Below, in pieces: positions 1 through 64,000 of a stretch of 64,000 bases of DNA; position 1 is the first letter of the stretch, and every line of letters begins with the position of its first letter. The stretch is taken from positions 1 through 64,000 of the forward strand of contig PALG01000029.1 of NCBI GenBank assembly GCA_002707025.1. The letters run 5' to 3'. Below the pieces are notes generated by a model, which was not told the origin of the DNA, did not search any database, and was given only the letters and a program-made list of their open reading frames with translations. The translations under genes and the position numbers were made by a program. The DNA is from Flavobacteriaceae bacterium. GTDB taxonomy: Bacteria; Bacteroidota; Bacteroidia; Flavobacteriales; Flavobacteriaceae.

Positions 1-1
1 A

Positions 2-1246
2 AGAACCCATTTAGTGCCTAAAAAGGCAATGAACATTCTAAACCCTTACAGACGCCCAAGCAATCAAAATATCAAGATATTTTTCATTTGCCATACCTCA
101 CATAAAGATTATGTGTTGTCTTTCTATCAAAATTTAAAAGAAGGTGTAAATACTGAAAAGAAATATTATAAAGGATTGGAAGCCTATGTAAATATTAAGG
201 CAACAGCTTCAAAAGAACATTTTATTGAGTTCACTAATGAAAATGACCCAATACCCGAAATAGTTGAACAGCTTGAAAGTTTAACTTTTGACCACGAAAA
301 TGTAAAGTATGCAGCATTTTATATAAGTCCTTTCGATAAGTTTACACCAGATCCTGACGATAGGGAAATTTACATCCGGATTAAAGAACTGTTTTTAAAT
401 GAAGGCATTGTAACCCAAGTGGTCGATTACGAAAAGATGATTATAAACATCCAAGACCAATACAATTTTCAGTTTTCATTACAAAATATGGCATTAGCTA
501 TTCACGCCAAATTAGGTGGCGCACCTTGGAAGCTGGCAGTAACCGATAAAAAAGAATTGGTAATTGGTGTAGGAGCATTTACCAATCAAGGCGAAAACAG
601 AAGGTATATAGCAAGTGCATTTAGTTTTCAAAATAATGGATTGTTTAGAAATTTTGAATATTTCAACCAAAACGAAACAGAACTATTAGCAGGCAGCATA
701 TTAAAGGCAATTAGAGATTTTACATCAGTAGCTCAAGCAGATAAAGTAGTTATTCATTTTTATAAAGAAATGAGTTACGAAGAACTACAGCCAATTATTG
801 ATGGGATGAATAAACTAAAATTAGGAGTGCCTTTATATATTTTGAATATCAATAAAACTGAAGCAGAAGATATGATTGCTTACGATGTAAATTGGGGAGA
901 TAAATTGATGCCTGTAAGCGGTACATACATTCGTATAGGAGTAAATAAATTTTTGCTCTTTAATAATGCACGCTATCCAAGCGACCGTTTTTATTCAGAT
1001 ACAGATGGGTTTCCATTCCCAATTAAAATAAAAATAAGCAGTTCGGATGATGATGCTTTTGAGGATGTTGAGGTAATTGAAGAATTGTTAACCCAAGTCT
1101 ATCAGTTTAGCAGATTGTATTGGAAATCATTACGCCAACAAAATGTGCCAATTACCATAAAATATCCTGAAATGGTAGCCCAAATAGCACCACGTTTTAA
1201 TAACGGTGTTCCAGAGGATGCAAAAGATACGTTATGGTTTTTATAA
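2..1246 (+). CDS. Prokaryotic Argonaute, MID-PIWI part, catalytically inactive (5' end outside window)
   Basis: Argonautes bind a guide nucleic acid and use it to recognise invading DNA or RNA. The frame is open to the left edge, so the true start is probably upstream; a GTG at 14 would be the first internal start. Numbering from that GTG, the MID domain (about 20-165) keeps the 5'-phosphate pocket pattern Y120, K124, Q135, K166, with the spacing of the known R/Y-K-Q-K motif. The PIWI domain (about 175-410) ends in the typical motif PITIKYPEMVAQIA. The catalytic acids appear lost: G187 stands where the first Asp follows the hydrophobic-G-hydrophobic strand, and Y250 replaces the second Asp after IH. 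Guide binding without slicing is therefore expected, with killing or cleavage done by partners. HEPN and DUF4238 genes follow at 10 and 12 bp. Short pAgo or truncated long pAgo cannot be separated here. Confidence 0.85.
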   Translation, partial: RTHLVPKKAMNILNPYRRPSNQNIKIFFICHTSHKDYVLSFYQNLKEGVNTEKKYYKGLEAYVNIKATASKEHFIEFTNENDPIPEIVEQLESLTFDHENVKYAAFYISPFDKFTPDPDDREIYIRIKELFLNEGIVTQVVDYEKMIINIQDQYNFQFSLQNMALAIHAKLGGAPWKLAVTDKKELVIGVGAFTNQGENRRYIASAFSFQNNGLFRNFEYFNQNETELLAGSILKAIRDFTSVAQADKVVIHFYKEMSYEELQPIIDGMNKLKLGVPLYILNINKTEAEDMIAYDVNWGDKLMPVSGTYIRIGVNKFLLFNNARYPSDRFYSDTDGFPFPIKIKISSSDDDAFEDVEVIEELLTQVYQFSRLYWKSLRQQNVPITIKYPEMVAQIAPRFNNGVPEDAKDTLWFL

Positions 1247-1256
1247 ATATTTGAAT

Positions 1257-1973
1257 ATGTCAAGAACAAGAAAAGATGAATCACTTATGTCAATTATGGG
1301 ATTAGGGTTCATCCAATTTGAGTTTCATTTAATAGAGGACTATATGAATCATATGGAAACTCATTTTGAAAGAGAATTAAAAAGTATAGAATCTGAATAT
1401 GAAAAGTTTCATAAGTCAAAAGAGGATAAATCAGAATATTCAGAAGAGTACCTTAATCACGTTCAAGACTCATTCATAGACGACATTTTTATGTTTAACG
1501 ATGTTTATATCAAAAACTATAGAAATGCTCAAATTATACAGTTGTATTCTTTTTTAGAAGATGTATTAAAAAGAGGCTGTGACAGGTTTGCTCATTATAA
1601 AAAAACCGATTACAAAGTAGATGACTTAAAAGGCAACAATGATATTGACAAGATTAAAAAATTTTTAAAACAATCTGCTAAAGTTGATTTTTCTTTACTG
1701 AATCCAGAATGGAAGTTTATGGATGATTTTAGACAAGTGAGGAATTTAATAGTTCATCATAAAGGTTTAATCAAGAATAATGATACAGTTAACAATAGTG
1801 ACAAAAAGTTTAATTCAATCAAAAATTTTAGTAAAGGACGATTTATGCTAAAAAATTACGCATCATCAGATTATAAATTTGAAATAGTTTTTGATAACCC
1901 CAGTTTTTTCAAAGAAGTAATAAGAAATATTGAATCTCTTTTGGAAAAGATAGGTAAAACAGCTATTTCATAA
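1257..1973 (+). CDS. HEPN-like domain protein, candidate RNase effector of the Argonaute operon
   Basis: This is a 238-residue, strongly charged, probably alpha-helical protein. The ATG at 1257, 10 bp after the Argonaute stop, is preferred over an upstream in-frame ATG at 1206 that lies inside the Argonaute gene. Residues 159-168 read RQVRNLIVHH. This contains R162-N163-x3-H167, matching the RX4-6H active-site motif of HEPN domains with the usual polar residue after Arg. HEPN proteins are commonly metal-independent RNases in toxin-antitoxin, abortive infection and CRISPR systems. No signal peptide or membrane segment is seen. Position suggests it is the RNA-cutting arm of a system sensed by the inactive Argonaute; that is inference. 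HEPN folds also serve as non-catalytic nucleotide or protein binders, so activity is not assured. Confidence 0.7.
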   Translation: MSRTRKDESLMSIMGLGFIQFEFHLIEDYMNHMETHFERELKSIESEYEKFHKSKEDKSEYSEEYLNHVQDSFIDDIFMFNDVYIKNYRNAQIIQLYSFLEDVLKRGCDRFAHYKKTDYKVDDLKGNNDIDKIKKFLKQSAKVDFSLLNPEWKFMDDFRQVRNLIVHHKGLIKNNDTVNNSDKKFNSIKNFSKGRFMLKNYASSDYKFEIVFDNPSFFKEVIRNIESLLEKIGKTAIS

Positions 1974-1985
1974 AACACCTTAATT

Positions 1986-3086
1986 ATGTCAAAACCTGTA
2001 AGGCAGCATTATATTCCTCGGTCATATCTCAAAAATTTTGCAACCCAAAAAGATAAGAAAACCTTTTTGGTTGATGCTTATAATATAGAAGCCGAAAATT
2101 TAATTGAAAATATCAGTACTAAAGATATTTGTTTAGAAAAGCATATATATACTATAGAAACTAATGATCCAGCAAAGAAATTTGCTTTGGAAAAATATTA
2201 TGCTGATAATGTAGATTCAGAATATCCAAATATTTATAAAATACTCATAGATAAATCAATAAAAGCGGTAGATAAAAACCAAAAATGGCAGATATTATAC
2301 GTTTGTTTATCATTATATTTTAGGACACCACATTATCTAAATCAACATAATAAGATAACTAATGAAATTTTAGACAATACTGTGCCTTATGCAAATAAAG
2401 AAGGAATCATAACATTGGACTATTTAGGAAAGAAAATAACATTTCATAAGGATGAGTTAGAAAATGTTAAGAAGGAGTTTAATTTAGAGAATAAAACGAT
2501 TTTTCACGTCAAACATCTTGAGCAATGGATGAATTTTGTTCACTTTAAGTATGGTTGTGTAATAAATGTAATAGAAATTGAAGATAAATCGGGTCCTTTG
2601 ATAACTTGTGATAATCCTGTTTCAATTAGGCATATGAAAACAAATAAGTTTGCAGGTTTATTTGATGTTAATTCAGTAATAACTTTACCGTTAGACCCAT
2701 ATCATTTTTTAGAAATCCATCCAAATACTTATGCGGATGGTGATACTAAAATTAATAGATTGATACACGATAAAGACTTTTCCTTTACAACAAATGCAAT
2801 AACACAAAGCAATGCTTCTAACTGGTTAATCGGTAAGTCAGGCACAATTGATACTCACTTTAAAATTCAAGAACACTATGAGAATCCAGAAAATGGAGAG
2901 GCATTTGTGGATAAAGCAAAATTTAGAGCAGAGGAAATGCAGCGTATTTTGTCCTTAACAGAAAAAGAAGGGTTTTCTAAAACAGTTATTGAGGAGTATA
3001 AGAAATTAGAAAAACATCCTTATTTCAAAGACGATAAGAATCTCAAAGAACATATTGCTATGATGAAAGCAAATGGATTTTGGTAA
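1986..3086 (+). CDS. DUF4238 family protein
   Basis: This 366-residue protein has the N-terminal signature of DUF4238: residues 6-16 read RQHYIPRSYLK, followed by NF. A second conserved-looking piece, TCDNPVS, lies near residue 210. The family has no established biochemical function that I know of. It recurs as an accessory gene of patchy distribution, which fits a defence setting. The gene starts 12 bp after the HEPN gene on the same strand, and its AT-rich codon use matches the two genes before it, so the three probably form one transcript. No membrane segment or signal peptide is visible. The family assignment is firm; a role with the Argonaute is inference from context. Confidence 0.75.
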   Translation: MSKPVRQHYIPRSYLKNFATQKDKKTFLVDAYNIEAENLIENISTKDICLEKHIYTIETNDPAKKFALEKYYADNVDSEYPNIYKILIDKSIKAVDKNQKWQILYVCLSLYFRTPHYLNQHNKITNEILDNTVPYANKEGIITLDYLGKKITFHKDELENVKKEFNLENKTIFHVKHLEQWMNFVHFKYGCVINVIEIEDKSGPLITCDNPVSIRHMKTNKFAGLFDVNSVITLPLDPYHFLEIHPNTYADGDTKINRLIHDKDFSFTTNAITQSNASNWLIGKSGTIDTHFKIQEHYENPENGEAFVDKAKFRAEEMQRILSLTEKEGFSKTVIEEYKKLEKHPYFKDDKNLKEHIAMMKANGFW

Positions 3087-3194
3087 TTTATACATTAATT
3101 TATCAAGTTGTAGGGCAGGTAATAAGGTGTTCGTCAGTTGTTCCATTTTGTTTCATAAAGCATAATCACAAATGCGTTGCATTGGTGCTTACCA

Positions 3195-3238
3195 TACATA
3201 GCACTACTGCGGTGACACATCCTCGTTAGTACTATGTA
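3195..3238 (+). repeat. Inverted repeat, 12-nt arms
   Basis: The arm TACATAGCACTA (3195-3206) is complementary to TAGTACTATGTA (3227-3238) at 11 of 12 positions, with a 20-nt loop. No T-tract follows, so it does not look like a terminator. The function is unknown. Confidence 0.5.
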
Positions 3239-3296
3239 TTTGCTTTACTTCACACACTACACAACTTCCTCACCCGCAGCTACTCTTGCACCCCAA

Positions 3297-3343
3297 ACCC
3301 CAATAAGGTGTGTGCTCGTGGCACACAAAATATAAATTGGGGT
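3297..3343 (+). repeat. Two-tier hairpin in non-coding region
   Basis: An outer stem pairs ACCCCAAT (3297-3304) with ATTGGGGT (3336-3343). An inner perfect stem pairs TGTGTGC (3309-3315) with GCACACA (3321-3327) around the loop TCGTG. The nested design suggests a folded RNA or a single-stranded DNA structure rather than chance. There is no downstream T-run, which argues against a simple terminator. Confidence 0.55.
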
Positions 3344-3942
3344 ACAACCGCTGCTTCATAATTTGGCTCGCCTGCTGTTCGCTGCGGGCTAATCAGGGTG
3401 TCACAGTTTTTGATGGCAGCCATTTTGCATATACAATAACCGCTTCAAGTAAATTGAAGTTTTCAAATACTTCAAAACCGCTTTAATAACTGATTAAATA
3501 GTCTTTTAAATCCAAAAGCGGATTATTCTATATTGCAAACGCACAGCAAGAGTAACGCATTCAGTCAGCTATTTCAGCCACTACTCAACCCATTTTTTTA
3601 TTGGCAATTGCTCATTAGGTAAAATCAAAACCCTCAATTTTCTTAATCTACTTAAATCCCTATTAACTTAATCACGATAAGTACTCACAATTGCTAAATT
3701 TTAAAAACGGTAGCCATCCTTCAATAGCTTCATTCAATTGTTACACTTGCTTTCCCACGCTACACCCAAGCTGATTCCAACGGCATCAAAAACTTGCGCC
3801 ACCCTTGCGTTTTCAACGTAGGCGTGGTAGCCCTATCGGGCTATTTTCCCACACCACCCTTGCTCAACTCGCTGGCGGCTCGCTATTATGGCTATCGCCA
3901 TACGCTACGCGATTACCTGCCTAAAATGAGTAATTTTGAAAT

Positions 3943-4677
3943 ATGATTGATAATTTAAAAAAGCTATTTCTACGTTTTAATTATACCGATGAGAAAGGTT
4001 TCATCCTTAATGTTCCATCTTTAAATAATAGAGAACACTTAACATTGGGGTTTGATAATAAAAGAAAAGAGTTCAATATTCATTTTACCAATGAAAACAT
4101 AAATGAACCAGGTGCAAAACGACGTGAGTTTATATTTGCAATGTCTGCTTTTCGTTTTTTCTTATTTTTAAAACGTTTTGAAGTATTCTACAATCAAAGC
4201 ATTGTCAACCTAATTTTATCATCTAAAACTAATCTTGGAAAGTTAAAAAAGCATAAACTAATCATTAATACTTTTACTGATTCGGTTGATTTTGAAGAAA
4301 AAATTATTTATCAAAAGCGTAAAGGAAAAGGCAGACCGTGGAGATTTAGAGAAAATTTCGATTGGAATTTACTAGCAGATAATTTCAAATACCTTGAAAA
4401 ATCAGATTTAAATTCAGATAAAGTTTTAATAGCATATAAGTATAATAAAGGTCATTTATCACTTCAAGGCTTCATATATAAGTTTGAGCATCTAAAAGGT
4501 GTTTATTTTATTCCGATTAGAAAATTCAATCGTTTTGCAAAGAATATGGCTATTGCAATGTATAATTACCTTAATGCATATCCAACTGAAGAAACCTTAC
4601 CTTTTAGACAACTAATGTTTGAGCGCCTTAAACATCCTTATATGAACAAACAAGAAGAAAAAAGTTTGCAAAGTTAG
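3943..4677 (+). CDS. Hypothetical protein in accessory region
   Basis: This 244-residue protein is basic and matches no family I recognise. There is no signal peptide. A hydrophobic/aromatic stretch around residues 64-75 (FIFAMSAFRFFLF) could be one membrane-associated helix or a buried strand. A Lys/Arg-rich patch at about residues 126-137 (KRKGKGRPWRF) suggests nucleic-acid or phosphate contacts. It stands alone, separated from DUF4238 by 856 bp and from the next gene by 361 bp, and shares the AT-rich composition of the island. The ATG at 3943 is the first in frame. The open length and composition make it a probable real gene; no function is assigned. Confidence 0.6.
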   Translation: MIDNLKKLFLRFNYTDEKGFILNVPSLNNREHLTLGFDNKRKEFNIHFTNENINEPGAKRREFIFAMSAFRFFLFLKRFEVFYNQSIVNLILSSKTNLGKLKKHKLIINTFTDSVDFEEKIIYQKRKGKGRPWRFRENFDWNLLADNFKYLEKSDLNSDKVLIAYKYNKGHLSLQGFIYKFEHLKGVYFIPIRKFNRFAKNMAIAMYNYLNAYPTEETLPFRQLMFERLKHPYMNKQEEKSLQS

Positions 4678-5038
4678 CTGGCTTCCTTCATCCCACGCTC
4701 ATCATACTATAAAGTTCAAGCCCTACGGGTTTTGAAAAAAATATTGCACCTGTGGTCAGGCACAAATTTCAAAACCCTTTCCATCAGCAATATTTTTTCC
4801 AAAAAACTTGACAGTATGTCAACGCCATCAAAGAAACGGCATTCTTTTTTCTCTTTTTCTTTGTAAAAAAAATATTCATTTTTTTATTTCTGATGCAAAA
4901 GGAAGCAATCTAAAGCAACAAAATCCATATCTAACGAATAGCATAAAAGTTGCCATATATTTCAACGGAAGGTACAACTTCGTGTCAAGTCCGTACCAAG
5001 TCCGAAGAAAAGTAAGTTTCATTTAAATTATTTATGTT
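4678..5038 (+). other. 361-bp intergenic region with repeats
   Basis: I see no convincing gene. The region holds the alternative hairpins at 4727-4804 and a short direct repeat CAAGTCCG at 4986-4993 and 4997-5004 (11-bp period) just upstream of the DUF6266 gene. It may include the right edge of the accessory island, because composition becomes more even after it. Confidence 0.45.
4727..4804 (+). repeat. Overlapping inverted repeats forming mutually exclusive hairpins
   Basis: GGGTTTTGAAA (4727-4737) is a perfect complement of TTTCAAAACCC (4767-4777). The overlapping segment TTTTGAAAAAAATATTGC (4730-4747) is complementary to GCAATATTTTTTCCAAAA (4787-4804) at 17 of 18 positions. One left arm can therefore pair with either of two right arms. 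This layout recalls switching RNA leaders or a recombination or attachment site; neither is proven. Confidence 0.5.
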
Positions 5039-5680
5039 ATGGGTAAAATTGCTCAAGGAATTTTAGGAGGGCTTTCTGGTAAGGTTGGAAACGTTATCGG
5101 TGGAAGCTGGAAAGGTATTGACTACATCAGAATTAAACCTTCAAGTGTAGCCAATCCAAGAACTGTAGGTCAGGTAAACCAAAGAAATAAGTTTACAGTG
5201 ACTTTAGAATTTATTCAAGCTGTTAAACCGTTTATCCAAAAAGGGTATAAGTTTTTAGCAGTGAAGAAAACAGCGTTTAATGCTGCGATGTCTTATGTGT
5301 TAAATAATGCCATTACAGGTGTAGAACCTAACTTTAATGTGGATTATGCAAATGCATTAGTAAGTAGAGGTGGTTTATCAGCTGCTCTGAACCCTTCTAC
5401 AGATCTTGCAACAGCTGGAGAAGTAACTTTTAACTGGGATGATAACTCTGCTGAAGGTAACGCCAATGCTACCGATAAAGCAATGTTATTGGTTTATAAT
5501 CCATCAAAGAAAGAATCTATTGCTTTAACTGATGGAGCAGACAGAACAGTAGGAACTCAAATTGTTGCTATACCAACAACCTATGCAGGAGATACTGTAG
5601 AGCTATTTATGGCATTTATTACTGCTGATGGTAGCCAAGTATCAAACAGTACTTATTTAGGCTCTGGGACAGCCAATTAA
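5039..5680 (+). CDS. DUF6266 family protein
   Basis: This 213-residue protein opens with the hallmark of DUF6266: MGKIAQGILGGLSGKVGNV, followed by a GSWKG motif and then a PRTVGQVNQRNKF segment. These proteins of about 210 residues occur, often in several copies, in Bacteroidota and have no known function. The C-terminal half (about 100-213) is rich in small and polar residues and looks like an all-beta, immunoglobulin-like or tail-like domain. There is no signal peptide. It is transcribed alone and followed 22 bp later by a strong terminator. A structural or phage-derived role is conceivable but only a guess. Confidence 0.8.
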   Translation: MGKIAQGILGGLSGKVGNVIGGSWKGIDYIRIKPSSVANPRTVGQVNQRNKFTVTLEFIQAVKPFIQKGYKFLAVKKTAFNAAMSYVLNNAITGVEPNFNVDYANALVSRGGLSAALNPSTDLATAGEVTFNWDDNSAEGNANATDKAMLLVYNPSKKESIALTDGADRTVGTQIVAIPTTYAGDTVELFMAFITADGSQVSNSTYLGSGTAN

Positions 5681-5702
5681 TAGCTTGGTGCTTTTATTTG
5701 AA

Positions 5703-5728
5703 AACCGCTCAATTCGAGCGGTTTTTTT
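5703..5728 (+). terminator. Rho-independent terminator after DUF6266 gene
   Basis: The stem AACCGCTC (5703-5710) / GAGCGGTT (5716-5723) has a 5-nt loop and runs straight into a T-run to 5728. Confidence 0.9.
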
Positions 5729-5947
5729 ATGCTATATTCGTAAACGAATTTATTAATGATTACTCTTTAGTTACTCTTTTTATGTGTTTTTTGTATCCTA
5801 TTTGTTGCCCGAACATTATAACACCACTAAATATGGGAGTAGTTAAATATTGTATCGGGAAGTAGAGGGCACTATCTTTTTACAAAATACGTTATACTTG
5901 CACACTGCTTTCATTCATTCCAGTTATTATCCTTTACCATTTCAAAC

Positions 5948-6002
5948 ATAGTATAACCATGGTATAACCATGATACAAGCACGGTATAACCACGGCATAA
6001 CT
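5948..6002 (+). repeat. Five tandem 11-bp repeats (A-Y-R-G-YATAACC type)
   Basis: The units are ATAGTATAACC, ATGGTATAACC, ATGATACAAGC, ACGGTATAACC and ACGGCATAACT, with no gaps. The 11-bp period is close to one DNA helical turn, so each unit would face the same side. This suits a protein-binding array or a bent-DNA element. Confidence 0.65.
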
Positions 6003-6079
6003 ATGCTTTTACCATACGGTATACCCGAAGTATCCATAGGTACATACCCCATTTACGTTCTTTAAGTAACCCATTGACT

Positions 6080-6097
6080 CTATGATAATTGTCATAG
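6080..6097. promoter_or_regulatory. Possible operator palindrome upstream of TonB gene
   Basis: CTATGA (6080-6085) and TCATAG (6092-6097) flank TAATTG, giving an 18-bp dyad 66 bp before the TonB-type start codon. The binding protein is unknown, and dyads of this size can arise by chance. Confidence 0.3.
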
Positions 6098-6163
6098 TTA
6101 GATTGTGATAAGTATGCTACTTTCAACAAAGAAATAAAGCGTATTCACTAAAAAACAATCGTC

Positions 6164-6901
6164 ATGGAAGTCAAAAAAAATCCCGCCATAGATCTCAACC
6201 GCTGGAGTCCGGTGTTCTTTATGACCGGTCTAGTGGTCATGCTCTCGCTATCCTGGAGTTTGATAGAAATGGAATCCTCGGATGGTACCGAAGGTTCTGC
6301 CGATACGGTATTGGTTACCGATAACCTGGAAGAAGACATCCCCATTACCCAACAACTTGAGTTACCCCCTCCTCCTCCACCCCCACCAGCTATGGCTATG
6401 CAGGTGATTGAAATTGTAGAGGATAATATTGAAGTGGAAGAAACAGTGATTGAGTCGACCGAATTAAACCAAGACCAAGTAATTGTGGATATTGAAGAAA
6501 TAGAAGATGTAGAGGTTGAAGAAGAAGTGATTGCCGATGTTCCTTTCGCCGTTATTGAAGATGTCCCTATTTATCCCGGCTGTGAAAGTTTGCACAGCAA
6601 CCAAGAAAGAAAAGACTGTCTTTCAAGCAATGTCTCCGCTTTCGTACAACAGAAATTCAATAACGAACTAGCTGGGGATTTGGGGTTGGAAGGCATCCAG
6701 AAAATTTATGTCCAATTTAAAATTGACAAATATGGAGAGGTGGTAAATGTAAGAGCCCGTGCCCCACATCCTAGGCTAGAAGAAGAAGCCGTTGAAGTGG
6801 TACGGTCCTTACCGAAAATGATTCCCGGTAAACAAAGAGGAAAGCCCGTGGGAGTAATATATGCTTTACCTATTTTATTTAAAGTTGAAAATGTTAATTA
6901 A
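6164..6901 (+). CDS. tonB: TonB family energy transducer
   Basis: The protein links the inner-membrane proton-motive complex to outer-membrane receptors. It has 245 residues: a short cytoplasmic start, one membrane helix (about 14-33), an acidic linker beginning with an eight-proline run near residues 68-75 and rich in Glu/Val, and a C-terminal TonB domain (about 150-245). The C-terminal domain carries the Bacteroidota-style motif VPIYPGCESL with a second Cys about 14 residues on, and the closing LPKMIPGKQRGKPV segment. ExbB and ExbD are not adjacent. Several TonB paralogues are usual in this phylum, so its receptor partners cannot be named. It is separated from the convergent next gene by a hairpin. 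Confidence 0.9.
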   Translation: MEVKKNPAIDLNRWSPVFFMTGLVVMLSLSWSLIEMESSDGTEGSADTVLVTDNLEEDIPITQQLELPPPPPPPPAMAMQVIEIVEDNIEVEETVIESTELNQDQVIVDIEEIEDVEVEEEVIADVPFAVIEDVPIYPGCESLHSNQERKDCLSSNVSAFVQQKFNNELAGDLGLEGIQKIYVQFKIDKYGEVVNVRARAPHPRLEEEAVEVVRSLPKMIPGKQRGKPVGVIYALPILFKVENVN

Positions 6902-6920
6902 TTTTCAGTATTAAAAAGCG

Positions 6921-6944
6921 AACGCCAGGAAAAATCCTGGCGTT
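6921..6944 (-). terminator. Terminator hairpin between convergent genes
   Basis: A perfect 10-bp stem, AACGCCAGGA / TCCTGGCGTT, with an AAAA loop. On the minus strand it is followed shortly by a T-run (complement of 6912-6916), so it best serves the outer-membrane gene. It may also stop plus-strand tonB transcripts. Confidence 0.75.
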
Positions 6945-6997
6945 CCAACAAACATCAAATAAACTGTGTGGTCAAACGATCACACAAAAAAACATCG

Positions 6998-8134
6998 CTA
7001 CTCGATGTCAATCGTTGAAGCACTATTGGCAGCGTTCTTATTTTTACTTGGAATACGATAGGTAATACCTAGGTTAATGAGGTAATCTGCAAAAGCTGCA
7101 TCTCCATTTCGGAACTCCCCAATAATTTCAGAGGTTTCCATATCGGTTAAACTTTGTGGACGTTCCCTTCGTACTGCAATAGGAACATTAAGGTTTATTG
7201 AAAAATTATTCTTCATGAAGGAGATCCCAGGATCTACGGAAAGAACGTTTCCAGGTCTTCTGAAGCCTCCCGACTCCCCAATGATGTCTTCTACCGGAAC
7301 CCCTTCATATCTCGCTCCCAGCGAACTTGAAAAAACATTGGAAAAAGCATAACTAAATCCTCCGCGAATTGAAAACTGGTCTGGCACCGACATGATGGCT
7401 TCATTCTGTAGAATTGGGCTCAATGTTTCCCGAAAAGTTCGCGTTTCATTAATGTTTCTCGGGTTAAAGAGGTAAAAACCGCCTGCATACGTAAAAAGGC
7501 CTTCTGCTACTTTTTGGTACCATTGGAAATCGACCGTAAATCCGAAGCCTCCGTCCCCTGGTTGGATGGATTGATCCACAGGACGGGTTTGCGGTCCCCC
7601 TTCGGGACCTACGTTGTAAAAAATATCGGAGGCATTGTAATTCCCTGTAGGAAGTTTAAGCCCTAGTCCTATAGCTAGGTTCCCATTGGTGTGAGTAGCA
7701 GGATCGAAAAGCCAATAGCCTACCCCTACCCGTATATCGGCTAAACCTCGAGAATAAGTAATGTTTCGTTCCTCCCTTCCGTGTTCGTAGAGGGAAGAAC
7801 GAGTGTTGATGACTGTAGGAATGGTAACACCCAAATACATTCGGTCGGTAATCCCGTAATTGATAGAAAAGTCCCAAGAATGGGAATGATTCACAACCTC
7901 GGTTTCGTTAGCGACTCGATCGGGCTCCTCTTCGGTACCTCGAAAGTGGCGAAAAGATTTAAAATAACGATAATTGACGCCTACTTGAAAGCTTACTTGT
8001 GGTAGCAGGTTATTTTCTAGATTATTCCCTACACTACAGGAAAAGTGTCTTATCGCTACACATCCCTGTGAGCTAGCGTTTGCAATTATGGCAAAAGTGA
8101 ATAGGCAAAAAATGATTTTTTTAAATGAATACAT
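6998..8134 (-). CDS. Outer-membrane beta-barrel protein, function unknown
   Basis: The start at 8134 gives a clean signal peptide (MYSFKKIIFCLFTFAIIANA, then SSQ); a longer in-frame start 45 bp upstream would spoil it. The 378-residue mature protein shows alternating short aromatic strands (for example VSFQVGVNYRYF, WDFSINYGI, LADIRVGVGYW) separated by glycine/charged loops, and ends in a strand INLGITYRI, as expected of a barrel. Asp/Gly-rich loop segments such as PVDQSIQPGDGGFG are reminiscent of the phenol-transporter-like (MetA/DUF3187-like) barrels, but I cannot name a substrate. It is divergent from the two-component pair, sharing a control region with direct repeats, so regulation by that pair is plausible. 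Confidence 0.7.
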   Translation of the reverse strand: MYSFKKIIFCLFTFAIIANASSQGCVAIRHFSCSVGNNLENNLLPQVSFQVGVNYRYFKSFRHFRGTEEEPDRVANETEVVNHSHSWDFSINYGITDRMYLGVTIPTVINTRSSLYEHGREERNITYSRGLADIRVGVGYWLFDPATHTNGNLAIGLGLKLPTGNYNASDIFYNVGPEGGPQTRPVDQSIQPGDGGFGFTVDFQWYQKVAEGLFTYAGGFYLFNPRNINETRTFRETLSPILQNEAIMSVPDQFSIRGGFSYAFSNVFSSSLGARYEGVPVEDIIGESGGFRRPGNVLSVDPGISFMKNNFSINLNVPIAVRRERPQSLTDMETSEIIGEFRNGDAAFADYLINLGITYRIPSKNKNAANSASTIDIE

Positions 8135-8195
8135 GGTTGGTTTTTTAGTTATGCTAAAATAAGCGGAACCCAAATACAAGATTTACAAGAAGAGA

Positions 8196-8233
8196 TTAAG
8201 AAAATTAATGAAAGGTTAATGAAATTAATAAAA
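8196..8233 (+). promoter_or_regulatory. TTAATGAAA direct repeats, candidate response-regulator site
   Basis: TTAATGAAA occurs at 8205-8213 and 8216-8224, exactly 11 bp apart. Related words flank it: TTAAGAAAA at 8196-8204 and TTAATAAAA at 8225-8233. OmpR/PhoB-type regulators bind head-to-tail repeats about 11 bp apart, and such a regulator is encoded just downstream. The site lies between divergent starts at 8134 and 8284 and could serve both. Confidence 0.45.
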
Positions 8234-8283
8234 GGACAATATTCGCTTCAAAAGCTATTTTTTTAGTAATATGGTACTCGGTT

Positions 8284-9549
8284 TTGAATCGTAGAAAAAT
8301 CTATATCGTCGTCTTGATTGTTTCGGTCGTAGGGCTCTTTGCCGTACAGTACCAATATTTAAATATTGGATTGAATCTGGCAAAGGTTCAGTTTCAAAAA
8401 AAAATAGGAATAGCTGCCCAGGAAATACAAGAAGACCTTACCACCGAAAACCAACTTACTTTTTTGATAGGAAGGGCGATCACCTTGGACGATTCTTACT
8501 TTGCTTTAAGCTTGGACAGTGTTCAGGATGCCTCGCGCCACTTTCTAAATGATTTTATCACCCACCGGCTTACCACTCAAGGTATCGACAAGGATTTTTC
8601 CTATAAACTTTATGCAAAAGATAGCATCCACTACCTTACTTCCCCAACCGTATATGCACCCACTGAAAAATTGATTACCTATCCGGTAGAGTTAAACGGT
8701 TATTTGCCCAACCTTTTAGAACAGCCTATTATCCTTGAATTACAGTTTAAGGATTTGAACAACTATTTTCTCTTTCAGTTGAATGGCCTTACTATTCCTA
8801 GTTTGTTGTTTATGGCCGCTATTATTTTTGTGGTCGTCTGGGTATTGCGTTCCTTTTATTGGCAACGGAATATTATTACCACCACTAATGATTTCATCAA
8901 TAATCTTACCCATGAACTAAAAACTCCTGTTTTCTCCATTGGTTTGGCCAGTAAAATATTGGATGAAAAAGCTTCAGAATCTCAAAAACCTGTAATAGAG
9001 CTTATTCAGCAGCAAACAGAACGCATGAAAAAGCATATTGAAAAGGTACTGGAATTAAGTAGGTTAGAGTCTAACAAAAAACTTTTAAAACTTCAAAAAG
9101 TTGATTTTAACCCCCTTCTTAAAAAACTTTGCAAGGATTTCGACATGCTTACTTCAATAGAAGAAATCGATTTTTCCTATGAGATAGCAGCTACGCCTTT
9201 TTGGGTCCAAGCCGAACCCGACCACTTAGAGAATGCCATCAATAATCTTTTGGATAATGCAAAAAAATATTCTGAAGATCCCAAAATAGAGCTAACAGCA
9301 TATACGAAAGCAAACTACATGGTCATTGCTATTCAAGACAACGGTATTGGAATGACTGTCAAGGAAAAAGAAAGGGTTTTTCAGAAATATTACCGGGTCA
9401 CCAATGGAGACACTCATAAGGTGAAGGGCTATGGTTTAGGCTTAAGTTATGTCAAGGAAATTGTAAAAAGGCACAAAGGAACTATTGCGATTCACAGTGA
9501 ACCCAAAAAAGGAACCCTCATCACATTAAAAATACCTCTTTATGGATAA
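8284..9549 (+). CDS. Membrane sensor histidine kinase
   Basis: This 421-residue kinase has an N-terminal membrane helix (about 6-24), a periplasmic sensor region (about 25-170) with no recognised domain, and a second helix (about 172-190). The HisKA domain has the phospho-accepting H210 in LTHELKTP. The HATPase domain shows N321 in the N box, a DNGIGMT G1 box and GYGLGLSYV as G2. The only sensible start is a TTG at 8284; an ATG at 8271 is out of frame and hits a stop after seven codons. Its 3' end overlaps the response regulator by 8 bp, so they are co-translated. The signal is unknown. The divergent barrel gene suggests envelope sensing. Confidence 0.92.
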   Translation: MNRRKIYIVVLIVSVVGLFAVQYQYLNIGLNLAKVQFQKKIGIAAQEIQEDLTTENQLTFLIGRAITLDDSYFALSLDSVQDASRHFLNDFITHRLTTQGIDKDFSYKLYAKDSIHYLTSPTVYAPTEKLITYPVELNGYLPNLLEQPIILELQFKDLNNYFLFQLNGLTIPSLLFMAAIIFVVVWVLRSFYWQRNIITTTNDFINNLTHELKTPVFSIGLASKILDEKASESQKPVIELIQQQTERMKKHIEKVLELSRLESNKKLLKLQKVDFNPLLKKLCKDFDMLTSIEEIDFSYEIAATPFWVQAEPDHLENAINNLLDNAKKYSEDPKIELTAYTKANYMVIAIQDNGIGMTVKEKERVFQKYYRVTNGDTHKVKGYGLGLSYVKEIVKRHKGTIAIHSEPKKGTLITLKIPLYG

Positions 9550-10240
9550 ACCGGCACCTCATTTACTTTTGGTGGAAGACGACCCTTCCCTCAGTTATCT
9601 TTTAAAAGAATACCTTTCCATGAACGGTTTTACCATTACCGCTGTTACCACAGCAAAAGATGGGTTAAAGGCCTTGGAGGCACACCTATTTCAATTAGCC
9701 ATTTTGGATGTGATGCTTCCCGATCAGGATGGTTTTGAATTGGCCAGGACCATTCGCAGTCAGTTTCCAGACATTCCATTTATTTTCTTAACTGCGCGCT
9801 CGTTAAAGGTAGATGTACTTAAAGGATTTTCTATTGGAGCCATCGATTATTTAAAAAAGCCCATAGACGAAGAAGAATTGGTGGTACGAATTAAAAACCT
9901 CCTACAGCGTATGGAGACCCAACCCATGGGTAAAACAGAAGAACAAATACACCGCTTGGGAAAATTCACTTTTCATGTAAAAAACCAACAATTACAGCTT
10001 GGAAAAGAGATTATTTCCCTTACGAAAAGGGAAAGTGAACTCCTTCAGTTTTTATGGGCCCATAAAAACAATTTATGTAGCCACAAGGAAATTTTAAACT
10101 TGCTCTGGGGGAAGAATGATTATTTCAACAAAAAGAGCTTGAATGTTTTTATATCCAGGCTTCGAAAATACCTAGAAAAAGATCCATCCATCACCATTGA
10201 GAATGTCCATAAACAAGGGTTTATTCTTCGTATTCCTTAA
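9542..10240 (+). CDS. OmpR-family response regulator
   Basis: The 232-residue protein has a receiver domain (about 7-120) with the acidic pair D13-D14, the phospho-acceptor D56 in LDVMLPDQDG, and a KKP lysine near residue 108. A C-terminal winged-helix DNA-binding domain (about 135-230) contains TKRESELLQFLW and the recognition-helix region NVFISRLRKYL. It is phosphorylated by the overlapping upstream kinase. The TTAATGAAA repeats at 8205-8224 are its most obvious candidate target. Its stop codon overlaps that of the convergent wzi gene by 4 bp, leaving no room for a classical terminator between them. Confidence 0.93.
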   Translation: MDKPAPHLLLVEDDPSLSYLLKEYLSMNGFTITAVTTAKDGLKALEAHLFQLAILDVMLPDQDGFELARTIRSQFPDIPFIFLTARSLKVDVLKGFSIGAIDYLKKPIDEEELVVRIKNLLQRMETQPMGKTEEQIHRLGKFTFHVKNQQLQLGKEIISLTKRESELLQFLWAHKNNLCSHKEILNLLWGKNDYFNKKSLNVFISRLRKYLEKDPSITIENVHKQGFILRIP

Positions 10241-11595
10241 AAGGAATAATGATAACCCAGTCCTAATCCAAAGACATCTTTTGAAAGGTTATTGATGTCA
10301 AGTCCGCCCAAGAAACGGAAACTTCCAAAATTTTGGGTAGGATACACTATGGTAAGGTAATTGTACCAAGCTTTTAGAGGTGTGGGAAATGGGTTTCGAT
10401 AAGTTCCCAGGTTTTTGGTGTAAGTACTTTTTACTTGCCATTGCCATTTTTTTACGGTTCCCTCTACCCCAAAGTGGTGTGCTTGCACCCGGTTTCCTAT
10501 AATGGGGGAATTTATATCTGTAACAATAAGATTCGGATTAGTAACCATAAGAGGAAATCCAATAACATTCCCTTCATAGGTCCATCCCGTTCTATAAATA
10601 TTATTTCCAAAATACCCGTCAAAGCCAGCTCCCGAAGTATTCCCACTTTGATCGGAAGTATCGATAAACTCATAAAGTATTTTGGAGAAGATATTTGTGG
10701 ATTCGGGTTCAAATCCGACGCCCCAAATACCATCAGGAAAATTGGCCAAGCGGGTACCAGAGCCATCCTCAAAAGGGTGTTCATGGTATATATTTAAGGT
10801 TCCGAAGGAAGCCGTCCAGTAATAATCCACTAAGTAGGAACCCAAATGATTTCCCACGGCATTGGTAATTTCCCCTTCTACATTGATTTCGGAAGCCTCC
10901 CGAGCCGTAAACACATCGATAAATGCCGTAAAATCGTCATTTAAGTTTCCATATACAGGAGAAGTCCCTCCCCATTGCGCATAATGCTGTAGCTGGGCTT
11001 TTAACCGGTGATTATTGGATAGTTGAACGAGAACCGCCAACCGTTTGTAATGTACCCAGACATCGCTTACAAAACGATTCTCATCATTCATGAAATAATG
11101 TCCTATCCCCCAATCCAAAGCAAAGGTATTGGAGATTTTCAAAGGATTGTTTGCTTCCAGTAAAACTCCGGGCATGGGCCTGGCGTTTCCTGAAAAAAGA
11201 AAGTTCTTATTACTTACGGAAAGCGTTTCAGAAGGATCTATCGTAGAAAAGGCACCTGCGGAAGCCTTCAGCCAAGTATTGGTAAATCGAAGATAACTTT
11301 CTTTTCGTTGAAATTCATTCGCCACATCATCCCGATAAAAAAACGAAAGACGACCGTTTATTGAGGCGTTTTCAGAAAGGGCATAAGAAGCCCCTACTTC
11401 CCCAAGGAAAGAGGCATTGGAAAAGTTTCCTAAAGTGGTTTCAGAATTGGTGGAAAACCAATAGGGTGTATTCCCTTCGGAAGAGACTATTCCTAGCGCT
11501 TCTACTCCCCCATCCCACTGTATGCGCTGTGACCATCCAAAAGAAGTTTGAAACAGGGACAGTAAGATCAAAAAGAGGAAGGTTAATGTTTTCAT
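10237..11595 (-). CDS. wzi: Wzi-family capsule assembly outer-membrane protein
   Basis: The 452-residue protein has a signal peptide (MKTLTFLFLILLSLFQTSFG, then WSQ) and many amphipathic strands, ending with LGLGYHYSF, a terminal barrel strand. It matches the Bacteroidota capsule-assembly Wzi group. Wzi barrels help retain or organise exported polysaccharide on the cell surface. It is the last gene of the long polysaccharide operon and overlaps wzc by 4 bp, which supports the assignment. The alternative would be a generic porin; the location makes Wzi more likely. Confidence 0.8.
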   Translation of the reverse strand: MKTLTFLFLILLSLFQTSFGWSQRIQWDGGVEALGIVSSEGNTPYWFSTNSETTLGNFSNASFLGEVGASYALSENASINGRLSFFYRDDVANEFQRKESYLRFTNTWLKASAGAFSTIDPSETLSVSNKNFLFSGNARPMPGVLLEANNPLKISNTFALDWGIGHYFMNDENRFVSDVWVHYKRLAVLVQLSNNHRLKAQLQHYAQWGGTSPVYGNLNDDFTAFIDVFTAREASEINVEGEITNAVGNHLGSYLVDYYWTASFGTLNIYHEHPFEDGSGTRLANFPDGIWGVGFEPESTNIFSKILYEFIDTSDQSGNTSGAGFDGYFGNNIYRTGWTYEGNVIGFPLMVTNPNLIVTDINSPIIGNRVQAHHFGVEGTVKKWQWQVKSTYTKNLGTYRNPFPTPLKAWYNYLTIVYPTQNFGSFRFLGGLDINNLSKDVFGLGLGYHYSF

Positions 11596-13967
11596 CGTTT
11601 AAACCAACTTTTCCAAACTGAAGGTTTTTCTTTTTGGTAGGAATATCCGTATTTATTACCGTAACCGAAATTAGCCATGGAAACATTGTTGATTACTCCC
11701 GCCACATTTGCCAAACGTCCATCTTCAATAGCATCTTTGGTGAATTCCAACAATCGTTTTTCAGTATAACCAGCACGGAATACATAAAGCGTCACATCGG
11801 CTAGTTTGTTAATTAGAATTGTATCGGTCACTAACATGGAGGGTGCCGTATCGACGACCACATAGTCGTATTCCTCCCTTATTTTTTCAAAAAACTGTTT
11901 GGTACGGTCTTCCATGAGAAGTTCTGCAGGATTGGGAGGTATGGCACCCGAAAGAATGATCGATAAATTTTTATTTTCATTACTTTGAGCAGAAATATTA
12001 GCAATACTCAATTCAGGGTCTATAATGTATTCCGTAAGTCCTTTAAGGTCTTGACTCTCTTTTGGTAAATATCGATGGAGTTGCGGGTTTCGAATATCTG
12101 CCCCTACCAAAACTACCTTCTTTCCTGTAAGCGCTATCGTGAGCGCAAGATTAAAGGCCACAAAAGTTTTTCCTTCTCCTTTTACGGTAGAGGTAACAAA
12201 TACTGTATTAGCCTTATGCGAGTCATTAAGCTTGTTGATAAACAAATACTGAAGGTTGGTTCGAAGAATTCGGAAAGATTCTGCGAGTACACTTCTGTCG
12301 TTAATCTTGATCAATTGATCTTCATCTTTTTTAAGTTTTGGTACTTCTCCCACCAAACTCATACTTGGAATACGGTTTTCAATATCCTTTCTGTTTAGAA
12401 TTTTGTTATTAAGAAGCTGACCCAAATACAAAATCAAAAAGGGCACTAAAAGTCCAGCTAAAGCAGCCCCTCCATAGATAATTGATTTTTGGGGAGCTAC
12501 CGCCGTATCGGTACTATAGGCATTATCGATAACTTTGGCCTTCGGTGCAGTAACCGCCAAAGATATAGAAGCTTCTTCCCTTTGTTGCAAAAGGAACAAG
12601 TATAATTGTTCCTTAATGGTTTGTTGCCTTTCAATACCCCGATAAATTTTTTCTTGGGTAGGGACTTTCGAAAGTTTTGAATTTAGGGAGGACTCCTGAT
12701 AATTTAAATCCCTTAGCGATAGCTTTAAAGCATTGGTCGTATTTTTAAGACTTCCCAAGATATTTTTTCGGATATCAGCTATTTGATTGTTAAGATTCAC
12801 AACCACCGGGTTTTTGGAAGTAGATGTCTTCAAGAGTCTATTCCGTTGTAAAATAAGGTTGTTGTAATTGACAACCGATTGGGAAACCCCTCCTTCTTCA
12901 AAACCGAGATTGGCAGGCAGCAGATCGTTTTCGGAAGAAGTTTCCATGTAATCGATCATGGTATTGGCAAGCTCTAATTGCGTATTCACATTGAATTGTC
13001 TCCGCTGAAAATCACTGGCATTCTCCAAAACCATTTGTGCTTGTGCTTCAATATCGGTAAGTCGGTTGCTACTCTTAAATTGTTCTTTATTGGATTCGAC
13101 CGAATCCAATTCCTTGGTAATAATATTTAATCGGGAATCAATAAAATCAGATGTTTTTTGTGCAATCTGATTTCTGTCACTAATGGCGTCTTTGTTGTAT
13201 TGATTTACCAGTTCATCTAAAAAGTCTTCCGCTTTACTCCTTACAGGCGATTGCATACTTAATACCACCACATTACTGCTGGAATTTTCATTGACTACAT
13301 TCAGTCGCTTTTGATAGGCCGAAGTTACTTTCTCGAGATCCTTGTAAATGACTTTAATGTCTTTTGAACTGAAAGAAGAGAACTTTCCATCATCCTCCAG
13401 ATTGGGGACCACGGTGATATCTCCGAAGGGTAAAGAAACTTTTTCGCCAAAATTGTAAACGGCTGCAGTACCGCTTTCAATTAAACTTATGGAAAAAGTA
13501 GTTTGATCGATTATTTTGAAATGAAGCGAAGGTATTTTGTTAACACTATCGGTAAACGAAAGGTAATTTACTTCAAAAGGCTTGTATTTATAAAGCTCAC
13601 TGGTTTTAATAGTTCCTATCGATTCATAGGTTACATTCAGTTTTAGTTCCTCAACGGCATTACCTATAATTTTCTTGGACTTAAAAATAGCGATTTCATT
13701 TTCAATTTTGTTTTTTTGAAATTTAGATAGAAAACCTCCCAAACCAGAGAAAGCAGCCAATTCTTCGGCACCACTTCCCGTTTTTTCATCTTTAATTAAA
13801 ATTGTTGTTCTTGTGAGATAGGTAGCCGTAGAATAGCGTAGATATACAAATGCAATTGCCAGGGCAAGTAGCGCTCCCAACACAAACAAATACCAATAAC
13901 GTACATACCTATCGACCACCTCCCTTAGGTTGGTATCTTTTTCTAAATTAGAATGGTTTTCTTGCAT
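11592..13967 (-). CDS. wzc: Wzc-type polysaccharide co-polymerase / tyrosine autokinase
   Basis: The 791-residue protein controls chain length and export of polysaccharide in the inner membrane. A first membrane helix lies at about 30-48, then a large periplasmic coiled-coil region with a Wzz-type start and GNVR-like segment, then a second helix at about 495-515. The cytoplasmic BY-kinase domain (about 570-770) carries the Walker A TSTVKGEGKTF (about 600), the A' motif VVLVGADIRNPQ and Walker B YVVVDTAPS (about 705). The C-terminus has four closely spaced tyrosines (GYGNKYGYSY), the usual autophosphorylation cluster. It is 1 bp downstream of wza. A dedicated phosphatase is not seen nearby. 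Confidence 0.93.
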   Translation of the reverse strand: MQENHSNLEKDTNLREVVDRYVRYWYLFVLGALLALAIAFVYLRYSTATYLTRTTILIKDEKTGSGAEELAAFSGLGGFLSKFQKNKIENEIAIFKSKKIIGNAVEELKLNVTYESIGTIKTSELYKYKPFEVNYLSFTDSVNKIPSLHFKIIDQTTFSISLIESGTAAVYNFGEKVSLPFGDITVVPNLEDDGKFSSFSSKDIKVIYKDLEKVTSAYQKRLNVVNENSSSNVVVLSMQSPVRSKAEDFLDELVNQYNKDAISDRNQIAQKTSDFIDSRLNIITKELDSVESNKEQFKSSNRLTDIEAQAQMVLENASDFQRRQFNVNTQLELANTMIDYMETSSENDLLPANLGFEEGGVSQSVVNYNNLILQRNRLLKTSTSKNPVVVNLNNQIADIRKNILGSLKNTTNALKLSLRDLNYQESSLNSKLSKVPTQEKIYRGIERQQTIKEQLYLFLLQQREEASISLAVTAPKAKVIDNAYSTDTAVAPQKSIIYGGAALAGLLVPFLILYLGQLLNNKILNRKDIENRIPSMSLVGEVPKLKKDEDQLIKINDRSVLAESFRILRTNLQYLFINKLNDSHKANTVFVTSTVKGEGKTFVAFNLALTIALTGKKVVLVGADIRNPQLHRYLPKESQDLKGLTEYIIDPELSIANISAQSNENKNLSIILSGAIPPNPAELLMEDRTKQFFEKIREEYDYVVVDTAPSMLVTDTILINKLADVTLYVFRAGYTEKRLLEFTKDAIEDGRLANVAGVINNVSMANFGYGNKYGYSYQKEKPSVWKSWFKR

Positions 13968-13968
13968 T

Positions 13969-14721
13969 TTATCTAGTTAAAATGATTACCGTACTTAGCA
14001 CCACGGAAAATAATGATAGCAACGCTGGAATATCTGGAATAAATCCAGACTTTTTTACGCCCCTTAGGGAAGGCTCGACATACACCACATCGTTTTGCTT
14101 TAAAAAATAATAAGGGCTGTTGAAAAAATCGGTCGCCCTTAAATCGACTTTGGTTACTTTTTGCTTTCCTTCTTCCTGCCTTATGATCATGATCTCACTT
14201 CTTTTCCCATCTTGGGATAAATCACCAGCCAACCCAATGGCTTGAGGAAGTGTAACCCGTTCGTCCTGAATTCTATAGACCCCAGGGCTATTTACAGCTC
14301 CTAAAACGGTGACCTTAAAGTTCATAATGCGTACATCTACCACGACATCGGTAATAAATTCGGATAACTTATTCTTTAACATAAGTACTACTTCTTCCCG
14401 TGTTTTCCCAGCTACTTCAATTTCACCTAATACCGGGAATTGTATCTTTCCTTCTGCATTTACCAAATAACCTTGTAATAATTGATTTTGGTTATTAGAA
14501 AGATTTTCGCCTGTATTCCTTTTGAATGGCAATACTACTTCGTTATTCATAGAAGACACGGAAACATGAAGAATATCATTTGCTTCAATGATAGGTTCGA
14601 AGATTTGGGTATCGTCAGATTGGTTTAATTCCTCTGCATCCTGAAAATAAAGGATTTGCTTTTTGGTGGCACATGAGGTAACCAATAATAACAAAAGAAA
14701 GGGAAACACTAATTTTTTCAT
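13969..14721 (-). CDS. wza: Wza-type polysaccharide export lipoprotein
   Basis: The start at 14721 gives a lipoprotein signal peptide ending in the lipobox VTSC. A longer in-frame start 21 bp upstream would add residues before it. The 250-residue protein has a Poly_export domain (about 40-125) with VSSMNNEVVLPF and GYLVNAEGKIQFPVLGEI, a SLBB-like domain (KVTVLGAVNSPGVYRI), and a C-terminal membrane helix (about 225-248). This is the short Bacteroidota architecture rather than the longer enterobacterial Wza. It forms the outer-membrane export channel with the downstream wzc partner. It lies 59 bp after the PglF-like gene. Confidence 0.92.
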   Translation of the reverse strand: MKKLVFPFLLLLLVTSCATKKQILYFQDAEELNQSDDTQIFEPIIEANDILHVSVSSMNNEVVLPFKRNTGENLSNNQNQLLQGYLVNAEGKIQFPVLGEIEVAGKTREEVVLMLKNKLSEFITDVVVDVRIMNFKVTVLGAVNSPGVYRIQDERVTLPQAIGLAGDLSQDGKRSEIMIIRQEEGKQKVTKVDLRATDFFNSPYYFLKQNDVVYVEPSLRGVKKSGFIPDIPALLSLFSVVLSTVIILTR

Positions 14722-14780
14722 ACACTGTTTATAATGATGCAAATATAGGTTTTATAAAGAAGAGTCACGGAATTCACTAT

Positions 14781-16751
14781 TTATAGTTTTTCAAACTTTG
14801 TTGAAGAAGCACTAGGTTTTTCATCCAGTTCCTCAAAACTTGAATTTTCACTTTTAAATTCTGGCACCAATTCCTTTAAAAGCTTGACCACCTTATTATC
14901 TTCGTGACGGGTAGCTGTTTTAATAATAGTCTTAATTTTCCCCTTAATTTCAGAAAAATCGCCATGAGGCATTTTCGAAATCATGATTTTAGGGTGATGT
15001 GTGGGCAAGGTGGTAGAAGTATCGCTCAAGAGTTCTTCATATAGCTTCTCTCCAGGACGTAATCCTGTAATTTTAATGTCAATATCTTCATAGGGCTCCA
15101 AACCGGAAAGACGTATCATTTTCTCGGCAAGGCCTAAAATTTTAACAGGCTCCCCCATGTCGAACACAAAGATTTCCCCTCCTTTTCCCATAGTTCCCGC
15201 CTGAAGTACTAACTGACAAGCCTCTGGAATGGTCATGAAATAACGAATAATATCTTTATGTGTTACCGTAACCGGTCCTCCTTGTTCTATTTGTTTTCTG
15301 AAATGCGGAATGACCGATCCGCTGGACCCTAAAACATTTCCGAAACGCGTCGTGATAAAACGGGTATATACAGCTTTTTCATTTTGAAGGGATTGTACGT
15401 ACATTTCTGCAGCACGTTTGGAAGCCCCCATTACGTTGGTAGGATTTACAGCCTTGTCGGTAGAAACCATGACAAACTTTTCAATTTCATAATTAATGGA
15501 GAGAATCGATAAGTTTACCGTTCCGAGAATATTCACATAAATAGCTTCGTGCGGATTTCTTTCGATTAACGGCACGTGTTTATAGGCCGCAGCATGATAA
15601 ATTACTTCAAAATCATACTTTTGAAACATCAATTCCAAACGGTACATATTGCTAATATCGGCAAGCTCGGTAATGAAATTTAAATTAGGGTAATTTTGCT
15701 GAAGGTAAATTTCCAGTTCATGAAGCGAAGACTCTGCCTGATCCAATATTACCACTAGCTTGGGTGAAAAGCTCGCTAGCTGCCTAACAATTTCACTCCC
15801 TATAGAACCCGCGCCACCGGTCACTAAAATTGTTTTAGCGGATAAATCTTTACGAATGAGCTGGTCGTCAATTTTAATTTCCTCCCTTTCCAATAAATCT
15901 TCAATCTGTATGGGGGTAATCTGGGTTTTAATATCCTCCTTTCTATTGAACTTTTCCAAATTCGGGACGTTAAACACTTCAATCCCTTTTGAAATACAAT
16001 CGTCCACAATTTGGTTTCGAACCTTTCTGGAAAATGATTCACTTATTAAGAGAATTCCATCAATATCAATTTTCTCGATACTTTCGGCAAATGAGGTTTT
16101 AATGGGAATTACAGGTTTTCCTAAAATTTTATACCGTTTTCGGTCCACATTATTGGTTAAAAAACCCACCAATGCGAATGGAAGTTTGGATTCCTTTACA
16201 ATCGCATTGCCTAATGAGATGGAAGTATCATCTACCCCAACTATAGCCACTCGCTTTTTGGAAATACCGAGAGAGATATTTTTTAAATATTGATAGGTTT
16301 CCTTTACCGCGATCCTGAATAATAGCATTGCTGAAAAAGACAGCAGCATGTAGATAATTAAAGAAGTATTCAAGAAAATGCGATACCCTTCAGAAAACTG
16401 AAAAATAAAATTAAAGCTAATTACCACTAAAAAAGTAAAAAGTGAGGAAAAGGCTAATTTTGTGATATCGGTAAAAGTGGAATGCCGAATAATGCCCGAA
16501 TAGGTCTTAAAAAGGAAAAAGAAGACCATATTCACCCCTACCACTATGAGGGCTTGCTCCTCAACAGAAATAATTTCATGAAACCGGATGGGAGTCCCGG
16601 AAAGGATTAGGTAAACCAAAAAGAAAGAACCTGCAGCGATACAGGTATCCAATAAAATTACAATCCACCTTGGAAGGTATCGTTGATCCAGTAATTTTAT
16701 TTTATTATCGCCACTATATAGCTGCTTTAGTAAACTTGCTCCCCTTTTCAA
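14781..16751 (-). CDS. PglF/CapD-like UDP-GlcNAc 4,6-dehydratase, membrane form
   Basis: The 656-residue protein has four or five N-terminal membrane helices (about 28-150), a first Rossmann-like domain (about 165-285) and a catalytic SDR domain (about 305-600). Visible motifs are the NAD-binding TGGAGSIGSE (about 310) and STDKAVNPTNVMGASKR, where Met stands in the usual Tyr position, as in the PglF/WbpM group. This enzyme makes the UDP-4-keto-6-deoxy-GlcNAc intermediate. With the aminotransferase just upstream it would give a UDP-4-amino-trideoxy sugar of bacillosamine or FucNAc4N type. The Ser/Glu-rich C-terminal tail is unconserved-looking. Confidence 0.9.
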   Translation of the reverse strand: MKRGASLLKQLYSGDNKIKLLDQRYLPRWIVILLDTCIAAGSFFLVYLILSGTPIRFHEIISVEEQALIVVGVNMVFFFLFKTYSGIIRHSTFTDITKLAFSSLFTFLVVISFNFIFQFSEGYRIFLNTSLIIYMLLSFSAMLLFRIAVKETYQYLKNISLGISKKRVAIVGVDDTSISLGNAIVKESKLPFALVGFLTNNVDRKRYKILGKPVIPIKTSFAESIEKIDIDGILLISESFSRKVRNQIVDDCISKGIEVFNVPNLEKFNRKEDIKTQITPIQIEDLLEREEIKIDDQLIRKDLSAKTILVTGGAGSIGSEIVRQLASFSPKLVVILDQAESSLHELEIYLQQNYPNLNFITELADISNMYRLELMFQKYDFEVIYHAAAYKHVPLIERNPHEAIYVNILGTVNLSILSINYEIEKFVMVSTDKAVNPTNVMGASKRAAEMYVQSLQNEKAVYTRFITTRFGNVLGSSGSVIPHFRKQIEQGGPVTVTHKDIIRYFMTIPEACQLVLQAGTMGKGGEIFVFDMGEPVKILGLAEKMIRLSGLEPYEDIDIKITGLRPGEKLYEELLSDTSTTLPTHHPKIMISKMPHGDFSEIKGKIKTIIKTATRHEDNKVVKLLKELVPEFKSENSSFEELDEKPSASSTKFEKL

Positions 16752-16789
16752 ATCTTAATCATAAATATTGATGCAAATATAGCTATAAT

Positions 16790-17932
16790 CTATACGAATT
16801 GACGTATCACATTGTTAATCCTTTCCAAATTTTCTTGGGTTAGATTCGAGCCAGAGGGCAAACATAACCCTTTGGAAAACAAAGCCTCAGAAACACCTTC
16901 CCCATAGTACGGAGCTGCTTCAAAAACAGGCTGTAAATGCATCGGTTTCCACAGTGGTCGAGACTCAATGTTTTCTTTTTCCAACGCCAAACGAAGACTT
17001 TCAGAAGAAAATCCAATTACGGCCTCCTCTATGGTAATACAACTAAGCCAATGATTGGAGAAAAAATCTTCAGAAGGTTCGGAGAAAACCCGAACCCCTT
17101 CTATCCCAAAAAATAGCTGCTGATAAAAAGCATGATTTTCTCTTCTTTGCGACACCCTTTCGTCAAGCACTTCCATTTGTCCACGCCCAATTCCCGCACA
17201 AATATTACTTAAACGGTAATTATATCCAATATGGGAATGCTGGTAATGTGGAGCCTCGTCCCGGGCTTGGGTGGCAAGGAAAATAGCCTTTTTTTTCAGC
17301 GCTTCAGATTTTGTAACGAGTGCGCCACCTCCCGAGGTAGTAATGATTTTATTGCCGTTGAAGGACAAAACGGAAAGATCGCCAAAGGTGCCACATTTTT
17401 GACCTTTGTAGGTACTCCCCAAAGCTTCAGCACTATCTTCGATAATTGGGATTTCATATTTTTCGGAAAGGGCTTGTATGGCATCTACTTTGTAGGGCAT
17501 TCCATACAAATGAACTGCAATAATGGCTTTTGGTTTTTTCCCTTTTGAAATACGGTCTTTAATGGCCTTTTCCAAGGTTTCAGGACATAGATTCCACGTT
17601 TCGTTTTCACTATCTACAAATACTGGGGTAGCCCCTTGATATACAATAGGATTGGCGGAAGCGCTAAAGGTCATACTTTGGCACAATACCTCATCGCCTC
17701 TTTCCACCCCTAGCAAAATCAAAGCCAAATGCAAGGCAGCCGTTCCAGAACTTAAGGATGCGACTTTGCTATTGTTCCCTAGGTAAGTTTCCAAGGCAGA
17801 TTCAAAAGCTGCGATATTTTCGCCGTTAGGGGAAACCCAATTGGTGTCGATAGCTTCTTTAATATAAAAAACTTCATTGCCGCCCATTTTCGGACTTAAG
17901 AGCGGAATGCGGGGATTTCCATTACGATTCAT
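16790..17932 (-). CDS. DegT/DnrJ/EryC1/StrS-type sugar aminotransferase (PglE-like)
   Basis: This 380-residue PLP enzyme transfers an amino group to a keto sugar nucleotide. The PLP-binding Lys is in LSFNGNKIITTSGGG (about K195). The start PLLSPKMGGNE, the SLSSGTAALHLAL motif and the PIIEDSAEALGS motif are typical of the PglE/PseC branch. It lies between the initiating transferase and the PglF-like dehydratase, so its natural substrate is probably the dehydratase product. A separate N-acetyltransferase of PglD type is not seen. The hexapeptide acyltransferase at 27184 could fill that role, but its sequence looks more like a serine/maltose O-acetyltransferase relative. Confidence 0.9.
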   Translation of the reverse strand: MNRNGNPRIPLLSPKMGGNEVFYIKEAIDTNWVSPNGENIAAFESALETYLGNNSKVASLSSGTAALHLALILLGVERGDEVLCQSMTFSASANPIVYQGATPVFVDSENETWNLCPETLEKAIKDRISKGKKPKAIIAVHLYGMPYKVDAIQALSEKYEIPIIEDSAEALGSTYKGQKCGTFGDLSVLSFNGNKIITTSGGGALVTKSEALKKKAIFLATQARDEAPHYQHSHIGYNYRLSNICAGIGRGQMEVLDERVSQRRENHAFYQQLFFGIEGVRVFSEPSEDFFSNHWLSCITIEEAVIGFSSESLRLALEKENIESRPLWKPMHLQPVFEAAPYYGEGVSEALFSKGLCLPSGSNLTQENLERINNVIRQFV

Positions 17933-17941
17933 AATTCAAAA

Positions 17942-18896
17942 CTAAACCGTTAATTTCTTAAAGATACTATAATAACCCAAGACCAAAATGATACATACTC
18001 CAAAAGTATACATATACTGTATCCAAAGTTCTGTTTGGTATAAAAAAAGGATTCCTAAGCAAATAAGAAGTTGAATGAATCCATAATAAAATGAAACCTT
18101 GAGGTGGCTCCATCCGCTTTTGTCGACTAACTTTTGGTATATGTGATGTCTATGGGGTTGGGAAATTTTCTCTCCAAGCCATAGACGATAGGCAATAGTT
18201 AGCCCACTATCTACCGCATAAACACTTACAGCACATAAAAAAATAGGAGTATTTAATTTTAAGATAAAATACAAACCCATGAACAACACGAGTATTGCTA
18301 AGGTCATGCTGCCTATGTCCCCTGCAAAAAAAACAGCCTTCTTCCTTACGTTGAAAAATCCAAAAATCAACAAGGAAATAAGTACATACATTGTTAGTTG
18401 AAAACTCATACTATTTTCCATATAGGCCATCAAGGAAAAGAACGCTAAAACCACTAAACTATACATAAAAGTTATCCCATTGATTCCGTCCATAAAATTG
18501 TAACTATTCATGAAAGCCACCCCTAAAACCCATAGTACATAGGTAGAAACTGAAAATACATCGAACCATCCTAACTGATATAACAATAGGCCTACTGCAA
18601 TAAAATGGAATGGGAGCCGAATGCTTACCGAAAGCGCATATAAATCGTCTAAAAAACTAATTGCCGCTATCAATGAAATGCCCAAAATTAAATAGGGATA
18701 CGGATAAGAAAACCGAAAAAAATAAACAATGACGGCTAAAAAAAAACAAAATTCCACCCCCTCGGATTGTGGGAATTGTATGGGAGCTTCTAAAATTGGG
18801 ATTATCTACAATATTGAATTTTTTCGCAACTGTCTTGTAAAAGAAAGCACAGACCAACAAACCGATAAACAATAGAAAGTATTCTAAAAATATCAT
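17942..18896 (-). pseudogene. WbpL/WecA-like initiating sugar-phosphate transferase, frameshifted in an A9 tract
   Basis: The enzyme family moves a sugar-phosphate onto undecaprenyl phosphate to start each repeat unit. Two frames are needed. Residues 1-55 lie in the frame starting at 18896 (VDNPNFRSSHTIPTIRGGGILF), which then reads 79 codons to a stop. The rest (17942 to about 18757) continues with DDLYAL, NSYNFMDGINGIT, FAGDIGSM and HRHHIY, all intact MraY-family motifs. Removing one base from the A9 run at 18738-18746 (T9 in the mRNA) joins them exactly into a normal protein of about 317 residues with roughly 10-11 membrane helices. It could be a sequencing error, a true mutation, phase variation or slippage decoding. 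It overlaps the upstream epimerase by 4 bp. Confidence 0.85.
18738..18746 (-). repeat. A9/T9 homopolymer at the frameshift point
   Basis: Nine A residues on the plus strand (T9 in the coding strand) sit exactly where the two frames of the transferase meet. Eight would restore the frame, and a run this long is slippage-prone. Confidence 0.85.
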
Positions 18897-19816
18897 GGAG
18901 CAGAAAAGGATTTAATAGTTCTCTTTAGGCCTTCCGTTAGGGATAAAGGTAATTCTATTTGTAAGACTTTTTTTATTTTGGAATTACTTACGACATAATT
19001 TTCAGTAAGTTTATCAATTCGTTCTCGATTTATGGGAAGTCTTGCCCATCCCCCAACGCTAGCAATTGCAAAAATAAGGGGTTTAGGAATGTTAAGGATC
19101 CTTGCTTTTTTTCCCGTAACTTCTGCCATAAGTCGCACTAATTGAACGGTTGAGATACTTCCGTCGTCAGATAGGTTATAGATTCCTGAATTGGGTTGTT
19201 GTTGGAACAATTGCAAAGTAATAAAGCATAAATTCCCTACCGATAAAAACGATCTTTGATTTTGGAATTTCCCCAAAGGAAATGGGAGCCCTTTGTTTAC
19301 AAATTGGTATAAGAGATTTAAATTGCCCTTATTATTGGGGCCATGAATCATACACGGCCTTAAGATGTAAACGTATTTTCCTTCAGGAAGCCGTTGTGCC
19401 ATCAAATACTCCTCTGCCGCCCATTTGGATTTACCGTAAACAGTCAACGGATTGGCAACTACTTCTTCTGTAAGGGTACCCGAAACCTTATCGGCCACCG
19501 CTTTCACAGAACTCATATAAATAAATACCGATGCTTTACTTTTCAGAAATGCATCGAAGAGTTTTTTTGTCAATTCGGTATTGACTTCGAAATAGTCGCT
19601 TTCAGAACTTACTTTTTTTAAATCGTGCGCTTTTCCAGCTAAGTGAACCATGGCATAAGCCTCGTCCCAAAGCATCGAATTTAAAGATTCATAGGTTAAG
19701 GTAGGGAGATTCCCCTTTCTGGAAATTCCAACCACTTCAAAACCCGATTCCTTCAAATAGGGAACTAAATTGGAACCTACGAATCCCGTGCTACCCGTTA
19801 TTAGAATTTTTTTCAT
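18893..19816 (-). CDS. NAD-dependent sugar epimerase/reductase (SDR family)
   Basis: The 307-residue enzyme starts at 19816 with MKKILITGSTGFVGSNL; a longer start 36 bp upstream lies within the preceding gene. Features are the GxxGxxG NAD site (residues 7-13), the Ser of SSVKAV, and the YGKSK catalytic pair. The C-terminal half has the GIYNLSDDG and ARILNIPKPL segments seen in WbpV/WbpK-like 4-reductases or UDP-GlcNAc 4-epimerases. In this type of cluster such genes usually make FucNAc or QuiNAc for the first sugar, and its 4-bp overlap with the initiating transferase fits that pairing. The exact stereochemistry cannot be read from sequence. Confidence 0.85.
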   Translation of the reverse strand: MKKILITGSTGFVGSNLVPYLKESGFEVVGISRKGNLPTLTYESLNSMLWDEAYAMVHLAGKAHDLKKVSSESDYFEVNTELTKKLFDAFLKSKASVFIYMSSVKAVADKVSGTLTEEVVANPLTVYGKSKWAAEEYLMAQRLPEGKYVYILRPCMIHGPNNKGNLNLLYQFVNKGLPFPLGKFQNQRSFLSVGNLCFITLQLFQQQPNSGIYNLSDDGSISTVQLVRLMAEVTGKKARILNIPKPLIFAIASVGGWARLPINRERIDKLTENYVVSNSKIKKVLQIELPLSLTEGLKRTIKSFSAP

Positions 19817-20936
19817 TAAAAAGCGCATTATAAATTGAAAGGTGTTTGGCAATCACCTGCTTTTGATCGAACTCGGCTTCTGCCTTTTTTCTGGAAGCTG
19901 TTCCCATTTGTTGCCGAAGAGCGCTGTCCATCACCAGTTTTTGTATGGCATTGGCCAATGCTTCACTTGATTTTACAGGAACTTTGAATCCATTTACCCC
20001 TTCATCTACACATTCCCTGCAACCAATAGCTGTAGTAGTAACAATAGGCCTACCAATGGCACAAGCCTCAATAAGGGTTTTGGGCATTCCTTCCCTATAA
20101 GAAGGCAAGACTACCATATCACTATCGCTATAGACCGATACCATTTGGGTTTGGTACCCAATCCACTTCACATAATCCCCGTCTTCCCAATCCCTTAAAT
20201 AATCGGCAGAAACTCCCGCCTTATTTTCTTCATCGGCCAAACCTGCCAAGATGAAAGTTATTTTATCATGAAATTCTTTTTTTAATAAGTTAGTGGCTTC
20301 CCGTAATTCTGCCACCCCTTTATCCCAAAGCATTCGGGTTGGGAAAAGCACTTTTACCCTTTCTCCGTTGGGAAGTGGGGACTGTTTGAATTCTGTTAAA
20401 TTGACGCCCGAACCTTTTATAAAATGAATCTTGTTGATATCTGAAAAAACGGAAAGAGCCTTTAGTTCTTGGTAATCATCCTGATTCTGAAAAATAAAAG
20501 AAACATTAGGTCGTTTAAAGCTCTTTTTCATGAGTTTTACCATGATCTTTTGCACGGGTCCTTTTCGCGCATCGGTAAAGACATATCCCAATCCGCTAAT
20601 GGCATTGAGAACCCCCCCTATTTTTAATTTTTTTGCCGCCAAAGAACCGTATATTACAGGTTTAAGGGTGATGTGATGTACAACATCTGGTTGTAGGGTT
20701 TTGTATAAGTTGTAAAACTTTTTAACCGTTTGAATTTCCTTAAGCGGATTGGTACCGGATCGGGAAAAAGGGAAATTTACAAATTGAATCCCCAATTGCG
20801 TAATTTCATTGGACCTCCCAGTATCTTCTGCTGCAACAATCACTTCCCATCCTGCTTTTTGAACTGCTTCCGCAATACACAACCTATGTGAAATGAAAAA
20901 CCAATCTACATTAGCGGTTATTAATAATTTTTTCAA
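19791..20936 (-). CDS. Glycosyltransferase family 4 (PglA/CapM-like)
   Basis: This 381-residue retaining transferase has the GT-B fold. The N-terminal part has the deep-Rossmann start KKLLITANVDWFFISHR and VHHITLKPVIYG. The C-terminal domain carries VLFPTRMLWDKGVAEL, the PSYREGMPKTLIEA motif (with the E-x7-E glutamates) and GCRECV. It resembles enzymes adding the second sugar in WbpL-started repeats. It overlaps the epimerase by 26 bp and follows the other GT4 by 1 bp. Donor and acceptor sugars are unknown. Confidence 0.9.
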   Translation of the reverse strand: MKKLLITANVDWFFISHRLCIAEAVQKAGWEVIVAAEDTGRSNEITQLGIQFVNFPFSRSGTNPLKEIQTVKKFYNLYKTLQPDVVHHITLKPVIYGSLAAKKLKIGGVLNAISGLGYVFTDARKGPVQKIMVKLMKKSFKRPNVSFIFQNQDDYQELKALSVFSDINKIHFIKGSGVNLTEFKQSPLPNGERVKVLFPTRMLWDKGVAELREATNLLKKEFHDKITFILAGLADEENKAGVSADYLRDWEDGDYVKWIGYQTQMVSVYSDSDMVVLPSYREGMPKTLIEACAIGRPIVTTTAIGCRECVDEGVNGFKVPVKSSEALANAIQKLVMDSALRQQMGTASRKKAEAEFDQKQVIAKHLSIYNALFNEKNSNNG

Positions 20937-20937
20937 T

Positions 20938-22020
20938 CTATTTCAGTTTTTTATATAATTCAATATGACTTTGTACCATTACATCCATGTCATACACTTT
21001 TGCTCGTTCCTGGCATTTGCTAATTAGTGTATCCCTGTAGGGCGCATCTTCCATGCATCGCTTCAAAATTTTAGCCAACTGTTTTTCATTGCCTTCGTCA
21101 AATAATGCTCCTGCTCCCTCGACAATTTCCTTGAGCCCAGAGACATTGGATGCCACAAATGGATTTCCAGAAGCAAGACCTTCAATACTGGATAATGATA
21201 ATCCCTCGTAATGGGATGACAAAACTACAACATCTACCGATTTCAATAAAGATGGAACATCCATTCTTATTCCTAGAAAGAAAACACGGCTCTCCAAGTT
21301 ACAATCTTTTACAAATTGCTTATGCGCTTCCATTGTAGGACCGGCCCCTACCAAAAACAAGAGAACATTTTCGGGTAAATAAACCAATGATTTGATTAGG
21401 GTTTTTTGGTCTTTTTGAGGAGTAAAACTAGAAACCTGCAAAACGATTTTTTGATTTTCGCTAACCGCCAGTTGCTCTTTATGAAGTGTAGGTGCGTTTT
21501 GAATAACAGACAAGTCTACTCCATTTGGGATAAAATAATAATTGTCTTTTTTTGTCTTTAGAAATCGTTTTAAGGCTGTATCTACCGGAATGGAAATCGT
21601 AATGATTTTTTTATACATGCGGTATGCTAATCGGTCGGTATATTTTAGAAGCCAATGTATTCTTCTTTTATTAAAAGTGTTATGCTCTGTATAAACAAGC
21701 GGTTTCTTGGATAACGAAAGCAACTTTGCAAAAGCCACCCAGTATAAAGCTGGAAATAAATGCACATGCAACACATCAAACTTTTTTATAAAAGGAATTA
21801 ATCTTAGGATGTGTGAAGGTCGATAAGGACTCTTGCTATTCAATTGGTGAACAACCACTTGCTTATTGTTTTTTAATAACTCCAAAAACTGGGAAGGACT
21901 ATTGTCCAATAATAAAAGCTCCATCTGGATCCCTTTTTCCAAATACTTCGGAATACTATCCACCAACAGCTTTTCTGCACCTCCTGTTTCTAAATTTGGA
22001 ATAACCTGAAGAATTCTCAT
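20938..22020 (-). CDS. Glycosyltransferase family 4
   Basis: The 360-residue GT-B enzyme opens with MRILQVIPNLETGGAEKLL, the glycine-rich acceptor-side loop of GT4. It has FDVLHVHLFPALYW, YTEHNTF, an IPNGVDL motif and the nucleotide-binding SSHYEGLSLSSIEG with the paired glutamates. It probably adds one sugar of the repeat unit at the cytoplasmic face. It overlaps the Wzy-like gene by 4 bp and is followed 1 bp later by another GT4. Its linkage specificity is not deducible. Confidence 0.9.
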   Translation of the reverse strand: MRILQVIPNLETGGAEKLLVDSIPKYLEKGIQMELLLLDNSPSQFLELLKNNKQVVVHQLNSKSPYRPSHILRLIPFIKKFDVLHVHLFPALYWVAFAKLLSLSKKPLVYTEHNTFNKRRIHWLLKYTDRLAYRMYKKIITISIPVDTALKRFLKTKKDNYYFIPNGVDLSVIQNAPTLHKEQLAVSENQKIVLQVSSFTPQKDQKTLIKSLVYLPENVLLFLVGAGPTMEAHKQFVKDCNLESRVFFLGIRMDVPSLLKSVDVVVLSSHYEGLSLSSIEGLASGNPFVASNVSGLKEIVEGAGALFDEGNEKQLAKILKRCMEDAPYRDTLISKCQERAKVYDMDVMVQSHIELYKKLK

Positions 22021-23192
22021 GAAACTTTACTCTTTTGCATGCTTAAATGAAGTACCCAAATCCCAAAAATAAAAAACATGGGAAAAAACATATTTTTTTG
22101 CCGAAGCATGATTCCCAAATTACCTAATATTAAAGAAAAGGCTAAACTTCCAATAAGGAAATAAATTAAAAACCCTTTTAGTAAATAACTGCCACTTTTA
22201 AATGCTTTAAATATTCCTTTTTTGAGAATTATAAGTGTAAAAATTAACAGTAACAAATTCTCTAACGAGGCTACAATAGCCAAGGTACCATTAATATCAA
22301 AAAAGAATGGGCGATATAAAAAAGTAAATACTTTTAAGGGTAATGGATAGTTGGATATGTCTACTCCAGAAGAAGCATCATCTTGGTTAAGGCTAGCAGA
22401 CTTATTAGAGGCATATTCTTCTATTGCTTGAAACTCAAAACTATCCAATTGTACAAATTGAAGTACATAATCAAAAATGGCTACAAGACCAATCAAAAAA
22501 AGCAAAATAATAAAAGCTCTTTGGTAAGCTTTTAAGCGTGTATCCAAGGTAAATCCAAGACCAAAAGAAACAATAAGAAATAATAATATATGCGGTCTTA
22601 TGGTAAACATTAAAATACTACTAATTAAAAGACCTAACCATCTTTTTTTTACTTTCAATAAAGAATAAGCGGTAAGGGCAATACAAAAAAACAGAATGGT
22701 ATCCTTTCCTATACCACACGACCAAAAGTGTAAATTAGGTAGAAACCATATCCATGGAATAACACGTACTCCGAATACCCTGAACTTGTATACCTTGGAA
22801 TGTTCTGGAATTAATTGCTTTACAATTAAAAACAAATAGATAAATGCTAAAAAACCTACTACCGAATAACAGAAATTACCCGTGAGAAATGAAAGGTCGA
22901 GAATTTTGGAAGGGATATAATTGATCAGGAAAATGACCCCTGAAGCTGAACCTCTATCGAGATAATTCAAAATATCCTGAAAGGAATTGTTTTTTGGATA
23001 ATCCCAATAAAACAATGCATCCCCGCCCCTAAAACTGATATAAAAAGCAAATGTAAAGGTGATGAATATGTGAAGCAAAAACAATAAGTCCAACACCCGC
23101 TTTTCTCGTTTTGAAAAACTGTGGAACAGATGTTTTAGGTTGAATCCTACCAACAAACAAATAATTATAAAACAAATATCTAACAAGCTCAT
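22017..23192 (-). CDS. Multi-span membrane protein, probable Wzy-type polysaccharide polymerase
   Basis: The 391-residue protein has about 10 hydrophobic helices and one larger hydrophilic stretch (about 245-290, SFEFQAIEEYASNKSASLNQ and following), the usual topology of Wzy/EpsG-like polymerases. A WFLPNLHFWSCGIGKD segment followed by RPHILL resembles conserved loops in O-antigen polymerase relatives. Sequence alone does not prove the function. However, the operon has a Wzx flippase and a Wza/Wzc pair and otherwise lacks a polymerase, so this is the best candidate. It sits between a sulfotransferase (1 bp) and a GT4 (4-bp overlap). Confidence 0.65.
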   Translation of the reverse strand: MSLLDICFIIICLLVGFNLKHLFHSFSKREKRVLDLLFLLHIFITFTFAFYISFRGGDALFYWDYPKNNSFQDILNYLDRGSASGVIFLINYIPSKILDLSFLTGNFCYSVVGFLAFIYLFLIVKQLIPEHSKVYKFRVFGVRVIPWIWFLPNLHFWSCGIGKDTILFFCIALTAYSLLKVKKRWLGLLISSILMFTIRPHILLFLIVSFGLGFTLDTRLKAYQRAFIILLFLIGLVAIFDYVLQFVQLDSFEFQAIEEYASNKSASLNQDDASSGVDISNYPLPLKVFTFLYRPFFFDINGTLAIVASLENLLLLIFTLIILKKGIFKAFKSGSYLLKGFLIYFLIGSLAFSLILGNLGIMLRQKNMFFPMFFIFGIWVLHLSMQKSKVS

Positions 23193-23193
23193 A

Positions 23194-24075
23194 TTACGAT
23201 TCCCTTAAAAAAATTTCCTGAAGGGTATTATAGGTTTCAGACTTCAAATTAGGTTTTTCCTTTTTATCGGAACTCAGCAACACATAAACCCTCTGTTTCA
23301 ATTTTGAACTAAAAATGGCAGAAAAATAGTCCTTCACCCCTAGCCTTTTAAGGAAAAAAAAGAGTTTTTGAAACTTTGGGGTTCTTGTTTTATTCAAACC
23401 ACTAGCATCAAAATCGGTATTTTGCAAGGGGACTTGCAAAAACTCTTCAAGGATTTTCAAAGCCTTTTCCCTTTGGGAAACAAAGGTCTGAAAATCCAAG
23501 ACCAAAACCTCTTTAAAATATTTTTTATACTCGGCTATCGCTTTTTTATAAAAGCTCATTCCAATATAGCTATACCAAGGTAAGGTTCCTTGATGGTATT
23601 TTTTAATTTCTTCGGAAATAACTTCTTCAAAACTTCTGTTTTCCCTACTCAAGCCAATCAGCATTCGATAATGTGAAAAAGTCCTCTCCAATGGATCCCT
23701 TTTTAGAATAATAATTTTTGCTTCCGGATTATAAGCGGCTATTTTTTGTGCTACTCCTGGATGGTGGAGGTACATTGTACTGGCTTCCAACAAGTACTTT
23801 TCATCTTTGCGAAGCGAAAATAATTTTTGGTACTGTTCCTCGCTTTGTACCTTGGCAATGTGTAAAGGTTTAGGAAACTCCTTATCAAAATATCCCTTTA
23901 ATGAAAAAAAACGGGAGGGCTCATAAAGTATTTCGGGCAATTCTTCTGTAAAGTAATGAGGCTCTTTAATGGGAGATGCGTATATAGCGTCCTGTCGTGC
24001 TAAAATATCCATGAGGGAAGTGGTACCAGCTTTCATGGCACCTACGATAAATAAATTGGCTTTATGATGCGTCAT
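23194..24075 (-). CDS. PAPS-dependent sulfotransferase
   Basis: The 293-residue enzyme has the 5'-phosphosulfate loop GAMKAGTTS at residues 12-20, KEPHYFTEE next, and the 3'-phosphate-binding LKRDPLERTFSHY near residues 126-138. This is the pattern of carbohydrate sulfotransferases related to heparan N-/O-sulfotransferases. There is no signal peptide, so it probably sulfates lipid-linked intermediates or sugars in the cytoplasm. It is co-transcribed with cysC, cysD and cysN, which would supply its donor. It overlaps the GT2 gene by 4 bp. The target sugar and position are unknown. Confidence 0.9.
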   Translation of the reverse strand: MTHHKANLFIVGAMKAGTTSLMDILARQDAIYASPIKEPHYFTEELPEILYEPSRFFSLKGYFDKEFPKPLHIAKVQSEEQYQKLFSLRKDEKYLLEASTMYLHHPGVAQKIAAYNPEAKIIILKRDPLERTFSHYRMLIGLSRENRSFEEVISEEIKKYHQGTLPWYSYIGMSFYKKAIAEYKKYFKEVLVLDFQTFVSQREKALKILEEFLQVPLQNTDFDASGLNKTRTPKFQKLFFFLKRLGVKDYFSAIFSSKLKQRVYVLLSSDKKEKPNLKSETYNTLQEIFLRES

Positions 24076-24989
24076 CCCTTCAGCTTTTTAAAAATGGAAT
24101 ATACATTTACAAAAGAAAAGATATTGAGCCCTCGCACAATACATATACTTTTTTTCGACAACAATCCCTTGCAATAAGTATAGAACTCCTTTCGCTGGGT
24201 TTCGGAATATTGATAATAGCTTTGAAAATAGCGAATAGGTACAAAACGATTATAATAGCGTTTAAAAAAATTCTTTTCTTCGGAAGATAGGATTTCTGAA
24301 ACAGTTTTGATGTCTTTCAAGTAGTTTAAGAAATCAGTGAATGAAAATCCAGAAGCAGAACCTGAATTTTGGAGATCTTTACGATAAAAAGAAAGTGGTT
24401 CATTTATAAATACGACTTCATGTTGGGCACAAATGCGAATCCATAGATCGTGATCCTCATGTTGCTTCATGCCAGGTCGAAATCGATGTTCCTTTAAGAG
24501 TGATTTTGCCATGACTACATTCGAGGAATTGATAGGCGGCAGGTATTTTGAAATGACTTGAAAATAATTCACTTTTCCCACGCTTCCATCTTTTGGTAAA
24601 TACGGATGCGCATAGCGTTCGGTTTCATTTTGAAATACCCGACTTCTCCCTCCTGCAAAGATTTTTTCTTCTGGGAAATCATTTAAAGCCTTAACAAAGG
24701 CTTCTAAGAAATTGGATGCCCACCAATCGTCGGCATCCAAAAACGCGACCCAATCAAACCTTGCATGTTCAATCCCTACATTTCTTGCCACCGAAACGCC
24801 TTCGTTTTCCCTTTCAATAATGCAAATACGGGGATCGTTTATTTTTTTCGCCACTGCTACAGAATTGTCGGTACTTCCATCGTCGACCACAATCACCTCA
24901 AACGATTGAAAGGTTTGATTGACAACCGACTGTAAGGTTTCCAAAACATACGGCTCTTTATTGTAAAGGGGAATGACGATGCTGATCAT
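24072..24989 (-). CDS. Glycosyltransferase family 2
   Basis: The 305-residue inverting GT-A enzyme begins ISIVIPLYNKEPYVLETL. It has the nucleotide-binding VVDDGSTDNS, ARNVGIEHA, and the metal-binding acidic motif FLDADDWW near residue 91. A later HEDHDLWIR motif is typical of the acceptor or catalytic base region. No membrane helix is clear. It sits between the two sulfotransferase genes with only 7 bp and a 4-bp overlap, so it belongs to the same repeat-unit pathway. Confidence 0.93.
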   Translation of the reverse strand: MISIVIPLYNKEPYVLETLQSVVNQTFQSFEVIVVDDGSTDNSVAVAKKINDPRICIIERENEGVSVARNVGIEHARFDWVAFLDADDWWASNFLEAFVKALNDFPEEKIFAGGRSRVFQNETERYAHPYLPKDGSVGKVNYFQVISKYLPPINSSNVVMAKSLLKEHRFRPGMKQHEDHDLWIRICAQHEVVFINEPLSFYRKDLQNSGSASGFSFTDFLNYLKDIKTVSEILSSEEKNFFKRYYNRFVPIRYFQSYYQYSETQRKEFYTYCKGLLSKKSICIVRGLNIFSFVNVYSIFKKLKG

Positions 24990-24996
24990 TAAAATA

Positions 24997-25881
24997 CTAT
25001 TTCCAATGTGTAAGGTCTTTATTAATTAAGCTTTCCAATAAATTAATGTCTTCTAGAAAATATGATTTTAAATGCTTTTGGAACTCAATATCTTTTTTGT
25101 AAGATAATGATTTGTCATGACTAACATTGTATTTGTTTATTTTCGAAGCAATACCCATACCCCCTTTAATACCTATTTTCTTTTTTAAAAATGTTATAAA
25201 TGAAAATAATCTTGCTAAAGAAGAAAACTTACGCACTTTCTTTTTATTTACAACTTGATAACTATCTAAATGCCATTCTTTAATTTTAAGAAATTTTAAA
25301 ACATCATTGTAAACACTATCGGGATTAGACTTTAAATCATCTAGAAGAATATATTTTATATTTTCCTTAGCGATTAATTTTGAAGCTTTCTCAACTTGAC
25401 TGCCTAATTTACAAGCATTTCCGTATTGTAGTAATCTAGGGTCTGAACATCCTATTGGTATTTTTTTTCCTTCCTTTCTGATATTTTGTAATTCCCAAGC
25501 TTTGTATGGGTCACTTTCTGTTTCACTTCCGCCAAACAATAATTCTTGATGTAAAGAAAAAAACATATCCGTTGGATTGCGAAGCAAGATCAAAAATTTA
25601 GCTGATGGATTGAATTTAAGAATATTTGTTATAGCAACATTGGAATATAAATACCAAACAGATCCTTCGCATAAATAGTCACATTTTGGAGAAGCACTTT
25701 TGAATAATGATAAGTATGCTTCCTCTTCAAAATAATATCGATGTCCACTATCGGTATTAAAGTAATGTGGCTCTTTAACTTCAGAAACAAAAATATCGGG
25801 GTGATTCGATAAATAGCTTATCATAGAAGTAGTACCACACTTAGGAGCTCCAATGATAAATAAATTTGGGCTTCTTGTCAT
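24997..25881 (-). CDS. PAPS-dependent sulfotransferase (second copy type)
   Basis: The 294-residue enzyme has the PAPS loop GAPKCGTTS at residues 11-19, KEPHYFNTD, and the 3'-phosphate motif LLRNPTDMFFSLHQE near residues 100-114. It differs considerably from the other sulfotransferase in this operon and is AT-richer, so the two are not a recent duplication and probably modify different positions or sugars. It lies 2 bp after the flippase gene. As in its partner, no export signal is visible. Confidence 0.9.
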   Translation of the reverse strand: MTRSPNLFIIGAPKCGTTSMISYLSNHPDIFVSEVKEPHYFNTDSGHRYYFEEEAYLSLFKSASPKCDYLCEGSVWYLYSNVAITNILKFNPSAKFLILLRNPTDMFFSLHQELLFGGSETESDPYKAWELQNIRKEGKKIPIGCSDPRLLQYGNACKLGSQVEKASKLIAKENIKYILLDDLKSNPDSVYNDVLKFLKIKEWHLDSYQVVNKKKVRKFSSLARLFSFITFLKKKIGIKGGMGIASKINKYNVSHDKSLSYKKDIEFQKHLKSYFLEDINLLESLINKDLTHWK

Positions 25882-25883
25882 AA

Positions 25884-27176
25884 CTAAAAAACTGTTGTAT
25901 TTAGATTTAATCGTCTTTTTACAAATAAATACAAGATAATATTCTGAAGTACCAAAAGGGCGCTAAATACAAAAGCAGCACCAGAAACATCGTAAACTAC
26001 TATGAAAGGGATGCTGAAAATTACATTTAGTAGAAGCATCCACAAATTGCTTCGTGAGAAATATTTCTGGTGACCTGTCATATTTAGTAATAACCCAACA
26101 GATCCTGTTAAAGCACTCACAAGTTGACCTAGGCATAAAATTACTAAGGGAATGTAGGAACCTGCATATTCATTACCAAATATATACATCAATAAAGACC
26201 TTCCGCCAATAATGAATATCAATGCTATTGGCAATGAGAATACAAAAATAATTCTTGCAGACACCTTCAGTATTTTTTGAAGATACACTAAGTTACCTTC
26301 CTCAAACGATTTTGAAATATAGGGTGATATTGCTGAATTCAGTGCATTTAATATAAAAGACACTAAATTGGCTCCTTTAGTGGCAACCTCAAATAGTGCG
26401 ACCGCTTCTATAGAGCCAAATATAGCCAATAGATATATCAATAATCGTGTTCTAATTATTTGTATAGCTGCATTGATCGAAAATGGTATGGATTCCTTTA
26501 TCCAAACTTTGCTATCGTAGAGTGGACGAATGCCCTTAAGATTTTTAAGTAATTTTTCATTTAAGAATAAATAACCTATTACAAAAGCAATAAACGCTGC
26601 AATGAGTTGGTAAATCATTGCTAATTTAGGGCTAAGATTGTAACCTGAAAGTTGTGCAGTTAATAGTAAAATAGAAAAAATGAGGCTTCTCAGTAAGGAC
26701 TCAGGTAAATCTGCTAAAATTACATAACGTAAACCTTTGAGAGCAGCAGACCTTAGGCTTCCATAAGATAATAAAGGGAGCAACAAGAGTCCATAAAATA
26801 TAGTTTCCACTAACATTTTATCATAAGAACCCCACCAAAAAAAGTAGGAAACAAATGCTAATAAATACACCAAAAGAGTGATGTAGGTAGCAATTAAATT
26901 GGACTTTATAAGTAATCCCTTTACCAATGCAAATTGATTAAGCACCTCATATTTTGAGATATATCTTATCAATAAATTTGGCAAACCTAAAGTAGTGGGA
27001 ACCGACAGCAACGTGACTGTAGAGAATACCAATACATAGACTCCTAAACCTTCTAAAGAAAGAAAACGAGCCAATAACACTCCGTTTAAAAATCCAAAAA
27101 AGGCTGCAGCAAACTTTATAGAGATGCTTCCTATGGAAGAAATCTTTATATCCTTATTAGAAAAAAATTGCAACAC
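25884..27176 (-). CDS. Wzx-type polysaccharide repeat-unit flippase
   Basis: The 430-residue protein has about 12 hydrophobic helices spread evenly and belongs to the polysaccharide-synthesis MATE-like group. Its start (SIGSISIKFAAAFFGFLNGVLLARFLSLEGLG) contains the common LARFLG-type motif of Wzx/RfbX proteins. It would move undecaprenyl-linked repeat units across the inner membrane for polymerisation by the Wzy-like protein. It lies 7 bp after the acyltransferase and 2 bp before a sulfotransferase. Confidence 0.88.
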   Translation of the reverse strand: MLQFFSNKDIKISSIGSISIKFAAAFFGFLNGVLLARFLSLEGLGVYVLVFSTVTLLSVPTTLGLPNLLIRYISKYEVLNQFALVKGLLIKSNLIATYITLLVYLLAFVSYFFWWGSYDKMLVETIFYGLLLLPLLSYGSLRSAALKGLRYVILADLPESLLRSLIFSILLLTAQLSGYNLSPKLAMIYQLIAAFIAFVIGYLFLNEKLLKNLKGIRPLYDSKVWIKESIPFSINAAIQIIRTRLLIYLLAIFGSIEAVALFEVATKGANLVSFILNALNSAISPYISKSFEEGNLVYLQKILKVSARIIFVFSLPIALIFIIGGRSLLMYIFGNEYAGSYIPLVILCLGQLVSALTGSVGLLLNMTGHQKYFSRSNLWMLLLNVIFSIPFIVVYDVSGAAFVFSALLVLQNIILYLFVKRRLNLNTTVF

Positions 27177-27183
27177 AGAATAT

Positions 27184-27750
27184 CTATTGAAAAATTTTGG
27201 GTTTATGCTTTAACTCTTGTAAAGTTAAATCCCACCATCTAGTATCTTCGATTTCATCCTGCTTCGATTTTTCGAACCGATAACGAATTAATTTTGAAGG
27301 TACTCCCGCAACTACTGCATAATTTGGAACATTTTTAGTTACTACGCTTCCCGCACCAATAATAGCTCCATTTCCAATAGTTACTCCCGGCATTATAAGG
27401 ACTCTATCACCAATCCATACATTATGACCAATAAAAACATTTTTTTTGTCATCAATAGACGGGGAAAAACCTAATTTCTTTGAAAGTGCAATCTGAAGAT
27501 TAATAGTTGTTATTTTGTGATTGGAGGTAATTATTCTGATCTCGTCTCCAAAGGCACAAAACTTCCCAATCTCGCACTTGCCATTACCTTTAATTATAAT
27601 TTTTCCATTAATCCTAGAACCATCCCCAATTATTGTCCCATCAATAATGTTAGATTTTTTCCCAACGAAAATTCCTGTTGCATCTGTTAAGTTTTTAAAC
27701 TTAAGGAGAAATCTATACCACTTACCTTTATTTTTAGAGAAAACAAGCAT
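27184..27750 (-). CDS. Left-handed beta-helix acyltransferase
   Basis: The 188-residue protein shows hexapeptide repeats over residues about 25-165 (IIDGTIIGDGSRINGKIIIKG and later VLIMPGVTIGNGAIIGAGSV), with the loop NVPNYAVVAGVPSKLIRYRF that ends most serine/maltose/galactoside O-acetyltransferase relatives. It probably O-acetylates a sugar of the repeat unit, or N-acylates an amino sugar. A conserved His candidate is in ITSNHKI. It starts 4 bp after cysN and is the first sugar-modifying gene after the PAPS genes. Confidence 0.88.
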   Translation of the reverse strand: MLVFSKNKGKWYRFLLKFKNLTDATGIFVGKKSNIIDGTIIGDGSRINGKIIIKGNGKCEIGKFCAFGDEIRIITSNHKITTINLQIALSKKLGFSPSIDDKKNVFIGHNVWIGDRVLIMPGVTIGNGAIIGAGSVVTKNVPNYAVVAGVPSKLIRYRFEKSKQDEIEDTRWWDLTLQELKHKPKIFQ

Positions 27751-27754
27751 CTGA

Positions 27755-29011
27755 TTATAAAATCATCCCTGCCGCAACGGTTTCATGGGTGGCATCATCC
27801 ACTAACACAAAGCTTCCGGTAATTCGGTTATCGCGATACTCATCAATCATTAAAGGACGGGTAGTTCGAATTTTTATACGGGCGATATCGTTCATATTCA
27901 AATCCTTGTTTTCCTCATCCCTATTGTACGTATTGATGTCAATTTTATACAATACCTCTTTAATCATGGCCTTCTGCTCATTGGAAGTATGCATGATGGT
28001 ATATTTTGCCCGGGTCTTGGCAGCGTCATTATTCAACCAACATAACATGGCATCAAACTCCTGTAGGGGTTCGGGTTTGTTATTGGTTTTAACGATCATA
28101 TCGCCTCGACTAATGTCAATATCGTCTTCCAAGGTTATGGAAACCGACATAGGGGCATACGCTTCTTCTACAGAGTTTTCAAAAGTATCAATTGTTTTCA
28201 CTTTTGAAGTAAACCCAGAGGGCAATACCGTTACATCATCTCCAGGTCGAAAAATACCACTGGCAACCCTTCCGGCATAACCACGGTAATCGATAAACCC
28301 TTCCCTTTGGGGTCGCAACACGGTTTGCACTGGAAAACGAGCATCAATTTTATTGACATCACTACTTATGTGCATATGCTCTAAGGTATGTAAGAGCGGA
28401 GCACCTTGGTACCAAGTCATTTTTTCGCTTCGGTTTACCACATTATCGCCTTTTAGGGCACTAATAGGAATAAAGCGAATATCTTTCACATATAACTTCG
28501 ATGAAAACTCCTCAAATTGAGAAATGATTTTTTCATACGTCTTTTCGTCATAATCCACCAAATCCATTTTATTCACACACACAATAACATGTGGAATTTG
28601 TAGTAAAGAAGCAATGAAAGCATGTCGCTTGGTTTGTTCTATCACCCCATTACGAGCATCTACTAAAATAAGGGCAGCATTAGCCGTAGAAGCTCCGGTA
28701 ACCATATTTCGGGTATACTGAATATGTCCAGGGGTATCGGCAATGATAAACTTTCGTTTGGGTGTCGTAAAATAGCGGTACGCCACATCAATGGTGATTC
28801 CCTGTTCCCGCTCATCACGAAGTCCGTCGGTAAAAAGGGCCAAATCCACTCCTTCATGACCTTTTCTTTTACTGGTACTCTCTACTGCTTCCAACTGATC
28901 TTCAAAAATCGCTTTGGAGTCGTATAAAAGCCTACCGATTAAAGTACTTTTTCCATCGTCTACACTTCCTGCCGTTGTAAACCTTAATAACTGATTATTA
29001 TCTAATTCCAT
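27755..29011 (-). CDS. cysN: Sulfate adenylyltransferase subunit 1 (GTPase)
   Basis: CysN uses GTP hydrolysis to drive CysD in making APS from ATP and sulfate. The 418-residue form starts at 29011 (MELDNNQLLRFTTAGSVDDG), 10 bp after cysD; a start 69 bp upstream would lie inside cysD. Motifs are the G1 GSVDDGKS (residues 15-22), the G3 ADTPGHIQYTRNM, the G4 NKMDL, and C-terminal EF-Tu-like beta domains from about 225. There is no fused CysC kinase domain; cysC is separate upstream. Placement in a polysaccharide operon points to PAPS supply for sulfation. Confidence 0.95.
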   Translation of the reverse strand: MELDNNQLLRFTTAGSVDDGKSTLIGRLLYDSKAIFEDQLEAVESTSKRKGHEGVDLALFTDGLRDEREQGITIDVAYRYFTTPKRKFIIADTPGHIQYTRNMVTGASTANAALILVDARNGVIEQTKRHAFIASLLQIPHVIVCVNKMDLVDYDEKTYEKIISQFEEFSSKLYVKDIRFIPISALKGDNVVNRSEKMTWYQGAPLLHTLEHMHISSDVNKIDARFPVQTVLRPQREGFIDYRGYAGRVASGIFRPGDDVTVLPSGFTSKVKTIDTFENSVEEAYAPMSVSITLEDDIDISRGDMIVKTNNKPEPLQEFDAMLCWLNNDAAKTRAKYTIMHTSNEQKAMIKEVLYKIDINTYNRDEENKDLNMNDIARIKIRTTRPLMIDEYRDNRITGSFVLVDDATHETVAAGMIL

Positions 29012-29021
29012 GCTTTTTTTC

Positions 29022-29927
29022 TTAAAAATATCCTTGTCGTTTTCTGTCTTCCATCGCAGTTTCACTACGCTTGTCATCACTACGGTTTCCGCGTTCGGTT
29101 TGTTTCATGGAAGAAACCTCCTGAACAATCTTGGCCAACGTATCGGCATCACTTTCGATACCTCCGGTAATGGTAATATCGCCCAAGGTTCTAAAACGAA
29201 TTTTCTTCTTGTGAATCTCTTCTCCTTCTTCTAGTTTCAAATATTCTGAAACAGGGATCCAAGAGTCATTTCTCCAAACCACTTCCCTTTCATGGGCAAA
29301 GTATAAAGAGGGAATGGAAATGTTTTCCCGAAGGATGTAATTCCATACGTCCATTTCGGTCCAGTTACTTATTGGGAATGCCCTAAAATGCTCTCCCTCG
29401 AAGTGTTTTCCGTTTAAGATATTCCATAGCTCTGGACGTTGGTTTTTGGGATCCCATTGCCCAAAATCGTCCCGGTGCGAGAAGAAACGTTCCTTGGCAC
29501 GGGCTTTCTCTTCGTCCCTTCTTCCGCCTCCAATAGCACAATCTACCTTATGATCTTCGATGGCATCCAAAAGTGTGGTTATTTGAAGGGCATTACGGGT
29601 AGCGTTTTTCCCTTTCTCTTCAGCTACGCGTCCTTTATCGATAGACTCCTGTACAGAACCTACCAACAATTGCACCCCAAACTCTTCCACTAAGTCATTC
29701 CTGAACTTAATCGTTTCAGGAAAATTGTGACCTGTATCCACATGCAATAAGGGAAAAGGGATCTTGGAGGGGTAAAATGCTTTTTTAGCTAAATGAGTTA
29801 CCAAAATAGAGTCTTTTCCTCCTGAAAAAAGAATTACAGGATTTTGAAATTGCGCCCATACTTCCCGAAGGATGTAGATGGCTTCCGACTCTAACTCGTC
29901 CAAATAATTTAAATAATACTTACTCAT
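29022..29927 (-). CDS. cysD: Sulfate adenylyltransferase subunit 2
   Basis: CysD is the catalytic subunit forming APS. The 301-residue length is standard. The PP-loop [13 protein letters not shown] lies near residues 35-47, followed by [25 protein letters not shown] and FPISNWTE, all diagnostic for CysD. The C-terminus [15 protein letters not shown] is the conserved family end. It overlaps cysC by 8 bp and is followed 10 bp later by cysN. Confidence 0.96.
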
Positions 29928-30522
29928 TCTTCAAATTTAGTTTTTGTGCAATACTTTTGAAAATAATTTGCACAGATTCTTCTAAGGTTGTTTTCGATGT
30001 ATCTATTTCAATATCAGGATTATTAGGCGCTTCATACGGCGCATTCACTCCTGTAAAATCTTTAATTTCCCCAGCTCTCGCCTTGGCATACAAACCTTTA
30101 ACATCGCGTTGTTCGCATACTTCAATGGGGGTATTCACAAATACTTCTACAAAATTCTTCCCTCCTACTATTTGCTTTACATTTTCACGGTCTTTTTGAT
30201 AGGGGGACACAAATGCTGAAAGAACCACTAATCCGGCATCCACCATCAAATTAGCGACTTCAGCAATTCTCCGAATATTTTCGGTCCGGTCTTCAGGAGA
30301 AAAAGTCAAATTACTATTTAACCCCTTGCGAACATTATCTCCATCTAAAATGTAGGTATGAAAACCGTTCTGAAGCAACTCCTTTTCCAATGCGTTGGCT
30401 ATTGTAGATTTTCCTGAACCGGAAAGCCCTGTAAACCATATTAGCAAGGAACTATGATTATTAAGTTGGTTGCGCTCCTTTTTGGTTACCTGAAAATTAT
30501 GTCGAATTACATTCTTATTCAT
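29920..30522 (-). CDS. cysC: Adenylyl-sulfate kinase
   Basis: CysC phosphorylates APS to PAPS, the sulfate donor. The 200-residue enzyme has the Walker [10 protein letters not shown] (residues about 33-41), [10 protein letters not shown], the FVSPYQKDR segment, a KGLYAKAR lid motif and [11 protein letters not shown], all typical. It overlaps the DUF2061 gene by 8 bp and cysD by 8 bp, indicating translational coupling. Confidence 0.96.
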
Positions 30523-30973
30523 GATTCTGTTCTTTTTCGGCTAATTTGCGTTGTCGTCTTTTTTCCAATCCAAAATCAATCTTATACCAAGCCCTTTCAT
30601 GTAGGTAATACAACACCATTTTGGTAATCAATTCTGCAAAGCCAATTTTTAGTCCGGTAAATGGGTTTCCCGAAATAATCCATGAAATGACCATCGTATC
30701 CAAAGTGCCAACCCCACGCCAAGTAAGGGTTTTGGCAATATGCCGTTTTCTGCTTTCCAGTACCTTTCCACTTTTGCTTAAATTAATTTTAAACCATATT
30801 CTTTCATGGAAATAATACAATACCATCTTGGTCACTACCTCTGCGAGCCCAATCTTTAAACCCGTAAGAGCGTTTCCCGTAATTAGCCAAGACAACATGA
30901 TCGTGTCCAGCGTACCTAAGATACGCCAAGTTATGGCTTTTAAAATATGCCTTAAATGTGAATTGGGCTTCAT
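30515..30973 (-). CDS. Tandem DUF2061 membrane protein of the PAPS operon
   Basis: This 152-residue protein contains two copies of a DUF2061 unit (about 5-65 and 75-135). Each has the pattern K-x-TWR-x-x-GTLDT, a membrane stretch SWxIxGN, then GLKIGxAExxTKMVLYYxHER. DUF2061 proteins often accompany sulfate-activation genes in Bacteroidota and other groups. A role in sulfate or sulfite movement has been suggested by context only. It overlaps cysQ by 4 bp and cysC by 8 bp. The internal duplication suggests the working unit is a dimer of this fold. Confidence 0.85.
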
Positions 30974-31758
30974 GATACTTTTACCAAAAAGTAAGGGTTC
31001 AGTAAATTTTCCCGGTTATATCGAAGCGGTTGTTGCGTCTCCTGATTGATTACCGAAACTCCTGCAGCCTCACAAATGGCATGTCCTGCCGCCGTATCCC
31101 ACTCCATCGTAGGAGCAAATCGAGGATAAATATGGGCCGCTCCTTCTGCTACCAAGCAAAATTTTAAGGAACTTCCTTTGGAAACAATTTCAACTGATTT
31201 GTTTTTTTCTATTTCTGAAATGTAGGTTTTGGTATCTTCATTTAAATGCGAACGACTCCCGACTATTTTTACAGGTTCTGAAATTTCAGAAGGCGTAATT
31301 TGGATGGCGCTTTCTATCAGGTTCTCTACGGAAGCATCCTCCTGAATGGTAATCTTATAAGAAGATTTGGCATCTTCAGAAGTAAAATAAAGCTCTTTGG
31401 ACACGGGAACATAAATCACTCCCAGTATTGGAGCGCCCTCTTCAACCAACGCAATGTTCACTGTAAACTCGCCATTTCTTTTAATGAATTCTTTCGTCCC
31501 ATCCAACGGATCTACAATCCAGCATTTATTCCAGGTTTTGCGAATGGAATAGTCCAATTGTTTGTTTTCTTCACTTATAATTGGAATATTCGTTTCGAGC
31601 AAAAATTGATTGATTACATCATTGGATTTTTCATCCGCTAAAGTAAGAGGGGATGCATCTTCCTTGGTTTCCACCGAAAAGTCTGAATCATAGACTTTTA
31701 ATATTTCTTTTCCTGCCGATATGGCTGCTGTAATAGCGATTTGTAAATTCGATTTCAT
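30970..31758 (-). CDS. cysQ: 3'(2'),5'-bisphosphate nucleotidase
   Basis: CysQ removes PAP, the product left by sulfotransferases, and can also hydrolyse PAPS. The start at 31758 (MKSNLQIAITAAISAG) is chosen over one 24 bp upstream that would sit within the promoter box. The 262-residue protein belongs to the inositol-monophosphatase fold: EDASPLTLADEKSN, ISEE near residue 68, the metal motif WIVDPLDGTKEF, and the C-terminal MEWDTAAGHAICEAAG. It is the first gene of the PAPS and polysaccharide operon, with a TACCTTTG box 22 bp upstream. Confidence 0.95.
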   Translation of the reverse strand: MKSNLQIAITAAISAGKEILKVYDSDFSVETKEDASPLTLADEKSNDVINQFLLETNIPIISEENKQLDYSIRKTWNKCWIVDPLDGTKEFIKRNGEFTVNIALVEEGAPILGVIYVPVSKELYFTSEDAKSSYKITIQEDASVENLIESAIQITPSEISEPVKIVGSRSHLNEDTKTYISEIEKNKSVEIVSKGSSLKFCLVAEGAAHIYPRFAPTMEWDTAAGHAICEAAGVSVINQETQQPLRYNRENLLNPYFLVKVS

Positions 31759-31779
31759 TAAGGTTGTCGATTGAGCCCG

Positions 31780-31787
31780 CAAAGGTA
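31780..31787 (-). promoter_or_regulatory. -7 promoter box TACCTTTG for the PAPS-polysaccharide operon
   Basis: Read on the minus strand, TACCTTTG matches the Bacteroidota consensus TAnnTTTG and ends 21 bp before the cysQ start, implying a short leader. I did not find a clear -33 element. No other equally good box was seen within the operon. Confidence 0.65.
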
Positions 31788-31821
31788 CTATTAAAATAAA
31801 GAACGATAAAATTTTAAGCCA

Positions 31822-34800
31822 CTAAAAGGCCACTCCAAAAGTAAACGAAAACCGCAGTCCTTCTACACTATTAAACAATCTGAATTCACCTGATAAAGAG
31901 TCTACTGCGCCAAGCCAAAACCCTCCTCCATAATCATTGTGCCACCTTTCTGAATTTTCACCATCCAGCCATACACGCCCAACATCCCCTCCTGCGAAAA
32001 TGCCTAATTTTAATGGCAATAAACCTGTTTTGAATTTTGCTAAATGGTATCGCAAGTCGGTCTTAAAAGCCAAGGTACTCTCCCCGCTAAAGCGTTCTTG
32101 CCGAAACCCTCGCAAACCCGAATTGGTTCCCAGGGTAGCCGCTTGGTAAAATTCAAATTGATCCCCAAAGTTTACTTTCCCCTGTACTTTGGTGTTGAGC
32201 ACCAATTTCCGGCCTCGGGTAAGTGCATTGTAAAACTCTAATGAGTAATGTAGGTAAGCAAAGGTTCTTTCAAAATCCTGCACATTGGATTTCACTCCAC
32301 CCTTCAAGTTGAAAAACATCCCCCGAGTGGGGTTTACAGAGTTATCGTATCCCGAATACGAATAATGCCCATTCACACTTGCGAAGTTCTTTCGATCTTC
32401 TTCTAAATTCTGTCGCGATAAATATTCATTTATAAACCTACCTTCGGTTTCTTGTACATCAATAGATTCAAAATCAGCCGTAAGTTCCATCCTACTACCA
32501 TAGACTCCATTTTTAACGATTCCAAATTTCAGGGATTGACTCCCGGTTCGAACTCGATTGTAATCTAATCCTAACTCATCGTCCCTATTTACGGTTTCAT
32601 TTCCAAGACCAAAAAAGTTCTGTGTGTAATTTTCGGAAGTCCATTGGGCTCCCCCCAACAACTTCCAATGATTCAACAAATTTGAAAACTCCCCTTTATA
32701 ATTAATCTTAAAACCTTGGGTCGCAAAAAAGTATCCACCGCTAAATGCATGTGACGACTGGTACTTTTCTCCAGTAAAACCACTTCGGGTAAGCGTATGA
32801 CTTATACCTACCAAAATTCCGTCATCGGGATTGAACCCAACGCTAGGAAGGGTTATAGAAGCATCATTGTTAAATTTGTCGTACCGATAATTATTGAATT
32901 TATAATTATCCACAAAACGAACCGCTGCCCGTCCTTTGGAGTTCATGGTATTCGGTTTTGTTTTATGGTCGTATAGCTTTACCCGCTTTCCCCCATTTAC
33001 GGTATAAATATCATTATTTTGCCCTCCAATAATTCTAATTTTAGGAGTGTTTTTTCCGTTTCCGTTCACGATAATTTCATCATCGTCGTCCAATGCATAC
33101 ACCCAAACTTCTTTTGTTTCCACATGCTTAACCACCCTGGTTTTAAAAGGTTTTTCGGCAATTCCATCGATAATCCTTGAAACCGTTATGGTAGTAGTTA
33201 CCCCTTCGGTTGTCACTTCAATTTGGTCGTCTTTATCGGTAGCCGTCACAATAACCAATTTGGAAAGGAAATCGTAATACCTATTAGCAATATCGATCAT
33301 ATTATCCCTTCTCCCCCTTAGCTTTTCTTTGATTGCTTCAGAACTCTCCCCTTGCACCTCCTTAGGTAAATCCTTGAATGCAGCATCAATAGCTTCATCA
33401 GAGAGATTATTTTTAATGTATTCTGCTTGTTTTAACCAGGTTTCCCTCCCAGAATTCTGAATCAAGGTTCTGTCCAATTTTATCCCTGCGAGATTTATCC
33501 ACTTAACATCATTCAAGGCTTTATCATATTCTTGAAATTGTTTGCTGGGAGGCATCATTACATTAAGGATTCCCAATAAAGCGCCATCATAATTTGAAAA
33601 AACTTGATCGCGGTCCCTGGGAATCGGTTTGTAGGTTTTGGTATTTTTTTCTTTATCATCATATCGGGCCCAACGCCATTGATCTTGATGACGGTCCCAA
33701 TCGCCAATAAGCATGTCGAACAGACGGGCTTTTATATAGCTCTCTTCGTCAATTCGGTATTCTTCATCATCCCGAATATCCTCCAACACATTGGAAGTGC
33801 TTTCAATGGCATCCGGAGTTCCGAAGGAAGGAACATCCAAGAAAGTATCATCCGGACGCTCTTCCAGCATATATAATTCATCTCCATAATCTGCATTGTA
33901 TTTACCAAGGGCTTTCTGTTTGGGGATATAATAAAGTAAAGGATTGGTGTGAAACACTCCAACCGCATCGCTTAATTTTGGAATGGCATAAGCACCATAC
34001 GGATGGCTAGAGGTATAAAAATCCATGATAACATCCTCCGTAACCGTCTCCCTAAAATCTTCTTCCACATAAGTATCCTTAAAGGCAGTGGTCTGTAAAA
34101 ACTGTACGGCGCTCTTCTTTAAGGCCCTTAAATTATACGTTCTTCCTTCCGCATCGTTAAGTCGTAAAGACCGGGTTTGATGCCCTCCCCCCTGCCTTAT
34201 AATTTTCATTCCTCCCATTAATGTATCGAGCGTTGCCACAGGAACTTCAACTTCGGTACCATAAAGATCACGGTAATGATCGCCCCAGAACCATTCATAA
34301 GAATCAGACCTATCGGTTTCTGTTTTAGGATAAACAGATGCTTTGACGGTTTTAGGAAAAGTATTGGGTAAAGTATCGATATTAAATTCCCGAAAAGGTT
34401 CATGCACCTCTTTACTAAACATCCGCTCGGGCTTCCCATCTTTTGAATTGTAATAGTGAACAATCGTAGATCCATCCTTTAAAATTTCGAGGATGGCAAA
34501 CCCTTCACCTCCATAGGCAAATTGGGAACCCTCTCCTAATGCTACTGGGGAATGTTTACTCCCAGAACCCGATACTACTTGTTTAATGCCCTTATTTTCG
34601 ATATACTGCAAGACATGCTCGTGGCCAGATACCACAGTAACCCTTTCTCTGTCACGGGTCATGGTAATGATTCGTTTCATTAACTGATTGTACCTATTAT
34701 TGTAACGGTCTTGAGGCGAAACACCACCCTGAGACCTAACCAAGGTTACCAAACTTGCTAAAAAGGGAAGGGGAATGCGATTACTGGAAGCAAAAATATG

Positions 34801-35523
34801 CTTCTGAAAATTGAAATACCCCCCATGTAAACCATACGTAAAAGCAGGGTGGTGCATGGCGATCACAATAGATTTTTCGCTATAATCCTTTAATTTATCC
34901 TCCAGTTCCAAGAAAAAAGCTTCTCTTGTTTTAATATCACATTCATCATTAATAGTAGGGTGTTTATCCCAACGGGTTAAATACCATTGTGTATCGATGG
35001 TAAGAAGGGCCACATTATCGGTAATCTCAAAATCTTCAATAGGACAACCATTTTCAGGTTGAAATGCATCGTCATCGCCTAGAGCATCCTCTACATATTT
35101 TTCCTGTCTTTTCAAGCCTTTTACCCCATCGGTATACCAATCGTGATTACCGGGGATAAACAATACTTTTCCGTCAAAAAACCGGGAAACATCGGTTTGT
35201 GCCCTAAGCTGGGTTACTGCATCTTCCCGTCCTTTTTCTCCCTTTGCAGGAAGACCAGACGGGTAAATATTATCCCCTAGATAAATAAGATAATCATCTT
35301 GGGTATCCTTTCCCTCTACAAACTGTTCAAAAACCCGAAGAGCCCCATTTTGGGAAGCCCCCAATCCTGCATCGCCTATTAAGTAAAATCGTTTTTCTAC
35401 TTCACTTTCATATGGATTTATGTGAATGTTTTTATCTTCTTCATTTAGATATTTAGGTTTGTAGGTCCCGCAACTCACAAAAAATGTTACTGAAAAAAAT
35501 AGAATTAACTTTACTTTAGGCAT
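31822..35523 (-). CDS. Lipoprotein metallophosphoesterase fused to an Omp85-like beta-barrel
   Basis: This 1233-residue protein begins with a lipoprotein signal (FFSVTFFVSC). A calcineurin-like phosphoesterase domain follows (about 45-370), with LIGDAGLG, YLGDNIYPSG, PGNHDW, AMHHP and VSGHEH as the metal-binding motifs. The central part (about 380-860) is unassigned. The last 350 residues look like a BamA/TamA-type surface-antigen barrel, with RSGFTGEKY and the late GTNSGLRGFRQERFSGESTLAF segment and a terminal strand LRFSFTFGVAF. The enzyme would therefore be held at the outer membrane. Its substrate is unknown. It is divergent from the HD-Pycsar-like gene by 44 bp. Confidence 0.85.
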   Translation of the reverse strand: MPKVKLILFFSVTFFVSCGTYKPKYLNEEDKNIHINPYESEVEKRFYLIGDAGLGASQNGALRVFEQFVEGKDTQDDYLIYLGDNIYPSGLPAKGEKGREDAVTQLRAQTDVSRFFDGKVLFIPGNHDWYTDGVKGLKRQEKYVEDALGDDDAFQPENGCPIEDFEITDNVALLTIDTQWYLTRWDKHPTINDECDIKTREAFFLELEDKLKDYSEKSIVIAMHHPAFTYGLHGGYFNFQKHIFASSNRIPLPFLASLVTLVRSQGGVSPQDRYNNRYNQLMKRIITMTRDRERVTVVSGHEHVLQYIENKGIKQVVSGSGSKHSPVALGEGSQFAYGGEGFAILEILKDGSTIVHYYNSKDGKPERMFSKEVHEPFREFNIDTLPNTFPKTVKASVYPKTETDRSDSYEWFWGDHYRDLYGTEVEVPVATLDTLMGGMKIIRQGGGHQTRSLRLNDAEGRTYNLRALKKSAVQFLQTTAFKDTYVEEDFRETVTEDVIMDFYTSSHPYGAYAIPKLSDAVGVFHTNPLLYYIPKQKALGKYNADYGDELYMLEERPDDTFLDVPSFGTPDAIESTSNVLEDIRDDEEYRIDEESYIKARLFDMLIGDWDRHQDQWRWARYDDKEKNTKTYKPIPRDRDQVFSNYDGALLGILNVMMPPSKQFQEYDKALNDVKWINLAGIKLDRTLIQNSGRETWLKQAEYIKNNLSDEAIDAAFKDLPKEVQGESSEAIKEKLRGRRDNMIDIANRYYDFLSKLVIVTATDKDDQIEVTTEGVTTTITVSRIIDGIAEKPFKTRVVKHVETKEVWVYALDDDDEIIVNGNGKNTPKIRIIGGQNNDIYTVNGGKRVKLYDHKTKPNTMNSKGRAAVRFVDNYKFNNYRYDKFNNDASITLPSVGFNPDDGILVGISHTLTRSGFTGEKYQSSHAFSGGYFFATQGFKINYKGEFSNLLNHWKLLGGAQWTSENYTQNFFGLGNETVNRDDELGLDYNRVRTGSQSLKFGIVKNGVYGSRMELTADFESIDVQETEGRFINEYLSRQNLEEDRKNFASVNGHYSYSGYDNSVNPTRGMFFNLKGGVKSNVQDFERTFAYLHYSLEFYNALTRGRKLVLNTKVQGKVNFGDQFEFYQAATLGTNSGLRGFRQERFSGESTLAFKTDLRYHLAKFKTGLLPLKLGIFAGGDVGRVWLDGENSERWHNDYGGGFWLGAVDSLSGEFRLFNSVEGLRFSFTFGVAF

Positions 35524-35567
35524 ACACAGCTTATTTTTTTTATTACTTTGATGTTAAATTTCCACTT

Positions 35568-36794
35568 ATGAGCGACATTGTTAGCAAAGCTGAATCTTTT
35601 GTAAATCAACTTTTCAGGGAAAAACTTTCTCATAATTTCATTTACCACAACCTCACTCATACCCTTAGAGTTCTTAAAAGTACAAATGAAATTATAGAAA
35701 ATTCTGAAATAAATGCTAAAGATGCCGAAATCCTAAGACTCACAGCTTTACTGCATGACACGGGTTACACCCAAACCTTTGAGGGGCATGAAGAAGTTAG
35801 TGCCGAAATTGCAAAAGAATTCCTTGCCAAACATGCGGTTGAAAAAGACACCATCGATAAAATTGTACAGTGCATTTTGGCAACTAAAATGGAAAAAGAA
35901 CCCTCCAATAAATTAGAAGAGGTTATTTGCGATGCAGATTGCTCCCATTTTGGAAAAGACTATTTTGATGAAGCCAGCGAGTTCTTGAGACAGGAACTTA
36001 TTGCACTCGATATTAAGGAATACACCCCTAAGGAATGGCGAAAAGAAAACATCCGGTTATTGGTGGAAGATCATAATTACTATACGCCATATGCCCTTAA
36101 AGAATGGCAGCCTCAAAAAGAGGCTAATTTGGCAAAATTGCTGAAGCGAAAAAAGAAGGATAAAAAACGTCGCAAAAAAGAAGAACTGAAGGCCGAGCTG
36201 AAAGCAAAATACAAGGACGCAAGTCCAGAAAGAGGGATCCAAACTTTTTACCGTACGGCTTTAAGGAATCATATTAAATTAAGTGATATTGCCGATACAA
36301 AAGCCAATATCCTACTCTCGGTAAATGCCATTATCATTTCGTTGGTATTATCCAATTTACTTTCAAAACTGGATACCAATCCGTTTTTAATTGCACCCTC
36401 TGCTATTTTTGTATTGTCCAGTACCATTTCCATGATTTTGGCCGTCATTGCTACGAGGCCTAATGTAACCCGTGGGGAGTTTACTGATGAAGATGTTAAA
36501 AATAAAGATGTGAATTTGACTTTCTTCGGAAATTTTCACCGAATGGAACTTTCCAAGTACCAATGGGCTATTGACGAACTTTTGAAAGATAGGGACTATG
36601 TATATTCTTCCTTGACCAAGGATTTATATTTCTTGGGAAAAGTGTTGGACCGAAAATATCGAATCCTTCGTTGGACCTACACTATTTTCGTGGTTGGAAT
36701 TATTATTTCCATTATCTCTTTTGCCATCTCATTTAGTATATTCGATCAAAGTGTGGATCAAGTAACAGACACGATTGTTACGCCACAGAATTAG
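35568..36794 (+). CDS. HD-domain protein with C-terminal Pycsar-effector-like (DUF5706) membrane domain
   Basis: The 408-residue protein has an HD phosphohydrolase domain (about 1-180) with H31, H63-D64 (LLHDTGY), H74 and an Asp in CDADCSH. A very basic linker (about 188-215) follows. The C-terminal region contains YRTALRNHIKLSDIADTKANILLSVNA, the signature of DUF5706, with membrane helices near 248-266, 275-296 and 369-392. DUF5706 is the PycTM effector of cCMP/cUMP-based Pycsar antiphage defence. Standalone HD-DUF5706 fusions are common in Bacteroidota genomes, so the role could be housekeeping nucleotide signalling. No cyclase gene is adjacent; the neighbour downstream is convergent with a 4-bp overlap. 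Confidence 0.85.
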   Translation: MSDIVSKAESFVNQLFREKLSHNFIYHNLTHTLRVLKSTNEIIENSEINAKDAEILRLTALLHDTGYTQTFEGHEEVSAEIAKEFLAKHAVEKDTIDKIVQCILATKMEKEPSNKLEEVICDADCSHFGKDYFDEASEFLRQELIALDIKEYTPKEWRKENIRLLVEDHNYYTPYALKEWQPQKEANLAKLLKRKKKDKKRRKKEELKAELKAKYKDASPERGIQTFYRTALRNHIKLSDIADTKANILLSVNAIIISLVLSNLLSKLDTNPFLIAPSAIFVLSSTISMILAVIATRPNVTRGEFTDEDVKNKDVNLTFFGNFHRMELSKYQWAIDELLKDRDYVYSSLTKDLYFLGKVLDRKYRILRWTYTIFVVGIIISIISFAISFSIFDQSVDQVTDTIVTPQN

Positions 36795-39154
36795 CGTTGT
36801 ATTTCTTCCATTAAATCGTTGTAGGTATACAATTTCTGATTTTCCGCTTCATTTTTGTAAAGCACATTTACCCGAATGGCTTTTAAGCCGGTAACTCCTT
36901 GTAAATCTTCCAATTCCAGAATCTCTACTTGGTTGCCAATATAGTCTTTCGATTGTAAGAAACGGATATATCCCAAATACTCCTCTTCATCTTCTTCTTG
37001 AGAATAGACTACTGTAATCTTACCGGGTTGGGTAATTCGCTCTTCCGTTCCCTTAATGTGGGCTTTGTCAACGCGTTTCTTCACCACTTCATATCGGGCA
37101 TTATACGTACCGTCTACATCGAACCTTTTTTCATCCATACGGAAGCGTAATGAAAGGGAACTGTTAAAAACCAAAATCATGGAGGCTACCTCCATTGGTA
37201 ATGGCAAGTCCTTTTTTAGCTTATAAAACCGATTTTCCATCTCACACATTACCTGTAATTGCCATAAACGCAAGTTGTACAAATAAATAGGATTGAAGCT
37301 GCGTTCTTTGGTAATAGATTCCCCTATGTACATATTATGCTCTACCCCATCGGTTTTAAAGCGTTCGTAATAGTGCGAATACATGGTTTGTGCCTCTTCT
37401 TGTTTTCGGTCCAATAAAGAAGCTAGGGTCTTGTTTACCAACATGACCGATTCATCATATTCTTTTCGGTATTTATAAATAAACCCCTTACTACTGTCAA
37501 TACGCTTGGAATAATCTTGAATCAAATCCTTTAAATCGTCATCTTTTTTCTCAACATGCTGAAATAACGGTATGATTTCATCCTGTAAAAAATTTAGGAC
37601 TTTACGTTCACTATCTACTTCCAGGATATCCTTAATCTCTTCCGAGAATGCTTCAATAGTATGCATATATTTCTCATAAATAGGAAGCGATTCTCGTTCT
37701 TTTATTCGGGTCATGATGCGATGTACCATTCGTAATTGAAGCTCTAAATCCCTTTTGGTAGCATCATTTCGTAATTCGGAAGAACCCTTGATGTCCATCT
37801 GCCCAAACAATGGATACACGTCTTCAAAAACCACCTCTCGAAAACTGGCCATATTTCCAGCGTCTTGTTGCTTCATAACACGACGGGCTTCGTTTCTAAA
37901 GCGCCAATGTACACTTGGGTGTATGGAAGTACACTCATTTTGAATTAATAATTCCATTTGGTTCTCCCATCGTTCCTTAGCACGTTTCATCGAATCTACC
38001 AAATAGGGCATGATATCCTTCAATTTGTTTGCGTTAATAGAGTTAAGTCTTCCTACATTATTGGAAACAATTTCCAAAACCCCCAAAAGTGCTTCCCCAT
38101 GTACCAAAGGGGCTATAATAGCGCTTCCAATATTTTGATCATCGAAAGACTGTAACAGGACATTTTCAGGATGCTCTTCCAATTGCTTGGGCACATTGGA
38201 AAGGGTATATACCTCTTTCTTTTCACATAATACATGGTACGACAAACTACAGAGGGAAAGTTTACAATCTTTTAAAGCGTCTTCATGAAGTATAAAGCTA
38301 TTAACATTGTGGTTCTTGGAAAGCTTACTGAAGGTTTTGTCTTCGCTATCGTAGACAGCATACCCAATATTCAATTCGGGTAGATTAAAAATAGACCTTA
38401 TAATTTCTTGAAAACTGAAGATAAACCGGTCTTCTTTTGTATCCATCTCCAGTAAACCTTCCTTAAAACTCGATAAAGATACATCGATGGTGGCATCGTA
38501 CATATTGGCAATGACAAACCCATTAAAAACCCAACTGTTGGGCGGAAATTTCTCTTTCCACACCTCAATATTTTCAAAATTATCCAGCAGCTCTGCAATA
38601 TCGGCCTCCGTAATCTCTTTTGCCGTTTCTCCTTTGGTAATCGACACAAAATCGGCATTGTATAGCACTCGGTAAGACCTCACAATTCCATTTCGATCAG
38701 GTATTTTGTAATAGAAAGGACGTTTAAAGTCAACTGAATAATTGTAATAAGAATTCAAAATAATACTACAGGCCATGATGTAATATTCATCATCATTAAA
38801 ATCGGTTAACTCCATTTTAAAGTCTTCCCCTACTACACTTTTAATATCTTGATAGCGTTTGGAAGCCCTTAATATTTTCTCTTGAAAAGGCGCTGTAGCA
38901 ATCTTAATCTCGTTTTGGGTTAAGAGGTCCGAAAACAAATCGTCCAAAATAAAACGAATAGGCGCTTTATGACGCGCTATGGCCTCCTGGGTTTCGAGCC
39001 CTTCGGCAAGTTCCGGATACTTTTCTTCCAAGTCTAAAACCGCCTTAGCCTTTTCAGCCACGAGCGGTATATTGGAGTCCAATTGCTTTTTATAAGAATC
39101 GAACAGCTTTCCAAAACCAATTTTTATGGTTAAAGGGGAAACTCTCTCGTTCAT
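36791..39154 (-). CDS. Large GAF-domain cytoplasmic protein
   Basis: This protein is about 787 residues long if started at 39154 (MNERVSPLTIKIGFG); an in-frame ATG at 39172 is also possible. One GAF-like domain is visible around residues 255-400 (LNIGYAVYDSEDKTF, IGSAIIAPLVHGEALLGVLEIVS). The rest is mostly helical and charged, with no kinase, cyclase, HD or DNA-binding motif that I can identify. There are no membrane segments. Homologous architecture recurs in Flavobacteriia as an uncharacterised family, so it is probably conserved core. A possible TATCTTTA promoter variant lies near 39186 on the minus strand. Function is unknown. Confidence 0.8.
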   Translation of the reverse strand: MNERVSPLTIKIGFGKLFDSYKKQLDSNIPLVAEKAKAVLDLEEKYPELAEGLETQEAIARHKAPIRFILDDLFSDLLTQNEIKIATAPFQEKILRASKRYQDIKSVVGEDFKMELTDFNDDEYYIMACSIILNSYYNYSVDFKRPFYYKIPDRNGIVRSYRVLYNADFVSITKGETAKEITEADIAELLDNFENIEVWKEKFPPNSWVFNGFVIANMYDATIDVSLSSFKEGLLEMDTKEDRFIFSFQEIIRSIFNLPELNIGYAVYDSEDKTFSKLSKNHNVNSFILHEDALKDCKLSLCSLSYHVLCEKKEVYTLSNVPKQLEEHPENVLLQSFDDQNIGSAIIAPLVHGEALLGVLEIVSNNVGRLNSINANKLKDIMPYLVDSMKRAKERWENQMELLIQNECTSIHPSVHWRFRNEARRVMKQQDAGNMASFREVVFEDVYPLFGQMDIKGSSELRNDATKRDLELQLRMVHRIMTRIKERESLPIYEKYMHTIEAFSEEIKDILEVDSERKVLNFLQDEIIPLFQHVEKKDDDLKDLIQDYSKRIDSSKGFIYKYRKEYDESVMLVNKTLASLLDRKQEEAQTMYSHYYERFKTDGVEHNMYIGESITKERSFNPIYLYNLRLWQLQVMCEMENRFYKLKKDLPLPMEVASMILVFNSSLSLRFRMDEKRFDVDGTYNARYEVVKKRVDKAHIKGTEERITQPGKITVVYSQEEDEEEYLGYIRFLQSKDYIGNQVEILELEDLQGVTGLKAIRVNVLYKNEAENQKLYTYNDLMEEIQR

Positions 39155-39268
39155 GGTGTTTGTTTTCAACATATTAATTAAGGTAAAGATAAATCATTAA
39201 TCCGCCAAAAGAAGAAGGATTAACAGTTCTTTGTCATTTAAAAATCTTTTAAACCATAAAAAATATGG

Positions 39269-39276
39269 TACTTTTG
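39269..39276 (+). promoter_or_regulatory. -7 box TACTTTTG for the TlpA-like gene
   Basis: The TAnnTTTG match lies 19 bp before the ATG at 39296. A convincing -33 partner was not found. Confidence 0.5.
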
Positions 39277-39295
39277 TTCTTTAAAATTTTGAATA

Positions 39296-40411
39296 ATGAA
39301 ACGATTACTTTTTGTTTTTGCCGCTATTTTACTAATCTCCTGCAATGAAGAAGACACCTATTCCTTAAAGGGAAATGCATTTGGGTTTGAGGATGGCACG
39401 CATATTTATGTATACCAAATAGACGATAACAACAATACCAGTGTTATCGATACCCTGGAAGTACAAAATGAGCAATTTGAAGCACAGTTCCCAAAAACTG
39501 AAGATGCCACTACCGCTTTGCAATTTTTAAAAGTGGGAAATCAAAAAAACAACATTTTATTTTTTACTGAAAACGAAGACCTTAAGGCTACCTTATATGC
39601 CGATAGCATCATGGTTTCAAAAGTTTCCGGGGGAAAACAAAATGAAGTGTACTACGACTACATAGAGACCATGAGAGGTTTTGCCAACGAAAGAAGCCAA
39701 CTTATGGAAGATTTTCGGAAAGCGCAAGCCGAACAGGATGTAACCAAAATTCAAGACCTGCGTAATGAAAACATGGCCATTACCAATGAAGAGAAAAGCT
39801 ATCAAAGGGATTTTGCCGTAAATAACAGCAACTCCGTATTTGGGTTAATGTTAATGACCGAGCTTTTTTCGCGTAAGGACATGACTTCCGAAGAAGTGAA
39901 TGACCTCATCAATGGTTTGAGCCCCAAAATGGCCGCTCACCCATTAGTGACAAAGTTGCAAGATCAAATGGAAGCTGCCAAACAGGCTGAGTTAGGTTCC
40001 GTAGCTCCCAATTTTGAAGCTGAAACACCTGAAGGTACCATGCTTAGCCTCAAAGATGCGATGGGAACTTACACTATTATCGACTTTTGGGCTTCTTGGT
40101 GTCGTCCTTGCCGTATGGAAAATCCAAACGTGGTTCGAGTATACAACAAATACCACGACAAAGGGCTAAATATTATTAGCGTTTCCTTGGACAAAAAAGG
40201 GCAGAAAGATCGATGGATCAAAGCTATTGAAGATGATAACATGGATTGGTATCATGTTTCCAATTTAGAATTTTGGCAAGATCCTATTGCCCGTCAATAC
40301 AATGTGAGAAGCATTCCAGCGACTTTTCTATTGGATTCTGAAGGAAAAATCATCGACAAGAATCTAAGAGGACAGGCCCTAGAGGATAAAATAGCTTCTT
40401 TACTGGAATAA
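39296..40411 (+). CDS. Periplasmic thiol-disulfide oxidoreductase, DUF4369-TlpA lipoprotein
   Basis: The 371-residue lipoprotein (signal ends LLISC) has an N-terminal DUF4369 domain (about 22-120) and a helical linker. A C-terminal AhpC/TlpA thioredoxin domain (about 230-371) has the active site WASWCRPC, the cis-Pro loop RSIPATFLLD, and the usual DKKGQKDRW loop. It is expected to handle disulfides or cytochrome maturation in the periplasm. This two-domain form is typical of Bacteroidota. It stands alone, convergent with the SIMPL gene 3 bp away. Confidence 0.92.
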   Translation: MKRLLFVFAAILLISCNEEDTYSLKGNAFGFEDGTHIYVYQIDDNNNTSVIDTLEVQNEQFEAQFPKTEDATTALQFLKVGNQKNNILFFTENEDLKATLYADSIMVSKVSGGKQNEVYYDYIETMRGFANERSQLMEDFRKAQAEQDVTKIQDLRNENMAITNEEKSYQRDFAVNNSNSVFGLMLMTELFSRKDMTSEEVNDLINGLSPKMAAHPLVTKLQDQMEAAKQAELGSVAPNFEAETPEGTMLSLKDAMGTYTIIDFWASWCRPCRMENPNVVRVYNKYHDKGLNIISVSLDKKGQKDRWIKAIEDDNMDWYHVSNLEFWQDPIARQYNVRSIPATFLLDSEGKIIDKNLRGQALEDKIASLLE

Positions 40412-40414
40412 ACC

Positions 40415-41089
40415 CTATTTCAACTCAAAACTTACGTTTACCTGAGCATTGATTTCCATCTCCCCAGGAGCCATGGTTTGCATTTTGCTATCGCCTTCCA
40501 TTGCCATGCTTCGAAGAACGGGCATAGGAGTAGAAACATTATTGAATTCCGTAATGTGAACAGCTTTTCCTATGTTTTGCCCCAATGCCGAAGCATACTC
40601 CATAGCTTTTTGTTTAGCATCCATGATGGCCTTCACCCGTGCTTCACTTTCCAATTTTTTCATTTCCGAAGAAGAAAAAGTAACACTGTTGATACGATTG
40701 ATACCTGTTTCCAGCAAGCCCTTCATAAGGGATTCATATTTAGAAAGATCCGTTAAAAATACACTAATGGTTTGATTGGCCACATAGCTGTATTTCTTGG
40801 TATTATAATCGTAGTTTTTCGACAGATTGATCTGTTGCGATGTAATATATTTTTCTTCAATGTCCTGCTTTTTCAGAAATTGAAACACCTCATTAACCGT
40901 TTGGTCATTCATTTGTTTCACTTCCTTGGGGTTGTTTCCTGTATGTTCTACCCGAACCGTTATCGTTGCTTCATCCGGAACTACCTTAACAGTCCCTTGG
41001 CCGCTCACGTCAACCGTTGGCATGGGTGGGTTTTGTGCATTCATAAATAAGCTGCTTAATAATATTAAAAAAGTTGCAAGTGTTTTCAT
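40415..41089 (-). CDS. SIMPL-domain (DUF541) periplasmic protein
   Basis: The 224-residue protein starts at 41089 with the signal peptide MKTLATFLILLSSLFMNAQ. The mature part is a SIMPL domain, with VDVSGQGTVKVVPDEATITVRVEHTG as its opening strand pattern and ARVKAIMDAKQKAMEYASALG later. The E. coli relative YggE is linked to oxidative stress protection, but the biochemical role of the family is not settled. It lies 12 bp downstream of the rhomboid gene and is probably co-transcribed with it. Confidence 0.9.
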   Translation of the reverse strand: MKTLATFLILLSSLFMNAQNPPMPTVDVSGQGTVKVVPDEATITVRVEHTGNNPKEVKQMNDQTVNEVFQFLKKQDIEEKYITSQQINLSKNYDYNTKKYSYVANQTISVFLTDLSKYESLMKGLLETGINRINSVTFSSSEMKKLESEARVKAIMDAKQKAMEYASALGQNIGKAVHITEFNNVSTPMPVLRSMAMEGDSKMQTMAPGEMEINAQVNVSFELK

Positions 41090-41101
41090 TATCAATATTT
41101 T

Positions 41102-41752
41102 TTATAGTTTTCCTAGTTTGTACAACACAAACAATACCACGATAGGCACGGCCAAGAGGATAATGAGCCAAAGGTCGGTTTCAATGAGGGAAGGCACAAA
41201 ACCAATACTTAAAACATATCCTGCCACAGCTCCACCAATATGGGCGTCATGCCCTATATTCCCTAAACGGGCTTTCATTCCGTAAATTGAGTACCCTAAA
41301 TACAAAATCCCAAAGATCCAGGCAGGGATAGCGATAGGAATAAAGAACAGGTATAAGCCCATATCCGGTTCAAACAAAATGGCCGAATACAAAACACCCA
41401 TTACCGCCCCACTGGCTCCCACGGCACTGTAATGATATTCCTCCTTGTGCATAATAAAGGACAATAAATTTCCTACCAAAAGACTGAGCAAGTAAATAAT
41501 AACAAACTTGGAAACCCCAACGTTATAAATTACCACCTCAGCAAAAAAATAAAGCGTCAACATATTGAACAATAAATGGGTAAAATCAACATGAAGAAAG
41601 CCCGAGCTAAACATGCGTATTTGCTCGCCTCTTTGTATGCCCGCTATATTGAACTTATACTTTTCAAAAAAAGAAAAGTCGTTAAAGCCCTTTAATGAGA
41701 TTACTACGTTTGCTGCTATGATGATGATTGTGGCAATATGTATATCCTGCAT
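41102..41752 (-). CDS. Rhomboid family intramembrane serine protease
   Basis: The 216-residue protein has six membrane helices. The rhomboid hallmarks are the HVDFTHLLFNM segment, the nucleophile in VGASGAVMG (Ser of GASG) and the catalytic His in GHDAHIGGAVAGY. A catalytic Ser-His dyad is therefore intact. Substrates are unknown. It is divergent from the lipid acyltransferase and is followed by the SIMPL gene. Confidence 0.93.
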   Translation of the reverse strand: MQDIHIATIIIIAANVVISLKGFNDFSFFEKYKFNIAGIQRGEQIRMFSSGFLHVDFTHLLFNMLTLYFFAEVVIYNVGVSKFVIIYLLSLLVGNLLSFIMHKEEYHYSAVGASGAVMGVLYSAILFEPDMGLYLFFIPIAIPAWIFGILYLGYSIYGMKARLGNIGHDAHIGGAVAGYVLSIGFVPSLIETDLWLIILLAVPIVVLFVLYKLGKL

Positions 41753-41820
41753 CGAATTATTTTTGGTAAGGTGACGTCTTTAGTGCTATAAATTTAATTA
41801 GTTTTGCCTTAATTTGCAGT

Positions 41821-42690
41821 ATGGGACGCCTACTTTATCTTATTATCTATCCTTTTATATGGTTGGTCTCCATCCTCCCTTTTCCCATCCTTTACCTAAA
41901 ATCTTCCTTATTGTATAGGCTGGTATATTATATCATAGGCTATCGGAAAAAAGTAGTGAAAGATAATTTAAAATTGGTGTTTCCCCATAAGTCTTCAGAA
42001 GAGATTAACACTATTGCCAAAGGTTTTTACAAGCACTTGTGCGATATCATTTTTGAAACCTTGAAGAGCATGACCATTTCTGAAAAGGAGATAAAGAAAA
42101 GGTTTCGGTTTAAAAACCTGGAAGTCGTTAACGAGCTCTACCAAAAGGACAAAAGCATTTTATTGATGTGTGGCCACTATGCGAGTTGGGAGTGGAGCGG
42201 CATCTTGGCAACACAAATTCCTTACAAAGGCTACGCGGTGTATAAGAAATTGGATAACCCGTATTTCGATAGGCTGGTAAAACGTATACGGGGCCGTTTT
42301 GGGGCATCGATCATCACCAACAAACAAATTACCAAAACCCTATACAAAAGCTTTAAAAAAGGAGAAAAGAGCCTTACACTAATTCTCTCAGATCAGACCC
42401 CCAAGCTAGGGGCCTTCAAACAGCGGGATACTTTTATGGACGTTAATGTTCCCGTATTTACCGGAACGGAAGAATTGGCAAAAATGTTGGATTTTGCCAC
42501 GGTGTACCTGAAAGTGGAGAAAGTTAAAAGGGGTTATTATGAAGCGTCTTTTGTTCCCTTAGCGGAAAATCCAAAAAAATACGATGATTTTCAAATTACC
42601 CGTATGTTCCTTACCGAAATAGAAAAGCAAATTAAGGAGGCGCCAGCCTATTATTTATGGTCTCACAAGCGTTGGAAGCATCGTAATTAA
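41821..42690 (+). CDS. LpxL/HtrB-type lipid A late acyltransferase
   Basis: The 289-residue protein has an N-terminal membrane anchor (about 5-30) and the acyltransferase motif HYASWEW (HX4E), with DQTP and the FTGTEELAKML segment characteristic of the lysophospholipid-acyltransferase (LPLAT) LpxL family. It adds a secondary acyl chain to lipid A or a related lipid at the inner membrane. It is slightly shorter than E. coli LpxL, as is usual in this phylum. Its stop overlaps the convergent aminotransferase stop by 4 bp. Confidence 0.9.
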   Translation: MGRLLYLIIYPFIWLVSILPFPILYLKSSLLYRLVYYIIGYRKKVVKDNLKLVFPHKSSEEINTIAKGFYKHLCDIIFETLKSMTISEKEIKKRFRFKNLEVVNELYQKDKSILLMCGHYASWEWSGILATQIPYKGYAVYKKLDNPYFDRLVKRIRGRFGASIITNKQITKTLYKSFKKGEKSLTLILSDQTPKLGAFKQRDTFMDVNVPVFTGTEELAKMLDFATVYLKVEKVKRGYYEASFVPLAENPKKYDDFQITRMFLTEIEKQIKEAPAYYLWSHKRWKHRN

Positions 42691-44177
42691 ACTTCAAACC
42701 ATTGATCGTTTAACGGTATTCCTTCTGAAATTTTTTCAGAGACATGACGGTAATGCCCTTTTTCCAAAAGGTACTCTTTTTTCCATTCCAAGGCATGATC
42801 GGCCAAGGCTATAAGGCAATCACACACATATTCCATTTCTTGATTACTGGTCGTAGGATGAATGGAAACCCGCACCCACCCTGGTTTCATTTCAGTAAAA
42901 CCACAAGAGACTTTTTCCAAAATTTCAGAAGACCTTTTTTGGTCTATTTGCAATAAGTAATGCCCATAGGTTCCTGCACAACTGCATCCTCCCCTTGATT
43001 GTATCCCAAAGCGATCATTAAGAATTCGTACTGCCAAATCATGATGCAAACCGTCTATGTTTAAAGACAATACCCCCAAGCGATGGGTATGCTCATGGGC
43101 CAAAACAGAAATGTTTGGATGGGCTTTCATTCGTTCGAAGAAGTAAGTAAGTAATTCGTCTTCACGGGCCATCATATTGTCTACGCCCATCTTTTCCTTT
43201 AGTTTAATGGCTAAGGAAGCCCTAATTACTTGTAAAAAACCAGGGGTGCCTCCATCTTCCCGCTCTTCAATATTTTCAATAAATTTATGGGTCCCCCATG
43301 GGGTTGTCCAATCTACCGTGCCGCCCCCGGGGCAATCGGGCACTAGGTTTTTATACAGTTTTTTATTGAACACCAAGACACCACTACTACCAGGACCGCC
43401 CAAGAACTTGTGCGGAGACATAAAAATGGCATCTAGGCATCTTTCTGCATCTTCAGGATGCATATCTATGGCTATATAAGGAGCCGAACAGGCAAAGTCT
43501 ACAAAGCAAAAACCATCGTGTTGATGCATCACCTTGGCAATTTCATGATAAGGGGTTTTAATGCCCGTAACATTGGAACAACTGGTAATGGAAGCTATTT
43601 TTACATCACGTTTTTTATATTTTTCTAACAAGCGATAGAGGTTTTCCATACAAAACAAACCATTCTCATTGCTAGGGATTACCTCTACGGTGGCTATGGT
43701 TTCCAACCAAGAGGTCTGATTGCTATGGTGTTCCATATGCGAGACAAATACAACGGGGCGGTCTTCTTCTTTTAATTCGAAGAGTCCCTTAATTTGTTCT
43801 GGAATCTTTAAGCCTAAAATGCGTTGAAATTTATTTACGGCTCCAGTCATGCCGGTTCCAGTAGTAATTAATACATCGTCGGGACCAGCATTTACATGCT
43901 CCTTAATAATTTGACGGGCCTTATGGTAGGCATGCGTCATTGTGGTTCCGCTTACGGTTGTTTGGGTATGGGTATTGGCGACAAAAGGACCAAAATCCTG
44001 AAGCATTTTTTCTTCAATGGGCGTGTACAATCGGCCACTCGCTGTCCAATCGGTATACACCATCTTTTGTGTTCCGTAGGGAGACTCAAACGTTTGATCA
44101 ATCCCTAATATATTGTTTCTGAAAGGCTTAAAATATTGCTCCAAAGTGGTAGCACTAAGTTTTGCTTTAACTTCCAT
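42687..44177 (-). CDS. Class V aminotransferase / cysteine desulfurase-like PLP enzyme
   Basis: The 496-residue protein is of the class V PLP fold. The PLP lysine is in MSPHKFLGGPGSSGVL. Other class V motifs are VTTGTGMTGA-like ITTGTGMTGAVNKFQ, the substrate-loop VSHMEHHSNQTSW, and SRGGCSCAGTYGH, which holds cysteines near the position of the desulfurase active-site Cys. It is longer than SufS/IscS (about 400 residues) and belongs to the long, poorly characterised branch. It lies 26 bp after glmM and may be its operon partner. Whether it is a desulfurase, lyase or transaminase cannot be fixed here. Confidence 0.85.
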   Translation of the reverse strand: MEVKAKLSATTLEQYFKPFRNNILGIDQTFESPYGTQKMVYTDWTASGRLYTPIEEKMLQDFGPFVANTHTQTTVSGTTMTHAYHKARQIIKEHVNAGPDDVLITTGTGMTGAVNKFQRILGLKIPEQIKGLFELKEEDRPVVFVSHMEHHSNQTSWLETIATVEVIPSNENGLFCMENLYRLLEKYKKRDVKIASITSCSNVTGIKTPYHEIAKVMHQHDGFCFVDFACSAPYIAIDMHPEDAERCLDAIFMSPHKFLGGPGSSGVLVFNKKLYKNLVPDCPGGGTVDWTTPWGTHKFIENIEEREDGGTPGFLQVIRASLAIKLKEKMGVDNMMAREDELLTYFFERMKAHPNISVLAHEHTHRLGVLSLNIDGLHHDLAVRILNDRFGIQSRGGCSCAGTYGHYLLQIDQKRSSEILEKVSCGFTEMKPGWVRVSIHPTTSNQEMEYVCDCLIALADHALEWKKEYLLEKGHYRHVSEKISEGIPLNDQWFEV

Positions 44178-44203
44178 ACCCGTAATTTTATCAAAACTAA
44201 GAA

Positions 44204-45592
44204 TTAATTTTTTGAAATTTCTGCAATTTCCGCAATAAATCGATCGGCCAAGTCGTCGGCTTCCGTTTGCGACTTAGCTTCCGTGTAAATTCGGATAATA
44301 GGCTCGGTATTCGACTTGCGCAGATGAACCCAATTTTCAGCAAAATCAATTTTTACGCCATCAATGGTATTTATTTCTTCTGAAGCATATTTTTCTTCCA
44401 TTTGCTTCAAAATTGCATCTACATTCAATTCGGGAGTGAGTTCTATTTTCTTTTTACTCATAAAATAAGAAGGATAGCGCTTCCGAAGTTCACTAACACG
44501 ACATTTTTCATCGGCCAAAAAGCTTAAGAATAAGGCTATTCCAACCAGGCTATCCCTTCCGTAGTGCAATTCAGGATAAATAATTCCTCCATTCCCTTCG
44601 CCCCCAATCACCGCTTGGGTTTCTTTCATTTTTGTTACCACATTCACTTCTCCAACAGCGCTGGCAGTGTAGGTACCTCCATGTTTTTGGGTTACATCCC
44701 TCAAGGCGCGGGAAGAGGACATATTAGAGACGGTATTTCCTGGGGTATTTTGTAATACATAATCCGCCACAGCTACCAAGGTATATTCCTCGCCAAACAT
44801 TTCCCCGTTCTCATCCACAAAAGCCAAACGGTCCACATCGGGGTCCACCACAATGCCAAAATCGGCATTCTCGGCTTTTACTTTTTCCATCAAATCGCCC
44901 AAGTGTTCTTTTAAAGGTTCTGGATTGTGTGGAAATTGACCATTTGGGGTACAATACAATTTCACAGGGTGTACGCCCATCGCTTCCAATAAGAGCGGTA
45001 CGGCAATTCCCCCGGTCGAATTTACCGCGTCCACAACGACTTTAAAACCGGCTTTTTCAACGGCATTTTTTTGCACCAAAGGCAGATTTAATATTTCTTC
45101 GATATGAAGGTCGATATACGCATCGTTTTTGGAAATTTCCCCTAAGTGGTCTACTTCAGCAAAACTTACGGATTCCGAGTCGGCAATATCCAAAATTTCC
45201 TGTCCCGCTTCCGCATTCAAAAATTCCCCTTCATGATTCAGTAGTTTTAAGGCATTCCATTGTTTCGGGTTGTGACTGGCTGTTAAAATAATACCGCCAT
45301 CGGCATGTTCCAAGGTGACGGCCACTTCCACGGTAGGCGTAGTGGAAAGTCCTAAATCTACAACATGAATACCCATTCCTACTAAGGTATTCATCACCAA
45401 TTGCTGAATCATTTCACCCGAAATACGGGCGTCACGGCCCACGACAATACGATAGTTTTCCTTTTGGCGTTGTTGTTTAACCCACATGCCATAAGCTGCC
45501 GCATATTTTACCGCATCAATAGGCGTTAGATTGTCGCCTTGGGCTCCTCCTATGGTCCCTCTTATTCCCGAGATTGATTTTATAAGTGTCAT
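44204..45592 (-). CDS. glmM: Phosphoglucosamine mutase
   Basis: The 462-residue alpha-D-phosphohexomutase converts GlcN-6-P and GlcN-1-P for cell-wall and lipid A synthesis. The phosphoserine loop is TASHNP with S106. The metal loop is DPDVDRLA, and GEGNGG is the sugar-specificity loop. The C-terminal RKSNTEPIIRIYTEA segment is the phosphate-binding domain. The GEGNGG loop suits either glucosamine or mannose substrates, so a phosphomannomutase role is the alternative. It overlaps the acyltransferase-3 gene by 4 bp. Confidence 0.88.
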   Translation of the reverse strand: MTLIKSISGIRGTIGGAQGDNLTPIDAVKYAAAYGMWVKQQRQKENYRIVVGRDARISGEMIQQLVMNTLVGMGIHVVDLGLSTTPTVEVAVTLEHADGGIILTASHNPKQWNALKLLNHEGEFLNAEAGQEILDIADSESVSFAEVDHLGEISKNDAYIDLHIEEILNLPLVQKNAVEKAGFKVVVDAVNSTGGIAVPLLLEAMGVHPVKLYCTPNGQFPHNPEPLKEHLGDLMEKVKAENADFGIVVDPDVDRLAFVDENGEMFGEEYTLVAVADYVLQNTPGNTVSNMSSSRALRDVTQKHGGTYTASAVGEVNVVTKMKETQAVIGGEGNGGIIYPELHYGRDSLVGIALFLSFLADEKCRVSELRKRYPSYFMSKKKIELTPELNVDAILKQMEEKYASEEINTIDGVKIDFAENWVHLRKSNTEPIIRIYTEAKSQTEADDLADRFIAEIAEISKN

Positions 45593-46656
45593 TTTCTGAA
45601 TTTGCTTTTAAGGTTTAAAAAATAGGTTTCAAAGTAACGATAAGATAGATGCGACACCAAAAGGGTGAGCCCTATTACTGAAACATTCATGATAAAAATG
45701 GAAAGCGTGTTGGATAGTGGCACTTCAGGAAATTTCAAAAACAGAAAAACGACTAAGTTCATACTTATTGCATGATACATATAAATGCCGTACGAAATCC
45801 TTCCGAAGTAATTTAAATACTTATTTTCTATGATCACTCCCCTATGGTTCACAGATATCGTATGCACAAAAAGACTAAACATAACGCAAACAAATAAATT
45901 CCTAACCCACAAGGTTTCAAATAAAAACCAGTTGGTCGTGAAATACAACCCTACAAAAATACTAATGCCCAAAGGAATAATAAGGGTCTTTTTTAAAAAT
46001 TCCAAAGCCCCTTTTTGTTCCAAAACCGCGATGATACCCCCGCCAAAAAGAAAGAAATATACCATACTGAATTGCCGCAGTACGTGTGCAAAATCTAAAT
46101 GGAACACCAAAAAATACAGCAGTAACAATAGAACTAGAACACGTAAAAGCTTCTGCTTGGTTACCCAAAACAACAATGGGGCAATAAATAAATAGAATTG
46201 TTCTTCGATTCCAATAGACCACAGGATTTCCAAAATACCGCCTGGCGTATAAAGGGAAGCAAAAACATTCGGAAGAAAAAAACACGTTAACAAAAGTCCT
46301 TTCCAAAGAGGGTAGGTATTGGGGAAGTTAAACCCCATGAAGGGTAATAACTTCCAGTAAAATAAAAACCCAAATACAACAATAAGGTAATATAGTGGTA
46401 AAATACGAAGCGCTCTTCGAGCATAAAATCGTTTGATGGAAAACACCCCACGTTGCTTGTAATTGGCTATTTGCCCTATAATTAAATAACCACTTAAAAC
46501 AAAAAACATGTACACTGCCTCTGTGCCACGATGAAATATGGGGGCTTCCGAAAAATAAGGCAACCCCTGATTTTTAGCTAACTGTGGAATGTGAAATAAG
46601 ATCACAAGCGTAGCTAAAATAAATCGCAAGACATCAAGATTGGGAAGTCGTTTCAA
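45589..46656 (-). CDS. Acyltransferase family 3 (OafA/YrhL-like) membrane protein
   Basis: The 355-residue protein has about 10 membrane helices and opens with LPNLDVLRFILATLVILFHI, the AT-3 signature with a conserved Arg in helix 1 and the helix-1 His. A later segment (SIGIEEQFYLFIAPLLFW) is the other AT-3 hallmark. Such enzymes O-acetylate surface sugars or peptidoglycan. The start is a TTG at 46656, and a TAAATTTG box lies 19 bp upstream. It heads an operon with glmM and the class V enzyme. Confidence 0.92.
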   Translation of the reverse strand: MKRLPNLDVLRFILATLVILFHIPQLAKNQGLPYFSEAPIFHRGTEAVYMFFVLSGYLIIGQIANYKQRGVFSIKRFYARRALRILPLYYLIVVFGFLFYWKLLPFMGFNFPNTYPLWKGLLLTCFFLPNVFASLYTPGGILEILWSIGIEEQFYLFIAPLLFWVTKQKLLRVLVLLLLLYFLVFHLDFAHVLRQFSMVYFFLFGGGIIAVLEQKGALEFLKKTLIIPLGISIFVGLYFTTNWFLFETLWVRNLFVCVMFSLFVHTISVNHRGVIIENKYLNYFGRISYGIYMYHAISMNLVVFLFLKFPEVPLSNTLSIFIMNVSVIGLTLLVSHLSYRYFETYFLNLKSKFRK

Positions 46657-46674
46657 AGTAAAGGGTTATCGGCT

Positions 46675-46682
46675 CAAATTTA
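46675..46682 (-). promoter_or_regulatory. -7 box TAAATTTG for the acyltransferase-3/glmM operon
   Basis: It matches TAnnTTTG on the minus strand, in the 40-bp gap between divergent starts at 46656 and 46697. No clear -33 partner was found. Confidence 0.5.
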
Positions 46683-46696
46683 CATATATTTATCAA

Positions 46697-47281
46697 ATGA
46701 ATTATCTCGCACATATATACCTTTCTGGTACTTCTGAAGGAGTTATTATTGGCAATTTTATTGCCGATGGCATCAAAGGAAAAAAATACCAGAAATATCC
46801 TGCCGAGATCCAAAAAGGCATCCTCTTGCATCGAAATATCGATTCTTATACAGACCAGCACCCTATTGTTCGCCAGAGTACAGCCCGGTTGCATCAAAAC
46901 TACGGACATTACAGCGGGGTCATTGTCGATATATTATACGATCATTTTTTAGCCAAAAATTGGACCCAGTACCATAAAACACCACTGGAAGGATACGTCG
47001 AGAATTTTTATGGATTGCTTCGTGAGAATTTTGAAATCCTCCCCTCTAGAATTCAGAAAATGATGCCCTACATGATACGCGATAATTGGCTATTGAGTTA
47101 CCAATCTGTAGAAGGGATTGCCCGAATTCTCTCCCAAATGAATCGTCGTACCCAAGGAAAATCGAAAATGGACTTGGCCATAGTGGAACTGGAAACTTAT
47201 TATGAAGAATTTGAAAAGGAGTTCACGGCTTTTTTTGCTGAATTACTTGAATTTTCCAATCAGAAACTGAAAGAACTATGA
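46697..47281 (+). CDS. acpH: Acyl carrier protein phosphodiesterase
   Basis: AcpH removes the phosphopantetheine group from ACP. The ATG at 46697 (MNYLAHIYLSG) gives 194 residues, close to the E. coli length; the longer frame upstream lies in the divergent promoter. HD-like metal ligands are visible: NFIADG, HRNIDSYTDQHP, and DILYDHFLAKNW. The helical C-terminus fits the family. It overlaps the ggt gene in an ATGA (4 bp), so the two are co-translated. Confidence 0.9.
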   Translation: MNYLAHIYLSGTSEGVIIGNFIADGIKGKKYQKYPAEIQKGILLHRNIDSYTDQHPIVRQSTARLHQNYGHYSGVIVDILYDHFLAKNWTQYHKTPLEGYVENFYGLLRENFEILPSRIQKMMPYMIRDNWLLSYQSVEGIARILSQMNRRTQGKSKMDLAIVELETYYEEFEKEFTAFFAELLEFSNQKLKEL

Positions 47282-48981
47282 CGTACCGCCTTGTTTACCT
47301 CATGCTTTTTTTATTCCTAACAGGGTGCAAACAGGAGCCTTCCAAAACTCCTGAAACCCTCCCAAAACAGCCTGTAAAAGCGTCGCATGCCATGGTGGTT
47401 TCGGCACGGGAAGAAGCTTCCAAGATTGGAGTGGAGGTACTGAAAAAGGGAGGAAACGCTTTTGATGCCATGATTGCTACGGAAATGGCGTTAGCCGTAA
47501 GTTATCCTTATGCAGGGAATCTAGGGGGCGGCGGATTTATGGTCTATCGCACCGAGTTTGGGGAATTGGGGAGTTTCGATTTTCGTGAAAAAGCACCGCT
47601 GCAAGCGTCTCGTGATATGTTCTTGGATGAGAATGGAAATTTTATTTCCGAAAAAAGCAAAAAAGGAGCTTTGGCAGTGGGAGTCCCTGGAACGATTGCC
47701 GGTATTTTTGCCGTGCACGAAAAGCTTGGCTCCCTTCCTATGGAAGAAATATTGGCCCCAGTAATTCAATTGGCCGAAAAGGGTTTTGCCGTAACCGAAA
47801 GTCAGGCGCAACGAATTACCTCCTACGCCCCTATTTTAAAGGAAGTAAATGGTGAAGTCACTATTTTCAACAAAGCTTACCAACCAGGGGACACCTTGAA
47901 AAACAAAGCATTGGCGCAAACTTTACAACGGATTGTAAATTATGGGAGAGCCGAATTTTACGAAGGGCAAACAGGAAAGGCCATGGTTAAGTATGTACAA
48001 TCCCATGGGGGGATCATGACCATGGAAGATCTGGCCGCCTATGAAGCCAAATGGCGGGAACCTATTGTATTTCAATACAAGGATTTAAAAATCATATCCA
48101 TGGGGCCTCCATCTAGTGGAGGAGTGTGTATGGGTCAAATCCTGAAAATGATAGCACCGTTCCCTCTTTCAGAATACGGTCACAATACCACAAGGAGCAT
48201 CCAAGTTCTTACGGAAGCAGAGCGCAGGGCCTATGCCGATAGAAGTTTTTATATGGGAGATCCCGATTTTGTTACCATCCCCATCGATTCCTTATTGTTG
48301 GAAAACTACTTGCTCAAAAGAATGGAAACATTTTCCTTTGATAAAGCGACTCCTTCAGCCACCCTATCCTATGGCACATTACTCCCAAAAGAAAGTACCG
48401 AAACCACACACTATTCCATTGTTGATTCGTTGGGAAATGCCGTAGCAGTTACCACGACGCTTAATGCTGCTTATGGTTCCAAATTGTATGTTCCAGAACT
48501 TGGCTTTTTCTTGAATAATGAAATGGATGATTTTAGTGCCAAACCTGGGGAGCCTAATATGTTTGGGTTAATCGGCGGCGAGGCCAATGCCATTGCACCC
48601 CAGAAAAGAATGCTCAGTTCCATGACTCCAACTATTGTTGAAAAAGACGGTAAATTATGGATGGTTTTGGGAACACCCGGAGGAGCCACCATTATCACTT
48701 CGGTCTTACAAACCCTGCTAAATGTATACGAGTTTAAGATGAATATGCAAGAAGCTGTAGATGCCCCAAGGTTTCACCATCAATGGTGGCCCGATAAAAT
48801 TAGTTTGGAACCTCAAGGATTCCCTGCGGAAATAATAAGTTCACTTGAAGCTAAAGGCTATTCCTTAGACCAAGAAGGAAGTCCCGTGATAGGGAAAGTA
48901 GATGCTATTTTAATTCGTGCCGATGGTACCTTGGAAGGGGGTGCCGATCGCCGAGGGGATGATACCGCAATAGGCTATTAA
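47278..48981 (+). CDS. ggt: Gamma-glutamyltransferase, lipoprotein form
   Basis: The 567-residue precursor hydrolyses or transfers the gamma-glutamyl group of glutathione and related peptides in the periplasm. A lipoprotein signal ends in FLTGCK. The large subunit carries GNAFDAMIATEMAL, NLGGGGFMVYR and FDFREKAP. The self-processing site is T376 in TTHYSIVD, which would become the N-terminal nucleophile of the small subunit. GGATIITSVLQ completes the family pattern. All motifs are intact. It is translationally coupled to acpH. Confidence 0.95.
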   Translation: MTYRLVYLMLFLFLTGCKQEPSKTPETLPKQPVKASHAMVVSAREEASKIGVEVLKKGGNAFDAMIATEMALAVSYPYAGNLGGGGFMVYRTEFGELGSFDFREKAPLQASRDMFLDENGNFISEKSKKGALAVGVPGTIAGIFAVHEKLGSLPMEEILAPVIQLAEKGFAVTESQAQRITSYAPILKEVNGEVTIFNKAYQPGDTLKNKALAQTLQRIVNYGRAEFYEGQTGKAMVKYVQSHGGIMTMEDLAAYEAKWREPIVFQYKDLKIISMGPPSSGGVCMGQILKMIAPFPLSEYGHNTTRSIQVLTEAERRAYADRSFYMGDPDFVTIPIDSLLLENYLLKRMETFSFDKATPSATLSYGTLLPKESTETTHYSIVDSLGNAVAVTTTLNAAYGSKLYVPELGFFLNNEMDDFSAKPGEPNMFGLIGGEANAIAPQKRMLSSMTPTIVEKDGKLWMVLGTPGGATIITSVLQTLLNVYEFKMNMQEAVDAPRFHHQWWPDKISLEPQGFPAEIISSLEAKGYSLDQEGSPVIGKVDAILIRADGTLEGGADRRGDDTAIGY

Positions 48982-49002
48982 TGACCAGAGCTCCTTTTAC
49001 CC

Positions 49003-49035
49003 TCACTTCATCGAGTAAATATTTCACTTCATCGA
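49003..49035 (+). promoter_or_regulatory. Direct repeat TCACTTCATCGA, two copies 21 bp apart
   Basis: Identical 12-mers lie at 49003-49014 and 49024-49035. The 21-bp period equals two helical turns, as seen for LytTR-type and similar activators. They lie upstream of a -7 box (49074) and of the membrane-protein gene at 49146, in the 164-bp gap after ggt. The cognate regulator is not in the window. Confidence 0.5.
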
Positions 49036-49073
49036 TTTGTAAGTAATTTACTACAAACTACCGATTTTTACAG

Positions 49074-49081
49074 TATTTTTG
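49074..49081 (+). promoter_or_regulatory. -7 box TATTTTTG upstream of membrane-protein gene
   Basis: The TAnnTTTG match lies 39 bp downstream of the second direct repeat. The absence of a good -33 element would fit activator dependence. Confidence 0.45.
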
Positions 49082-49145
49082 AATATAAGAAGTAATAAAA
49101 AATAGGGGCTGACAGCAACCAACCCATTTTTCTAAAACCAATTAT

Positions 49146-50159
49146 TTGAAGGGAAAATCTTTCTTTAAGGATTTGTATGCACTTATCCCACTTGTACTTA
49201 GTGGCATCCTTTGCATTACCCTTATCTTCCTGCTCTGGGAAAAAAGCACAGCCCTCGAAAGCTTTAACCAAACCCTTCAAGAAGCGACTACTATTTTTAT
49301 TAGCATCAGCGGATTTCTAGCGGCTATCATCATGGTGTACCTCGCATCGGCAGCTTCAGGGTTGAAGTCCACACGTACCGCAGCTATTGATAGTTTGAGC
49401 AAGGTTACCCAAAAAATGCATACCTTCAGAAGCATTATTGAAATCCTTTTAAATTCCAAAATATGGCTTCCAGGGTTACAAGAATACATTGATGAAGAAT
49501 TTTCGGGCCTTACCTTTTTTGAAGTCAAGGAATTTTATAAAGGGAAATCCAAATTGGCCATTGAGTTTTTACAGGAACACTCGCCTTTTGAAGACACCGA
49601 AAACCTGTACTTAGAGCTAAAAGCCCTGTTAATGACCGACCCTAAAGAAAAGAAACTCCCCGAAAATATTCGTTATCCCAGCATCTATAATAAAGATATT
49701 GTTGCCAAGTGGTTAGAGCATAAATGTGGCTCGGGGCTTTGGTACTATTTTGGATATAAATACGGGGATTTTAAAAGTGCGCTGGACTTTAACAATGTGT
49801 ATGAAAGGCATCAGGAAAAAATTATGACCTTGGCCAACTCTATCGATAGTGAAGCTTTTCAGGACTCTTCTTTCAACGAGGTCTTTTTAGCCAAACTGGG
49901 GGAGTACATCAATAAAGAGGTAATACCCAAGCTATTTCAATTTCAAGGGCGTACCGAGAATTCCCTTCCAGGGCTTATGAAGTACCTCTATTTTATTTTC
50001 CTGTTCTTGGTGCTGTTTGGCTTGTTGCTTCCTATTGCTTTCATGTTCTTCAGCTTACACATCCTTACCCTTATTATTAGCTTCTCCATTGTTTCTAGTA
50101 TCATATTTTTTCTGGCTACGAGTTTGTACCAGTTCATGAACCGTGAAATAAACAGCTAA
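49146..50159 (+). CDS. Membrane protein of unknown function
   Basis: The 337-residue protein starts at a TTG (49146), since no ATG precedes the first helix. Two N-terminal membrane helices (about 12-30 and 46-66) are followed by a cytoplasmic, mostly helical domain (about 75-270) and two C-terminal helices (about 275-303 and 308-330). I recognise no family. The 2TM-domain-2TM layout suggests a small-signal or stress-related membrane protein. The direct repeats upstream suggest it is tightly regulated, possibly by a LytTR-type regulator. Confidence 0.7.
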   Translation: MKGKSFFKDLYALIPLVLSGILCITLIFLLWEKSTALESFNQTLQEATTIFISISGFLAAIIMVYLASAASGLKSTRTAAIDSLSKVTQKMHTFRSIIEILLNSKIWLPGLQEYIDEEFSGLTFFEVKEFYKGKSKLAIEFLQEHSPFEDTENLYLELKALLMTDPKEKKLPENIRYPSIYNKDIVAKWLEHKCGSGLWYYFGYKYGDFKSALDFNNVYERHQEKIMTLANSIDSEAFQDSSFNEVFLAKLGEYINKEVIPKLFQFQGRTENSLPGLMKYLYFIFLFLVLFGLLLPIAFMFFSLHILTLIISFSIVSSIIFFLATSLYQFMNREINS

Positions 50160-50222
50160 AAATTTAACAAGATTTATCTCGATTACAAGTCATTGCAATT
50201 ATAAATTTTGAGTGTCATTTAG

Positions 50223-50230
50223 TACCTTTG
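50223..50230 (+). promoter_or_regulatory. -7 box TACCTTTG of uvrA
   Basis: The box ends 6 bp before the ATG at 50237, so transcription should begin at or very near the start codon and the mRNA would be leaderless or nearly so. Confidence 0.6.
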
Positions 50231-50236
50231 CGCACT

Positions 50237-53068
50237 ATGGCAAAAACTGAAGAGTTTATTGAGGTTTTAGGGGCACGTGTTCATAATTTAAAGAACATCG
50301 ATATTGCAATTCCCCGAGAAGAATTGGTTGTGATCACGGGGCTCTCGGGAAGCGGAAAATCTTCTTTGGCCTTCGACACCATTTATGCAGAAGGACAACG
50401 GCGTTATATTGAAACTTTTTCGGCTTATGCCCGGCAGTTTTTGGGTAGTTTGGAGCGGCCCGATGTAGATAAAATCGAAGGGCTCTCCCCTGTTATTGCC
50501 ATTGAACAAAAAACCACTAGCCGAAGTCCTCGATCTACCGTAGGGACCATCACCGAAATTTACGATTTCTTACGGTTGCTATTTGCCCGGGCCAGTGAAG
50601 CTTATAGCTACGAAACAGGGGAAAAAATGGTGAGCTATAGCGACGAACAAATCAAAGAGCTTATCTTAAAGGATTTTGACGGTAAAAAAGTAAGTGTCCT
50701 CGCCCCCGTGGTTCGCTCCAGAAAAGGACATTATAGAGAACTCTTTGAACAAATTGCCAAACAAGGTTTTGTTAAGGTACGAGTGGACGGGGAGGTACAA
50801 GACATCATTAAAGGAATGCGTATTGACCGGTACAAAACCCACGATATTGAAATCGTGATCGATCGGTTAAAAATTTCGGAAGAAAGTGACCAAAACCGCC
50901 GACTTTCAGAAACCATTATTACTGCCATGTACCATGGAGATGATGTCATGATGGTCTTGGACAATGACACCCAAGAAGTACGGTATTTTAGCCGATCCCT
51001 AATGTGTCCTACTTCTGGCATATCCTATCCCAATCCGGAACCCAATAATTTTTCGTTCAATTCCCCTAAAGGAATGTGCCCCAACTGTAAAGGACTTGGG
51101 AAATTGTATGAGGTAAATCTGGAAAAGATTGTACCCAACAAAAAGCTTTCCATCAAACAGGGGGCCTTGGCTCCCCATGGCCCGCAAAAAAGCAATTGGG
51201 TGTTTAATCAATTAGAACTCATTGCACAACGCTACGAATTCAGTTTGAACGATCCCTTTGAAAAAATACCGGAAGAAGCCAAGGAGGTCATTTTTTACGG
51301 AGCCAATACCACTTTTGAAGTAGCCTCCAAAACCCTCGGAATTACCCGAAACTATAAAATAGACTTCGAAGGGGTGGCTACCTTTATTCAAAACACGTTT
51401 GAAGCCGACGACTCCAAAAGCCTGAAACGCTGGGCCAAGGATTATATGGACAAAGTAATATGCCCCGAATGTGAAGGAAGCCGGCTGCGAAAAGAGTCGC
51501 TGTATTTTAAAATCAATGGCAAGAGCATTGCCGATTTGGCCGAAATGGATATCGTGGAAATTTCCAAATGGTTCTCGACCATGGAAAAAGACTTGTCGGA
51601 AACCCAATTGAAAATTGCCTCGGAAATCATTAAGGAGGTACGATCCCGATTAGGCTTCCTTGTCGATGTAGGACTTACCTACCTATCCTTAAATAGAAGC
51701 TCGAAGTCGCTCTCGGGTGGGGAAGCACAACGCATTCGCTTGGCTACCCAAATAGGTTCACAATTGGTGGGAGTATTATACATCCTCGATGAGCCCAGTA
51801 TTGGCCTACACCAGAGGGATAATGAGAAATTGATTCAGTCGTTGATCAAGCTGAAAGAAATAGGGAATTCAGTGATCGTGGTAGAACACGACAAAGAAAT
51901 GATCGAACAAGCCGATTATGTGATCGACATTGGTCCAGCTGCCGGAAAACACGGAGGGGAAATTGTTTCGAAAGGAGCTCCCAAAGAAATCCTGAAACAC
52001 CACACCCTCACGGCCGATTATTTAAGCGGAGCCAAAGAAATCTCCCTTCCGAAGCAAAGGAGAAAAGGCAATGGTAAGTTTTTAAAGTTACTGGGGGCTA
52101 CGGGCAATAACTTGAAGAAAGTAGACGTGGCTTTTCCACTGGGTTGTATGATTGGTGTTACAGGTGTTTCGGGAAGCGGGAAATCAACATTGATCAATGA
52201 GACCCTCTACCCTATCCTAAATGCACATTTCTTTAATGGGGTAAAAAAACCCATGCCTTATAAAAAAATTGAAGGATTGGAGCACATCGATAAGGTCATC
52301 GATATCAATCAGTCGCCCATTGGCAGGACGCCTCGTTCCAATCCAGCCACCTACACAGGGGTGTTTTCAGAAATACGAAATCTTTTTGCCAAGGTACCCG
52401 AAGCACAAATTCGTGGGTATAAACCCGGACGATTCAGTTTTAATGTGAAAGGCGGACGCTGTGAAACGTGCCAGGGAGGCGGCCTCAAGGTGATCGAAAT
52501 GAACTTCCTCCCCGATGTATATGTAGAGTGCGAAACCTGCCAAGGAAAACGCTTCAACCGGGAAACCTTGGAAATTCGATACAAAGGCAAGTCTATTTTC
52601 GATGTATTGGAAATGACAATTGATGAGGCCTGTAGCTTTTTTGAACACATTCCGAAGATTTATCGCAAACTGAAGACCATTCAGGATGTAGGCTTAGGCT
52701 ACATTACCCTAGGACAGCAATCCACAACCCTCTCGGGAGGGGAAGCCCAACGTATTAAATTGGCTACCGAACTTTCCAAAAGGGACACAGGCAATACCTT
52801 TTACATTTTAGATGAACCTACCACCGGGCTCCACTTTGAAGATATTAGGGTATTGCTATTGGTGCTAAATAAATTGGTAGAAAAAGGAAATACCGTTTTA
52901 ATTATTGAGCACAACCTGGATGTGATTAAAACCGTAGATTATATTATCGATATTGGTCCGGAAGGAGGAAAAAATGGCGGTCAAGTGATTGCAGAAGGTA
53001 TCCCAGAGAAAATCGTTGAAAACGAACAAAGCTATACGGCCCGTTTCCTTAAAAAAGAATTACATTAG
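50237..53068 (+). CDS. uvrA: Excinuclease ABC subunit A
   Basis: UvrA finds bulky DNA damage in nucleotide excision repair and loads UvrB. The ATG at 50237 ([20 protein letters not shown]) gives 943 residues, the standard length; an upstream TTG would place the promoter box inside the gene. Two ABC modules are present: Walker [10 protein letters not shown] (near 35) and GVSGSGKST (near 640), signatures SLSGGEAQR and TLSGGEAQR, and two Cys4 zinc modules (CPNCKGLG...CPECEGSR and CETCQGGG...CETCQGKR). All motifs are intact. It is monocistronic or leads the LOG-family gene 20 bp downstream. Confidence 0.97.
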
Positions 53069-53088
53069 TGAAATAAAATAGCGCATAG

Positions 53089-53775
53089 ATGAGGCACGAA
53101 AAGAGACATAAAAACTGGAACGAAATTAAAACCAACGATTCTTGGGCCATTTTCAAGATTATGGGTGAGTTTGTAGCGGGATATGAAAAATTAAGCCGTA
53201 TTGGACCTTGTGTATCTATTTTTGGATCGGCCCGAACCAAGCCCAACGACGAATACTACGAATTGGCCGTAAGTATTGCTAAAAAAATCACGGAAAATGG
53301 CTACGGAATTATTACAGGAGGGGGTCCCGGAATCATGGAAGCGGGTAATAAAGGAGCGCATTTGGCCGGTGGTACTTCTGTAGGCTTGAATATTGACCTT
53401 CCTTTTGAACAACATGACAACCCATATATAGATAGTGATAAAAGTATTGACTTCGATTATTTCTTTGTACGAAAGGTCATGTTCGTAAAATATTCGCAAG
53501 GATTTGTAGTGATGCCTGGCGGATTTGGCACCTTAGATGAACTCTTTGAAGCCCTTACCCTTATCCAAACCCATAAAATAGACCGTTTCCCTCTCATATT
53601 GGTAGGCAGTGAATTTTGGGGCGGATTGTTGGATTGGATCAAAAACACCTTGATCACCATTAAAAATATTAGTCCGGAAGATATCGATTTAATACATGTA
53701 GTAGATACAGAAGACGAGGTTTTGGAAATCCTCAACAGTTTCTACGACAAATACAACCTAAGCCCCAACTTTTAA
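53089..53775 (+). CDS. LOG-family (TIGR00730-type) Rossmann protein
   Basis: The 228-residue protein has the lysine-decarboxylase-like/LOG motifs GGGPGIMEAGN and PGGFGTLDELFE. This family contains cytokinin-activating phosphoribohydrolases, and bacterial members generally act as nucleotide 5'-monophosphate nucleosidases. The N-terminal extension MRHEKRHKNWNEIKTNDSW is usual in the Bacteroidota group. It begins 20 bp after uvrA on the same strand. Its precise nucleotide substrate is not readable. Confidence 0.9.
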   Translation: MRHEKRHKNWNEIKTNDSWAIFKIMGEFVAGYEKLSRIGPCVSIFGSARTKPNDEYYELAVSIAKKITENGYGIITGGGPGIMEAGNKGAHLAGGTSVGLNIDLPFEQHDNPYIDSDKSIDFDYFFVRKVMFVKYSQGFVVMPGGFGTLDELFEALTLIQTHKIDRFPLILVGSEFWGGLLDWIKNTLITIKNISPEDIDLIHVVDTEDEVLEILNSFYDKYNLSPNF

Positions 53776-53797
53776 TAGGCTTATTACTCCCCACAGA

Positions 53798-55036
53798 ATG
53801 CTAAAATTATTTATAACAACCCTATTTTGCAGTATGGCTTGGTGCCTCACGGCCCAAGAGTCCTTACAGGTCATGTTTTATAATTTGTTGGAATTCCCAG
53901 AAGCCAACCCTCCTAACCGTGAATTCATTCTTCGGGATATCTTGAATACGTATGAACCCGATATATTCATGGTTTGTGAACTACAAAACGAAATCGCAGG
54001 CAATCTTATCCTGGACGAATCCTTAAACGATACCGAAGACCTTTATGAAAGTGCCGTCTACGTTACGAATCAATCCAGTGCGTCCAACTTGCAACAATTG
54101 TTGTATTTCCGAAAGGATAAGTTTATTCTCGAGTCGCAAGAGAATATTGTAAATGGTACCCGGGATATCAACCATTATACCCTAAAGGTACGAACGGCCA
54201 ATATCAATACCGACCCTGTATTCCTTGAAGTGTATGTAGCCCATCTTAAATCCAGCCAAGGGGGTGCCAATCAAGCAGAACGCTTGGCCATGGTACAGGA
54301 GTTTGTAACCAATACGGAAGCCCTAAGCCCTGATTCGTTTGTGATTTTTGCGGGAGATTTCAACCTGTATACCTCTACCGAACCTGCCTATATCGAATTA
54401 CTAGACCCCACTAATGCCATTCCTATGGTGGACCCTATTGACACCCCAGGATCATGGAATAACAATCTGAATTTTCAAGACATTCATACACAAAGTACTC
54501 GCGAAAGCTCGGGACCCTTTGGAGCAGGTGCTGGAGGCGGGCTCGATGATCGTTTCGACTTCATCATGCTTTCAGAAAACATGCTTACCAACCCTAAAAT
54601 GCGGTACATTCCCGACACCTATGCTGCCTACGGAAACAATGGTAACTGTTTTAACTTGAGTATCAACGATGAAAGCTGTACGGGAACGTTTCCACAAGAG
54701 ACAAGGGAGTTATTGTATCAAATGAGCGATCACCTTCCCGTTGTCCTTCAATTGGAAACCGAGGAGGAAATCGTGCTTTCCGCAGAAGAAATGACCACGG
54801 TGAACCCCTTAGTAGAAATACAGCAAAACCCCGTTTCAGAAATATTAACACTTCAAATCCCTACGGAAGGCACTTTTGATTTCGAAATTTTCGATATTTT
54901 GGGCCAAGAAATAATGGCGTTTTCTTCCGAAGGTAGGGAAAACCTGCTTGTAGATGTTTCAAAACTACCAAGTGGGGTATACTTTTTGAAGGTACAATCG
55001 CAAATCATTCATACCCTTAAATTTTTGAAACAATAA
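53798..55036 (+). CDS. Secreted endonuclease/exonuclease/phosphatase-family protein with T9SS sorting domain
   Basis: The 412-residue protein has a signal peptide (to about residue 20, LTAQ) and an EEP domain (about 22-315) with MFYNLLEF, FAGDFNLYT and the terminal SDHLPVVLQ metal/catalytic motifs. The C-terminal 75 residues (NPVSEILTLQIPTEG to HTLKFLKQ, with DILGQEI and LPSGVYFLKV) form a type A type IX secretion sorting domain. It is therefore expected at the cell surface or outside, as a DNase or phosphodiesterase. The neighbour 1 bp downstream encodes an outer-membrane fusion, suggesting a shared surface task. Confidence 0.9.
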   Translation: MLKLFITTLFCSMAWCLTAQESLQVMFYNLLEFPEANPPNREFILRDILNTYEPDIFMVCELQNEIAGNLILDESLNDTEDLYESAVYVTNQSSASNLQQLLYFRKDKFILESQENIVNGTRDINHYTLKVRTANINTDPVFLEVYVAHLKSSQGGANQAERLAMVQEFVTNTEALSPDSFVIFAGDFNLYTSTEPAYIELLDPTNAIPMVDPIDTPGSWNNNLNFQDIHTQSTRESSGPFGAGAGGGLDDRFDFIMLSENMLTNPKMRYIPDTYAAYGNNGNCFNLSINDESCTGTFPQETRELLYQMSDHLPVVLQLETEEEIVLSAEEMTTVNPLVEIQQNPVSEILTLQIPTEGTFDFEIFDILGQEIMAFSSEGRENLLVDVSKLPSGVYFLKVQSQIIHTLKFLKQ

Positions 55037-55037
55037 T

Positions 55038-57851
55038 TTGAAGAATATCCTGTGGCTTTTTTGGTTTCTATTTTGCACGCTTTCGCTTAAAGCACAGCAT
55101 ACGCTTTCGTTCGATGTATACTTAAATACCGAAACCCATACCCTTGAGATCACACAGAGCATAGTGTATGCCAATAATTCGGAAGAGCCACTAAAAGAAA
55201 TCTACCTCACCAATTGGCCCAATAGTTTCTCCAGTAAAACCACTCCCCTCGCCAAGCGGTTTGCCGAAAATTTCAATAGCTCCTTTCATTTTGAAAGAGA
55301 GGAAAACCGTGGAAGAACCCGTATTGAATCCATTACAAACGAAGAGGGACAAAAATTTCTCTGGGAACGTGGTAAAGAATTAGACCTTCTGCGAATCCCC
55401 CTGAAAGAAGTTTTGCCCCCCAATAGCAGCATCACCCTTTTGTTAAAATACCAAGTAAAAGTCCCCGATGATAAATTTACCCGCTACGGGGTAAGCAAAT
55501 ACGGTGATTATAAATTACGGTATTGGTTTATAGCCCCAGCGGTATATGATGGCGAATGGCAAGCTTACAGCAATAAAAACACGGACGACTTTTACATGCC
55601 TCCCTCGGAGTTTATCATTAATTTCAATTTTCCGAAGGAATACCAACTTTTTTCAGACCTAGACAGAGCCAGTGAAGTAACCCTTAGCAATCGGAAAGTG
55701 GTTCGGCTGGAAGGAAGTCAACGCATGAAGGCCCCTATTTACCTAGACAAAAACCTAGGTTTTAAAAGTGTGGTCACCGATCATGTTGAAGTGGTCACCG
55801 ATATTAAAGACCGAAAGGTGAATTCGGCCATCAAAGCCTTACAGATAGACCGCATCACCCGCTTCCTGGATCTTAACCTGGGTCCGTACCCCTTCAAAAA
55901 AATGCTTATAAGCGATGCCGATTACCGCAATAGCCCGGTATATGGCCTCAACCAACTTCCCGATTTTATCGATCCCTTTCCCAGCGGATTCGAAATGGAC
56001 ATGGAGTTGTTAAAAACCATTACCAGGGAATACATAGAAACCACGCTACCCCTTAACCCCCGGGAAGACCATTGGCTCATGGGTGCCTTGCAAATCCACT
56101 TATTACAAGAATATGTAGATCTGTACTATCCCGATATTAAGATTATGGGAAAGTTTAGCGATTTCTTTATCATTCGGTGGTCCCATGCCAGTGAACTGGA
56201 ATACAATGACCAATATCCTTTCCTATACCTCAATGCAGCCCGTAATAATCTACATCAGTCGCTATCTACCCCTAAGGACTCCCTATTAAAATTCAATAAG
56301 GATATTGCCAGTGATTATTATGCAGGAGCTGGTTTTCAATACCTAAAAGAATACCTTGGAAAAGATGCCCTTGAGAACGCCATTCAACAGTTTTATTCCG
56401 AAAATAAGTTGAAGCTTACCCATCCAGCAAAATTTCAGAAGGCCCTGGAAGGCCAAACCCAATTACCCGTAAATTGGTTCTTCGAAAGCTATGTAAACCA
56501 ACGGAATATCATCGATTTTAAGATCAAAGAGGTTGAGGAAGTAGGGGATTCCCTTCGGGTAACTATCAAAAACAACCGAAACAATAACATGCCGGTCGCC
56601 CTCTACGGAATTAACCGCGATAGCATTTTGTTTCAAAAATGGAGTACCCCCATCGACAGTACCGTACGACTTACCGTTCCGAAGGAAGGAATCCGGAAAT
56701 TGGCATTGAACTATGAAGGCACGATACCGGAATTTAACCGACGGAACAATTTCAAAAAGGTAAAAGGCCTTCTCAATAGACCGCTACAGTTTCGGGTATT
56801 TAAGGATATTGAAGACCCCAAATACAATCAGGTGTTTTTTATGCCTACCTTCAGTTACAACCTGTACGACGGATTTAGCATCGGTCCCAAAATGTACAAC
56901 AAAACCTTTCTCCCCAAAGGCATCCACTATCGGGTGGAACCCCAATACGGGTTCAATTCCAATAACGTGGTAGGAAGTGCTTCCATAAGCTATACCGACC
57001 AAAAATACCACAGCGACCTCTATGCGGTTCGGTATGGGGTTTCGGGAACCTACCGTTCTTACGATACCAATTTGTTCTACCAACGGTTTTCCCCTTACAT
57101 CACCCTAGCCTTTCGGGATCATGAAGACCTGCGGAAAAACAAAAAGCAATTTGTGAATCTTCGGAATGTTAGTGTCTATCGGGATAACGATCCCAACGAT
57201 CCCGACCAGGAACCTAATTACAGTGTGTACGACTTAAATTATGTCTATTCCGATAACAACCTAATTAATTACTACCGAGCGGATTTTGACTTTCAGGTGG
57301 CGAATAAATTCAGTAAAATTTCCACGGAATTGGAATACCGCAAGCTCTTTGTGAGCAATCGACAGCTGAACCTGCGCTTCTTTGCCGGACTCTTTTTGTA
57401 TAACAACACCCCAATAGAAGATAATTACTTTAGCTTTGCTTTGGATCGTCCTACAGATTACCTCTTCGACTATAATTACTACGGAAGAAGTGAAGCCCAA
57501 GGATTGTTTAGCCAACAGCTTATCATCGCAGAAGGAGGTTTTAAATCGCAATTGGAACCCGCTTTTGCCAACGAATGGATCATGACCCTAAATGCCAGTA
57601 CCAACATCTGGAAATGGATCTACGCCTATGGAGACATTGGTTTTGTGAAAAACTTAGGGAGCAACGCTAAGACCGTCTACGATACCGGCATACGGGCAAG
57701 TTTGGTCACCGATTATTTTGAAGTATACTTCCCGCTCTATTCCAACTTAGGCTGGGAACCGGGATTGGACCGTTACGATCAGAAAATCCGGTTCATCGTA
57801 ACACTGGACATTAAAACCCTCTTAGGTTTGTTTACCCGAAAATGGTATTGA
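55038..57851 (+). CDS. M1-aminopeptidase-like domain without zinc site fused to an outer-membrane barrel
   Basis: The 937-residue protein starts at a TTG 1 bp after the previous gene and has a signal peptide (LWLFWFLFCTLSLKAQ). The N-terminal half (about 20-500) resembles gluzincin M1 peptidases: an opening beta domain, LNLGPYPFKKMLISDA, and NWFFESYVNQRNIIDFKI. However, the HEXXH-type zinc site is missing; at the expected position it reads TITREYIETT, and later DHWLMGALQIHLLQEY replaces the usual W-x-x-EG helix. The C-terminal 320 residues show repeated amphipathic strands of a barrel. It is probably a binding or transport scaffold rather than a peptidase. Confidence 0.8.
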   Translation: MKNILWLFWFLFCTLSLKAQHTLSFDVYLNTETHTLEITQSIVYANNSEEPLKEIYLTNWPNSFSSKTTPLAKRFAENFNSSFHFEREENRGRTRIESITNEEGQKFLWERGKELDLLRIPLKEVLPPNSSITLLLKYQVKVPDDKFTRYGVSKYGDYKLRYWFIAPAVYDGEWQAYSNKNTDDFYMPPSEFIINFNFPKEYQLFSDLDRASEVTLSNRKVVRLEGSQRMKAPIYLDKNLGFKSVVTDHVEVVTDIKDRKVNSAIKALQIDRITRFLDLNLGPYPFKKMLISDADYRNSPVYGLNQLPDFIDPFPSGFEMDMELLKTITREYIETTLPLNPREDHWLMGALQIHLLQEYVDLYYPDIKIMGKFSDFFIIRWSHASELEYNDQYPFLYLNAARNNLHQSLSTPKDSLLKFNKDIASDYYAGAGFQYLKEYLGKDALENAIQQFYSENKLKLTHPAKFQKALEGQTQLPVNWFFESYVNQRNIIDFKIKEVEEVGDSLRVTIKNNRNNNMPVALYGINRDSILFQKWSTPIDSTVRLTVPKEGIRKLALNYEGTIPEFNRRNNFKKVKGLLNRPLQFRVFKDIEDPKYNQVFFMPTFSYNLYDGFSIGPKMYNKTFLPKGIHYRVEPQYGFNSNNVVGSASISYTDQKYHSDLYAVRYGVSGTYRSYDTNLFYQRFSPYITLAFRDHEDLRKNKKQFVNLRNVSVYRDNDPNDPDQEPNYSVYDLNYVYSDNNLINYYRADFDFQVANKFSKISTELEYRKLFVSNRQLNLRFFAGLFLYNNTPIEDNYFSFALDRPTDYLFDYNYYGRSEAQGLFSQQLIIAEGGFKSQLEPAFANEWIMTLNASTNIWKWIYAYGDIGFVKNLGSNAKTVYDTGIRASLVTDYFEVYFPLYSNLGWEPGLDRYDQKIRFIVTLDIKTLLGLFTRKWY

Positions 57852-57852
57852 T

Positions 57853-58080
57853 ATGGAACTATTGAACAATTGGAGAATCATTATTTTATTATGCCTTACC
57901 TTAGGCTTGGCTCCTTTCTTTCCCGAACCGCATCTGTGGGGAAAACTAAAATGGATAGCGGGAGGCGCCCACGGAATGCAACCTATGGATTACTTCGATT
58001 TACTATTCCACGGACTCCCATTTCTTTTACTCATTCGCATCGTTTTCAGGGAAATTCAGAAAAAAACTAAAAGAAATTAA
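57853..58080 (+). CDS. Small membrane protein, unknown function
   Basis: The 75-residue protein has two hydrophobic stretches (about 7-23 and 48-64), a Gly-Gly-Ala-His-Gly-Met turn between them and a basic tail (KKTKRN). It begins 1 bp after the barrel-fusion gene, so translation is probably coupled. Its conserved-looking loop and tight spacing support a real gene. RND/permease-type accessory roles are possible but unsupported. Confidence 0.6.
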   Translation: MELLNNWRIIILLCLTLGLAPFFPEPHLWGKLKWIAGGAHGMQPMDYFDLLFHGLPFLLLIRIVFREIQKKTKRN

Positions 58081-58122
58081 ATTTCAGCACCCTTTTTTTA
58101 AGAATTTGTTAATTATTTAGCA

Positions 58123-58153
58123 TTGCTCCGCGTGGATATTTTCGTTACTTTTG
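58123..58153 (+). promoter_or_regulatory. Promoter of the 2-oxoacid dehydrogenase gene
   Basis: A TTG (58123-58125) and the -7 box TACTTTTG (58146-58153) are separated by 20 bp, a fair Bacteroidota -33/-7 arrangement. The ATG follows 18 bp after the box. Confidence 0.6.
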
Positions 58154-58171
58154 TATCGTAAAATCCCGAAC

Positions 58172-60586
58172 ATGCAACAGAACCCTCAAGCCAATAGCGA
58201 AATTTCTTTTGAAGACTTCAAAGCGGAAGTCTTACACGATTACAGAATTGCGGTAACCAGTCGCGAATGTAGTTTGCTAGGTAGACGCGAAGTGCTAACG
58301 GGGAAAGCTAAATTCGGAATTTTTGGCGATGGAAAAGAGATTCCGCAAATTGCCTGGGCCAAAGCTTTTAAAAAAGGGGATTGGCGTAGCGGGTACTACC
58401 GCGACCAAACCTTTATGATGGCCATTGGGCAATTGAGCATCGAGCAGTTCTTTGCTGGCCTTTACGCCCACACCTCCATGGAAGCAGATCCTATGAGTGC
58501 GGGAAGACAGATGGGAGGACATTTTATGACCCACTCCTTGAATGAGGACGGCAGCTGGAAAAACCTTACGGAACAAAAAAACAGTAGTTCAGACATCTCC
58601 CCTACAGCAGGGCAAATGCCCCGATTACTGGGCTTGGCACAGGCTTCTAAAATCTTTAGGAATGTGGACGCAGTAAAAAACCACACCCAGTTTTCCATCA
58701 ATGGAAATGAAGTGGCTTGGGGAACCATTGGAAACGCCAGTACCAGTGAAGGACTATTTTGGGAAACCATCAATGCCGCAGGCGTCCTGCAAGTACCCAT
58801 GGTTATGTGTGTATGGGATGACGAATACGGAATTTCGGTACACGCCAAACACCAAACCACCAAAGAAGATATTTCGGAAATCCTTAGCGGATTCCAACGT
58901 ACCGACGAAAAAGATGGTTACGAATTGTTCAAAGTAAATGGATGGGACTACCCTGCTTTGGTAGAAACTTTCCAAAAGGCTGGAAAACTGGCCCGTGAAG
59001 AACACGTTCCGGTATTGTTGCATGTAGTAGAAGTGACCCAACCACAGGGGCATTCTACCAGCGGATCGCACGAACGATATAAAAGCCCAGAGCGTTTGCA
59101 ATGGGAAAAAGAACACGATTGCAACACAAAGATGCGGGAATGGTTAATTGCCAATAACTTTGCTACAGAAGAAGTGCTTTCCGAAATGGAGAAAAGCATC
59201 AAAAAAGAAGTTCGGGAAGGAAAGAACAAAGCTTGGGCCGCCTTTTTAGCACCGCACAAACAAGAACAGAAAGAAGCGTTAACCCTCATCGGGAATTTGG
59301 CCGAGACGAGCGCCAATAAAATCTTTATCGAAAAAATTAAAAACGAACTGGCCGAAAATAAGGAGCCGCTTCGGAAGGATATCATTTCCCGGGCCAGAAA
59401 GGCCCTAAGGTATGTGATCGGGGAAGATTCCGCAGAGAAAAAACAACTTCAGGATTGGGTAAATAACTATTTTGAGGTCATTCAACCCAAGTACAGCACG
59501 CACTTATATTCCGAGTTTCCTTCCAAAGCCACTAATGTAAAGGAAGTATTACCTACCTATAACAGTGATGCGGAAGAGGTAGACGGTCGTGTGGTACTTC
59601 GCGATAACTTCGATACTTTATTCGAAAAACACCCGGAAACCTTAGTCTTTGGGGAGGACAGTGGAACGATTGGAGATGTAAATCAAGGATTGGAAGGTTT
59701 ACAAGAGAAACACGGTGCCCTTCGGGTAAGCGATACCGGTATTCGGGAAGCTACTATTATGGGACAAGGTATTGGAATGGCCATGAGAGGCTTAAGGCCT
59801 ATTGCCGAGATTCAGTACCTGGACTATATTATGTATGCGCTACAAACCATGAGCGATGATTTAGTGACGGTGCGCTACCGAACCAACGGAAAGCAAAAAG
59901 CACCTCTTATTGTTCGAACCCGAGGCCATCGCCTTGAAGGTATTTGGCACAGTGGATCGCAAATGGGGGGCTTGATACACCTATTGAGGGGTATGTACAT
60001 TTTGGTACCCCGAAACATGGTGAAAGCTGCTGGCTTTTATAATACCCTCTTGGAAAGCGATGAACCGGCTTTGGTAGTAGAATGCTTAAACGGATACCGC
60101 TTAAAAGAAAAAATGCCGAACAACCTAGGAGCGTTCAGAACTCCCATCGGCGTAGTGGAAACCGTGAAGGAAGGAAGTGACATCACATTGGTCTCTTACG
60201 GAAGTACCTTACGTATGGTCGAGGAAGCGGCAAAAGAATTGCAACAGGTAGGTATTGACGCTGAAGTGATCGATGTGCAATCGTTGTTACCGTTAGACAT
60301 AAACCACGATATCGTAAAGAGTGTGGAAAAAACCAATCGTTTGCTGGTGATTGATGAAGATGTTCCAGGAGGGGCTTCATCGTATATCCTAGAACAGATT
60401 CTTAATGAACAGAATGCCTATCGTTACTTAGACAGCAAACCGGAAACCTTAACGGCAAAGGCGCACAGACCTGCCTATGCCAGTGATGGGGATTATTTCT
60501 CCAAACCTTCGTTAGAGGATATTTTTGAAAAAGTATATGCCATCATGCACGAGGCAAGTCCGGAAGATTATCCAAAGCTACGCTAA
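58172..60586 (+). CDS. 2-oxoacid dehydrogenase E1, alpha-beta fusion (branched-chain type)
   Basis: The 804-residue enzyme is the thiamine-diphosphate E1 component that decarboxylates branched-chain or related 2-oxoacids. The ATG at 58172 is chosen because the upstream in-frame TTG lies in the -7 box. The alpha part (about 1-420) has RSGYYRDQTFMM, the HFMTHS region and GNASTSEGLFWE. The beta part (about 470-804) has VFGEDSGTIGDVNQG, RVSDTGIREATIMGQGIG, QYLDYIMYA and the transketolase C-domain GSDITLVSYGS and IDVQSLLPLD. A fused form is common in Bacteroidota. E2/E3 genes are not adjacent. Confidence 0.93.
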   Translation: MQQNPQANSEISFEDFKAEVLHDYRIAVTSRECSLLGRREVLTGKAKFGIFGDGKEIPQIAWAKAFKKGDWRSGYYRDQTFMMAIGQLSIEQFFAGLYAHTSMEADPMSAGRQMGGHFMTHSLNEDGSWKNLTEQKNSSSDISPTAGQMPRLLGLAQASKIFRNVDAVKNHTQFSINGNEVAWGTIGNASTSEGLFWETINAAGVLQVPMVMCVWDDEYGISVHAKHQTTKEDISEILSGFQRTDEKDGYELFKVNGWDYPALVETFQKAGKLAREEHVPVLLHVVEVTQPQGHSTSGSHERYKSPERLQWEKEHDCNTKMREWLIANNFATEEVLSEMEKSIKKEVREGKNKAWAAFLAPHKQEQKEALTLIGNLAETSANKIFIEKIKNELAENKEPLRKDIISRARKALRYVIGEDSAEKKQLQDWVNNYFEVIQPKYSTHLYSEFPSKATNVKEVLPTYNSDAEEVDGRVVLRDNFDTLFEKHPETLVFGEDSGTIGDVNQGLEGLQEKHGALRVSDTGIREATIMGQGIGMAMRGLRPIAEIQYLDYIMYALQTMSDDLVTVRYRTNGKQKAPLIVRTRGHRLEGIWHSGSQMGGLIHLLRGMYILVPRNMVKAAGFYNTLLESDEPALVVECLNGYRLKEKMPNNLGAFRTPIGVVETVKEGSDITLVSYGSTLRMVEEAAKELQQVGIDAEVIDVQSLLPLDINHDIVKSVEKTNRLLVIDEDVPGGASSYILEQILNEQNAYRYLDSKPETLTAKAHRPAYASDGDYFSKPSLEDIFEKVYAIMHEASPEDYPKLR

Positions 60587-60685
60587 TTGCCACAGTAGGT
60601 AAAACGGGAAATGGGATGTTAATTAAAACACAAACCCTTTTAAACTAGGATTTTAGGTAGTATCTTTAAGTAAAACCTAAAACCT

Positions 60686-61201
60686 ATGAAAAAACTACTA
60701 CTCCTATTTGTATGCATTTCTTTTGGCCTTTCTGAAAGTTGGGCCCAGTACAATCATACCGAGACTGCCATCCCCGAAAGCGAAGTCCCAGAACTCATAA
60801 AAAAAATGCATCAGGAAAAATATCCTGGGGCTTTTGTCACTAGCTGGCAGGTAAAAACCGACAAGGTCGCAACAACCCCAAATCCCATTTATGTTGTGAA
60901 TTTTAAATTGGATGGTCGCCAAGGACACAAATCATTTTATACTGAAACCGACGGTTTCATGGCCTATATTGGCTTTATCAATCAGTATGACCTTCCTGAA
61001 CCTATTCAGGTATACGCCACGCAATACTTGGAAGACGATTACATTAAATACGGGCAAATCATTCAGCTGGAAAAGCCCTATATCTTTCTTTATCGGGTAA
61101 AAGTGAATAACAAAGGACAGCTGGAATATTTCTATTTTGACAAGTATGGCAATAAGATCGATAAAAAAAATATTGCCCCGAAAGTCTTTTCTTATATATA
61201 A
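60686..61201 (+). CDS. Secreted PepSY-like hypothetical protein
   Basis: The 171-residue protein has a signal peptide (LLLLFVCISFGLSESWAQ). The mature part (VPELIKKMHQEKYPGAFVTSW, VVNFKLDGRQGHKSFYTETDG) resembles the PepSY/DUF2874-like small beta domains of periplasmic proteins in this phylum. No catalytic motif is visible. Its stop at 61201 is only 6 bp before the promoter box of the asnB leader, so asnB transcription is at least partly separate. A TATCTTTA promoter-like box lies at 60661-60668. Confidence 0.75.
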   Translation: MKKLLLLFVCISFGLSESWAQYNHTETAIPESEVPELIKKMHQEKYPGAFVTSWQVKTDKVATTPNPIYVVNFKLDGRQGHKSFYTETDGFMAYIGFINQYDLPEPIQVYATQYLEDDYIKYGQIIQLEKPYIFLYRVKVNNKGQLEYFYFDKYGNKIDKKNIAPKVFSYI

Positions 61202-61206
61202 ATTTA

Positions 61207-61214
61207 TATATTTG
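61207..61214 (+). promoter_or_regulatory. -7 box TATATTTG for the asnB leader transcript
   Basis: The match to TAnnTTTG lies just after the previous gene's stop and 27 bp before the leader-peptide ATG. This places the start of transcription near 61221. A clear -33 element was not found. Confidence 0.55.
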
Positions 61215-61241
61215 AGAAAACACAGCGATAAATATCAAGTG

Positions 61242-61295
61242 ATGCTACAAAACCTAAATTATAATTTCAATAATAATAACAACGGAACTCCGTAG
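61242..61295 (+). CDS. Asn-rich attenuation leader peptide of asnB
   Basis: This 17-codon frame, ATG at 61242 to TAG at 61293-61295, encodes MLQNLNYNFNNNNNGTP. Eight of 17 codons are Asn, including five in a row (61269-61283). It lies between a -7 promoter box and a terminator/antiterminator pair, directly upstream of asparagine synthetase. This is the classic logic of amino-acid-biosynthesis leader peptides such as those of trp and his operons. Scarce Asn-tRNA would stall the ribosome on the Asn run. Its leading edge would then reach about 61297, leaving the antiterminator arm free. A ribosome reaching the stop codon would cover that arm instead. An Asn leader is not one I know as established, so confidence rests on the arrangement. 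Confidence 0.85.
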   Translation: MLQNLNYNFNNNNNGTP

Positions 61296-61334
61296 CAGAA
61301 ACTTGTACCCTATAAAAACCCGTCAAGTTTCCGC
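61295..61334 (+). promoter_or_regulatory. Antiterminator stem of the asnB attenuator
   Basis: GCAGAAACTTG (61295-61305) pairs with CAAGTTTCCGC (61324-61334) at 10 of 11 positions. The right arm overlaps four bases of the terminator's left arm plus its loop, so this stem and the terminator cannot coexist. A small separate hairpin, ACGGA (61282-61286) with TCCGT (61289-61293), sits at the end of the leader peptide and might act as a pause element. Confidence 0.75.
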
Positions 61335-61351
61335 TTGACGGGTTTTTTTTT
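61319..61351 (+). terminator. Rho-independent terminator of the asnB attenuator
   Basis: CCCGTCAAG (61319-61327) and CTTGACGGG (61334-61342) form a perfect 9-bp stem with a 6-nt loop, followed by nine T residues (61343-61351). It lies 29 bp before the asnB ATG, which makes little sense as a plain end of the upstream gene and good sense as an attenuator. Confidence 0.92.
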
Positions 61352-61380
61352 GAACAGAAACTAACCAAAACAATTATATT

Positions 61381-63075
61381 ATGTGCGGAATTGTATGTGC
61401 CTTCGACCTCAAGCAACCTAGTGAAGTGTTGCGCCCCCAATTACTGGAAATGTCCAAATGTTTACGTCATCGCGGTCCCGATTGGAGTGGAATCTACGAC
61501 GACCCCAAAGCCATCTTGGCCCACGAGCGACTGGCCATTGTGGACCCCACCTCGGGAAAACAGCCCTTATTTTCGGAAGACCGAAAGCTAATCTTAGCAG
61601 CCAATGGCGAAATCTATAACCACAACGAACTTCGGAAGCAGTTTGAAGGAAACTATCATTTTCAAACCAAAAGTGATTGTGAAGTGATTCTGGCGCTGTA
61701 TAAGGAAAAAGGAGCTAGCTTTTTAGATGAACTGAATGGCATCTTCGGATTTGCACTTTACGATGCAGCAAATGATGCTTACCTTATCGCCCGTGACCAC
61801 ATGGGAATCATTCCGCTCTACATGGGTTGGGATAAAGATGGTACGTTTTACGTGGCTTCGGAATTGAAAGCCCTGGAAGGGGTCTGTACCAAAATTGAAC
61901 TCTTCCCTCCCGGACATTACCTGTATAGCAAAGACGGCGAACTGAAGCGTTGGTGGACCCGTGATTGGATGGAATACGACCACGTAAAGGACAATGAAAC
62001 CTCGATTGAAGACCTACGGCAGGCTTTGGATGCTGCCGTACACCGCCAATTAATGAGTGACGTTCCCTATGGGGTGTTACTTTCCGGCGGACTCGATAGT
62101 TCGATTACTTCTGCCTTGGCCAAAAAATATGCCGATAAGCGTATTGAAAGTGGCGATGTGGAAAATGCGTGGTACCCCCGCCTCCACTCCTTTGCCATTG
62201 GGCTGGAAGGCTCACCCGATTTGGCCGCAGCGCAAAAAGTGGCCGACCATTTAGGGACCGTTCACCACGAAATCCATTTTACCATTCAGGAAGGGGTTGA
62301 TGCCTTGCGCGATGTCATTTATCATGTGGAGACCTACGACATTACCACCATCCGTGCCTCGACGCCCATGTTCCTTTTGGCCCGTGCCATCAAGGCGATG
62401 GGGATTAAAATGGTGCTTTCGGGCGAAGGAGCCGATGAGATTTTTGGAGGATACCTCTACTTCCACAAAGCACCTTCAGCAAAAGACTTCCACGAAGAAA
62501 ACGTTCGCAAGCTGGACAAACTCCACATGTACGATTGCCTAAGAGCCAACAAGAGTTTGGCTTCTTGGGGCATTGAAGGTCGTGTGCCTTTCCTGGATAA
62601 GGAATTTATGGATGTCGCCATGCGATTGAACCCCAAAGACAAGATGATCCTGGCCGGACAAAGCAGTTCTATGGATAAGCAGGCCATGGAAAAATGGGTG
62701 TTACGGGAAGCTTTTGGCGATAAGTTGCCCCAAAGCGTAGCTTGGCGACAAAAGGAACAGTTTAGTGATGGCGTGGGCTATAGCTGGATCGATACCCTAA
62801 AGGAATTAGTGAATAGCGAGGTAACCGACGAGCAATTGGCCAATGCAAAGTTTCGTTTCCCGATACAGACCCCTACCAGTAAGGAAGAGTTTTACTACCG
62901 CACCATTTTTGAAGAGCACTTCCCTAGCGATGCTGCTGCCCTAACCGTCCCTAGTGTTCCCAGTGTGGCCTGTAGTAGCGCCGTCGCATTGGAATGGGAC
63001 GAAAGCTTTAAAAACAGGAACGACCCCAGTGGACGTGCGGTTAAGAATGTCCATACCGAAGCATACGAAAAGTAA
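61381..63075 (+). CDS. asnB: Asparagine synthetase B, glutamine-hydrolysing
   Basis: AsnB makes Asn from Asp, Gln and ATP. The 564-residue protein has the N-terminal nucleophile Cys2 (MCGIVCAFD), the glutaminase motifs RHRGPDWSG, NGEIYNH and KSDCEVIL, and the synthetase PP-loop LLSGGLDSS near residue 234. GEGADEIFGGYLYFHKAP and GRVPFLDKEFM are further synthetase motifs. All are intact. Its length is close to that of E. coli AsnB (554 residues). It is preceded by the Asn-rich leader peptide and attenuator, so expression should rise when charged Asn-tRNA is scarce. A terminator follows 4 bp after the stop. Confidence 0.97.
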   Translation: MCGIVCAFDLKQPSEVLRPQLLEMSKCLRHRGPDWSGIYDDPKAILAHERLAIVDPTSGKQPLFSEDRKLILAANGEIYNHNELRKQFEGNYHFQTKSDCEVILALYKEKGASFLDELNGIFGFALYDAANDAYLIARDHMGIIPLYMGWDKDGTFYVASELKALEGVCTKIELFPPGHYLYSKDGELKRWWTRDWMEYDHVKDNETSIEDLRQALDAAVHRQLMSDVPYGVLLSGGLDSSITSALAKKYADKRIESGDVENAWYPRLHSFAIGLEGSPDLAAAQKVADHLGTVHHEIHFTIQEGVDALRDVIYHVETYDITTIRASTPMFLLARAIKAMGIKMVLSGEGADEIFGGYLYFHKAPSAKDFHEENVRKLDKLHMYDCLRANKSLASWGIEGRVPFLDKEFMDVAMRLNPKDKMILAGQSSSMDKQAMEKWVLREAFGDKLPQSVAWRQKEQFSDGVGYSWIDTLKELVNSEVTDEQLANAKFRFPIQTPTSKEEFYYRTIFEEHFPSDAAALTVPSVPSVACSSAVALEWDESFKNRNDPSGRAVKNVHTEAYEK

Positions 63076-63079
63076 TTGA

Positions 63080-63107
63080 AAAAGTGTAGGCTATCGTCTA
63101 CACTTTT
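63080..63107 (+). terminator. Terminator after asnB
   Basis: AAAAGTGTAG (63080-63089) and CTACACTTTT (63098-63107) form a perfect 10-bp stem with an 8-nt loop. The 3' arm ends in TTTT, and the sequence beyond is moderately T-rich. Confidence 0.7.
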
Positions 63108-63134
63108 ATGTTTCTTTGCAGGAAATTACCAATT

Positions 63135-64000
63135 ATGATTCGAAGAATTTCCCTGTTTTTTATTCTGTTAACTGTCCTAGCTTGTAATCAAGAGGATGAT
63201 CAAAACCCAACCGATACATCGGAAGACCCTACACCTACTCCTAATTTACAAAAGGATGTCGTGGTATATGCCGAAATAGAACCTATTGGGGATACTTTTC
63301 GATATGCCATCGCCAAAGACACGTATGCAGTGACTAGTGTGAACCTGGATCAAGAGTTTGATGTAGATTTCAATGATTATAAAGGCGTTTATGAGAATCG
63401 TTTCGGATTTTTCTTTAAACCCACGGGAGCTAGTATGATCGCTTGGAAAGACCATCTCACGACCGGTGAAATTACTTCTTTTCAAGATTTTTGTGAAACC
63501 GAGGGTTCCTTAGTGAATTCGATGGTAGGTTCCGATACCAAAGTGGCAAACTTCCATGTGCTAAACGCCAGTAGCAATGGCTTAGAGGGTATGGAAGTAA
63601 CCATCAACAGTTTTACAGGGGATTGTGGCATTCTTATACTACCAGAATACTATTACTTTAAGGGTGGAATTATTAACGAAGGGTATTTATATGCGCTATT
63701 TACCAAACAAAGCTTCGACGGATTGTATCTTTCCAAAATCAACCTCACGACCTATGAATTGGAGCATACCCTAGTGTTTCAAGAAGATAGAAGGTTGTAC
63801 TTCCATGAAGGAAAATTATATACCTATACCTATGAGGAACAAGTGATCTACCATGCTACCAACTTTCAGCTATTGGAAAGCGGGCCCAATCCTTTTCCCA
63901 TGCTAGCTACTGGAACAGGTTTTTTGGATCCTCAAATATCGGGCAACCAAATCCTATTGAACCGATATGAAATGCAACCCAATCCCAATTCGGGATGGCC
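63135..64000 (+). CDS. Secreted lipoprotein, unknown function (3' end outside window)
   Basis: The ATG at 63135 opens a frame with no stop to the window's end (288 codons). The signal peptide MIRRISLFFILLTVLAC has a clear lipobox cysteine, followed by an acidic, Pro/Thr-rich spacer (to about residue 37) as in many surface-exposed Bacteroidota lipoproteins. The rest contains repeated short segments such as YLYALFTKQSFDGLYLSKINLTTYELE, suggestive of beta-propeller blades. No enzyme motif is visible. It lies 60 bp after asnB, beyond a terminator, so it is probably transcribed separately. Confidence 0.8.
   Translation, partial: MIRRISLFFILLTVLACNQEDDQNPTDTSEDPTPTPNLQKDVVVYAEIEPIGDTFRYAIAKDTYAVTSVNLDQEFDVDFNDYKGVYENRFGFFFKPTGASMIAWKDHLTTGEITSFQDFCETEGSLVNSMVGSDTKVANFHVLNASSNGLEGMEVTINSFTGDCGILILPEYYYFKGGIINEGYLYALFTKQSFDGLYLSKINLTTYELEHTLVFQEDRRLYFHEGKLYTYTYEEQVIYHATNFQLLESGPNPFPMLATGTGFLDPQISGNQILLNRYEMQPNPNSGW

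Follow-up and report, generated by a model that had tools for sequence, protein, structure and literature searches.

The question raised by the DNA in front of this asparagine synthetase gene is whether it lets the supply of asparagine decide if the gene is transcribed. The locus (61207-61380) belongs to a Flavobacteriaceae bacterium (GenBank assembly GCA_002707025.1, contig PALG01000029.1, positions 1 to 64,000; this whole stretch of 64,000 nucleotides is referred to here as the window), and it is flanked by an open reading frame of 171 aa (60686-61201) and by asnB (61381-63075). An earlier note, made from the letters of the window alone, had proposed that it is a complete asparagine attenuator. 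Searches of the genome found AsnB once, AsnA not at all and a single AsnRS above the cut-off; asnB is hence the sole gene for Asn synthesis found in this genome, and the charging of tRNA-Asn should report free Asn. No Asn-rich leader with a terminator was found in the 450 nt before the matched asnS stretch of the same genome.

Architecture of the asnB leader region

A base-by-base check located every element that had been named, including the candidate promoter box, the perfect 9-bp terminator with its nine Ts and the leader in which eight of 17 codons specify Asn (Table 1). The gene behind them is an asparagine synthetase, as had been claimed: it scores 921.7 bits against the NCBIfam model NF006949 (asparagine synthase B; cut-off 499).

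Table 1. Positions of the elements of the asnB leader region and of the gene behind it, in window numbering.
Feature	Position	Strand	Remarks
Candidate -7 promoter element TATATTTG	61207..61214	+	fits TAnnTTTG, a consensus taken from PMC9723704
Arm 1 (protector), CAAGT + TGCTAC	61236..61248	+	part of the leader start codon lies inside; partner 61292-61305
Leader peptide ORF MLQNLNYNFNNNNNGTP, 8 Asn codons of 17	61242..61295	+	ATG 61242, stop TAG 61293-61295
Asn run AAT AAT AAT AAC AAC, proposed stalling site	61269..61283	+	last Asn codon 61281-61283
Arm 2	61292..61305	+	partner is arm 1, or arm 3 via 61298-61305 (plus 61295-61296); the stop codon of the leader lies in it
Arm 3 of the antiterminator, CAAGTTTC plus GC at 61333-61334	61324..61334	+	61324-61327 common to the 5' terminator arm
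Intrinsic terminator	61319..61351	+	9-bp stem 61319-61327/61334-61342, then nine T at 61343-61351
asnB, glutamine-hydrolysing asparagine synthetase B, 564 aa, proposed regulated gene	61381..63075	+	NCBIfam NF006949 and TIGR01536 above cut-off

The terminator stem, formed by CCCGTCAAG and CTTGACGGG around the six-base loop TTTCCG, is extended to 15 pairs in the predicted fold if the flanking A-U pairs are counted. The antiterminator, described in the earlier note as 11 bp long, is present and does share bases with the terminator; it consists, however, of 10 pairs of 11, with eight contiguous pairs (61298-61305 with 61324-61331), an A-C mismatch at 61297/61332, and the pairs C61296-G61333 and G61295-C61334. 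The earlier note had overlooked a third helix, termed here the protector, which in the predicted fold comprises 11 pairs (61236-61240 with 61301-61305 and 61243-61248 with 61292-61297) and joins the start-codon region of the leader (arm 1) to its stop-codon region (arm 2). Since arm 2 can pair with arm 1 or arm 3, and arm 3 with arm 2 or arm 4, the three helices (1:2, 2:3 and 3:4) partly exclude one another; this layout of arms is that of the classic attenuator. The whole arrangement is compact, with 110 nt from the leader ATG to the end of the T run, and the 186-nt leader region folds better than each of 200 dinucleotide shuffles (z -4.1).

Distribution of the leader among asnB loci

Searches with the AsnB protein provided 80 loci, mostly from Flavobacteriaceae, the best being 94% identical (Halomarinibacterium sedimenti). 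Inspection by eye of 350 bases upstream of the gene showed an Asn-rich leader followed by a terminator at 49 of the 80. A fixed joint rule, with thresholds chosen after the leaders had been seen (an ATG-initiated frame 8-30 codons long, with no fewer than 4 Asn codons making up 25% or more of it, and a terminator starting at most 70 nt from the stop codon), picked out 43 asnB upstream regions from 79, and none from either the 1,580 dinucleotide shuffles or the 251 control regions; the controls precede other open reading frames of at least 150 codons at the same loci and were drawn from all six frames, so that some of them are not real genes. The rule fails to catch six of the 49 leaders counted by eye. 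One locus with only 7 nt of upstream sequence (L071) was left out of the model scan described below, and three (L070, L072 and L076) were assessed only by that scan and by the rule, which did not select them. These comparisons support the earlier reading of the locus as an Asn attenuator.

The 49 leaders and that of the window were combined into an alignment of 50 rows (A2), and a covariance model built from it was run with strict filters on 349 genomes of the family, many of which had also contributed to the model; it returned one strong match (E 1.4e-6 or better) in each of 36 genomes, and asnB lies directly behind every one of them (36/36). Among 247 genomes of the class the only strong match was in the window's own genome, the next best having an E-value of 2.4e-5. 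We examined 21 weaker matches (E 7.5e-6 to 0.0078; 14 from the family search and 7 from the class search), and asnB was absent from the stretch in all 21. Reuse of the element on other genes was considered for 12 weak matches that were read; these resemble ordinary terminators and hence were not counted. Several of the 12 share the hairpin GACCTGTCAGG...CCTGACAGGTC. In L141, L154, L157, L158, L162 and L163, from several genomes, nearly the same terminator hairpin, GACCTGTCAGGTTT..AAACCTGACAGGTC, is found each time, and it weakly mimics the model. The full-length scan of 30 of the 31 leaderless loci, together with L108, L110, L172 and L180, gave three weak matches (E 0.05-0.36), none of them within 1 kb before asnB.

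Placed on a FastTree phylogeny of 120 chosen AsnB sequences, a choice that leaves aside L070, L072, L076 and several other loci, the leader-bearing rows make up 55 of the 56 in one branch (local support 95). The single exception (L055) is a MAG on a long branch, in which neither leader nor terminator was seen, and the next two rows outside the branch, both Mesonia, are without a leader. Relatives that keep the terminator and lack an Asn-rich frame, which the earlier note had named as evidence against its proposal, were not seen among the 56 rows of this clade. Two changes on the tree are enough to account for the distribution, and one gain in one asnB clade would be the simplest reading.

The leader as a coding sequence

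Across the 50 leaders, 338 of 756 residues are Asn, with a median of 7 Asn in a median length of 16; this share is biased, as the leaders were picked for Asn richness, and the related species in the set are not independent. Codons of the form AAN are distributed as AAT 239, AAC 99, AAG 9 and AAA 3, that is, 338 for Asn to 12 for Lys, and the Asn codons that the earlier note expected to find in related Flavobacteriaceae have thus been kept. Spacing, which was no criterion in the selection, is shared as well: in 46 of 50 leaders the run's last Asn codon is followed by exactly three sense codons and then the stop codon, and in 46 of 50 the distance from the first base of the last Asn codon to the 8-nt antiterminator arm is 17 nt. 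Judged by the preference for AAY over AAR and by this shared spacing, the leader is under coding constraint.

The footprint of a ribosome reaches about a dozen bases ahead of its A site, so a ribosome halted on the last Asn codon would leave arm 2, directly ahead of it, uncovered, and a ribosome at the stop codon would cover that arm. The last sense codon (61290-61292 in the window) encodes Pro in 39 leaders and Thr in 11, which may reflect either the pairing of the protector or slow termination at a Pro-stop sequence; the stop codon is TAG in 23 of the 50.

The box TATATTTG is where the earlier note had placed it; the strict -7 consensus, however, is found in only two of the 50 leader regions, those of the window and one relative, where shuffling predicts 1.6, and is therefore not enriched. 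A looser motif, ATMTTTR, defined post hoc after the sequences had been viewed, occurs in 34 of 50 against 3.7 expected, 27-38 nt before the leader ATG, and its enrichment is only suggestive. Shine-Dalgarno sequences are described as absent in Bacteroidota (PMC9723704).

Conservation and folding of the helices

Compensatory changes in both stems had been proposed as a check, and they proved abundant in one of the two. In the terminator 97.2% of the cells of A2 are paired, seven of 11 pairs have changed on both sides, no shuffle among 500 reaches the covariation score, and slid controls pair at most 53.1%. The antiterminator is paired in 99.2% of cells (slid controls, at most 68.3%), and just one of its eight pairs shows a two-sided change (A-U in 30 rows, G-C in 11). 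Counted as pairs, such changes are not above shuffles, 498 of 500 of which reach the same number; counted as cells, they exceed them (0/500). The scarcity of two-sided changes is partly due to arm 2 being nearly invariant, and since the terminator places its own demands on arm 3, the conservation of that arm does not count as independent evidence for the antiterminator. When the RNA before arm 4 is folded, the minimum-energy structure contains at least three of the four inner antiterminator pairs in 49 of the 50 rows; in the remaining row, L016, an additional C in arm 2 is matched by an additional G in arm 1.

For the protector, the duplex of arms 1 and 2 falls inside the best 5% of 200 shuffles in 38 of the 50 rows and fails to do so in 12. 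Its stem A, in the best placement, has five of five pairs in 39 of 50; compensated variants are CAAGC/GCTTG (two rows) and CAAGG/CCTTG (one), and one row, CAAGC/ACTTG, is uncompensated. Stem B is complete in 17 of 50, and rows whose codon 2 begins with C all have a TAG stop (5/5). By these comparisons the protector is supported across the group as a whole, and is weak in some species.

Ribosome positions were modeled by masking the bases under an assumed footprint, and three states were folded. In the RNA up to 61333, all eight antiterminator pairs form (8/8) when a ribosome sits on the last Asn codon and none (0/8) when it stands at the stop codon, which upholds the geometry claimed in the earlier note for that footprint. 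Ribosome-free RNA up to 61333 forms eight of eight antiterminator pairs and six of the 11 protector pairs, and this preference for the antiterminator is a poor fit to a strong protector. At full length the terminator forms completely (9/9) in all three states, accompanied in the ribosome-free state by the complete protector (11/11). Given that the terminator is predicted to be more stable than the antiterminator (-21.2 versus -9.5 kcal/mol), the switch must act kinetically, during transcription, a mode of action that is accepted for known attenuators.

A model for control of asnB and its alternatives

Three of the features by which an attenuator is recognized occur together at this locus: a short frame rich in codons for the end-product amino acid lies upstream of the biosynthetic gene, an intrinsic terminator lies between the leader and asnB, and in computation, with the footprint assumed above, antiterminator and terminator are mutually exclusive, a ribosome at the stop codon masking the former and one at the stall site leaving it open. 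The Asn frame, the helices, their geometry and the link to asnB are conserved in the sequences compared. We consider it very probable, at roughly 88%, that asnB is controlled here by transcription attenuation, with the ribosome on the leader sensing charged tRNA-Asn; translation of the leader, stalling, coupling and the response to Asn are what we infer. The His-rich leader before hisG of this genome and the Asn-rich leaders before asnA, both described below, add to the case; the asnS result given above and the lack of conservation of the strict -7 box weigh against it.

Under this model, when Asn-tRNA(Asn) is scarce the leading ribosome would stall while reading the run of Asn codons, its front edge not quite reaching arm 2, and this arm, left free, would pair with arm 3 once the latter has been transcribed, so that RNA polymerase would continue into asnB. 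When Asn is plentiful the ribosome would reach the stop codon within arm 2 and mask this arm; arms 3 and 4 would then pair and transcription would end. Should the leader remain untranslated, arm 1 could hold arm 2, which would again favor the terminator. The model needs coupling of translation and transcription in Bacteroidota.

The most plausible competitor, itself improbable, accepts that the leader is translated and has control exerted, in the manner of a uORF, through effects of its ribosomes on the translation of asnB or through Rho, the hairpin being incidental. The coding constraint on the leader would suit such a mechanism, and leader genes close to structural genes have been hypothesized to boost translation by re-initiation, with a peak of distances at 11-14 bp in Bacteroidetes (PMC4833913); here the distance from the leader stop codon to asnB is 85 nt (73-214 nt across the 50 leaders), far off that peak, and the intervening DNA holds a covarying intrinsic terminator with a T run, overlapped by an alternative helix that starts at the stop codon. 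It is more improbable still that the product is a trans-acting sRNA or a processed leader, with the terminator merely marking its end and the Asn run serving another purpose. The terminator is strong, and Rfam sRNA families (rli38 and CyaR) do match, at scores that stay below their gathering thresholds (38.7 versus 49 and 31.4 versus 47); neither the conservation at codon level nor the fixed spacing between frame and arm would be expected of an sRNA, and the presence of asnB behind all 36 strong model matches also speaks against it.

Direct sensing of asparagine or of tRNA-Asn by a riboswitch or T-box, without translation, has a precedent in the Asn T-boxes found before asn genes in Firmicutes, which likewise sense the charging of tRNA-Asn and set the choice between terminator and antiterminator, and which differ from the proposed attenuator in binding the tRNA directly. 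We regard this explanation as highly improbable, since the window gave no Rfam match at gathering score, T-box included, no conserved structured domain was seen besides the three short helices, and the conserved element upstream is a reading frame. Equally improbable is a chance origin, that is, a low-complexity AAT run in a spacer that is indeed AT-rich, joined to an ordinary terminator of the upstream gene of the kind that is common between genes: the results of the joint rule on shuffles and on other upstream regions, the ratio of AAY to AAR and the shared spacing speak against it.

Asn- and His-rich leaders at other loci

Genes for the other asparagine synthetase, AsnA (PF03590), were looked for in overlapping sets of 80, 349 and 198 genomes and found in 6, 25 and 10 of these, respectively; one genus has them in 10 of 12 genomes. 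Among 42 asnA upstream regions scanned (the partial loci L243 and L244 fall outside this number), 17 contain an Asn-rich frame followed by a terminator. One genus supplies 10 of these 17; in all they span five genera, one of which lies outside the family of the window. Fifteen of the 17 are of one type, with a candidate antiterminator arm in the last codons, and the complementarity of this arm to the terminator arm is inside the best 5% of shuffles in 11 of the 15, L209-L212 being the ones in which it is not. Ten of the 17 loci have another Asn-rich frame and terminator in series, the arm of this second unit passing the same shuffle test in two of 10 (L198 and L233); as read from these sequences, the second unit is a lead.

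Asn-rich leaders with terminators are seen before asnA at L197, L207-L215, L198 and L233, among others. In one genus, the second asnA frame contains the motif NNNxPPP and in many cases continues into its terminator with no intervening stop codon. At L222 and L224, which are asnA loci from another family of the class, an NNSNNN-LFR part of the frame resembles the asnA leaders of Flavobacteriaceae; this likeness suggests shared descent, or transfer together with the gene.

Outside the leader-bearing clade, other Asn-rich frames were noticed before asnB at L108, L110, L172 (here without a terminator) and L180, four cases that caught the eye among 56 asnB loci rather than a count by a fixed rule. 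At two further loci, L059 and L171, the frames MFTFNNNNSNCLFAS and MIFTFNNNNSNCLFAS immediately precede asnB and are followed by no terminator; these loci were not counted, and such Asn-run frames could be a relic or a form of translational control.

The genome of the window also has a His-rich leader, MRNTQLHHHHFHTGYQASGE, followed by a terminator, before hisG (L206; contig C26, at 173845), and by its sequence this is a probable His attenuator, one that matches no Rfam family. Compared by leader and terminator alone, it shares its design logic with the asnB leader of the same cell, with His instead of Asn.

The Asn leaders before asnA are dissimilar to those before asnB, which suggests that attenuators of this kind may have been invented repeatedly. 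On balance, the sequences lead us to favor, with some reserve, the view that ribosomal attenuation by Asn is recurrent in Bacteroidota and has arisen several times: once in one asnB clade of Flavobacteriaceae, separately before asnA (in five genera of two families, often as two units in series), and possibly before asnB of other families; the near-invariant 17-nt spacing would then act as a natural ruler of the geometry from ribosome to hairpin.

Relation to known systems and significance

The E. coli leaders trpL, hisL, leuL, ilvL, thrL and pheL are likewise short and rich in codons for the regulated amino acid, and their three helices 1:2, 2:3 and 3:4, the terminator before a biosynthetic gene and the stop codon near arm 2 all have counterparts here. 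What differs from the E. coli attenuators is the amino acid (Asn), the gene (asnB), the phylum (Bacteroidota), the compact length and the position of arm 1 over the leader start codon.

Leaders of trp, cys and leu genes in Actinobacteria resemble the present case in their regulatory codons and in a conserved short motif that is shared by terminator and antiterminator (PMC1262725); they belong to another phylum, and neither "asn" nor "asparagin" occurs in the main text of that study. Closer in phylogeny are the amino-acid operons of Flavobacterium psychrophilum, also a member of the Flavobacteriaceae, for which "strong clues" of leader-peptide attenuation have been reported (PMC9723704); the main text names neither "asparagine" nor "asnB," and its supplementary list may hold an Asn case. 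A transcriptome paper on B. thetaiotaomicron mentions short ORFs reminiscent of leader peptides, and a 2010 survey stated that demonstrated leader peptides were until then confined to Proteobacteria and Actinobacteria, and added His leaders in bacilli.

The Asn leader before asnB had seemed new to the earlier note. We found none in the portions of literature searched, and Rfam 15 gave no match at gathering score, T-box and Trp, His, Leu, Thr and Phe leaders included, for the window and five further loci with Asn- or His-rich leaders. That Asn is a new amino acid for the known principle of leader-peptide attenuation is therefore a view that we hold lightly.

If the model is true, asparagine joins the amino acids that are sensed via leader-peptide attenuation, and the asnA units in series, if they are what they seem, would give a two-step check on Asn. 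Given the fixed spacing and an alignment of 50 members, a handful of point changes could put the model to the test. The asnB leader would, moreover, be a compact natural reporter of how closely ribosomes follow RNA polymerase in Bacteroidota, a phylum in which the coupling of translation to transcription has been little tested.
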